NCBI GenBank assembly: GCA_020631035.1
Contig: JAHDIA010000002.1
Span: 8,684-43,588 of the forward strand
Direction of reading: 5' to 3'
Length of the DNA: 34,905 nt
DNA from: Chitinophagales bacterium
GTDB lineage: Bacteria > Bacteroidota > Bacteroidia > Chitinophagales > UBA2359
Shown here: positions 1-34,905 of the stretch, one piece after another
Layout of the letters: every line of letters starts with the position of its first letter
Position numbering within the stretch: the first letter of the stretch is position 1
Notes under the pieces: generated by a model
Databases searched by the model: none
What the model saw: only the letters and a program-made list of their open reading frames with translations
What the model was told of the DNA's origin: nothing
Translations under genes and position numbers: made by a program

Positions 1-141
1 CTTACAGCCTTTTTTTACCTTTTCGGTGTTTTTCTTAACCTCCAAGGTTAATGCAGCGACTTGTTTCTCAAGTGCGGCGATACGTTCTTCAGCGGCGGTT
101 TGAACTTCGTTTTCTTTGCCGCTTTTTGTATTATCTGACAT
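1..141 (-). CDS. 5' part of a small hypothetical protein (MSDNTKSGKENEVQTAAEERIAALEKQVAALTLEVKKNTEKVKKGCK...), runs off the left edge
   Basis: ATG on the minus strand at 141, open reading frame with coiled-coil-like heptads, next gene of the capsid operon. Confidence 0.6.
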   Translation of the reverse strand, partial: MSDNTKSGKENEVQTAAEERIAALEKQVAALTLEVKKNTEKVKKGCK

Positions 142-223
142 TTGGATTTAAATTTTGATTTTGGAAATAAGAGAAGAACTTTAAATTTAAAGTCCCTCTC
201 TTTTGCTTTTCATTGTTGGGAAT

Positions 224-1273
224 TTATGCGGCTAAGTCTACGGCTGGGATGTCAAAGTTATTACTCGCATTTAATCCCAATTGATCCAAAGTTGGAATTT
301 GGTCGTTGACCAATACTAAACGTTTGTCTGGACAAGCATAACCAATGCCGCCTTTGCGGTCGTGGAAAATGCAAAGCTTTCTTTTGTTGCGCTCAACCCA
401 AAGGTTGTTCATGTCGCTTTCCATATCTGCTAGGTTGTAGATATTGTCTTTTGATGTTACAATAATGGCATCACTATCGCCAAAGCTCACCAAGGGGCAA
501 ATCTGCATATTTACACCAGGGATAAAAATTGGCTCATTTATAATTGGTGTACGGTGACGGGCAACCCAATCAACACCACAAACACCTCTTTCGAGTAAAG
601 CATCTAACAACATAAAATACACCTTGCAAGAAACCAAAGCTAAATTGAATTTCGTCTTTTTGGTTGGGTGTACTCTGTCTCTAAACATTTTCATCATATC
701 CCAAATGTTTTCCTTTGTTGGAACTCCTGTTGGGATTTCACAAAAATGCTCGGCATCAATGTGCTTACGAGTTTGGGCAAACAATCCATCCATTACATTA
801 AAAGGCGAAGATGTTGCGGCGGGATCGTCATCGTATAGTCCCCAAATAGCTGAAATGTTTGAGTAATCAACTTCCGCCTGTTGCAACATTTCAGAAATTT
901 CAAATTCTGCGATACCGAAATCATAAGGATTTGTACCATTTTGGTAAAATTGAGCTGCAAAGGTGTTTTGTTCATGTTCGCCTGGACAAATCTCACAATC
1001 CGCTTTCATTTTGCGAATAAATAAATGATGCGGTGCAATCTTAAAATCACACATTGGATTCCAGTCACACGACCATTTTTGTAAGACATGCCCCATTTTG
1101 GTATACGTCATTTCTAAAAAAGTCTTGACGTTGGGCATTAGGGTTGTGAACTTCATTAGCTCACTTTCGACTCTACACTTTCGGACCATTTGTGGTCCTT
1201 TGGTGTAGATACAAGCTCCCGACTTATTGGCTAAGTCTTTCAGCTCGGTCTGTATACTATAGTGTTGTAGCAT
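224..1273 (-). CDS. putative major capsid protein
   Basis: 349-aa ORF directly downstream of the protease/scaffold-like ORF; size and position fit a major capsid protein; identity from context only. Confidence 0.55.
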   Translation of the reverse strand: MLQHYSIQTELKDLANKSGACIYTKGPQMVRKCRVESELMKFTTLMPNVKTFLEMTYTKMGHVLQKWSCDWNPMCDFKIAPHHLFIRKMKADCEICPGEHEQNTFAAQFYQNGTNPYDFGIAEFEISEMLQQAEVDYSNISAIWGLYDDDPAATSSPFNVMDGLFAQTRKHIDAEHFCEIPTGVPTKENIWDMMKMFRDRVHPTKKTKFNLALVSCKVYFMLLDALLERGVCGVDWVARHRTPIINEPIFIPGVNMQICPLVSFGDSDAIIVTSKDNIYNLADMESDMNNLWVERNKRKLCIFHDRKGGIGYACPDKRLVLVNDQIPTLDQLGLNASNNFDIPAVDLAA

Positions 1274-1344
1274 TCGGCTATATTTTCGATGTTAAACTTG
1301 CTGTGGGTAGATTTGCCGAATGTTTATTTTATGAAGCTTAGGTT

Positions 1345-2508
1345 TTAAACTTCTGCTTTTGGTTCCTGAGCTTTTTGAGTATCTAAATGACGCTTGTATT
1401 GGGCGTCAATGCTGTTGTTCGTTTTGCTGTTTTGGACCTTTTGCGCTTCTGCCCATTGCTCCAAACTGTCAAATCCTTGAGCTAAATTCAAAACCGTTGG
1501 ATCAATGGCGGACTCAGCATTCCCGACGGCAACCTTTTGATTTGCCAATTGGGTTTGTAAATCTTTGTTGGCTTGTGTTAATTGTGCGATGGTTTGGTCG
1601 CTTTCCTTTTTTTGTTCTGCAAATTGTGTTTGCATTTGTGCCATTTGGGTTTGTAGGTTGCCCCATACCGTTGCAAACTGTTCTGATCCTGCTGCTGATG
1701 TCGTTGGTGGAGCCACTTGGGGCGGTGCTGGTGGAGTTTCCACTGGCGGCGTAATTGCTGGTCGTGTCGTTTCGTCGCTCTTACTAGAGAACAGACTTTT
1801 AAATTTATCAAAGAGCGTTTTTTCCTCTTTGGTGACTTCAATTGTTTGTGTTTGAGGTGTATCTGGCATTATATTAAAATTAAATTTACTTGAGAAATAG
1901 GCTTCGGTGTCTTCTTTCGAAAACAACGAAGTCGTTGCGGCGGGATCGTCAACAAAGTCGTTCGATAATAGTTTTTCTATTGTTGCGAATGTTTTTCGCT
2001 CCCAACTCCAATTCGGGTTCCGTACATAGGTGTTTTCGACTTTGATTCGATAGGACTGTTTGTTCCCGTCGTCGTCGTATTGGTATGGTATCCCGTGTTC
2101 AAATGCGATTGAAATCCCAAACATGTCGGGATTGTTTTTTGACATTTGGATTGTATAGTTTAGCTTTTCTTTGTTGGCACTTTGTCCGACCTCCATGTCG
2201 AGATGAATGTCGGCAGTCACATAACCTTGATGGACTTTGTAATTTTTTGAACGACCTGCAAATTGCCCGTAAGTGCCTAAGCTTCTGTACTGGTGATCGT
2301 AGCGAACTTTGATACCATTGGGCGCACTATTGCCCAATTGAGCAACCTTATTGAGGAACTCTTGTTCGACATTGACAAAGTGCCCCTTTGCCTCGCCTAC
2401 CTCTACAATTTTGACATTGTATAGGATGCCTTTTTCCTCGTCTACTCGAATAATTCGAGAGGTGACGGGCGGCGAATTGAATTGTTGTATTGTTTGTGTT
2501 TGTGGCAT
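1345..2508 (-). CDS. putative prohead protease / scaffold fusion
   Basis: N-terminal globular region then P-rich linker and Q-rich coiled coil (LTQANKDLQTQLANQK); precedes capsid ORF. The track start at 2517 is TTG; ATG (MPQTQ) lies at 2508. Confidence 0.55.
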   Translation of the reverse strand: MPQTQTIQQFNSPPVTSRIIRVDEEKGILYNVKIVEVGEAKGHFVNVEQEFLNKVAQLGNSAPNGIKVRYDHQYRSLGTYGQFAGRSKNYKVHQGYVTADIHLDMEVGQSANKEKLNYTIQMSKNNPDMFGISIAFEHGIPYQYDDDGNKQSYRIKVENTYVRNPNWSWERKTFATIEKLLSNDFVDDPAATTSLFSKEDTEAYFSSKFNFNIMPDTPQTQTIEVTKEEKTLFDKFKSLFSSKSDETTRPAITPPVETPPAPPQVAPPTTSAAGSEQFATVWGNLQTQMAQMQTQFAEQKKESDQTIAQLTQANKDLQTQLANQKVAVGNAESAIDPTVLNLAQGFDSLEQWAEAQKVQNSKTNNSIDAQYKRHLDTQKAQEPKAEV

Positions 2509-2517
2509 TGAGTACAA

Positions 2518-4218
2518 TTATTCAGCGCAAAAGAATTCGATTAATATGTCATCCTTGAGTTGGATATTGTGAGTTGTACCCTCAAACTCCAATTCGAGGA
2601 TTGCTTCTGATTCAAAAAACAAATAACTCAAGGGGTTGATACTGCTGGTTGAACTATAATCAAATGGACCTTCGGTTGTAATAGGAGAAAAAACAGGTAT
2701 ATAAGGAATAGGGACGCCATTCACACTTGGGGTATAATTTGTAATAGTTGAACTAAGGGCATTTGCGACTTGGTTGGTAATTGTTGATTCAACATTAAGG
2801 TCACAAACTCGCCCAAATACAAATGAGGGGAATTCATTCCAATTAAATGTGTTTGTTATTAACATTTCACCAGTACCCAAAATATCGGGATATATTACAG
2901 CATCTATTTCGACAACATCACCGTTATTGGTGTATATATCGCCCTTCAAGATATATGGAGTATTAGGAGGTGTAATAAGTCCAATTCCTGTAACAACACC
3001 CGATTGTGTTGTCGCATCAACAGTTTTTTGTAATACATTTCCATTCAGGTCGCATAACTGTATGACTGTTGAATCTACGATTGTAATTGTAGCGGGAATA
3101 ACACCAACAGTAACACTATAATTAAGTATACCATCCGCTTCGTCATAAGAGGCAGCAATTGAGGGACTTAATCCATATTCAACCTGAACCCTAAGCGGTT
3201 CGTCAGGGCAACAGCTCAACGGCTGAGGACAAACGACCTCTAACCAAAACACTGTCTCACCACATAAATCGGTAATTATAGTGAACTCATATATACCAAC
3301 GTCATTGGCGGCTGGAATAACTACAATTAAGCCACTCGGACTGACTTCTATAGGGCTGCACTCGCCTAATTCATTACAAAAACCAGCTTTAATGATCTCG
3401 GTTTGGAGTCCATTACAATCGGCGATTCCTATGTAATATTCAAGATCACATTGTAATTGAAAGGTATCATTGTTTGCAACCAAGGTATCATTACCATTCA
3501 AATGATCCAATACAAAAGGCATACAGCTTGTACAAGCTGTTGTATCTATACAAACACCCGCCTCGCAAATTGAATCTATACCACAAACAACAGTGTCACA
3601 CGGGAGCAAACATTCACCTATTAGGCAAAATTCACCCTCAGCACAAACAACAGTATCACAAGGGTCAACACAAGCACCATCCACACAAATCGAATCATTA
3701 GTGCAAACAAGTGCCTCACAAGGATCAACAAAGTCAATACTGAACACACACTTTTTACCGTGACAATTCATTGTCGTAATGTAGTATTCGACAACCAAAT
3801 CGTCACCAAATTCGATACCGCCATCGCCATTGGCGACAAATACCGAGTCGCCTAGCTCCGTCATACTTACCGTATGAATTGCGTCGGCAAAATCGCCCGC
3901 ACCACTGTACAAATTGATAGTCGTTTGGATAAAACCATCAGTAACTGGTACCGAATCTAAATTGTAAAAAATGATAGTGTCGGGAATGCCACCAGTGTCG
4001 GGAACTTCTACAATGCCCGCCCCTACTCCGTCGAAATCACATTCGGGAATTGAGAAGGGAAGGTCACAGCTCAACGAGTCACAAGAAAAGTTAAAGCACC
4101 CCCCGCAGGTGTGCCATGTTGGTTGGGCTTGTGTTGTTGTTTCTTGAGCCGTGACCTTAATGCCCAAAAGAGCAAACAATAAAATTGCTATGATGTATTT
4201 ATAGGTGTGTCGTGTCAT
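2518..4218 (-). CDS. secreted Cys-rich repeat protein
   Basis: N-terminal signal peptide (YIIAILLFALLGIKVTAQE) and tandem CxxxxCxxxxxCxxGxCxxPC-like repeats (CTNDSICVDGACVDPCDTVVCAEGEFCLIGECLLPCDTVVCG...). Confidence 0.7.
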   Translation of the reverse strand: MTRHTYKYIIAILLFALLGIKVTAQETTTQAQPTWHTCGGCFNFSCDSLSCDLPFSIPECDFDGVGAGIVEVPDTGGIPDTIIFYNLDSVPVTDGFIQTTINLYSGAGDFADAIHTVSMTELGDSVFVANGDGGIEFGDDLVVEYYITTMNCHGKKCVFSIDFVDPCEALVCTNDSICVDGACVDPCDTVVCAEGEFCLIGECLLPCDTVVCGIDSICEAGVCIDTTACTSCMPFVLDHLNGNDTLVANNDTFQLQCDLEYYIGIADCNGLQTEIIKAGFCNELGECSPIEVSPSGLIVVIPAANDVGIYEFTIITDLCGETVFWLEVVCPQPLSCCPDEPLRVQVEYGLSPSIAASYDEADGILNYSVTVGVIPATITIVDSTVIQLCDLNGNVLQKTVDATTQSGVVTGIGLITPPNTPYILKGDIYTNNGDVVEIDAVIYPDILGTGEMLITNTFNWNEFPSFVFGRVCDLNVESTITNQVANALSSTITNYTPSVNGVPIPYIPVFSPITTEGPFDYSSTSSINPLSYLFFESEAILELEFEGTTHNIQLKDDILIEFFCAE

Positions 4219-4273
4219 TTCTTCAAATTATGACACAAGTATAAATCACAAGGGAATTGAAAAAAACGACAAT

Positions 4274-4783
4274 TTATTTTTTATTGATTCGGCGGTTTGG
4301 TTGAGGGCCTTTGTATCGCTCCCAAATTTTTTGGGATGTTTTCAAAGGGAGTATGTCTTCGTCAATGTCATATAGATCATAAAAGCCGAATATTGCTTCG
4401 TCAACTGAGTAGCGTTTACCTTCTCTTTTTTCTTGGCTGGTAATCGCCCGAATATGAGCGCACAGTTCGGCACAAAATAAATCATACATCCATTTTTCAA
4501 TTGACTTTACAAAGGAGGGGTTTTCTCGCCAAACGTTGTATTGTTTTACAGACACACACAAGCAAAGACTGTCGCTTCTTTGTAGGATTTTTTGATTGTT
4601 CGTAACAATCAAATCAAAGTCTCGAATGTAGTTCGGGACAAACTGTAAAGCGGTTGAAATACTCGTCCGTTTTCGTACTTCTATTTGTTTGCCGAATCGT
4701 CCTTGTAAGTATGCTTTGAGGTAGGGTTTGACTTCAAAATATATTTTGTGTGTCAAATTTGTCACGGTTTTTGAGTCATTCAT
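4274..4783 (-). CDS. hypothetical protein
   Basis: 169-aa ORF in the minus-strand gene run; no recognised motif. Confidence 0.5.
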   Translation of the reverse strand: MNDSKTVTNLTHKIYFEVKPYLKAYLQGRFGKQIEVRKRTSISTALQFVPNYIRDFDLIVTNNQKILQRSDSLCLCVSVKQYNVWRENPSFVKSIEKWMYDLFCAELCAHIRAITSQEKREGKRYSVDEAIFGFYDLYDIDEDILPLKTSQKIWERYKGPQPNRRINKK

Positions 4784-4838
4784 ATAAGAAAAATAAATCT
4801 TATTTATTTAACTATTTGAAAACACAAAAATTATACAA

Positions 4839-6104
4839 ATGAACCTACGAAACGGAATCTTATTAATAGCTTTGATTACGGCCGCAATTGGTTTGATTGA
4901 AGTAAACAACCGAGCGAGCGAGCGAGCGGCCAAAATAGAGGAACGCTTCAAAGCTGCCGTAATCGCTGCCGCCCCCACTGGACAACTCGAATACTTTGCT
5001 TTTCCCAATAGCGAGGACTATTCCAATATACCACAAGATCCCAAAAACCCAATCAACAAACCAAAGGTCGAACTCGGTCGAATTATCATTCAATCGAAAT
5101 ATACAGGTATCAAACCAATGAACAACGCTGGTTACGGCTTGTACAATTGTGTGATTTGCCACCACGACGGCCACGGTTTCACCAACCCAACAGATGTTCC
5201 ATTGGGAGACGGCGGCATCATTTTTGGCGATACTGTTGTCCGTAATCCCTACTATACAGAGGACTCACTTTGCGACCTGTCAACCCTCAAGGCTTCGACT
5301 TTTCTTAACATCGCATATTCGGACCTTGTGTTGTGGTCGGGAATGCTAGGATACGAGGGCGCAAATTCGGGCATTGACTTTGACCAATTGGCTCATTTTG
5401 AGCATCCTAAGCAGTTGAACGACCTTGAGTTCAAAGGTCCAGAACTTCAGGCATTCGGGGCGGGTGTAATGGCTCACCGATTTATATTTGATCCTACGGA
5501 CGAGCTGACAAAGGACTCATATATCGGTAAGCTGTTTTATCTTGCTTTTCCCAACGACCCCCACCCTATCAATGACATTAATGCAGGTCTAGCAATTGCC
5601 GCTTTTGAGCGAACCGTATTGGCAAACGAAGCACCTTTCCAAAAATGGCTCGCTGGTGATAAGAATGCCTTATCTGAAACCGATAAGCGAAACGGGCTTC
5701 ATTTCTTCAAATCTTGTGCGACTTCGGGTTGCCACAATTCGCCCGCTTTTGGGAACGATAGCGAATTTCACAATTTCGATTTTCCGAATATGTGGGATTG
5801 TTACGATCTCGTAGAATACGACGAAGCTGCCGCAAATGGTCGCTTTATTGTGACGGGCGACTCGTCCGATATTGGCAAATACAAAGTACCTCAATTGTAT
5901 AATGTAAGTGACCATGAGTGCTGGGGGCATTCGTGTTGTTACGACGATATGGATGCCATTGTACAGGCACACAATTATAACCTAGAATTTTCATATTTGA
6001 AAAAATGTAACAACTTTGTAACAGTCGCTTTACGTGATCCAAACCTCAGCCGTTACACCAAAACACAAGGCGAAAAAACAGACGCTGAACTACTGTTACA
6101 CTAG
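4839..6104 (+). CDS. di-haem cytochrome c peroxidase-like (MauG/CcpA family) protein
   Basis: N-terminal hydrophobic signal/anchor; canonical CxxCH (CVICHH) plus a second, CX4CH motif (CATSGCH) followed by N-S-P-A-F; overall di-haem peroxidase layout. Confidence 0.75.
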   Translation: MNLRNGILLIALITAAIGLIEVNNRASERAAKIEERFKAAVIAAAPTGQLEYFAFPNSEDYSNIPQDPKNPINKPKVELGRIIIQSKYTGIKPMNNAGYGLYNCVICHHDGHGFTNPTDVPLGDGGIIFGDTVVRNPYYTEDSLCDLSTLKASTFLNIAYSDLVLWSGMLGYEGANSGIDFDQLAHFEHPKQLNDLEFKGPELQAFGAGVMAHRFIFDPTDELTKDSYIGKLFYLAFPNDPHPINDINAGLAIAAFERTVLANEAPFQKWLAGDKNALSETDKRNGLHFFKSCATSGCHNSPAFGNDSEFHNFDFPNMWDCYDLVEYDEAAANGRFIVTGDSSDIGKYKVPQLYNVSDHECWGHSCCYDDMDAIVQAHNYNLEFSYLKKCNNFVTVALRDPNLSRYTKTQGEKTDAELLLH

Positions 6105-6190
6105 CTGTTACCACTGCTGTTTTTTTGAGTGTTACTTCTACTGTTACAAGTTGTTACCAAAACCGTTGGTAACGCTTTTGGTAACAGCAA

Positions 6191-6226
6191 AAAACCCCTG
6201 TTATCACTAAGGATAACAGGGGTTTT
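6191..6226. terminator. bidirectional intrinsic terminator between convergent genes
   Basis: AAAACCCCTGTTATC-actaag-GATAACAGGGGTTTT. Confidence 0.85.
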
Positions 6227-6264
6227 GTGTAACAGCAATAGGGGAGTGTTACTCCCGTGTAACA

Positions 6265-6630
6265 CTATGTCGTTTTTGCTGTTTTTGGAAGTGTTTCAAC
6301 TTCGGTGTATGGCTGGTATCTTTTGTTTTCAAATGCCATTTGTAACAGTAATACTACTTGTTCATTATCGTCTATCATTTTCTGACTTGCATCCATTATT
6401 TTCTTGACTTGATCGTCCCATACTTCAACAGCGACATTCTCTACATCAACAGGTAATTCGTCATCTATAGGTCTTAAATATGTTTCTCGAAAATGATATA
6501 ATTTCAAGCTATTTTCTTTGAAAATATTCAGACATTGCTCTACGTGGTCACGCCAAAAATGAGCAGTATTGACGGTTCCGAATTTTTCGTTTGCATTTGT
6601 AACTTGAGGGCTTATATTTATTAATTTCAT
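6265..6630 (-). CDS. hypothetical protein
   Basis: 121-aa ORF downstream of 6662..7375 on the same strand. Confidence 0.5.
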   Translation of the reverse strand: MKLINISPQVTNANEKFGTVNTAHFWRDHVEQCLNIFKENSLKLYHFRETYLRPIDDELPVDVENVAVEVWDDQVKKIMDASQKMIDDNEQVVLLLQMAFENKRYQPYTEVETLPKTAKTT

Positions 6631-6661
6631 CTTTTTACGTTTTTGAAGGGTTAAGAAAGTC

Positions 6662-7375
6662 TTATTTGTTTTTGTTTTTCTTCTTAGTCTTGGTTTTCTT
6701 CTTAGGCTTGCTTTTTGATTTCGCCTTGGTCTTAGGCTTTTCCGAATCTACAGGAGCAGGCTTAACAGATGAATTTGGTGTTACTATATCAATATAGTTT
6801 GTTTGTGCATCTATAGCCCATTGTATGGCCTTGAAAACTTGAATCAAGGTCGCTAATTGACCTATTTGGTATTTTCGGGTATAGTAACACTTATCTGAAA
6901 AATAAATATTCTTTATTTTCCAAAAAAGAAACAAAGCAAAATCCTTACAATAATTTTTCCCATACATATCAATGAGGTTCTCGTGTATACTTTTGTCACA
7001 CAAAAAAGGGGGGTATGTAGGTCCGTTGTATAGACCGAAAGTTGATATGTTAGTGTTCAATATTTCCCCATATCCTAAGTCAAATTTATGTATCAATATC
7101 ATTAGTTGTGATATACACAACAAATAATGATTTTCGGCACATACTTCTAAATGTGGAATATCACGAGAATCATTGTCGAAATGCAACATGTTGATTACAT
7201 TTTGAATGTCGGCAAGATAGTTGTCATTCAAAAATCCTTTGACATTTTTTTTGATCTTATACGTGAGATTAAACGTTTTTTCTCTGTCGAGAATGGAAAT
7301 TCCTAATTCTTTTAGGGATTTGGTGAGAACAGGGGGCGACATTGCCCACTTTTTTAGATCATTTCTTTTGCTCAT
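6662..7375 (-). CDS. hypothetical protein with Lys-rich C-terminal tail, downstream of ncRNA C
   Basis: 237-aa ORF ending ...KPKTKAKSKSKPKKKTKTKKKNKNK; start codon overlaps motif X3 of element C. Confidence 0.6.
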   Translation of the reverse strand: MSKRNDLKKWAMSPPVLTKSLKELGISILDREKTFNLTYKIKKNVKGFLNDNYLADIQNVINMLHFDNDSRDIPHLEVCAENHYLLCISQLMILIHKFDLGYGEILNTNISTFGLYNGPTYPPFLCDKSIHENLIDMYGKNYCKDFALFLFWKIKNIYFSDKCYYTRKYQIGQLATLIQVFKAIQWAIDAQTNYIDIVTPNSSVKPAPVDSEKPKTKAKSKSKPKKKTKTKKKNKNK

Positions 7376-7393
7376 TTTATGAAAGTTGAAGTT

Positions 7394-7590
7394 AAAAAAT
7401 AGCCTAGCATGTAGGCTTAGTTCAGTTTGAGCAAAAGAACTGTGATTTCAACCTTGTACGAAAACAAGGAAAGAACTCAACCTAACACACTAGACCATAT
7501 CTTCAAATCATAAAGATATAATCAAATTCAATATTTAAAGTAAGAAAATTTCGACACAAAGTACGAAATCAACTTATTCTTTTGCTCAAT
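7394..7590 (-). ncRNA. candidate ncRNA C (X/X'/X3 class)
   Basis: Minus-strand TATCTTTG (7592-7599) followed by X1 TTGAGCAAAAGAA (7577-7589); perfect antisense TTCTTTTGCTCAA (7427-7439 on + is TTGAGCAAAAGAA); extra TGATTTC/GAAATCA pairing; terminator AGCCTA-catgc-TAGGCT-ATTTTTT (7394-7417). Confidence 0.65.
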
Positions 7591-7591
7591 A

Positions 7592-7599
7592 CAAAGATA
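7592..7599 (-). promoter_or_regulatory. Bacteroidota-type -7 element TATCTTTG for ncRNA C
   Basis: TAnnTTTG consensus immediately 5' of X1; -33 element weak. Confidence 0.5.
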
Positions 7600-7762
7600 G
7601 TTAATAAAATGATAACAATCAATATTTAAACTGAAAAACGACCAATAAAATTGATTTTTTTGGGAGCAAATGGGGTATACTTCGTCGCTACTTGTGTACC
7701 CGCTATCCGCCATACATGGTATGTGCTTCTATCGGGGCTATTTTAGGGCGCACACTCACAAA

Positions 7763-7858
7763 AAACAGAAAGTCGGCTAATCAATAGCCGACTTTCCAAG
7801 CTTATAACAGTCATTCAAATTTGAGGAACAATGATTCAAATTTGAATTTCAAATATAC
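7763..7858 (-). ncRNA. candidate short transcript under TTCAAATTTGAA-type operators
   Basis: Minus-strand TATATTTG (7851-7858), TTCAAATTTGAA palindromes, then GAAAGTCGGCTA-ttgat-TAGCCGACTTTC hairpin (7768-7796) followed by a T-rich run (TGTTTTTTG). Confidence 0.35.
7768..7796 (-). terminator. intrinsic terminator
   Basis: 12-bp perfect stem, 5-nt loop, T-run on minus strand. Confidence 0.7.
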
Positions 7859-8127
7859 AAAACATTTCTCAACTTATATAAATGCAGACACAAAAAAACC
7901 AGCCGAAACTGGTGTTTCGCCTGGCGCATTTTGTTAGGCCGAAGCCATCTATATCTAATGTAAAGATACGAAAAAAGCCCCAAAAGAGTTCCCTTTGAGG
8001 CTTTTATAATGAGCTTTTTCGGCTCGGAATTCACTAAACCAAAACTATTATGAATAAAACTTAATACACAAAAAGTATTGCAAATACTATGCCTAAGTTT
8101 TCTTATTTGAAAGAATTATATTAAGTT

Positions 8128-8556
8128 TCAATTCTTCAAACTCCTAAGCAATAGTTTATTTTTAGCCTTAGAGCATATAGTTTCATTCAAAGAAAAAAAA
8201 GAAGGGCTTGGACCATCATTGTATTCAACACCATCCCAAATCCCTCGTGAATCTTTATACATGATAAGATAGTCTTGAGGGTCGATATTTTCGTCTATTC
8301 TAATATCATATAACACCGACCACATATCATTTGTAACTGATTTGTAACCACCAAGGTCTTGAATCATTATTATACTACCCTCAATAGAATAAGTATAATT
8401 AGAACGATTAGCAAAAATGTTCAACTGGGCATCATTTTTTGATTTTAAGTTCTTTTGTTTTATACGGCAAACTGGACCGATTCCATGTTCCATTGAAACT
8501 GGGTTACTTAGTCTCTTACCGCAAATAGAACATTGATAATGTTTTAAGTTATTCAT
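8128..8556 (-). CDS. small zinc-ribbon protein (CSICGKRLSNPVSMEHGIGPVC; DUF6011-like)
   Basis: CxxC...GIGPxC motif in the N-terminus of a 142-aa ORF. Confidence 0.6.
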   Translation of the reverse strand: MNNLKHYQCSICGKRLSNPVSMEHGIGPVCRIKQKNLKSKNDAQLNIFANRSNYTYSIEGSIIMIQDLGGYKSVTNDMWSVLYDIRIDENIDPQDYLIMYKDSRGIWDGVEYNDGPSPSFFSLNETICSKAKNKLLLRSLKN

Positions 8557-8677
8557 GAAAAAGTATATTAAAGGTTAAAAAAGCGTCGGATGAGCGGGCG
8601 GTTGCACGCTTGTACGAAGCCCAAAGCATGCGCTGGCTAACCAGTACAAGCGTCGCCACATTTTAAAGGTTTAAAAA

Positions 8678-8863
8678 TTATATATCTAAAGGATCAAATT
8701 CATAAGAAAAAAAATCTCTTAGCTCAGATATAGCCGAATTATTATTCATCATTAGCAAATGAGATATGCATCGAATTACTTTTGATAACAGGTATAGGCA
8801 AATACCAACAATATAAGCGATTAAGTATAGAGGTATTAATAATGTTAATATTTTTTTTTGCAT
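8678..8863 (-). CDS. small membrane protein, copy 1
   Basis: 61 aa, ATG start, hydrophobic segment LTLLIPLYLIAYIVGICLYLL; duplicated at 8975..9160. Confidence 0.5.
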   Translation of the reverse strand: MQKKILTLLIPLYLIAYIVGICLYLLSKVIRCISHLLMMNNNSAISELRDFFSYEFDPLDI

Positions 8864-8974
8864 AAAAAAAGTTTAAAAAGCGTCGGACGAGCGGGCGGTT
8901 GAACGCTTGTACGAAGCCCAAAGCATGCGCTGGCTAACCAGTACAAGCGTCGCCACATTTTAAAGGTTTAAAAA

Positions 8975-9160
8975 TTATATATCTAAAGGATCAAATTCAT
9001 AAGAAAAAAAATCTCTTAGCTCAGATATAGCCGAATTATTATTCATCATTAGCAAATGAGATATGCATCGAATTACTTTTGATAACAGGTATAGGCAAAT
9101 ACCAACAATATAAGCGATTAAGTATAGAGGTATTAATAATGTTAATATTTTTTTTTGCAT
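8975..9160 (-). CDS. small membrane protein, copy 2 (identical)
   Basis: Identical translation to 8678..8863. Confidence 0.5.
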   Translation of the reverse strand: MQKKILTLLIPLYLIAYIVGICLYLLSKVIRCISHLLMMNNNSAISELRDFFSYEFDPLDI

Positions 9161-9279
9161 AAAAAAAGTTTAAAAAGCGTCGGACGAGCGGGCGGTTGAA
9201 CGCTTGTACGAAGCCCAAAGCATGCGCTGGCTAACCAGTACAAGCGTCGCCACTACCCAAAGCCGATGCAAATAAAAAA

Positions 9280-9522
9280 TTATAATTGGTTAAAAATATT
9301 ACCAGGTTTCGGAATGGTCTTTTTGGCTTCAGGAAATTGCTTATTGAGGTATCTCAATATATCCGTTAGCGCATACCATTGTTTAGTGGCTTTTTTCCTT
9401 GTTAGTTGTTTGGTCCCAATTAGGCGAGGGTATACTTTTTTTCTCATAGAGAGTTCTCTCTCAATTTCCTCAATCCATGTTTTAGGTCGGGTTTTATATT
9501 CTTGCTGGTTAAAATCGTTCAT
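9280..9522 (-). CDS. hypothetical protein
   Basis: 80-aa ORF in the same operon direction. Confidence 0.45.
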   Translation of the reverse strand: MNDFNQQEYKTRPKTWIEEIERELSMRKKVYPRLIGTKQLTRKKATKQWYALTDILRYLNKQFPEAKKTIPKPGNIFNQL

Positions 9523-9527
9523 GGTTG

Positions 9528-9773
9528 TTAGTTTAAAGGGTAAAGAAATGTATCGTAAATATTGAAGTCCTCAGCGTCGGCAACGAGCACACCAAATGCG
9601 GTAATGTGAAGCCCTGGAAAAGTTTTCGCAAGATTGGCGGCAATGGTATTGGTTTGTATTGGACATTGACTTGCACCAATGAGCGTATTGTCCGCCCAAA
9701 TCTCATATTTTGGGTTTAGGCTGACAATTTGGCGGTTTTGGTTTTTTGTTGATAGGGGCAATGTTGCGGTCAT
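9528..9773 (-). CDS. hypothetical protein
   Basis: 81-aa ORF, 5 bp from the next ORF. Confidence 0.45.
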   Translation of the reverse strand: MTATLPLSTKNQNRQIVSLNPKYEIWADNTLIGASQCPIQTNTIAANLAKTFPGLHITAFGVLVADAEDFNIYDTFLYPLN

Positions 9774-9845
9774 TTTAGTAGATTTTGGTGGAAAAATTGG
9801 TTTTTTTAAAAAAATGGTGTCTTATACTTTGAATATGTCGAAAAC

Positions 9846-10064
9846 TACAACTACATAACTACAAATGTAAAAAAAACACTTAAAACGTTGATAATCAATG
9901 ATTATGCTATGTAGTTCTTATGTAGTTGTGTGTAGTTGTAACAACTACGTGTAGTTGCTACAACTACGTTAGAACTACATAAGAACTACATACTATTTAT
10001 GGTTTAAGTTGTTGATAATTAGATGTTTATGTTTTTTTACTAATTTTTGTAGTTGTGTAGTTGT
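9846..10064. other. putative replication origin / iteron region
   Basis: Many copies of (T)GTAGTTGT/ACAACTAC, a 19-bp perfect inverted repeat (9909-9927 / 9973-9991), AT-rich, downstream of the primase gene. Confidence 0.5.
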
Positions 10065-10069
10065 AGTTT

Positions 10070-13000
10070 TTATGGTTTTTTTTGAAACGGTATTTGTTTT
10101 TGTTGGTTTTTGGAATCTTTGATAAATGCTTGGAACCTAGCTGCCAAATCTTCATTCTCGTTTTTAAGCTGTGCAATTATATCTTCATAGTCTGGCTTTT
10201 GTCCGAAATCCTCAATATGAGCTTTTGGAGCTAAGTCGATGCCTCGTTCTTGTAATTTGCCATAGTCGTAAACATATGCCGTCGTGGGTTTTCCTGTACC
10301 GAATCGGGTTTGGTGGTTGGCTGCGAGAAATGCTTCGTCATTTTTGAGGTAATGGCGTAAAGACTTGTCATCTAAGGCACCCGCTCCGAACATTGATTTG
10401 TATCTTGGTCCGTATTGAGGAAATATATTGGTGAATTTGAATTTTAGTAAGGTCTTTGCTTCGCCCTCCCAATCAGCCTCGACAATCTTATAATCGTATG
10501 GTGTTTCTAATGTATTGTTTTTGTCTTTGACTGCTGATTCAAAACATAACCAGAAGCGACCAAGATCAATGGAGCCTCCAAAGTCCTTTTGTTGTAAGCT
10601 CAGTATTTCTATTGTGAACTTTTGTAGTTTTTCATATGTAAAAGGAAATGCTAGATAAGGCGATAATACATTGTACATTGACAATAACATACACAGATAA
10701 TCGGATGTACGGGATTTTAGTATCCCGTCCTCTACGAGTTTGATGTGTTTTTCCTGTTCTTTTCTGAACTCTTTACGGAACAATTGTTGGACTGCTGGAC
10801 GATATTTGAGCACCTGAGCGAGTAAGTGGACAATTCCATCGGTTTCGTAGTCTCTCATTTTGTTGAATGCGCTTTTATTAAATTCCCGTTTGTTAAATCG
10901 CAATATGATAAACCTTGTATAAAGGTCCTCGTGTATTGTTGGAAGCTGTGTTCCACAAACCAACACCTGAGAACGCATCGGAAATACGACGGTACGGTTG
11001 TTGTTTGAATAGGCTTTATTTCTGTTTGGGTTTCGGTTGTAAGTTGCTCGTAATAGTCCTGTGTGTCGTTTTTGCTCGGCTGTAATGTTTTTATATTCGT
11101 CAAGCAATAGCGTAGCGTCGCAAAACTTGGACATTGTGGCATTTATTCCCTTTGGTGTAGAATCACCACATAAATCAATGGGGAATTGACGTTCCCCAAA
11201 CCAGGATAACATTGATTTAGCCATTTGGGTTTTACCCGTTTCAGGTTGTCCATAACTGAACAGCATCGGCATTGACTCATTTAGCGATTTGAATACCTCC
11301 GTTGAGTGAACCAAACACATAAGATACATGAGTCCTATCATTCCATTATTTTGATAATTGGTAAGGAACAGCTGAGTATATTCCTCAAAACTAACATCGG
11401 TCGATATGTATCTGAATTTACGTTCATCAACGACCATGTTTTTATCCACGGATTTACTGAAATATGGTAAGTATAGATAGGTTTTGTTTTGAATCTTGAC
11501 GATGTTTTTTTGTTCGTCTACTGGGTGAAAAACACCATCTTTGATAATACCGTTTGACATTATATACGCCTGGTGTTCTTCGTTCCATCCAAGGAAATTG
11601 GGTTCGATGCAAAATTTTTCTTTCTCGAAAAGTTTTGCCTTTATTTTGCCGAGGTCTGAGTCGGACCCCATAAAACGAAAATTCCCCATTCCCTCTAATA
11701 CTCTTTTGAACTTTGACAAGTTGATCATGTCCTCGATAGCGAACTCGACTTGTTTGCGGACACCTGCATCGTTGACAATTTCCATTACTCTTTTTTGATC
11801 CTGTATAAACATATCGGGTATAAGAATAAAATTTGATTTTGCCGAACCTGAGTAAGTTGCTGAAGACGTAAAAAAGTATTTGTTTGCTTCCTCATAGAAA
11901 CCATAGTTCTCTATATCGAACCTTTGTTGGTCGGTTCGCTTTATTTTCCCCGTTCGTTCGGCTTCGAGTTTTTCGTCGATTATTTTTTTTACGGCTTTTG
12001 TAAGGTCTGCTTTGTTGAACTTGAATTCTGTACAAATCTCTTTTGTTAACTTCTGTCGAATATTTTCGGCTTCAATACTCGATAGCAATAGGGCAACATA
12101 AGACTCTAATTGTAATAGTGCAAAAGTGTCTTTGTCTTCTGGATAGGCTTCAGATACCAGGTAATTGATTCCTAGTTGGGAGCTGTTCAACACTTCTAAC
12201 ATTGCCAATTGTTCCCGTAATTGATTCCTAGATTCAATGAAGTTTATAAACTGCTTTTGTTTCCATTGACTGTACTTTGGATAAGTTGATTTCGTATATA
12301 ATAAATCAGCGGGGTCTTTGCCCTCAGCTATGATACATATTTGTACATTCAATTGGTTACGGATACCAATTTCGATGGCTTTTTTGGCTGCTTTGCGTCC
12401 CGCTTCGTCGCCATCAAAAATAAACACCACATTGGGCGTATATCGGGCAATGATTTGGGCGTGTTGCTCGGTAAAGGCGGTACCACAAGTGGCAATCGTG
12501 TTGATCCAACTTTCTTGGTACATAAGGTCGGCATCTGTATAGCCCTCGACGACATATACTTTGTTATGTTTTTTGATGGCTTTCTTTGCTCGATGTAGCC
12601 CATACAAAGTCCTCTTTTTCTCAAATATTTCGGAATCAGTGCTATTGATGTATTTGGGGTTTTCCCTTGTGGTTTTATCCAACGTTCTTGCACCAAATGC
12701 AACTATGTCACCTTTGGTATTGTGTATTGGGAATGTAATACGGTTTGACCAAATGTCGTCTTTGTTTTTCCCTTCCCAATATCCGATCCCTAGTTCGGCA
12801 ATTGTTGCGGGTGTATAGCCTCGTTTGCTGAGGTACTCCAGCGCATCGGGGCGGCTCGCCATTGCGGCGAGTGCCTTTTGTTGCGAATCTTGTATTTTCT
12901 GTTTGAGCTTGCTGGTTCGGTCTTCTTTCTCTATTCGTTGCTGTTTGGTGGTATCGTCTTCATCTTCGTACTTAATGGTAATGTTGAAGTGTTCAGCAAT

Positions 13001-13255
13001 CCACTTTACAGCCTCATAATAGGAAAGTTGTTTCTCGTCCATTACCAAGGACGCCACATTCCAGGTTTTGCCGCAAGAACCAAAGCAATGTACTGTATTG
13101 GAATTTTCATAATAGTGCATTGATGGTGTCTTCTCTTCATGGAAAAGACAACAACATTTATTCTTTTTTATATAGTCAGAACCTCGAAAATGCTCTATGA
13201 TTTGAGATATGTCGGCATACTCCAGTATTTCCTGGACATTAGATATATAAGCCAT
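10070..13255 (-). CDS. DnaG-like primase fused to a C-terminal P-loop ATPase/helicase domain
   Basis: Zinc-binding CCLFHEEKTPSMHYYENSNTVHCFG.CG, TOPRIM (VYVVEGYTDA...FIFDGDEAG...GKDPADLL), Walker A (GQPETGKTQ), Walker B-like (LLLDEY). Confidence 0.9.
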   Translation of the reverse strand: MAYISNVQEILEYADISQIIEHFRGSDYIKKNKCCCLFHEEKTPSMHYYENSNTVHCFGSCGKTWNVASLVMDEKQLSYYEAVKWIAEHFNITIKYEDEDDTTKQQRIEKEDRTSKLKQKIQDSQQKALAAMASRPDALEYLSKRGYTPATIAELGIGYWEGKNKDDIWSNRITFPIHNTKGDIVAFGARTLDKTTRENPKYINSTDSEIFEKKRTLYGLHRAKKAIKKHNKVYVVEGYTDADLMYQESWINTIATCGTAFTEQHAQIIARYTPNVVFIFDGDEAGRKAAKKAIEIGIRNQLNVQICIIAEGKDPADLLYTKSTYPKYSQWKQKQFINFIESRNQLREQLAMLEVLNSSQLGINYLVSEAYPEDKDTFALLQLESYVALLLSSIEAENIRQKLTKEICTEFKFNKADLTKAVKKIIDEKLEAERTGKIKRTDQQRFDIENYGFYEEANKYFFTSSATYSGSAKSNFILIPDMFIQDQKRVMEIVNDAGVRKQVEFAIEDMINLSKFKRVLEGMGNFRFMGSDSDLGKIKAKLFEKEKFCIEPNFLGWNEEHQAYIMSNGIIKDGVFHPVDEQKNIVKIQNKTYLYLPYFSKSVDKNMVVDERKFRYISTDVSFEEYTQLFLTNYQNNGMIGLMYLMCLVHSTEVFKSLNESMPMLFSYGQPETGKTQMAKSMLSWFGERQFPIDLCGDSTPKGINATMSKFCDATLLLDEYKNITAEQKRHTGLLRATYNRNPNRNKAYSNNNRTVVFPMRSQVLVCGTQLPTIHEDLYTRFIILRFNKREFNKSAFNKMRDYETDGIVHLLAQVLKYRPAVQQLFRKEFRKEQEKHIKLVEDGILKSRTSDYLCMLLSMYNVLSPYLAFPFTYEKLQKFTIEILSLQQKDFGGSIDLGRFWLCFESAVKDKNNTLETPYDYKIVEADWEGEAKTLLKFKFTNIFPQYGPRYKSMFGAGALDDKSLRHYLKNDEAFLAANHQTRFGTGKPTTAYVYDYGKLQERGIDLAPKAHIEDFGQKPDYEDIIAQLKNENEDLAARFQAFIKDSKNQQKQIPFQKKP

Positions 13256-13364
13256 TATGTATATGGTATAAGAGGGTTAAAATATAGTTTGGAAAACTAA
13301 AGGCGGGTTCGATATAGATGGCTTGACCGCTTTTAGGTTCCTTTAAGTTGTTTTAAGCGATTTT

Positions 13365-13649
13365 TTAGGCGGTTGCTTCGACCGCTACAGGCATTAATTT
13401 ACTTTCAAATTCGTGTGTAAAGCTTTCTTTTAAACTTTGCGAATTTGAAAAAAGTATGATTTTGCATTTTTGCAAGAATGTATAAACCTTTTCATTCTTT
13501 CTAGTTTTGGTGTCTATCATATATAAATATTCTGGTGTCAGTCCGATTGTGCCTCGTTGACTTACATATCCCAATTCTTTAGAAATCTTTGCAATGATTT
13601 GATAATGTTCTCGCTGTAGCTGTTTTTTTTGCAATTTTTCTTTATTCAT
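13365..13649 (-). CDS. hypothetical protein
   Basis: 94-aa ORF upstream of and divergent from the regulator at 13720. Confidence 0.45.
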   Translation of the reverse strand: MNKEKLQKKQLQREHYQIIAKISKELGYVSQRGTIGLTPEYLYMIDTKTRKNEKVYTFLQKCKIILFSNSQSLKESFTHEFESKLMPVAVEATA

Positions 13650-13719
13650 CGTTTCAAATTTTTAAAAAATTAAGTAATTTGTTTTCAAATTTATAACAGT
13701 TATTTCAAATTTGAAAATT

Positions 13720-14088
13720 ATGAACAAAAAAAATTCAAATAAGAAGCTTGATAATACCTATGTTTTAGGATTTATTGAGCGTTTTAACACCTTACGAGAA
13801 GACATCGAAATGTCTGACACTCAATTCGCTACGCTTGCCGAAACGAGTGGCGCATCATATTCAAAATTTTTTAAGACAAAAGACAGTGATTTAGGACTTT
13901 CTCGCTTTGTCAAAATGGTAAACAATGATCTTTTGGTCGATTGGGACCTTAATCATTTGCTGAGGGGTGGGGGTGATCCTTATATCTCAAATATGGGGAA
14001 CAATCGCATTGTGAGGCTTGAGGAAAAGGTCGCACATCTTGAGGAAAAAGTCAGCTTATTAATACAGAGCAATACAGGCAAAAAGTAA
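13720..14088 (+). CDS. putative phage regulator (XRE/HTH-like N-terminus, coiled-coil C-terminus)
   Basis: MSDTQFATLAETSGASYSKFFKTKDSDLGLSRFVKMV pattern; LEEKVAHLEEKVSLL coiled coil; divergent from 13649; track start at 13711 is TTG, ATG at 13720. Confidence 0.5.
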   Translation: MNKKNSNKKLDNTYVLGFIERFNTLREDIEMSDTQFATLAETSGASYSKFFKTKDSDLGLSRFVKMVNNDLLVDWDLNHLLRGGGDPYISNMGNNRIVRLEEKVAHLEEKVSLLIQSNTGKK

Positions 14089-14093
14089 GGTCG

Positions 14094-14357
14094 TGCGACA
14101 ATCTGCGACAATTGTCAAAAATTCAGATATGTATTTATCTGCTTAGAAACAACTTACTTAACGACTGGCTAAGGTCTTGCGACCATTTGCGACACAAATA
14201 TGATAATGTTAGTTTTGTAAACCCCTGTATCACAGGTGTTTTAATTTGGGATTTCGGTATGTTTCAAGTCCTGCTCCCGCAATTTTTTACAATATAACTC
14301 GTTGATTATCAACGAGTTATATTTGTTTTTAGGGCCTCTGCGACAAGTCCTGCGACA
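14094..14357. promoter_or_regulatory. putative attP: tRNA-3'-end-like core flanked by arm-type direct repeats
   Basis: Paired TGCGAC(A/C) repeats at 14094/14104, 14178/14188 and 14339/14351; core GTTTCAAGTCCTGCTCCCGCAA (14261-14282) resembles a T-loop plus 3' acceptor strand; immediately upstream of integrase. Confidence 0.6.
14291..14323. repeat. 33-nt palindrome inside the attP region
   Basis: AATATAACTCGTTGAT-T-ATCAACGAGTTATATT, 16-bp perfect arms. Confidence 0.9.
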
Positions 14358-14413
14358 AAAACAAATTAACATTATTCTCTATTTGTTGGCGAAAAGCTGG
14401 GAAATTTTGAATA

Positions 14414-15685
14414 ATGAAAAAAAAATTTTTTCCTGCCGAATTGAAAATACCTTCTAAGGTTAGCAAGGATCAACGGTATTACCTTGCGTACAAAATTCTG
14501 AATAACAAGTCGGGCAAATATGAGCGTTTCCGTGATTATGTTTCACGGGTTGATTTTGTGACGGATAAGGAGCAATTGACCGAAGCTAAGAGATTGCAAA
14601 AGGAAATCAATTTGACGCTCGAAGCGGGTACACATGTTCGTTTGGGCGGTAAACGAATGCTTACGAAAATGGAAACGGCTTTCGAGACGATTTGGGAGGT
14701 GTGGCAACAGCGGATTAAAAGGCGGACGATTAATACATATAATACGATGTTTCGTTTTTTCTTTAGCTATTGTAAAGAGCAGTTCTCACCAAATTTGACC
14801 TTTGCCAACTTTACTCGTGAGATGGCGTCGGGTTATGCGGACTATGTGGAAATTAAGAAGCATAAGCCCAAAACAGTCTTGAATCATGTTTCGCTTATTC
14901 ATACACTTTTTGCTAAGTTGCAAAAACGGGGGTTTGTGAAAATGAATCCTTTTGATAACCTTGATTTACCCAGCGATAAAGTAAAGCGGATACGATATGT
15001 TGAGGCTGAGGACCGAAATATGATATTTAAGTGGTTGAAAGAAAATGATCCCGATTGTTATTTGTATTGTTTGTGTATTTACTATTTGTTGGCTCGTCCT
15101 GTTGAGTTGATTAATGTACAAATACGGGACATTAATTTTAAGGAACAAAAAATCCGTTTTTCTCATAAGAATGTAAAGAATGATATAGATAAGTATACTC
15201 GTATACCCGATGTTCTCATGCCTGTATTTTTGGATAAGCAATTAGACAAATACAATGCGAATTGTTATTTGTTTACGAAAGGTTTTCGGGTGGGTGCTGA
15301 AGCTTGGAAGTATACGAGTAGACCAGGGGACGTCATAAGGAAATATAGAAACCTGAACAACTGGAAAAGTGACTTTGTTGCATATGACTTGAAACCGACG
15401 GGTATACAAGACTATCTCGTCGCTGGTGTCCCAGTTGACCAGGTGCAACTACAGGCGGGTATCACTTGGGAGGAAATGGCAACTTATTTGGAATTGAAAA
15501 AAATGCGGATGCCTGGTTTGGAATTGATGAAAAAGGCACCTGAGTTGGTTATGGAAACGAAGTGGAAAAACAATATAAGAGTTAAGGCGGTATTTGATCA
15601 GTATTTGAATTTGGATGCAGACGAGCGAGAAATGTTTGATAAGGCGGTTTATAATTTGAAAAGGCAAAAAAATACAACTACATAA
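14414..15685 (+). CDS. int: tyrosine recombinase / phage integrase (atypical catalytic box)
   Basis: Phage-integrase architecture with SAM-like N-terminal core-binding region, CIYYLLARPVELINVQIRDI (first Arg), C-terminal YDLKPTGIQDYLVAGVPVDQVQLQAGITWEEMATYLE. Confidence 0.8.
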   Translation: MKKKFFPAELKIPSKVSKDQRYYLAYKILNNKSGKYERFRDYVSRVDFVTDKEQLTEAKRLQKEINLTLEAGTHVRLGGKRMLTKMETAFETIWEVWQQRIKRRTINTYNTMFRFFFSYCKEQFSPNLTFANFTREMASGYADYVEIKKHKPKTVLNHVSLIHTLFAKLQKRGFVKMNPFDNLDLPSDKVKRIRYVEAEDRNMIFKWLKENDPDCYLYCLCIYYLLARPVELINVQIRDINFKEQKIRFSHKNVKNDIDKYTRIPDVLMPVFLDKQLDKYNANCYLFTKGFRVGAEAWKYTSRPGDVIRKYRNLNNWKSDFVAYDLKPTGIQDYLVAGVPVDQVQLQAGITWEEMATYLELKKMRMPGLELMKKAPELVMETKWKNNIRVKAVFDQYLNLDADEREMFDKAVYNLKRQKNTTT

Positions 15686-15787
15686 CTACAAAGGTGTGTT
15701 TTGTGTATAAGTGTTTGATTTTCAAAATAATAATTTGTAGTTCTGGTGTAGTTTCTTGTAGTTGTTGTAGTTAGATTTAAAATATTC

Positions 15788-15816
15788 TTGTAGCAAAAAT
15801 TGCATTTTTGCTACAA
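15788..15816. terminator. hairpin, possible terminator after integrase
   Basis: TTGTAGCAAAAAT-tgc-ATTTTTGCTACAA, 13-bp perfect arms. Confidence 0.5.
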
Positions 15817-15876
15817 ACGATATATCTTTGAAGTATGTTAGCGATATTGCTGGCTTAACATTTACAATTTTATAAG

Positions 15877-16449
15877 ATGAAAAAGTTTTTTTTTATTAAA
15901 AATGATTATCGAATACATTTTCAATCAAATCAAGAGGAATTAGAAATAATTCCTGGAAGATTTGATAATTATTATAAAGCTTATTGGAATGGCAAATGGA
16001 TTGCCGAATCAATGAAAAATGAAAATGGAAATTTAGAGTCTTTTCATAAAAAAGATGAAATATTAATACAAGAAATAAATCTAGAGTTAAAACCCCAATA
16101 TGATAAAATCTTTTATTGGAAAGATGGGAGTGAATTACATAGTGTTTTTATAGACAATAATGATAAATATTTATTTGGCGATGTTGTCGCCAATCATGTA
16201 AAAAATGGTGGTTGGTCTGGATATATATCAAGGTGCGAACACAAAACAACAGATAACAATTATTGTGAGGGTGAGCTTTGCCCTTTAGATAGAAAAGATG
16301 TGGAAAATATCTTCAAATGGGATGAATTAGAAACAGGTATAGTTAGTATGAATGAATTTTTAGAAATGACAAAACCACCACACATTCCATATACTATATG
16401 GTTTGGTAGTGTTGAATATCATACTTTTTGGAAAACTAATTATAAATAA
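15877..16449 (+). CDS. hypothetical protein (moron-like)
   Basis: 190-aa ORF preceded by TATCTTTG promoter-like element (about 15821) and followed by a strong hairpin. Confidence 0.55.
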   Translation: MKKFFFIKNDYRIHFQSNQEELEIIPGRFDNYYKAYWNGKWIAESMKNENGNLESFHKKDEILIQEINLELKPQYDKIFYWKDGSELHSVFIDNNDKYLFGDVVANHVKNGGWSGYISRCEHKTTDNNYCEGELCPLDRKDVENIFKWDELETGIVSMNEFLEMTKPPHIPYTIWFGSVEYHTFWKTNYK

Positions 16450-16507
16450 TAAAGGAAATCCACCCGCAAACATTGGGGGTTTGTGGGTGGATTCAATTTT
16501 ATAAGAT

Positions 16508-16846
16508 ATGGCAAATTTAAGAAAATTAAAAACATATAAAGAAGTTCATGAGTTTATTTCAGGGAATCGTGTTCTTATAGGTGAAATGTACTTGGACAAA
16601 GACATGTCGGCTCGGAATATTGCTGAGAATCAGAATATACATTTTACTCAAAATTTTGCTACTGTTTTGCTTCGGACTTTTGGTAAAAAAGGAGCTGGAC
16701 ATGGTGGAGCTAGGGTCGGAAGTGGAAACAAACTTGGTATTCGGTTTTGTGGTAGTTGTAGAAAAACACTAAGTAAAACCGAATTGAAAAAAAAGCAGTG
16801 TAAAAGCTGTAATTATGAAATACCAGCTAAAAAGAAAGTGAAATGA
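16508..16846 (+). CDS. hypothetical protein with C-terminal zinc ribbon (CGSC...CKSC)
   Basis: 112-aa ORF; FCGSCRKTLSKTELKKKQCKSC. Confidence 0.5.
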   Translation: MANLRKLKTYKEVHEFISGNRVLIGEMYLDKDMSARNIAENQNIHFTQNFATVLLRTFGKKGAGHGGARVGSGNKLGIRFCGSCRKTLSKTELKKKQCKSCNYEIPAKKKVK

Positions 16847-17091
16847 AGTTCCAGAAAAAGATATATGTGTATGGTGATACTGTTGTGTTGAACCTTCGGG
16901 AGTTTTGCGAGGAAAGGAATATGAGCTATAAAGCAGTAAGACAAGATTTGCGCCGAAAGGATGGAATTATTGAGGTTGAGGGGACTTATTTATATGGCGT
17001 CGATTTTTACTCGGTTTATATTGAGTATGCCGATTTGAATGGTGATAAACAAAAAATTTTTCTTGAGACGGTAGGATCTCAAATATTGTAA
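16843..17091 (+). CDS. hypothetical protein
   Basis: 82-aa ORF overlapping the previous stop (ATGA), followed by a terminator. Confidence 0.45.
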   Translation: MKFQKKIYVYGDTVVLNLREFCEERNMSYKAVRQDLRRKDGIIEVEGTYLYGVDFYSVYIEYADLNGDKQKIFLETVGSQIL

Positions 17092-17125
17092 AAAAAATCC
17101 CTCGGTTTTGCCGAGGGATTTTTTT
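17091..17125. terminator. bidirectional terminator overlapping the CRISPR distal repeat
   Basis: AAAAAAATCCCTCGG-ttttg-CCGAGGGATTTTTTT. Confidence 0.9.
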
Positions 17126-17413
17126 TATTCCAGTTTGGTACGATTAAAACTAGGTACAAAATTTACTACTCTATAACAATGTACTTTATTTCAATTCCAG
17201 TTTGGTACGATTAAAACATTTGATTTTGATTTTAACAACCCAGTGGGCAACTTATTTCAATTCCAGTTTGGTACGATTAAAACGGGCGGTTTTTAGGGCT
17301 TAGACAGTTAGTAAACATATTTCAATTCCAGTTTGGTACGATTAAAACTTAGAATTGACAAAGGGGGCAAAGATGGGTATACAATTTCAATTCCAGTTTG
17401 GTGCGATTAAAAC
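17121..17413 (-). CRISPR. orphan CRISPR mini-array: 5 repeats, 4 spacers
   Basis: 30-nt repeat GTTTTAATCGTACCAAACTGGAATTGAAAT (minus strand) at 17384-17413 (one variant base), 17319-17348, 17254-17283, 17188-17217 and degenerate 17121-17150; spacers of 35, 35, 36 and 37 nt; ATTGAAAT 3' handle. Confidence 0.92.
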
Positions 17414-17530
17414 CCGTGTGATTGGGTGGGGTGAAAGGTTGTACGCCCGATAGTAGTGGATAGCCCACAGCGAGGAACGAGGCGAGGACTAGCAACGGAT
17501 AGCGGGGTGTTGCTTTCGGTGCAAAGATAT
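17414..17530. repeat. GC-rich structured intergenic element adjoining the CRISPR array
   Basis: ggttgtacgcccgatagtagtggatagcccacagcgaggaacgaggcgaggactagcaacggatagcgggg; contrasts with AT-rich surroundings. Confidence 0.4.
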
Positions 17531-17658
17531 AGCGTTCCGTCCAAATTTTTATAATTTTGTGGCTGGGCATTTTCTCCTTTCCTTTTATGGAATTCAATCG
17601 GTTGACGTTGGTTGTAGGGGAATTTGCCCCGTTTTTTTGTTGGTTGATTGCGGTTTGT

Positions 17659-17666
17659 TATATTTG
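17659..17666 (+). promoter_or_regulatory. promoter of ncRNA A (-7 TATATTTG, -33 TTTG at 17636-17639, 19-nt spacing)
   Basis: Matches the Bacteroidota TTTG-N19-TAnnTTTG pattern. Confidence 0.65.
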
Positions 17667-17670
17667 TATT

Positions 17671-17841
17671 AACAATCGCTGACAATTGATTGTAAACCGT
17701 TAATGGATCGGCTAAATTCCATTGAATACATATTTTTGTAAGTATAAGATTTGGGGCATTTTCTCCTTTTCTCACTTTGGTTATGCCATTAGTGGGATAC
17801 AACTGTTGTCAGCGATTGTAGGGGAATTTGCCCCGTTTTTT
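17671..17841 (+). ncRNA. candidate ncRNA A (X/X'/X3 class), upstream of HNH A
   Basis: X1 ACAATCGCTGACAA 17672-17685; X' TTGTCAGCGATTGT 17806-17819; terminator GGGGAATTTGCCCC+T-run 17821-17841; X3 CAATCGCTGACA 17863-17874 just before ATG 17876; highly similar to ncRNA B. Confidence 0.75.
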
Positions 17842-17875
17842 ATTTTATTTACTCACTTAAATCAATCGCTGACAC

Positions 17876-18244
17876 ATGAACGATTTAAACTACCGAGTTG
17901 ATCCCAGTATCTCGCAAGAGGTCAACCAATTGCAATTTTTTACGCTTGCTTATTTACAAGTTTCCTCGAAAATGTCTCGCAAAAAATGCGTTTACTGTGA
18001 GATACGTACAACTGAAGCGAATCGAACAGTTGACCATTTAATCCCGAAATGTCGGCTCACTTTGTTGAGTGAGCGACTCGTGACCGTGATAGGTCCATTG
18101 AACAAATATTGTTGTTGTCGAGCTTGTAATACTCTCAAGGGCGACATGAGCTTGAGGGAATTTTACGAGCTGGTAAAAGCGTCGAATTTGGAGCGTAAAA
18201 AGGCAATCTTACGCAACATTGGGAAATTGATCTATTTGGATTAG
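17876..18244 (+). CDS. small HNH endonuclease-like protein A
   Basis: KKCVYCEIRTTEANRTVDHLIPKCR...NKYCCCRACNTLKGDMS: CxxC, DHLIP, CxxCNxxKG signature; paralogue of the ORF ending at 33687. Confidence 0.85.
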   Translation: MNDLNYRVDPSISQEVNQLQFFTLAYLQVSSKMSRKKCVYCEIRTTEANRTVDHLIPKCRLTLLSERLVTVIGPLNKYCCCRACNTLKGDMSLREFYELVKASNLERKKAILRNIGKLIYLD

Positions 18245-18245
18245 T

Positions 18246-18363
18246 CACCCCCTTTGTCCCCCTCTATAGGGGGAGGTTTTGAGCAAAAAAACCGCTTTGG
18301 AAGGTATTTTCCGAAGCGGTTTTTTTAGTGTTTTGCACCCCCTTTGTCCCCCTCAATAGGGGG
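18246..18363. repeat. direct repeat CACCCCCTTTGTCCCCCTC(T/A)ATAGGGGG (18246-18273, 18336-18363) flanking a terminator hairpin (18285-18326)
   Basis: 28-nt repeat, one mismatch. Confidence 0.85.
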
Positions 18364-18526
18364 TATTTTACTTACCAATATTTAATATGTAATTTATTGG
18401 AAATCAAATACCATTCGACACGATTTTACGAAAAAAGTTCGAGAGGTTTGTCTCGATGCTATCACGTGACCTATAGGTTTTTTAGGAATTTAGGAAAGTA
18501 AAATCGTCAATATATGACAGAGCTTA

Positions 18527-19969
18527 CTATCCTAGCATTGTAGAATAATTTATACCGCTTAGTTTCAAATAACTTTTGTATGGATACCAAATGAGGTAAT
18601 CAAATGCGTCTGGTAAGTGGGTTGCATATTCAGGATTTTCTTTGTCTCTTTCGCTTGACTTGTCTTTTTCATAGTTGTTTTTTACTGGTGTCATTTTCAT
18701 TGCTCGGACTAGGTGTGGACATTCGTCCTCGTTTATTCGTATAATTGGAAAGTTGTCACGGTCTTCGGATAGTATTCGGTGTATGAGTCGGTATCTAGGT
18801 TCGTGGTTTGGTTGCTTTTTAGCTTTTGTTTCTTGTATTGGTGTCCAGCCTCGCTCATAAAATAATGTCCTGATATTATCAAATGTTAATTTTTGGTTGC
18901 CTCCTGATCTTCTATGGTTTCCTGTTACGTCTCCATATATATGTATCTGTTTGTACTTGTGGTCTTCGTAATAATCACAAACATCATCAACAACTTTATC
19001 AAGGTCGGCTCGCCAAAATTCTTTTAACACAATCATTTTCTTTGGTTTCTTTTGTGCAACTAAGCAACATTCAAAACCCGCATTGAAATCAAAGCTTATT
19101 GATAGGGGTTCGTCTGTTGCATAGTATGGATCACGATAATAGCCATCCACTTGGTACAAATGTCCATTGTCGAAACTTGGGTAATATGACTGTTGTGGTT
19201 TAGCATCAACAATGTTCATATACTCAAGGTCCCATATATGGCCTGGTGTCTCGCTCTTTAGTTCCTCTATGAATTCGATCCCAATAACTTTGGAGTTGTC
19301 GTAAATGGTTGCGGTATCGTAGTAGTATTTGTCGGGCTGTGCTTCGGCTTTTGTTTTGTAATCGTATACCCAATAACCTTTCTGTGTGTCGGGTGCGCTG
19401 GTAATTATTAAGAGGTTGCGGTGTAATGGGTTGTTTGGATAGTTGGCGAATGGTCCCGATAGGCGAGGGCGGACGGATGTTTGTAATACCTCGGCATTGA
19501 TGAAGCCCGCCTCGTCAATGAACATCCAATCAGATGTACCACCCCTGGCCGCATTCTTTGAGTTCAAGCCGATTAACTGGATGCGTACACCATTGTAGAA
19601 TGATATAACGTTTGTGTAATCGTTTGGCTCGTGGTGGGCGGTCATAAACCAGTGGGGCGGCTTTTGCCATTTCACATAATGCCCGACCTGTCCAGCCTTG
19701 CGTATCTCTTTGAATCCTAGTTTGTGCCATACCAGTTCCATCGAAGGTACTGAGGCGTTCTTGAGCTGGTTAATGTTTTGGGTAACAAAGTCACCATTTG
19801 AGCGGGGCATTGCGTCAATGAATTGCCCTGTCTTTAGTCCAGCAAAGAAGTTCTTACCAGTACGGCGAGCCATAACCAAACAAATTACTTTTGCTGTCGA
19901 GTGGTAGGCGTCGAACTGCTTTTGATTTAGGTCGAGCTGGTAATTATTGGGCTGTAATATCTTCGACAT
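18527..19969 (-). CDS. terL: terminase large subunit
   Basis: Walker A-like VMARRTGKN, Walker B WMFIDEAG, nuclease motifs SFDFNAGFE, YGDVTGNHRR, HLPDAFDYLIW. Confidence 0.93.
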   Translation of the reverse strand: MSKILQPNNYQLDLNQKQFDAYHSTAKVICLVMARRTGKNFFAGLKTGQFIDAMPRSNGDFVTQNINQLKNASVPSMELVWHKLGFKEIRKAGQVGHYVKWQKPPHWFMTAHHEPNDYTNVISFYNGVRIQLIGLNSKNAARGGTSDWMFIDEAGFINAEVLQTSVRPRLSGPFANYPNNPLHRNLLIITSAPDTQKGYWVYDYKTKAEAQPDKYYYDTATIYDNSKVIGIEFIEELKSETPGHIWDLEYMNIVDAKPQQSYYPSFDNGHLYQVDGYYRDPYYATDEPLSISFDFNAGFECCLVAQKKPKKMIVLKEFWRADLDKVVDDVCDYYEDHKYKQIHIYGDVTGNHRRSGGNQKLTFDNIRTLFYERGWTPIQETKAKKQPNHEPRYRLIHRILSEDRDNFPIIRINEDECPHLVRAMKMTPVKNNYEKDKSSERDKENPEYATHLPDAFDYLIWYPYKSYLKLSGINYSTMLG

Positions 19970-20636
19970 TTGGGGCGTTGTTGTTGGTTATTACAATGTG
20001 TTGGGGGCGTTGGAGCTGTTCGAGTATTTCTTGCATGTTGATACCGTCCTTATCGCCTTGGTTCTCCAGCTCTATTATGTATTTGCGTAGGGCAATGAGG
20101 TTGTTCGCCATTTTGGGGTATGGGTTTTCGGTGTAGTCCTCTTCAAATATTTGGTATAGGTGTTCGAGCTGTTCGATTTGTACAGCTCGGCGCATTGCTT
20201 CGGTTTGTTGTGGGTCGTAATGGAATAGTTTTTTTGTGGCTGCCAATAGCTTGAAATACATCGACTTTGTGATATTTAGCTCGTCGATTATCGCCTTTTG
20301 AACATCTTTGGTTTTCATCTCATAGCGGTCTTTTTGGAGTAGACCTCTATAGATTATTTGGTATTGTTCGAGGCGTTTTTTGTCGCTGCTGGTGAGCTGC
20401 TCATTTGTGAATGGGTGGGCGGGATTGAGGGCGCACTGGATGCGTTCAATTTGGTTTCGAGGCTCGAATGTTTCGAGCATTTCGACGGTGATTATTTCTT
20501 GTAGGTCGTTTGCATCTCTTAGCCTAAGTTTTCTCGATGGACTTCTTTTGGTTTTGGAGTCTTGCTTCGAGTTCTGTCCATTTTTGGATGGCTCGTTTGA
20601 TTTTGTCGAGCTGTTGGGGTGTTTTGTTGGTTCCAT
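19944..20636 (-). CDS. putative terminase small subunit / DNA-binding packaging protein
   Basis: Immediately upstream of terL, basic N-terminus, helical content; identity from position. Confidence 0.5.
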   Translation of the reverse strand: MEPTKHPNSSTKSNEPSKNGQNSKQDSKTKRSPSRKLRLRDANDLQEIITVEMLETFEPRNQIERIQCALNPAHPFTNEQLTSSDKKRLEQYQIIYRGLLQKDRYEMKTKDVQKAIIDELNITKSMYFKLLAATKKLFHYDPQQTEAMRRAVQIEQLEHLYQIFEEDYTENPYPKMANNLIALRKYIIELENQGDKDGINMQEILEQLQRPQHIVITNNNAPNVEDITAQ

Positions 20637-21261
20637 CGTTGAGCTTTTTGGTATTGTTGGCGATGTTGTTTTGTGCCTTTTTGATTTCCTTCTTAATGCT
20701 TAATAAATCGGTGATTTGGTCTTTTGGCTTTTCTGGGAGTGATCCTTCTTTTTTGTAGTGGTTGCGCTTTGCTTTGATTTCGTCGAGCTGCTTGTTGAGG
20801 GCTTCGATTTCGAGCCACATTTGTTGGCGATCTTGGGTTGTTAGGCCTTTGTCTGCCAATTTGCCCGAAAGGATTTCCCGACGGTTGAAAGTTCCTTGTC
20901 GTTCTTTGGCGAGTTGGTCGAGAATGTAGTCGGTGCCGCTGTCATCAATGGCGGGGCGTGCTGCGATGGGAATGTCTTCGGTGGTTATTTCGGGCGGTGG
21001 TGCTTGGTGGATCTTGTCTCGCTGTTTGGGTTTGTATGGAACGTTTTCGGGTGCTGGTTTCCAAATGTGTTTAGGGCGTGCTTTTTTGCCTCCGATTTTA
21101 CGGAGGTCTTTTTCCATCATAGACTTTTGCAAGCTTGATGGGCGTTTAGTGGTTTTCCAATGGGGCGGGATTTGCTTCTTTGCCTCTTTGAGTAGGGCGA
21201 GGCCTTTTGTCCAGTTTTTGCCCTGTTGCAACCAGACCGTTATTTTTTGTTTTAGGGTCAT
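20524..21261 (-). CDS. hypothetical protein, first gene of the terminase operon
   Basis: ORF with ATG at 21261 (track TTG at 21270); overlaps next ORF by ~113 nt in another frame. Confidence 0.5.
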   Translation of the reverse strand: MTLKQKITVWLQQGKNWTKGLALLKEAKKQIPPHWKTTKRPSSLQKSMMEKDLRKIGGKKARPKHIWKPAPENVPYKPKQRDKIHQAPPPEITTEDIPIAARPAIDDSGTDYILDQLAKERQGTFNRREILSGKLADKGLTTQDRQQMWLEIEALNKQLDEIKAKRNHYKKEGSLPEKPKDQITDLLSIKKEIKKAQNNIANNTKKLNDGTNKTPQQLDKIKRAIQKWTELEARLQNQKKSIEKT

Positions 21262-21291
21262 TTGTCGCAAGTCTAGGACATTTTACGACTA

Positions 21292-21305
21292 GAAAAAACG
21301 ACAAA
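21292..21305 (-). promoter_or_regulatory. candidate phage late-promoter box TTTGTCGTTTTTTC
   Basis: Same box at 33235-33248 and, in variant form, 4260-4273; each 26 nt upstream of a TA-rich -7-like sequence next to an operon start. Confidence 0.5.
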
Positions 21306-21334
21306 AAACTTGATAGCAATGTTGTAAATGCTTA

Positions 21335-21490
21335 TATTTGAATTTTCAAATTTGAAATAAATTTAAACAAGAAATTAACCACTTATTTGCCGCCTCACCT
21401 TTTTGCGGCGATTATTCCAGTATTTTTTTAAATGTATATCATCATTAATCTTTTCGGCCTGGTGTTCACGACACCAGGCTTTTTTTATTT
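21335..21490 (+). ncRNA. candidate plus-strand small RNA
   Basis: TATATTTG at ~21334, internal GCCGC...GCGGC hairpin, terminator GCCTGGTGT-tcacg-ACACCAGGC-TTTTTTT (21457-21486) in a gap between minus-strand genes. Confidence 0.4.
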
Positions 21491-21868
21491 CCCCTTGTGG
21501 AGCTTCTGCAATTTCTTTGCTCGGTTGATGACTCCTTTGAGGCGGTTGTTTAGTTTAATGGCTTGTTGCAATGGGATAGCAAAAGAGTTCATACCATTGT
21601 CGGGTAATAGTTTTAAGATTATTGTGGAACCATCGTCTTTCACGAGTATTTTGTCGCCTGTGATTTCGAGTTGCTCACCTGTTAATAATTGCTTTTCTAA
21701 AGTTTGCAACTGTCCTTTTACAGCGAAAACATGTTCTTTTTCGGCATCGGTGAGCTGTGCTTCTTTGACTTCAGTTTTCATTTTGGAGATAAAAGTCAAA
21801 AGGCCATTTTGGGGCATTTTCAAGGCTTCTAATTTTTCAATTAGGCTTTTGTCTGTTTTGTCTGTCAT
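21485..21868 (-). CDS. hypothetical protein
   Basis: 127-aa ORF with ATG start between tape measure and terminase modules. Confidence 0.5.
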   Translation of the reverse strand: MTDKTDKSLIEKLEALKMPQNGLLTFISKMKTEVKEAQLTDAEKEHVFAVKGQLQTLEKQLLTGEQLEITGDKILVKDDGSTIILKLLPDNGMNSFAIPLQQAIKLNNRLKGVINRAKKLQKLHKGK

Positions 21869-21954
21869 TTTAATATTTTAATTATGAATTTATATCGTTT
21901 AAATGCTCATTTGGCTTAATTATTGCTTTCATATTTGAAAATAATTATTCAAAT

Positions 21955-22701
21955 ATGATTTTTGTTTTAGCTTGTTTTAATATACCTGAATTACCTAACT
22001 TTTTAGAAGGCGATGTAAATAATAAGAAAAAGAACAGAGGCGATAATGTTGGGCTTATGGAGGTTTTTGAGAATGAAGCCAGTTATTATATTCCAGGAAT
22101 AGATTTTAATAGAGACGATATTTATAATATGTTTATAAACTCAGCTCGTCCACAACTATCTGACGAAATCAAAGAAGATAAATTCACTGTTAAAATGGAT
22201 GTGGCCGAATATTATTTCCCAACCTGGTATCCAATATTAGACCAATTGAGAAAAGATTTCAATATTACATCCGTAGAAAGACAAGGTATACTGCTTTCTG
22301 GTCGAAGAACTGGCAAATCTTATTTTGATCAGCTTTTAGAAAAAACACTGGATGAATTAAAGGAAATTTTTTTTAGAGATTTACACGAAGGAAACAATTT
22401 ATTTTTAAATCAAAATATAAATCCAATGGATAATTTACCCAAAGGTGTTTACAATATTAAACAAGGGGACACTGTAAGAATTACTGGTATTGATGGTGTT
22501 ACTTTTGAGGCTGTTTTTGTAGAGGAAACAATGGTCGGCTTTGAGCAAAAACATTTAAGACATTTAGTAAGAGATGGCGACAATGTTATCACCTCACACA
22601 TCAAATGTTCTGAAATTAAGAACATTGAAAAAACAACATTCCACCCTAAAGCCTCAAAAAAAGAAATACCTGAGCGTACAAAGTCTGAAGAAAAAGCGTA
22701 A
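21955..22701 (+). CDS. hypothetical moron protein with SGRRTGKS segment
   Basis: 248-aa AT-rich ORF opposite in orientation to flanking genes, own palindrome at the start and terminator at the end. Confidence 0.6.
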   Translation: MIFVLACFNIPELPNFLEGDVNNKKKNRGDNVGLMEVFENEASYYIPGIDFNRDDIYNMFINSARPQLSDEIKEDKFTVKMDVAEYYFPTWYPILDQLRKDFNITSVERQGILLSGRRTGKSYFDQLLEKTLDELKEIFFRDLHEGNNLFLNQNINPMDNLPKGVYNIKQGDTVRITGIDGVTFEAVFVEETMVGFEQKHLRHLVRDGDNVITSHIKCSEIKNIEKTTFHPKASKKEIPERTKSEEKA

Positions 22702-22731
22702 CAGTATACCGACGAATACGGAAAAACTGTG

Positions 22732-22763
22732 AAGCCCAACGATTAAAATCGTTGGGCTTTTTT
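22732..22763. terminator. bidirectional terminator between moron and tape-measure gene
   Basis: AAGCCCAACGAT-taaa-ATCGTTGGGCTT TTTTT. Confidence 0.9.
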
Positions 22764-22778
22764 TATGCGTTTTCGGTT

Positions 22779-25700
22779 CTAAAAATCGGCTGAAGCTTCG
22801 GCGAGTTCTTCTTGTGCTTCTTGTATGTCGGATAAGGAAACATAAGCCCGTAACACCGTTGGTAACTTTTCGAGTAGTTGGTTTTGTCGAGCGATGGCAC
22901 TCTCTATATTTGCCAAACTCATTGCCTGAGCTGTTGCCTGAGCGTTGTCGTTGTTGTTGCTGACTGGGCCTGGTGTGTTGACGACTCCAGGAGCGGGACC
23001 ACCGACCACACCGCCCAACTCAAATTTACCATCCACATTGGGGACATTTTGTTTAATGTGTTGGTGTGCGAGTTCGGGATTTGTTTTGAAAATGTTTTCG
23101 CCTCCCTTATTGATTGAGTTGTACAACAATGAATTGATTACCTCACGATTTTGGAAATACGTTTTTCGACTTAGTATCATATACGGTTCGCCTCGTTCCC
23201 ATTCGCCCAAATAACGACCCGTTTTGCCGTCTATCATTTTGATACCTCCGTCAATGTGTCGCTGGCCAACTCGTGCCACTCCCGCAACCGAATTTATTCC
23301 ACCATTTCGGTAAATGGTCTTGTGGCTTTCTTTGTGGTACCATCCACCTTTGGAGTAATAGGAATCGGTTTTGTTGATAAATTGCGGCTTTCCTTGGTTG
23401 GCTACAAACCAGGCTCCTTTTTGGGCTTTCATATTTTCAGGAGTGAGCGTCATATTTCCGCCCTCTGGTGTCAATACGAATGCGCTGCCGTCCTTCGCAT
23501 AGATGGTATCGGGTGACTTGCTGAAGATCGTGTCGCTTTCTTTGTGATAGAATACCGTCCCGTCTTCGGCTATGCCCGAAAATGCGCTCCGAATTTTTGC
23601 AAATGCCGACAAAACACTCGCAACCGTCGAAGCGATGGCAATTAAATTCGCTGGGAATGGCTGTTTTGCCTGGTTTGCAACGGCGAGCAATTGGGCGGTG
23701 ATGGCGGCCGTCTGTTGAGCAACTGCCAATAAGCGAGCGGCATTGGCAAAGGATTTCGCTTGTTTTGATCCTTCTTTGTACTGCTTTGCATTGTCTTCGA
23801 GTATGCCCGAAAAGTCACCAAACAAACCGCTTATCGACTGGATGTCTTGTATTTGTTGTTGGTTGAGTGCGTCTTGTGCTGCTTTGCGTTTTTCGGTTTC
23901 TTCGACGAACTTATCGGTTTCGGCTTCGAGTAGTTGATTTTTTCGGTTGAAGTAGTCCTCGTCTATTAGTCCGAGTTGTTCTCGGAATAAGATTTCCTTC
24001 TCGATGCGCTGGACCTCTTCGAGTTCTAGCTGTTGTTGGAATTGTTCGTCGAGCTGTTTCGTTTGCAATCTTCTTTGTTCGTCGTCGAGTAGGATGTTGT
24101 TTTGTATTTCCTTGTAAGCTTGTGCGTAATTCCGTTGTAGTTCAATTTTTCTTTGTAAACTTTGGGCGTCTAGTGCTTCGAGTCGAAGGTTGAGACGGTT
24201 TTGCAATTGTTCGGTCGTTTCGCCTTCGGTGTCTACTTCGGTGACGGTAGAGACCCCAATTGGTTGTAAGATTTGAAGCGGTTCGAGCGATTGGTTGAAC
24301 GACTGTTTGATTTGTGTTTGAGCCGCTTGTTGAGCCGCTTCTAAGTTGCGGATTTTCGTTTGTATGTCGATTTGGACTTGTGCGTCCGTGGTTTGGCTGA
24401 GGGCTGACTGTAAGAACGAAATTTGTTTCGAGATCTCGTCGGCTGTTTGGGCTTCGTTTGAGTTGAGAGCGTAGTCGAGTTCGATGTCGAATTTGATGTT
24501 TTCGAGCTTGTCTTTTTCTTCGTCGAGTTGTCTTTGTAGCTCGGCGGCATCGAATAACAATTTTTGTTTGACTTCGATGTTTTGTTCGGTTTCGGCTTGT
24601 GCTTCTAAGTCTTTGATTTGAGCTTGTAGCTGTTGCTGTAAGGTCTTTGTTTCTTCAGCTACTTTTTGGATTGTGGATTTGAAATTTGATGTAAAGTTTT
24701 CCCCTGTTTTTTTGCCCAATTGTCCAGAGGTTAAAGCCAATTTTTCGGTTGAGGACCGTTGAGTCGTTTCTATGGCATTGTAAAAATCGTCTACTTTTTT
24801 CTTTTCAAATTCCAATTTTTTGTTAAGGTCTTCGACTGGTATGTCTATCGTTGGGATTTGGGCAAATGCGGGTAATAGTGCGTTGACGTCCTCGATTATA
24901 GAGTTGATTGTCTCTTTAAAGGTGACCTCGACGACTTTCAAACCACCACCAACATTTGATAAGATTTCAAGCCCACCCGAAAAAATATTCCACAACAAAC
25001 GCAAAGGCAAAATCAAGGCATTAATGGTCCCGCCAATGATTTGAACAGTTGCCGAAAACTTTTGCCCTTCGGTTTGTCCAGCTCTTAGGAATTGAATGAT
25101 TCGTCCTAAGAACGTACCGACGGGTGTAAGTGCGTCGATTATGTCTATTAGGACTTCTATACCTTCGGTTTTCAAAATCGTGAAAAAGGCATCAGCTGAA
25201 CCGAATGCACCTTGGAACCTTAACGACAATTGGTTTTGTGCTTCTGCTAGTCTTTGCTGTGCCTCGAATTGCTGTTGTTGTGCTTGTGTGTATACAGAGG
25301 TGTTATCGACCAAATTATTGATACTGTCGCCAATATTGTCGAGGCTCAATAAGAAGCTCGAACCGATGTCCTCGCCTGGTCCCGCAAATAAATCGGCGAC
25401 TAGTGTTTGATATTGATTGAGTGGTAACTCGCTTTCTTTTGTTTTGGTGATAATGCGCTGTAAAGCTTGTTCTGTTGTAATGCTTCCGCTGTTGATCCCA
25501 TCAAATAAGCTCTTTGTAAACTCTGTCCCGAAGGCTTTTTCGAGTGCCTCCTGTGCGGGTTTTGTTTGTTCTCTTATCCGTAGCCCGAATTCTTTTACGG
25601 TGTCGATTGCTTTGTCAAATGGGACCGTTGCTTGTTCAGCTTTGACCAAAACATTGAAGAACTTTTCGGTTGACAAACTTGCGTCCTGGGCTTGTGGGGC

Positions 25701-26549
25701 GTACTCGATTATACTATCCAAAAATTGATCACTGGCATTCGCACCAGCTAGATAGCCCTGTTTGATTTTTTCGAGGTTTTCGAGTGTGGTTCCACCAAAA
25801 CGCTCGGTAAGGCTATCGGCTGCCCTTAGAACTTTGCTGTATTCGTCGCCAAAAGTCTCGCTTATGGCTCGAACATTTGTTGTTACTTCTGCCGCTGCCG
25901 TTCCTGTCAATCCTGTAATACGTTCGACGTCTCGGTTGATATTGTCGAAAACGTCTTGTATTTCTTTGTACTCTCGGAACTTGTTAAGCAACTCACCAGC
26001 TGCTACTATGAGCGCACCAATACCCGTGCCGATTAATGCACTTTTAAAGGCTCCTAAGCTGAGGTTACCCGTTCTAATGCCTTTAACAATATTGTTGAAT
26101 GCCAATACGCCTCGCTTACTGAGGCGATCAAACAAACCGCTGCTTTTATCGGCTTCTTTGTTGAGGTCTTTTAAGGGTTTGATTGTCCCTTTGATTCGAT
26201 TGGTAAATTTACCTTGTCGCCCGACAATATCGTCTAATTTTTTGCCGTATACTTGGAGCTGGGCGGTAATGCGTTTCCAGTCTTCGGTTCCTTCGGTGAA
26301 CTTCTGTTGTTGCTTCAGTAGACCATTGAAACGATTCCTAATTTGATTAAAGCTCGCATTGTTCGCAAATCCTTGCGTCGAGCGAATCATTTGGATAAAT
26401 TGCTCGTTGTAGGCTTTTGAATTCGGTACGAGCTTTTTTAAATTTTCAGTTGACGTTTTGATCTCAGCGTCAAATTTTTTGACGTTCGCTTCGGCTTTCT
26501 TGGTGTCTACGGTGACAATGACGTTTATGTTTTCGGTGGTTATTCCCAT
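22779..26549 (-). CDS. tail tape measure protein
   Basis: 1256 aa, long coiled-coil/Q-rich region, hydrophobic patches, C-terminal GEWERGEPYMILSRKTYFQNREVINSLLYNS segment typical of Bacteroidota phage tape-measure proteins. Confidence 0.8.
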   Translation of the reverse strand: MGITTENINVIVTVDTKKAEANVKKFDAEIKTSTENLKKLVPNSKAYNEQFIQMIRSTQGFANNASFNQIRNRFNGLLKQQQKFTEGTEDWKRITAQLQVYGKKLDDIVGRQGKFTNRIKGTIKPLKDLNKEADKSSGLFDRLSKRGVLAFNNIVKGIRTGNLSLGAFKSALIGTGIGALIVAAGELLNKFREYKEIQDVFDNINRDVERITGLTGTAAAEVTTNVRAISETFGDEYSKVLRAADSLTERFGGTTLENLEKIKQGYLAGANASDQFLDSIIEYAPQAQDASLSTEKFFNVLVKAEQATVPFDKAIDTVKEFGLRIREQTKPAQEALEKAFGTEFTKSLFDGINSGSITTEQALQRIITKTKESELPLNQYQTLVADLFAGPGEDIGSSFLLSLDNIGDSINNLVDNTSVYTQAQQQQFEAQQRLAEAQNQLSLRFQGAFGSADAFFTILKTEGIEVLIDIIDALTPVGTFLGRIIQFLRAGQTEGQKFSATVQIIGGTINALILPLRLLWNIFSGGLEILSNVGGGLKVVEVTFKETINSIIEDVNALLPAFAQIPTIDIPVEDLNKKLEFEKKKVDDFYNAIETTQRSSTEKLALTSGQLGKKTGENFTSNFKSTIQKVAEETKTLQQQLQAQIKDLEAQAETEQNIEVKQKLLFDAAELQRQLDEEKDKLENIKFDIELDYALNSNEAQTADEISKQISFLQSALSQTTDAQVQIDIQTKIRNLEAAQQAAQTQIKQSFNQSLEPLQILQPIGVSTVTEVDTEGETTEQLQNRLNLRLEALDAQSLQRKIELQRNYAQAYKEIQNNILLDDEQRRLQTKQLDEQFQQQLELEEVQRIEKEILFREQLGLIDEDYFNRKNQLLEAETDKFVEETEKRKAAQDALNQQQIQDIQSISGLFGDFSGILEDNAKQYKEGSKQAKSFANAARLLAVAQQTAAITAQLLAVANQAKQPFPANLIAIASTVASVLSAFAKIRSAFSGIAEDGTVFYHKESDTIFSKSPDTIYAKDGSAFVLTPEGGNMTLTPENMKAQKGAWFVANQGKPQFINKTDSYYSKGGWYHKESHKTIYRNGGINSVAGVARVGQRHIDGGIKMIDGKTGRYLGEWERGEPYMILSRKTYFQNREVINSLLYNSINKGGENIFKTNPELAHQHIKQNVPNVDGKFELGGVVGGPAPGVVNTPGPVSNNNDNAQATAQAMSLANIESAIARQNQLLEKLPTVLRAYVSLSDIQEAQEELAEASADF

Positions 26550-27118
26550 TACAAATTCATTTGAATATTAAGGCTTTCTTTTGCGAGTTTTTCCAAGTTG
26601 AGCAAGTCGGATTCAGTGAGTGCTTCGGCTACTTTTGTGCGTAACAAATTGCGACTTTCTCCACCAAATCGGTAATAGAAAGTTTTGGCAAAAAATAACC
26701 TTCGTTTTTTCTTTTTTACTGGGTAGCGAATGGAGTTGGCGAGTGCCCAGGTTAGTTCCTGTACGGCGGCATCGTAGCCTCTCAGCTCTAGTGTACGTTG
26801 GTAGCGTTCAGCTTTGCCGTACTTTGCAAAATAATAGTCTCGGACGTATTGCTCCAATACATCAATATTGGGGAATTTTGTATGTCGGGTTTCCTTCATT
26901 CCTTGTACCCTCATATAATCATTGAATCCTAGGAGCAAACCAGCGATCTCGAACGAACCGCCCTTGACGACTTCATATTCGAGCGAACGAAGTCCAGCTC
27001 CTGAGCGTACGAGCTTATTGTCTTGAATTGCTTTTCTTAACAATCCAATGGCGAACTCGCCCCATTCGTCAAGGACTGGGACGAGCTTCTCGGCAATGCG
27101 TTCTTTGAACTCGATCAT
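26549..27118 (-). CDS. putative tail completion/minor tail protein
   Basis: Translationally coupled to the tape measure (TAATG overlap) and upstream ORF (ATGA). Confidence 0.45.
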   Translation of the reverse strand: MIEFKERIAEKLVPVLDEWGEFAIGLLRKAIQDNKLVRSGAGLRSLEYEVVKGGSFEIAGLLLGFNDYMRVQGMKETRHTKFPNIDVLEQYVRDYYFAKYGKAERYQRTLELRGYDAAVQELTWALANSIRYPVKKKKRRLFFAKTFYYRFGGESRNLLRTKVAEALTESDLLNLEKLAKESLNIQMNL

Positions 27119-29022
27119 ATTGTCCTCAGTTTTGCGTTTCCTTCAATAAAATTGCATTCGTCGGCATTGAGTCCAAGGGATTTCAAAATGACGCATTGTT
27201 GTACATCGTCTATACGAATGAAAAACGGTGTACAATGGTCGTATTTTGCTAGGAACTTTAAGGAGGGTCTAAGCTTGACATTTATGTCTTTGCCGTTTAT
27301 GTCTTTGTTTGTCCACTTTTCCCAAAAATATTCGTATGTACCGACTTGTTCGTCCGTGGATGCCCAATTGAGCGAGAAGTCACAAAGGACCTCACCGTCA
27401 AAATTTAAATTGTCGGTACTACCGAGCGGGTATGGGGTGTTGATGGAATCATTTTGCAATCCATTCCAAAAATAGATTTGTGTACCGAAATCGTTTTCGC
27501 CGATTCCGAACAATGGCGTTGTTGCTACATCTAATACACAAGGCGTTTTCCAGCGACGGAAATTGTTTGTATCAAAACCCGAAAATTGCGAGAGTGTAGA
27601 GAAACCCGTCAATATGGTGTTTTCTCCACCTTCGACAATGTAATCGCTTTCCTGTTCTTTTTGGTCGCCTTTGGGCTTGGTATGCTTGAAGGTATAACCT
27701 CGTTTTTGATCGTAGCAAATTTCACCAGGAGAACATACAAGTTCGCTCCAGTCTTCGATTGCCGATTTGGTGGCAATGTCGTTGTACAAATTAAATTCAA
27801 TACATTTTGAAAACTTGTCGAACTTAAAAACGACACCAAACTTTTTTTGAATAAAATCGAAAAACTGTTGTATGGTGATGTCGGGCAAATGGTCGGCAAT
27901 GTCAAAATTTAAATTGTAGAAATTGGCGTCGAATGTGTCTGGTGTGCCGCCTAGATTTCCGTAAATTTCGACTTTTCCTTCTCGGTCTAACAATACATTG
28001 TTATAAAACAACAATTTGTCCACTTCGGGCAATTCCCAAAACTCGCCTTTTAGCTCGAAACCTGTTGCCGCCTCGATACATTCCTTTACATAAGTAAATT
28101 TAACTTGAGGACTTACGGGATAAGCAAAGGCGGTGCTTTCGTCCGAATTAACCAGGTAAGTTCCATCATAAAAATAATTCACATAACCGCTATAAGTTTC
28201 GGAGCCGTCCTCGCTATTGTATGCGCTTTGGTTTTGGATGACTGGAAACACATAAGGCTCATTTGCTTCGTTCGCTAAATTTGCGTTTAAAAAGTCTTGC
28301 ATACAATCGCCAAAATCCAACAATAAATTTAGGCGATCGTCAATGAACCAAAGGTCGCTATTCGGGTCGAGTGAGTCGATAATGATTGGCGTGTTGATGC
28401 TGTCTTCTACCAGGACGCAACCACCAAAAAAAACAGCCGAGGCGGTTTGTCCTGGATCGGCATTGATTTGACTTACCAGCTCTTGCATGTAATCGTCCTG
28501 GTCAAAAGCTGAGACAAAAACAAAGGTGTAGGTTTGACCATTGATGGTAATCGGATTTGGAAAAACATTCGGGTCTGGTGTACCAAAAACAGGACTAAGT
28601 TTTATTTTTACTTGGTCAGTCACCTCGCAAGGTATTTGCACCATTTGCGTACACAAATCCCGTATACTTTTATTTTCGACCAAATCTTTAAAAACGCCCT
28701 GGTTGTCCTGGAAAGTTAAGCGGTATTTTTTATAGCTCGCTTTCAATACTTTTATTTGACCACAACACAAGGTCACATCGCCGAGCTTTACTCTCGCTAT
28801 ACAATTGAATTGATTTGATTTGTTGTTCGATTGCTCAGGATGCCCCAATATTGCGGCATTCCCTCTGACGGGAGCATCAAAGGGAATGGTAAAAAAACCT
28901 GGTATAGATTGCCGACGAAAAACGGGATTGTTGAGCGAGGACGCAAAACGGGGGTTCCGCTCCAAAAAAAGGTCAATCCATTTGCCGTCCTTGTATACTT
29001 GATATGTAAAAAAGTTCGTCAT
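27115..29022 (-). CDS. putative phage structural (tail) protein
   Basis: 635 aa, ATGA coupling within tail operon. Confidence 0.5.
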   Translation of the reverse strand: MTNFFTYQVYKDGKWIDLFLERNPRFASSLNNPVFRRQSIPGFFTIPFDAPVRGNAAILGHPEQSNNKSNQFNCIARVKLGDVTLCCGQIKVLKASYKKYRLTFQDNQGVFKDLVENKSIRDLCTQMVQIPCEVTDQVKIKLSPVFGTPDPNVFPNPITINGQTYTFVFVSAFDQDDYMQELVSQINADPGQTASAVFFGGCVLVEDSINTPIIIDSLDPNSDLWFIDDRLNLLLDFGDCMQDFLNANLANEANEPYVFPVIQNQSAYNSEDGSETYSGYVNYFYDGTYLVNSDESTAFAYPVSPQVKFTYVKECIEAATGFELKGEFWELPEVDKLLFYNNVLLDREGKVEIYGNLGGTPDTFDANFYNLNFDIADHLPDITIQQFFDFIQKKFGVVFKFDKFSKCIEFNLYNDIATKSAIEDWSELVCSPGEICYDQKRGYTFKHTKPKGDQKEQESDYIVEGGENTILTGFSTLSQFSGFDTNNFRRWKTPCVLDVATTPLFGIGENDFGTQIYFWNGLQNDSINTPYPLGSTDNLNFDGEVLCDFSLNWASTDEQVGTYEYFWEKWTNKDINGKDINVKLRPSLKFLAKYDHCTPFFIRIDDVQQCVILKSLGLNADECNFIEGNAKLRTI

Positions 29023-31454
29023 TCGCTGCCGTCTGGTGGTGTTTGTTGGTCAACAATATTGCCGTCACTGTCGTAAATTGTGTAATCATTTAGGGCTGTA
29101 ATGTCAAGGGTGTAAGCTTGACCACCGCAAGGCGTAAATATGTAGAAATACAAAGGACAAGGCTCACAGGTGAACGGCAAAGGCTGCTGAACGTCGCCCG
29201 TGGTGTTTTTCCCTTCGGTCTTGTCGTAAATTTGAAGCTTGTCGAGGTTCAACACAGTACCGACGGCGGTTCGTCCTGTGTTGTTGAGGTTGTTGGTTAA
29301 TTCAATGTCAATTTGATTGCCTGTAACCTCGAAACAATACTCAAAATAGATCCATTGGCCGAGCTGTGCGGCTGTTGGATTTCCAGGTATTGGATTGATT
29401 GACTGCATTGTATTGTTATTGGTCGTAAAACCAAATTCGGGCAAATTCGGCGCAACCAAACAATTAACAATGTTTACAAAACAGAAGTAACCACAAAAGA
29501 AATATTCCCCTTCAGGCAATTGTTTTCGACTGTTCCCATTGCCATATCTAAATCTAACAATTAGATTGCTACCAAGGCAATTACCAGCAATTTGATTCAA
29601 TTGTAAGGACGAGTTACCCTCGTATTTTTTTGTAGTGCTGAGAATCTTCTCAAAACCAGCACCGACGGGCATTTGTTGACCGACTCCGAGGTCCGTCTCA
29701 AACAAACCATCGTCGCCGTAGCAAAATAAATTCTCGCCTGGCTCGCCTTGTGTCCAGGAAACGGAAATAATTTGGGAGCTTTGCGAACACTCAATACAAA
29801 CCTTTTTCCCGTAGAGCTGCGAATTTTGGTTGGTGTCCTTAAAAACAACTTGGTCGTTGGGGAATGCCGCTTGTATTGCATCAATTAAATTTGTAAAGCT
29901 CGTAAATGCGAATGTCGCTTTTTCGACGGTCCCATTTTCCAACTCGAATTCGATGCAAACTTGTTCTAGGAAGTTTTGGTCGATAAAGCTGTCGTCGAGT
30001 TCGATGTCGTAAGTTTTTGGAATGCCGCAAACCATATCGCCCGACTGTAAAACATTGTTGTCGTTTGAGTAGGATATGTCACCATTCAATCCTGTTGGAT
30101 TTGCCTTTACACAAATTTGACCGTTTTCGTCTTCAGACAATTCAAATTCGAGTCCAACCTCTACACCCAAACACGGGTCCGTATTGGGCGCACTTCCGAG
30201 GCACAAAGGCGGTGTACATACGACTTTGTTTTCGAGTTCTTCGTATTCAAATTGGCGGTCTGTTGTTGGCTCCCAAAAGTCCTGGAGTGTGAAGGAGCCT
30301 CCGCCGATTAAGATTTCGCAATAAAATCCTTTTTTGGGATTGCCACAATCACACTCACAATTACAAGTTTGTTCGCTTTCTTCGACTTCTAGTTCTGTAC
30401 TACAATAATTCACCTCTTTAAGTGCCCCACCTTTGAGGAACTCTTTTAACCACCACATTTGACAATTTTCGAGTGTTTGCGGTCCGAGCTTAACTTGTAC
30501 TTTTCGGCGGCTTTTTGTATCGCCAATTTTTAATTTATCTAAACCACGATAGACCGTTTTATCAAAGTCGTGGACTTCTTTCCAATTGCCCCTGGTATGA
30601 AAACTTTCAAGGCCTCCGAGCGAGTTCGTAAACAGAAAGTATTTGTACCAACTTTGATGACAAATAATGTTGTAGTTACGTCTAAACAATTCGTTGCCGT
30701 CTTGGTCTTTGACAATCGAAATGTAACAGCCAATTTGTAGGGACGGGCTAAAACCTTCGGGCGTTCGTTTGCACCATCCAACAGGAATGGAGTACAAACA
30801 ATTCTCGCCAACTGGATATAGATCACTTGTAAATGTAGCCGCTCCACCACCAGCGTACTCGATACGAGTACAGACCTCAATTTCGGTGACTGAGGCATCG
30901 CAATTGAACCAGGTGAGGTACTCTTGTTGGTGTCTCGTAATTGTCTTTTTGCAGGGGAACCACGTAAGCGGTTTGTTTTGTTCGCTATACTCGTTTGAAT
31001 AGATTTGAGGCGTAATGTGTTTCTCGTCTACCCCTCCGAGTATGGCGATACGTTCTTCGGACTCAATCGGCTCGCCTGGTTCAATTACAAAATCGTCGTT
31101 TGGGGTCCACGTTTCCCAAAGGCAAATTTTAAATCGAATTACAGAACTTTGATGTTCCATTATTGTATCAGTGCCCCAGGTTGGGCAATCGTGTTCGAGG
31201 TACTCTTGTAGCAATTTTGAAACGTTCCAAACATCGCAACCCGTAAGATCGGGTTTGATTTGAAGTTGTACGACCTCTTCAAAATCTTCGTTGCCTTTTC
31301 GGGCGATTTTGAGCGAGGCACACAATTTGTAATCACTCGGCAAATTGGGACGGATTGCAGTATCCGAACACAAACGTACATTGATGTCGTTTTTGGCAAA
31401 AATGAACTTTGTGTCGTTCTGCAAAAGGAATCGTATCTCTAGGAAATTATTCAT
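29019..31454 (-). CDS. putative phage structural protein, Cys-rich
   Basis: 811 aa in tail operon; contains CNCECDCGNPKKGFYC. Confidence 0.5.
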   Translation of the reverse strand: MNNFLEIRFLLQNDTKFIFAKNDINVRLCSDTAIRPNLPSDYKLCASLKIARKGNEDFEEVVQLQIKPDLTGCDVWNVSKLLQEYLEHDCPTWGTDTIMEHQSSVIRFKICLWETWTPNDDFVIEPGEPIESEERIAILGGVDEKHITPQIYSNEYSEQNKPLTWFPCKKTITRHQQEYLTWFNCDASVTEIEVCTRIEYAGGGAATFTSDLYPVGENCLYSIPVGWCKRTPEGFSPSLQIGCYISIVKDQDGNELFRRNYNIICHQSWYKYFLFTNSLGGLESFHTRGNWKEVHDFDKTVYRGLDKLKIGDTKSRRKVQVKLGPQTLENCQMWWLKEFLKGGALKEVNYCSTELEVEESEQTCNCECDCGNPKKGFYCEILIGGGSFTLQDFWEPTTDRQFEYEELENKVVCTPPLCLGSAPNTDPCLGVEVGLEFELSEDENGQICVKANPTGLNGDISYSNDNNVLQSGDMVCGIPKTYDIELDDSFIDQNFLEQVCIEFELENGTVEKATFAFTSFTNLIDAIQAAFPNDQVVFKDTNQNSQLYGKKVCIECSQSSQIISVSWTQGEPGENLFCYGDDGLFETDLGVGQQMPVGAGFEKILSTTKKYEGNSSLQLNQIAGNCLGSNLIVRFRYGNGNSRKQLPEGEYFFCGYFCFVNIVNCLVAPNLPEFGFTTNNNTMQSINPIPGNPTAAQLGQWIYFEYCFEVTGNQIDIELTNNLNNTGRTAVGTVLNLDKLQIYDKTEGKNTTGDVQQPLPFTCEPCPLYFYIFTPCGGQAYTLDITALNDYTIYDSDGNIVDQQTPPDGSE

Positions 31455-31455
31455 A

Positions 31456-32310
31456 TTACTGGCCTCCTGGATTTAGTGATACATCGCCCTCAGTACAGTC
31501 GATTGGGTGCCACCAGTCCGAACAGCCCTCAGAAATGCACGGCTGAAGAACGTAACGAGCATACTTACAACATTGGGAACCGTCGGGAGCTGTCGAGCAA
31601 GCTTTGAGAATTACCTCGATAGGAGCTTGACAGCCTTCGCCACTGTCGAAAAAGTCTTTTGAGTTTAGGATGATTTTTTCTTCAGTATAGGTTTTTGGTT
31701 TTTGGCCTGGCCTTTTGATTGTCCATTCAATCGAATCGAAATTGAGGCTTTTGTTTTCTAAACAAACGTTGAGGTCTTTGTCTGTTTTGAAGCAAAATTC
31801 GGGGCACAAACGAGGACAAGGATCGGGCGCAATATTGCAAGCTGAGGCACACAATTTGCGAGTTGAGCGAAAAGAAAAAGGGACACGCCAACCAAAACCG
31901 CAATAGAGGTCGCAAACCATTTGCATTGTACCAAATTCGATGGGAACCGAACAAAAGTCCTCATGTTGACCTTTGCCCAAATCTATTCCCTTGGTGAGCA
32001 ATCCGATAATGTTGTCGGCGATTACCTCTGTAAAAGTATAGGCGTCGTCTTCGGCTTCGTAGCCTTGTGTTTTGAGGTCTGCATATTGTAGGACGACGAA
32101 GGCTCCATCCCATTTCCAAAAGCCGTCCTCTGTTGGCGTTTTGGTGGGCTTTTCTAGCAACAATACAGGATAGTCTAATTTTGACCGACTCGCTTCGAGA
32201 AACCTATCGGGCGAATCCATCATAAAATGTTTGATGCAATATGTACGGGCGGCAATGAGGCAAAACATTGCTCTTAATTTGCCAACGCTATTGATGTTTT
32301 TGAACTTCAT
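31456..32310 (-). CDS. putative phage structural/hypothetical protein
   Basis: 284 aa in tail operon, Cys-rich C-terminal half. Confidence 0.45.
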   Translation of the reverse strand: MKFKNINSVGKLRAMFCLIAARTYCIKHFMMDSPDRFLEASRSKLDYPVLLLEKPTKTPTEDGFWKWDGAFVVLQYADLKTQGYEAEDDAYTFTEVIADNIIGLLTKGIDLGKGQHEDFCSVPIEFGTMQMVCDLYCGFGWRVPFSFRSTRKLCASACNIAPDPCPRLCPEFCFKTDKDLNVCLENKSLNFDSIEWTIKRPGQKPKTYTEEKIILNSKDFFDSGEGCQAPIEVILKACSTAPDGSQCCKYARYVLQPCISEGCSDWWHPIDCTEGDVSLNPGGQ

Positions 32311-33206
32311 TTGTGTTGATTCCTTTGTTTTTCGATTTCCTCTTTGATGCGTTTGTTTTCCTCTTTTTCCTCGTCCAACCAGACCAAGGCGGTATGCAAA
32401 TACTCATAATACCACGCCCAGTAATCGCCTTTATATTGGCGACCCAAACGGGTAATAACTGATTTCCATCGCCGCTTGGGTCCCTTCTTTCGAGGGTCGT
32501 CAAAATTGGGGCCCTCAGCCTCTAATTGTTCGAGGCTTTTCTCGCTTGGATCGTCGAATATTTCGTACTTCTTTTGTAGGTACTCAAAGCAACCTCTAAC
32601 GTATTGGAAGTTCGCAAATAAGAGCGCACTGTCTACACCTTCGAGAGCTTGCATTCTTTGCCCTATGAGCTGAGGGACGAGCTTCTCTCGCTTGTCGATT
32701 TTTCTTTCTTGTTCGGGATCGCTGAGGGGACGAGCTGGGCGGGCAACAATGGCGAGCATTCTTAGCAAATATTGGGGCTTGTCTGTATGTACATATTTGA
32801 ACAGAGCGTCGTCGAGTTCGGCAAATTCGCCCAGTGTACCATTGCCCAACAATGAGGCGGGCATATAGTAGAATGTACCATCGTGCTTGAATTCTTTGAA
32901 TGGTGTATGTCCGAATGGTGTGCTATACATCCATTCTATTTGTGGTAAGAGGAACAGGGCTGAGGCATCGTCGAGCTGGATGTTTGCGCTTTTGTATTCG
33001 ATGCCCTTGATCCCGTTTTTGATAAGGGCTTCAAGGATTTGTTTTTGGGCCTTAAATTCGCCCTTTCCCGCCGCTTGTAGCTTTGGCGCAATGTCGTACA
33101 TACTTTTGTATCCTACACCTCGCCACGATTGTGGCAATTGTATTGGTTGTTTGAGGACTTTCTTTTTTTTGCCCTCGGTGTACTCTATTGCTAGGGTTAT
33201 AGCCAT
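32307..33206 (-). CDS. hypothetical protein, first gene of the tail operon
   Basis: 299-aa ORF behind candidate late promoter; ATGA coupling to next ORF. Confidence 0.5.
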   Translation of the reverse strand: MAITLAIEYTEGKKKKVLKQPIQLPQSWRGVGYKSMYDIAPKLQAAGKGEFKAQKQILEALIKNGIKGIEYKSANIQLDDASALFLLPQIEWMYSTPFGHTPFKEFKHDGTFYYMPASLLGNGTLGEFAELDDALFKYVHTDKPQYLLRMLAIVARPARPLSDPEQERKIDKREKLVPQLIGQRMQALEGVDSALLFANFQYVRGCFEYLQKKYEIFDDPSEKSLEQLEAEGPNFDDPRKKGPKRRWKSVITRLGRQYKGDYWAWYYEYLHTALVWLDEEKEENKRIKEEIEKQRNQHK

Positions 33207-33234
33207 TGGCGCAAATTAGACCAATAGGCATTCA

Positions 33235-33248
33235 GAAAAAACGACAAA
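33235..33248 (-). promoter_or_regulatory. candidate phage late-promoter box
   Basis: TTTGTCGTTTTTTC, 26 nt upstream of TAATTTGC. Confidence 0.5.
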
Positions 33249-33250
33249 AA

Positions 33251-33277
33251 AAGCCCGCCTAATTTTTAGGCGGGCTT
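33251..33277. terminator. bidirectional terminator
   Basis: AAGCCCGCCTAA-ttt-TTAGGCGGGCTT flanked by A/T runs. Confidence 0.85.
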
Positions 33278-33510
33278 TTCTGTATTTCAATTACTTGTTC
33301 CTCGAAATCAAAAGTTATATGGATGTCGTCATATTTTTTATTTTGTTGAATTGAGCTGGAGGAAACCTCCCAGCCCAACATTTCAAAATATTGTGAACTT
33401 GCATTTAAGATGTCGCAATTAGAATGAAAACTTTTTAGTTTTGCCTTTAGATTATTAACACCAGTATAATCTTCTCTTTTCCCATCTTCTCTTATCAATG
33501 TGAATCGCAT
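33259..33510 (-). CDS. hypothetical protein
   Basis: 83-aa ORF ending inside a terminator. Confidence 0.45.
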   Translation of the reverse strand: MRFTLIREDGKREDYTGVNNLKAKLKSFHSNCDILNASSQYFEMLGWEVSSSSIQQNKKYDDIHITFDFEEQVIEIQKSPPKN

Positions 33511-33604
33511 AGTTTCTATTTTTTAGAACACATTACATTTTCTGAAATCCTTCCCAATATGGGACGAATGCAATGTATTGGTTTTGATAAAGTTACGCAA
33601 AAAT

Positions 33605-33665
33605 GTCGCTCGTGGAATGAAATTGGCATAATATAAATCGTCGTCAAGTTCATTCCACGGGCGAC
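33605..33665. repeat. 17-bp inverted repeat carrying the B2 motif downstream of HNH B
   Basis: GTCGCTCGTGGAATGAA (33605-33621) / TTCATTCCACGGGCGAC (33649-33665), one G:U-type mismatch. Confidence 0.9.
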
Positions 33666-33686
33666 TTGTGGGCTGGTTCTTCGGGA

Positions 33687-34349
33687 TCAGTCCACTTTTA
33701 TGATACGGCGTAGGTTGTGGAGTATTTTGTCCTTACGCTCCAAGGTGGATGCTTTTATAAGCTTGTAGAATTGTAACAAACTAAGATCGCCTTTTAGGGC
33801 GTTGCATTCTCTACAACACCAATACTTATTCAGTGGAGCTATAATATTTATAAAGGCGTCGTTTAATTGCTTCAATCTACAACGAGGGACGAGGTGATCT
33901 TTGGTTCTGTTTTGCTCCGTTGTACGTATCTCACAATACACACATTTTTTACGAGTCATTTTACTACTTTTTTGTAAGTAGGTCAATGTCCAAAGATTTA
34001 GTAAACTGATTTCTTCCGAGATGGCGGGGTCAACTCTATAGTTGTTAATGTTGCCGTGTCCCGTTGCTGGGGCCGTGGAATGGGCTTGAGTTCTCATAAC
34101 TGTTGCTTTTGTAGGGTTAAGTAAACTTAAAGGCCCAGTCGCCAAACTTTGCCATTCCACGGGCTTTATAAGTTTAAACGAACTGGGCACAGTTGTTCCG
34201 TTATCGAAATATTTGTTCGATGCCCGTGGAATGTACGACCAAATATATTGCATATATGGACCATATGCCAATATGATTTGTAAACGCACCCAAAACGAGC
34301 ATAAACGGTTGATTTGGCTTTGTAAGCCGCTTTTTTGAAAATCTTTCAT
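33687..34349 (-). CDS. HNH endonuclease-like protein B with ~100-residue N-terminal extension of uncertain coding status
   Basis: NYRVDPAISEEIS...KKCVYCEIRTTEQNRTKDHLVPRCR...CCRECNALKGDLS, clear paralogue of HNH A; homology starts near 34052, so true start may be internal (e.g. MRTQAH). Confidence 0.8.
   Translation of the reverse strand: MKDFQKSGLQSQINRLCSFWVRLQIILAYGPYMQYIWSYIPRASNKYFDNGTTVPSSFKLIKPVEWQSLATGPLSLLNPTKATVMRTQAHSTAPATGHGNINNYRVDPAISEEISLLNLWTLTYLQKSSKMTRKKCVYCEIRTTEQNRTKDHLVPRCRLKQLNDAFINIIAPLNKYWCCRECNALKGDLSLLQFYKLIKASTLERKDKILHNLRRIIKVD
34073..34247 (-). ncRNA. candidate ncRNA unit B2 (X-X'-X arrangement) within the 5' part of ORF B
   Basis: Minus-strand TATATTTG (34240-34247), 6 nt, X1 CATTCCACGGGC (34222-34233), X' GCCCGTGGAATG (34153-34164), X3 CATTCCACGG (34073-34082). 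Confidence 0.45.
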
Positions 34350-34376
34350 TCTCGGTGATTGATTTTAGTGAGTAAA

Positions 34377-34550
34377 TAAAAAACGGGGCAAAGTCCCCTA
34401 CAATCACCGAGAAATGTTGTAGTCCACCAATGGCAATGCCAAAAGGTAGATAAAGGAGAAATTGCCCCAAATCTTAGTTTTGAGTATCAGTATACACAAT
34501 GGAATATAGCCGTTCCATTAGCGGTTTACAATCGTTTCTCGGTGATTGTT
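34377..34550 (-). ncRNA. candidate ncRNA B (X/X'/X3 class), upstream of HNH B
   Basis: X1 ACAATCACCGAGAAA (34535-34549), X' TTTCTCGGTGATTGT (34400-34414), terminator GGGGACTTTGCCCC+T-run (34378-34398), X3 CAATCACCGAGAA (34349-34361) overlapping ATG at 34349. Confidence 0.75.
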
Positions 34551-34554
34551 AATA

Positions 34555-34562
34555 CAAATATA
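34555..34562 (-). promoter_or_regulatory. promoter of ncRNA B (-7 TATATTTG; -33 TTTG 34582-34585, 19-nt spacing)
   Basis: Same consensus and spacing as promoter A. Confidence 0.65.
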
Positions 34563-34588
34563 ACAAAGATTTTCAAAAACCCAAACCA

Positions 34589-34903
34589 TTAATAGGCGGC
34601 AATCTTTTGATAAGTAACCACGTAGGTTGTGGTTTCGTTCAACCAAATATCATTTACAATAATGATGTCGCTATTGGTTGGTGAGTTGGGCGAGGGGCTT
34701 TCTCTATGTGTACCGCCCACAATTATCGGATAATCTATGTATTGCGATGCCTGTCTCAACATCGTATCCCCTTCAAAAAACCAACGAGTAAAAAATATAG
34801 GCAATTGATGCGCTGAGTCTGGTTCGCCCAATTCGTCTAAACTATCTACGTGCCATTGTGTAGTGTCTTCACCTCTATAGTAATGGTGATGGTCATGTAA
34901 ACG
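34589..34903 (-). CDS. C-terminal part of a hypothetical protein running off the right edge
   Basis: Reading frame stays open upstream of the TTG chosen by the track (RLHDHHHYYRGEDTTQWHVDSLDELGEPD...). Confidence 0.5.
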   Translation of the reverse strand, partial: RLHDHHHYYRGEDTTQWHVDSLDELGEPDSAHQLPIFFTRWFFEGDTMLRQASQYIDYPIIVGGTHRESPSPNSPTNSDIIIVNDIWLNETTTYVVTYQKIAAY

Positions 34904-34905
34904 GT

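What the first reader, a model, noticed from the sequence alone, without database searches (positions are those of the whole stretch)
6662..7590. System-level hypothesis: self-mimicking antisense RNA guarding a downstream effector
Inference from A, B and C: each RNA carries an antisense seed (X') to the start site of the adjacent gene plus a built-in decoy (X1) that can sequester the seed. Because X3 is encoded after the terminator, X'-X3 pairing must occur in trans or in read-through RNA. Plausible roles are type-I-like toxin-antitoxin control, superinfection immunity between related elements sharing X, or a translational timer. The C effector has a strongly basic tail and the A/B effectors are HNH nucleases, all potentially nucleic-acid acting and toxic.
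Basis: inference. Interest (0 to 1): 0.8.

Follow-up and report, generated by a model that had tools for sequence, protein, structure and literature searches.

The report
Phage RNA leaders guarding cargo genes
Three cargo genes of an uncultured bacterium's prophage each sit behind their own small structured RNA that is complementary to the gene's own start site, an arrangement resembling the RNA silencers of phages P1 and P4 but with two extra built-in switches, so it looks like a new variant of a known kind of RNA control.

Summary
Only three places in the window carry a triplet of 11 nt or more (X1, inverted X', X3): A (17.67-18.24 kb), B (34.56-33.69 kb) and C (7.60-6.66 kb). Each has the promoter-like motif TAnnTTTGTATT, found nowhere else in the window, just before X1; X' complementary to X1 and to the start region of the next gene; and a terminator-like hairpin between X' and X3. 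A and B are homologous RNAs with compensatory changes and no broken pairs.

I add a second self-complementarity: an internal loop (K1) is complementary to the terminator itself (K2), p 0.002 or less in each of five RNAs. Two HNH genes in a sister genome have the same X1:X' and K1:K2 plan. In one, X1 and X3 pair with different, overlapping parts of X', which argues for antisense pairing rather than a duplicated site.

Best explanation: a self-contained leader/sRNA that keeps a cargo gene off by attenuation plus start-codon antisense. It works like P4 CI and P1/P7 C4 RNA, but membership fails or is untestable. Toxin-antitoxin function is unsupported. A and B are HNH proteins; C is an orphan. Nothing is shown experimentally.

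The parts
7592..7599 (-). C: promoter-like motif TATCTTTG (extended TAnnTTTGTATT) directly before X1
   Evidence: TAnnTTTGTATT occurs only 3 times in the window, at A, B and C
7576..7589 (-). C: X1, decoy copy of the target at the RNA 5' end
7473..7503 (-). C: K1, complementary to the whole terminator including its T-run
   Evidence: p 0.001 against shuffles
7427..7440 (-). C: X', antisense to X1 and to the gene start
7394..7423 (-). C: K2, contains the terminator hairpin (7401-7417) and T-run
7360..7374 (-). C: X3, target overlapping the start codon
6662..7375 (-). C: 237-aa orphan ORF with basic C-terminal tail
17659..17666 (+). A: promoter-like motif TATATTTG
17672..17686 (+). A: X1
17690..17706 (+). 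A: 5' strand of the middle stem of the rod
17744..17767 (+). A: K1
17786..17802 (+). A: 3' strand of the middle stem
17805..17819 (+). A: X'
17820..17843 (+). A: K2, weak terminator-like hairpin (4 G-C pairs) and T6
   Evidence: not listed by the scan, which needs 5 pairs
17863..17874 (+). A: X3, ends one base before the ATG
17876..18244 (+). A: 122-aa HNH endonuclease-like ORF
34555..34562 (-). B: promoter-like motif TATATTTG
34535..34549 (-). B: X1
34454..34476 (-). B: K1
   Evidence: p 0.002
34400..34414 (-). B: X'
34377..34399 (-). B: K2, weak terminator-like hairpin and T6
34349..34361 (-). B: X3, ends on the A of the ATG
33687..34349 (-). B: 220-aa HNH endonuclease-like ORF

Best explanation
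Each locus is a self-contained phage cargo cassette. A promoter drives a structured leader RNA of about 170-200 nt, most of which is expected to end at the hairpin K2; the effector mRNA is the read-through product. X' is antisense to the initiation region (X3) of the effector. X1, the 5' end of the same RNA, is a copy of the target that can hold X' in an intramolecular stem. A further segment, K1, can pair with the terminator K2. Two switches are thus coupled on the adjacent strands X'-K2. With X1:X' and K1:K2 formed, the terminator is undone and the start codon is free, so the gene can be made. With the K2 hairpin formed and X' paired to X3, the gene is off at the levels of transcription and translation. 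I infer that the default is off, that an RNA with X' freed (by processing or loss of X1) silences read-through mRNA from the same or a matching incoming element, and that the purpose is tight control of a costly cargo gene with self-specificity. Shown by computation: the complementarities, their significance, covariation and in-silico competition. Inferred: RNA production, termination, processing, trans action, sign and purpose.
For: Three and only three triplets of 11 nt or more, each right behind the only TAnnTTTGTATT motifs of the window. X':X3 always touches the start codon region. A versus B: 46 consensus pairs, 0 broken, 5 changed on both sides; three core substitutions of X recur at all three sites. 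X':X3 is self-specific: -16 to -20 kcal/mol with self, -12.4 or weaker across elements. K1:K2 p 0.002 or less in five RNAs, and far stronger than the K2 hairpin. Sister-genome locus L013 keeps X1:X', X':X3 and K1:K2 with unrelated letters, and there X1 and X3 are not copies of each other. Without X1, X' moves to X3 in the predicted read-through RNA. Precedents: P4 CI RNA, C4 RNA, RNA-sequestered homing endonuclease starts.
Against: No expression data. In the predicted full-length RNA X1:X' dominates and X3 is not held by X', so repression needs X1 to be lost or engaged; no trigger is known. The A/B terminators are weak. L010 has X1:X' and K1:K2 but no clear X3 and no terminator. K1:K2 in the presence of X1:X' is a pseudoknot whose three-dimensional feasibility is untested. 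Only four independent RNAs are known, all from phages of one genus.
Confidence: 0.5

Rival explanations
1. Cis-only attenuator: the leader is a switch on its own mRNA, set by a bound protein or ligand (pseudoknot X1:X' + K1:K2 = on; K2 hairpin and X':X3 = off), and the short RNA is just a by-product.
For: K1:K2 is much stronger than the K2 hairpin, the hallmark of terminator/antiterminator pairs; X1 and X' are on the same RNA; L010 keeps K1:K2 but not X3.
Against: Complementarity of K1 reaches the T-run in A, B and C, more than antitermination needs; element-specific diversification of X is more expected of trans-acting specificity; no conserved ligand pocket could be assessed with so few sequences.
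Confidence: 0.22
2. IsrK-like activation: read-through mRNA is inactive, and the short RNA acts in trans, its X1 (a mimic of X3) or K1 displacing X' or K2 of the mRNA and turning translation on.
For: IsrK has the same order of promoter, sRNA, terminator, gene, and acts this way on its own mRNA (PMC4825925). X1 is a mimic of X3.
Against: In the predicted read-through RNA X3 is not held by X' (P 0.09 or less), so there is little for a trans RNA to free.
Confidence: 0.13
3. Toxin-antitoxin module: the effector is a toxin and the RNA its antitoxin, either by base pairing (type I-like) or by binding the protein (type III-like, as the order promoter - RNA - terminator - toxin resembles ToxIN).
For: Gene order; A and B are predicted nucleases; C has a basic tail.
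Against: A and B belong to common phage HNH proteins, not toxin families; 122-237 aa soluble proteins rather than small hydrophobic peptides; the antisense is not on the opposite strand; no tandem-repeat antitoxin RNA; C has no match to defence or toxin models.
Confidence: 0.08
4. X is a DNA site rather than an RNA element: an operator or homing site bound by the effector, as I-TevI autorepresses through a homing-site-like operator, or a target-site duplication.
For: X1 lies at the presumed transcription start; I-TevI precedent (PMC2988022); X1 and X3 are direct repeats in A, B and C.
Against: In L013 X1 and X3 are not copies of each other but each is complementary to X'. Compensatory changes fit a helix. 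K1:K2 is unexplained, and C has an unrelated effector.
Confidence: 0.04

Closest known systems
Satellite phage P4 CI immunity RNA (seqA - CI - seqC)
   Same: An antisense segment in a leader RNA is complementary to one site upstream and one downstream on the same transcript, upstream of the genes it controls (PMC4825925)
   Different: P4 CI acts by premature transcription termination on replication genes and is cut from the primary transcript; here an own promoter motif, an intrinsic-terminator-like hairpin, a start-codon target, a terminator complement (K1) and HNH or orphan cargo genes
Phage P1/P7 C4 antisense RNA
   Same: Leader-encoded antisense to the translation start of a downstream gene in the same operon; a few base changes set specificity (PMC5320573, PMC12197685)
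   Different: C4 is about 77 nt, three stem-loops with loops a' and b', cut by RNase P, controls an antirepressor; here a rod of about 170-200 nt, no Rfam C4 match, K1:K2, different cargo
Gifsy-1 IsrK
   Same: Promoter, short RNA, terminator and read-through mRNA that pairs with its own short RNA in a prophage (PMC4825925)
   Different: IsrK pairs with the coding part of orf45 and activates in trans; here X' targets the start region and a decoy X1 lies in the same RNA
RNA-hairpin-controlled phage homing endonucleases (I-TevI, Aeh1 mobE)
   Same: Phage nuclease genes whose start is sequestered in RNA and whose transcripts may be attenuated (PMC2988022)
   Different: There a local hairpin or promoter choice; no separate sRNA, decoy or terminator complement

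Membership tests
P4 CI-type immunity RNA | Antisense complementary to one upstream and one downstream site of the same leader | tested here: met
   X' with X1 and X3 in A, B, C and L013
P4 CI-type immunity RNA | Released by processing; triggers premature termination; confers immunity | not testable with these tools
   No expression data
P4 CI-type immunity RNA | Controls phage replication genes | tested here: not met
   Next genes are HNH proteins or an orphan
C4 antisense RNA (P1/P7) | Match to the C4 covariance model | tested here: not met
   No Rfam match at gathering or relaxed thresholds (the relaxed scan covered A, C, L064 and L065)
C4 antisense RNA (P1/P7) | Antisense to the translation start of a downstream gene on the same operon | tested here: met
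   X3 abuts or overlaps the ATG in A, B, C, L013; not clear in L010
C4 antisense RNA (P1/P7) | RNase P processing | not testable with these tools
   No RNA data
IsrK-type dual sRNA/mRNA | Terminator between sRNA and gene with read-through mRNA | tested here: inconclusive
   Terminator-like hairpins in A, B, C, L013, weak in A/B, none in L010; read-through not measurable
Type I toxin-antitoxin | Small hydrophobic toxin with antisense RNA from the opposite strand or a nearby gene | tested here: not met
   Effectors are 122-237 aa, HNH or basic; the RNA is on the same strand
Type III toxin-antitoxin | Tandem-repeat RNA antitoxin upstream of a ToxN/CptN/TenpN-like nuclease | tested here: not met
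   No tandem repeats within the leaders; no such toxin family
Free-standing phage HNH endonuclease (A, B) | HNH/zinc fold with conserved DH...N...CxxCN residues | tested here: met
   Invariant C38, C41, D53, H54, N76, C81, C84, N85 in four proteins; HNH structural matches
Free-standing phage HNH endonuclease (A, B) | Cuts DNA, homing or packaging role | not testable with these tools
   A lies beside the terminase gene but on the opposite strand
HEARO / OMEGA RNA-guided nuclease | IscB/IsrB-type protein with RuvC plus omega RNA | tested here: not met
   122-aa HNH only, no Rfam match

The most novel reading that the evidence does not exclude
A modular class of phage leader RNA that couples a transcriptional switch (K1 against its own terminator) to a translational switch (X' between decoy X1 and start site X3) on adjacent strands, is attached to unrelated cargo genes, diversifies its word X to give mutually blind specificities within one prophage, and silences incoming copies of the same cassette.
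Probability: 0.25. Interest if true: 0.75.

Novelty: new variant of a known kind. Interest (0 to 1): 0.55.

Why it matters
RNA-only immunity and silencing modules are best known from P1, P4 and Gifsy-type elements of enterobacteria. The same logic in a Bacteroidota prophage, in three cassettes with two unrelated effector types and with coupled terminator and start-codon switches, would show that it is a portable, evolvable control unit. It could also yield compact, mutually orthogonal RNA regulators for Bacteroidota. Concrete compensatory-mutant tests are already defined by the natural A/B sequence differences.

Tried and rejected
Rfam at gathering and relaxed thresholds: nothing credible. AlphaFold of the C protein from a single sequence: pLDDT 36, not used for a fold search. 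Relatives of C: no viral, phage or plasmid match, and only weak hits (E 0.002-0.006) in sampled genomes of the phylum. DNA pattern of the A/B RNA core in viral contigs: none. Primase and integrase relatives in viral contigs: none. Generic scans for X1:X' plus K1:K2 over whole loci are not specific, since shuffles reach similar sums; I therefore tested K1:K2 conditionally at the known loci. L017 (Chloroflexi) and L029 scored in that scan but are a perfect palindrome and a repeat, respectively. The other HNH relatives whose upstream DNA I read (L002, L003, L011, L017, L018, L022, L023, L034) do not show the plan. Papers linking an HNH gene to an upstream pseudoknotted RNA: none relevant. No covariance model was built: A and B are too alike, and the others too different, for a meaningful one.

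Full report
What is there. The window is most of contig C268 (43.6 kb) of a 6-Mb genome. A congeneric genome, G002, has contigs whose lengths and loci match CALBCY010000367.1 and CALBCY010000370.1, an uncultured Chitinophagales MAG. Integrase, primase and terminase genes mark a temperate phage. Three genes, A (HNH, 17876-18244, +), B (HNH, 34349-33687, -) and C (orphan, 7375-6662, -), are each preceded by a non-coding stretch of about 200 nt.

Observation. In each stretch a word X occurs at the 5' end (X1), as its reverse complement 134-149 nt later (X'), and again 52-65 nt further on at the ORF start (X3). These are the only three such triplets of 11 nt or more in the window, and shuffles give none. 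Allowing one mismatch, each word occurs nowhere else in the window, apart from one partial match of the C word. The Bacteroidota -7 promoter motif TAnnTTTG (from my own knowledge), extended to TAnnTTTGTATT, occurs three times in 34.9 kb, each just upstream of X1. The RNAs from X1 to the terminator fold as long rods at z -5.7, -7.5 and -6.6.

RNA-level selection. A and B are 76% identical in the aligned leader (161 of 212 columns). Their consensus fold has 46 pairs, none broken, 5 changed on both sides and 5 on one side. Three core substitutions of X (CAATCGCTGACA in A, CAATCACCGAGA in B) recur at all three sites, so X1:X' and X':X3 are both kept. X':X3 pairing is strong with self (-16 to -20 kcal/mol) and weaker across elements (-12.4 for B on A, -5.7 for A on B, otherwise above -4).

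A second pairing. A segment K1 in the loop of the rod is complementary to the strand that directly follows X', namely the terminator-like hairpin K2; in A, B and C the pairing reaches into the T-run. Against 1000 dinucleotide shuffles of the interior, p is 0.001 (A), 0.002 (B) and 0.001 (C), and 0.001 for each of two relatives. In C two blocks of 19 and 12 nt cover the whole terminator. K1:K2 duplexes (-18 to -30 kcal/mol) far exceed the K2 hairpin (-6 to -7; none in L010). K1:K2 together with X1:X' would make a pseudoknot that undoes the terminator, a candidate antiterminator. It could equally seal the 3' end of the released RNA.

Relatives. Two HNH relatives in G002 (L010 and L013; full contigs L064 and L065) have the same plan upstream. 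In L013, X' pairs X1 through GTTGGACC and X3 through GGACCGAAAAG. X1 and X3 are thus not copies of each other, which argues against a duplicated target site or DNA operator and for antisense pairing at the start codon. L010 has X1:X' and K1:K2 but neither a clear X3 nor a terminator, so that locus may be degenerate or use only one switch. The other HNH relatives checked do not carry the leader. The leader is therefore known so far only from phages of this genus, with one unrelated effector (C) sharing the plan without evident sequence similarity.

Effectors. A and B belong to the small zinc HNH / endonuclease VII-like proteins of phages; the Pfam matches are below the curated cut-offs, but PHROGs, PDB and structure agree. 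A lies beside the terminase, where HNH genes are common (PMC5304195), but on the opposite strand with its own promoter motif. C is all-helical in a low-confidence model and has no known family.

Mechanism. In the predicted full-length RNA X1 holds X' (P 0.75-0.98 in A, B, C and L013) and X3 is not held by X'; without X1, X' moves to X3 (P 0.42-0.85). So the leader contains both an antisense to its own gene and the antidote. The simplest reading is a default-off cassette: most transcripts stop at K2, and read-through mRNA can be blocked at the start codon by X' of an RNA in which X1 is missing or engaged. P4 frees its antisense CI RNA by processing of the leader, and P1/P7 C4 RNA is cut out by RNase P (PMC4825925, PMC5320573). 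A cis-only attenuator and the opposite sign, activation in trans as in IsrK, remain open. I give 0.5, 0.22 and 0.13 respectively. Which RNA isoforms exist, whether termination is efficient and what triggers the switch cannot be settled from sequence.

Comparison with known systems. It works like P4 CI (seqA, antisense, seqC) and like C4 (antisense to a downstream translation start, with specificity set by a few bases). It is not a member of Rfam C4, and the processing step that defines both was not testable. Type I and type III toxin-antitoxin membership fails on structural features. I call it a new variant of a known kind.

Noticed in passing
window 17116-17413: Five-repeat CRISPR-like array (GTTTTAATCGTACCAAACTGGAATTGAAAT, about 35-nt spacers, minus strand) inside the prophage, just upstream of cassette A; this repeat occurs nowhere else in the held genome. 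Could be a phage-borne mini-array; spacers not searched.
   Followed up: partly
window 17552-17638: Truncated 3' copy of the A leader with its own TAATTTTG motif, keeping K1-like and K2 sequences that fold into one hairpin (-26.5 kcal/mol); possibly a remnant or a decoy RNA.
   Followed up: partly
window 8565-9253: Two tandem 297-bp units (98% identical), each a 95-nt hairpin-rich element plus a 61-aa ORF; a third copy of the element (94%) precedes the DUF6011 ORF at 8128-8556. Looks like a repeated cassette with its own leader.
   Followed up: no
window 9841-10070: Nested inverted repeats (36 nt at 83%, 20 nt perfect) rich in GTAGTTGT between the primase gene and the next ORF; candidate replication origin or leader.
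   Followed up: no
window 34040-34340: The B HNH ORF has about 100 extra N-terminal residues relative to A, in a stretch with direct and inverted copies of CCGTGGAATG, further copies of which lie after its stop codon; possible in-frame insertion.
   Followed up: no
window 6100-6270: Dense TGTTAC/GTAACA repeats and a strong terminator-like inverted repeat (6188-6229) just downstream of the ORF at 4839-6104.
   Followed up: no
window 4839-6104: 421-aa ORF with two haem-binding-like motifs (CVICH, CATSGCH), reminiscent of di-haem cytochrome c peroxidases, unusual for a prophage; may be host or cargo.
   Followed up: no
L017:1541-1706 (Chloroflexi MAG JAJRVO010000631.1): A perfect long palindrome with further complementarity upstream of an unrelated HNH gene; different from the leaders here.
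   Followed up: partly

Follow-up and report, generated by a model that had tools for sequence, protein, structure and literature searches.

C4/CI-like anatomy of three-copy leader elements in a Bacteroidota contig bearing phage genes

C4/CI-type immunity RNAs are so far known from enterobacterial phages. Satellite phage P4 makes a CI RNA that pairs with an upstream (seqA) and a downstream (seqC) site on the same transcript, which leads to premature termination (PMC4825925). In phages P1 and P7, the C4 RNA of the icd/ant operon blocks the ant ribosome-binding site and underlies heteroimmunity (PMC12197685).

Here we describe three leader cassettes (A, B, and C) in a Bacteroidota metagenome-assembled genome (MAG; Chitinophagales bacterium, GCA_020631035.1). 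The window analyzed is a stretch of 34,905 nucleotides (positions 8,684 to 43,588 of contig JAHDIA010000002.1) from a contig of 43,588 bases that bears phage genes (terminase, integrase, primase, and tape-measure protein). In each cassette an antisense segment (X') is complementary to an upstream site (X1) and a downstream site (X3) on the same transcript, and X3 overlaps the translation start of the predicted controlled gene. As in P4 CI (RF01695, with isrK and c4-a1b1 upstream), target and antisense lie on one transcript, in the order X1 (seqA), X' (seqB), X3 (seqC) with X3 where the following gene begins; spacing is similar (188/79 nt in P4 vs 134-149/52-65 nt in the cassettes), and action would be expected through premature termination. 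Unlike P4 CI, the cassettes have no sequence or Rfam match, a much longer X1:X' hairpin, a strong intrinsic terminator between X' and X3 plus an alternative pairing of a segment L with that terminator (L:T), a Bacteroidota promoter, and an HNH or unknown ORF, and there are two to three copies per genome. The likeness to P1/P7 C4 lies in an RNA encoded upstream in the operon it would control and pairing at the translation start, and sequence differences among C4 RNAs give heteroimmunity, which the differing X words of the cassettes recall; they differ from C4 in having no RF01695 match and in that the controlled gene is not an antirepressor.

Layout of the leader cassettes

Element B occupies 34349-34585 on the minus strand, about 320 nt from the contig end, and both its coordinates and the blocks it shares with element A are as given in a preliminary description of this DNA. 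Its order on the minus strand is promoter, X1, a hairpin of about 150 nt closed by X1:X', X', a GC stem with U-tract, AAATCAATC-X3, and ATG. One 13-nt word, CAATCACCGAGAA, serves as X1, inverted X', and X3, exact in all three places.

34582..34585, minus: putative promoter -33 element TTTG, 19-nt spacer to the -7 box (from sequence and consensus)
34555..34562, minus: putative promoter -7 box TATATTTG, ending 6 nt before X1 (from sequence)
34536..34548, minus: X1 CAATCACCGAGAA, likely RNA 5' end (from word match)
34455..34468, minus: segment L GGGGCAATTTCTCC, complementary to the terminator, possible antiterminator (from pairing energy and fold)
34401..34413, minus: X' TTCTCGGTGATTG, inverted copy that can pair with X1 or X3
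34378..34398, minus: predicted intrinsic terminator GGGGACTTTGCCCC-G-TTTTTT
34349..34361, minus: X3 CAATCACCGAGAA, its final A being the A of ATG
33687..34349, minus: HNH ORF B, 220 aa

Element A (17636-17875, plus strand) has the same layout and precedes an HNH ORF of 122 aa. Its 12-nt word, CAATCGCTGACA, is again exact as X1, inverted X', and X3.

17659..17666, plus: putative promoter -7 box TATATTTG, with TTTG at 17636-17639
17673..17684, plus: X1 CAATCGCTGACA
17753..17766, plus: segment L GGGGCATTTTCTCC
17807..17818, plus: X' TGTCAGCGATTG
17821..17841, plus: predicted terminator GGGGAATTTGCCCCGTTTTTT
17863..17874, plus: X3 CAATCGCTGACA, 1 nt ahead of ATG
17876..18244, plus: HNH ORF A, 122 aa

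In both elements X1 is flanked by 6-bp inverted arms (ACAATC...GATTGT) around a variable core, and X1 of B would alternatively fit the loop of this local hairpin. The C-terminal ~119 aa of HNH B are 63% identical to HNH A, relative to which ORF B carries an in-frame insert of ~300 nt after its start; the AlphaFold2 model of HNH A has a pLDDT of 39. A separate repeat, CATTCCACGGGC, occurs in five copies in both orientations inside and just past HNH ORF B (window 33607-34233).

Upstream of A lies a partial further copy of the A/B type, relic R, which has no matching X1 or X3.

17540..17640, plus: relic R
17565-17577, plus: L of relic R
17602-17614, plus: X' of relic R, TTGACGTTGGTTG, different from that of A
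17617-17636, plus: terminator of relic R

Directly upstream of relic R and A, a CRISPR-type 30-nt repeat, ATTTCAATTCCAGTTTGGTACGATTAAAAC, is present in five copies with spacers of 35-37 nt (window 17116-17413); no further copy was found in the MAG and no match in phage records.

Scanning for words in forward-inverted-forward order recovered cassette C (7362-7599, minus strand). No sequence similarity between C and A/B was detected; the order of its elements is the same and their spacing nearly so.

7592..7599, minus: putative promoter -7 box TATCTTTG
7577..7588, minus: X1 TGAGCAAAAGAA
7473..7484, minus: segment L TAGGTTGAGTTC, complementary to one side of the C terminator
7428..7439, minus: X' TTCTTTTGCTCA, inside a small hairpin CAGTT...AACTG
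7393..7417, minus: predicted terminator AGCCTACATGCTAGGCTATTTTTT
7363..7374, minus: X3 TGAGCAAAAGAA, overlapping ATG
6662..7375, minus: ORF C, 237 aa, lysine-rich tail, no recognized family

ORF C is unrelated to the HNH genes, and the three-copy leader layout is thus not specific to them. This bears on the idea of an RNA-guided or homing device, in which the HNH protein would bind the RNA and X would act as guide or recognition site in the style of IscB and its omega RNA. The position of an HNH nuclease directly downstream of a structured RNA invites such a reading, which we nevertheless regard as extremely unlikely: HNH A is short (122 aa), and neither a RuvC nor another nucleic-acid domain was found in it, the RNA has no Rfam match, C combines this RNA layout with a gene that is not HNH, and the three supposed target copies sit inside the cassette itself. 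IscB/omega-RNA (HEARO) systems proper were rejected on the same features of HNH A (a 122-aa HNH-only protein without RuvC) and the missing Rfam match.

Matched words and their concerted change

The longest word shared in forward-inverted-forward order was at most 8 nt in 2000 of 2000 dinucleotide shuffles of each element, compared with 12 (A) and 13 (B) observed. X1 and X' are 134 (A), 135 (B), and 149 (C) nt apart, X' and X3 56, 52, and 65 nt, and X3 falls within -13 to +13 of the ATG in each. Restricted to these spacings and to k>=12, a scan of the 43.6-kb contig returned A, B, and C and no other site; 317 kb of MAG sequence from other contigs gave no match. All three cassettes further share a TAnnTTTG box that ends 3-6 nt ahead of X1 (the Bacteroidota promoter consensus being TTTG-N19-TAnnTTTG) and a U-tract terminator between X' and X3.

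The core had been described as changing at X1, X', and X3 together, and this is borne out. Three substitutions separate A from B (G>A, T>C, C>G) at all three sites: X' carries the compensating change each time, and X3 the same change as X1. Next to them, a fourth stem pair goes from U.G to A-U, and RNAalifold counts five pairs altered on both sides. For X', hypervariability is not significant in A vs B alone (3/10 vs 1/26, p=0.06) and becomes so once relic R is added (A vs R 5/10 vs 0/26, p=0.0007). The specificity segment differs among A, B, and C yet stays internally matched. Since no homologue was found outside the contig, the evidence for covariation is drawn from the complete copies A and B, the partial R, and the unrelated analogue C, and so is the view of X as hypervariable yet matched. 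Pairing of X' with both X1 and X3, also part of the preliminary description, is strongly supported by the matched words of A and B, their independent recurrence in C, and the layout of the P4 control. If X1, X', and X3 are required to match, X would change in concert and each cassette would receive its own code.

The same data speak to a simpler reading, an ordinary leader hairpin with terminator in which X3 is a trivial remnant of a duplicated leader. Removing X1-X3 would indeed fuse the promoter to the ATG, as expected of a hairpin insert with a 12-13 nt duplication; X', however, changes in concert with X1 and X3 between A and B, and the arrangement recurs with another word in C, so that we judge this account very unlikely.

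How separate the codes are is a different question. A and B share 5 of 8 core positions, and predicted cross-pairing is -8 to -9 kcal/mol for X' of A on B sites and about -14 kcal/mol for X' of B on A sites (cognate pairing, about -21 kcal/mol), from which we take the two codes to be only partly orthogonal. The codes thus differ, as had been proposed, but are predicted to be partly cross-reactive; with the homologue survey also empty, selection against cross-talk is at most tentatively suggested.

Alternative folds and the proposed mode of control

Predicted energies of X':X1 and X':X3 are nearly equal (-21.4/-20.6 kcal/mol in A, -21.6/-21.4 kcal/mol in B). In A and B, GGGGCAnTTTCTCC of segment L can also pair with GGGGAnTTTGCCCC of the terminator (T), and in C TAGGTTGAGTTC pairs with GAACTAAGCCTA and the terminator stem. 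These L:T duplexes reach -24.5 (A), -23.6 (B), and -28.0 (C) kcal/mol, values equaled in 2, 6, and 0 of 1000 shuffles, and the gap from the end of L to X' is 29-32 nt in all three. In the resulting alternative fold L:T would enclose a small hairpin with X' in it or close by, and in both A and B X1 could occupy the loop of its own hairpin. The recurrence of L:T in the unrelated C argues for function, possibly, on these predicted folds, as an antiterminator. The more stable predicted state in all three is the long X1:X' hairpin with terminator (MFE -58.6 vs -52.0 for the L:T state in A, -62.3 vs -48.4 in B, -61.8 vs -50.8 in C).

By analogy with P4 CI and P1/P7 C4, we think each cassette is probably an operon-leader antisense RNA that lowers expression of its own downstream gene through termination and covering of the start codon. 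Supporting this are the parts themselves, their exact matches, the concerted change, the reappearance of the layout in C, and how strong the alternative pairings are, all legible in the DNA. Transcription would begin at X1, and the majority of transcripts would stop at the terminator just past X' as untranslated RNAs of about 170-190 nt, while read-through past the terminator would give the HNH mRNA. X' could thereby pair with either of two sites on the transcript that carries it, the 5'-terminal X1 or X3 at the start codon. The first pairing would promote the long hairpin and terminator. The second, formed in cis or by short RNA that has accumulated and acts in trans, would hide the start codon. 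Both would reduce expression of the HNH gene, and L:terminator pairing would be the competing read-through state. Of this model, we infer promoter use, termination, trans action, the sign of the regulation, and the idea that it serves to silence a nuclease that would be harmful or come at the wrong time. The preliminary description had likened the element to antisense RNAs of copy control and antitoxins; antisense control remains the best reading, but the phage immunity RNAs (P4 CI, P1/P7 C4) are the closer model. A point against a C4-type reading is that HNH genes are not the usual targets of such RNAs.

Folding predictions add detail on cis and trans action. The predicted fold of the full-length RNA hides X' in its pairing with X1, so that trans action would need processing, displacement, or kissing. 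When X1 is removed from the A transcript, X' is not predicted to cover X3. When X' was ranked against every ATG of the window that opens an ORF of 60 aa or more, the segments of A and B were predicted to bind their own start best, but that of C was not.

The main rival to the antisense reading is an attenuator that works in cis only, switching between X1:X' with terminator and the L:T antiterminator on some signal (protein, metabolite, 5'-end processing, or ribosome), with the short RNA idle in trans and X3 merely tying the start codon to the state of X'. The sequences of A, B, and C clearly provide for both states, as the MFE values indicate, and in B the start region is predicted to be free in the full leader and covered once X1 is missing. 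Such an attenuator alone gives no reason for different X words in each cassette, and no ligand pocket or known riboswitch family was found; we rate it as unlikely, if worth keeping in view.

Structure also weighs on the possibility that the X copies act as DNA, either as binding or crossover sites (for example of a recombinase that flips the terminator) or as operators of the downstream protein. The inverted arms around X1 in A and B and the disposition of X' and X3 as inverted repeats around the terminator would suit such sites. Stem pairs outside X are nonetheless kept despite one-sided changes (G-U allowed), and L:T pairing and the terminator make sense in RNA only, which together make DNA-level sites the less likely; furthermore, X3 lacks a second arm and no recombinase gene adjoins the cassettes. 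We consider this reading quite improbable.

Distribution and relation to known systems

The survey of homologous cassettes that the preliminary description proposed, for an X both hypervariable and matched, yielded no homologues. The searches together covered IMG/VR, INPHARED, plasmids, a GTDB scan, and more than 1000 genomes by profile or protein; short exact-pattern scans miss diverged copies, and the genome samples are small relative to all species. For the HNH protein, no relatives were found in IMG/VR, INPHARED phages, plasmids, or class- and phylum-level genome samples, and 85,462 GTDB genomes gave only two PtuB-like HNH loci, both without the RNA. The A/B RNA and DNA had no homologue in phages or relatives: IMG/VR DNA patterns returned only chance promoter-like or short matches, and the A/B covariance model R1 had no match in 399 order-level and 396 phylum-level genomes. 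Element C gave only short AT-rich matches, the ORF C protein had no relatives in 41 genomes or in phages, and the layout scan, run on six Bacteroidota phages and on ~400 kb of MAG sequence, found only iteron-like or unrelated repeats. A literature search for Bacteroidota HNH leader RNAs found no paper. As no homologue was found, transcription of the cassettes and the reason for two codes are likewise what we infer.

Applied to satellite phage P4, the layout scan recovered a seqA/seqB/seqC-like word, TTCACAGG, at 8651 and 8384, with the inverted copy at 8463; at 8384 the P4 counterpart of X3 adjoins AGGAGG and ATG (X':X3 -31.8 kcal/mol). The P4 Rfam matches place X' within C4 (8420-8507) and X1 within isrK (8615-8692). 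At k=8 the P4 scan also yields replication-origin repeats and one other word, and is therefore not specific at that word length. In cmscan at E<=5, A, B, and C gave no match to C4 (RF01695), isrK (RF01394), or c4-a1b1 (RF03163), and the P4 control matched all three families. By anatomy, then, the cassettes are C4/CI-like yet outside the Rfam families.

Other systems share single features. Gifsy-1 IsrK resembles the proposed arrangement in giving a terminated leader sRNA and a read-through mRNA from one promoter; it differs in that the cassettes have no RF01394 match and IsrK is reported to open, not close, its downstream site. The antisense-controlled attenuators of pT181 and pIP501 have mutually exclusive terminator/antiterminator pairing in the leader, as do the cassettes, but their antisense RNA comes from the opposite strand and that of the cassettes from the same transcript. 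A retron ncRNA with PtuB-type HNH is similar in its paired 5' and 3' RNA ends beside an HNH protein, here with weak PtuB similarity; X3 has no retron counterpart, and a retron reading was provisionally set aside, no reverse transcriptase having been found among the scanned ORFs adjoining the cassettes, of which B lies near the contig end. Group I/II introns and known riboswitches were rejected for want of an Rfam match.

We also entertain, more tentatively, that the cassettes belong to a class of phage leaders with no sequence relationship to C4. Such a leader would be an attenuator that can adopt terminator and antiterminator states and carries a re-writable barcode three times, at the 5' end, in an inner antisense loop, and at the start codon; it would fit different cargo and provide several private channels per phage genome. 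A sequence-unrelated Bacteroidota counterpart, with several codes and cargo per genome, would make this layout a recurrent solution for silencing a dangerous gene. A search for the layout needs no sequence similarity, only matched words spaced at set distances ahead of a start codon, and C was found in this way.

Three further features were noted in the window. An ORF for a di-heme cytochrome c peroxidase (CCP_MauG, window 4839-6104) is likely host DNA, so the prophage boundary may fall between that ORF and ~8 kb, near the cassette. A tandem repeat at window 8565-9253 comprises two full 297-nt units (98% identical), each containing a 61-aa ORF, and a partial third. Inverted repeats of the ACTACATAA type cluster at window 9822-10070 beside the primase ORF, possibly marking a replication origin.
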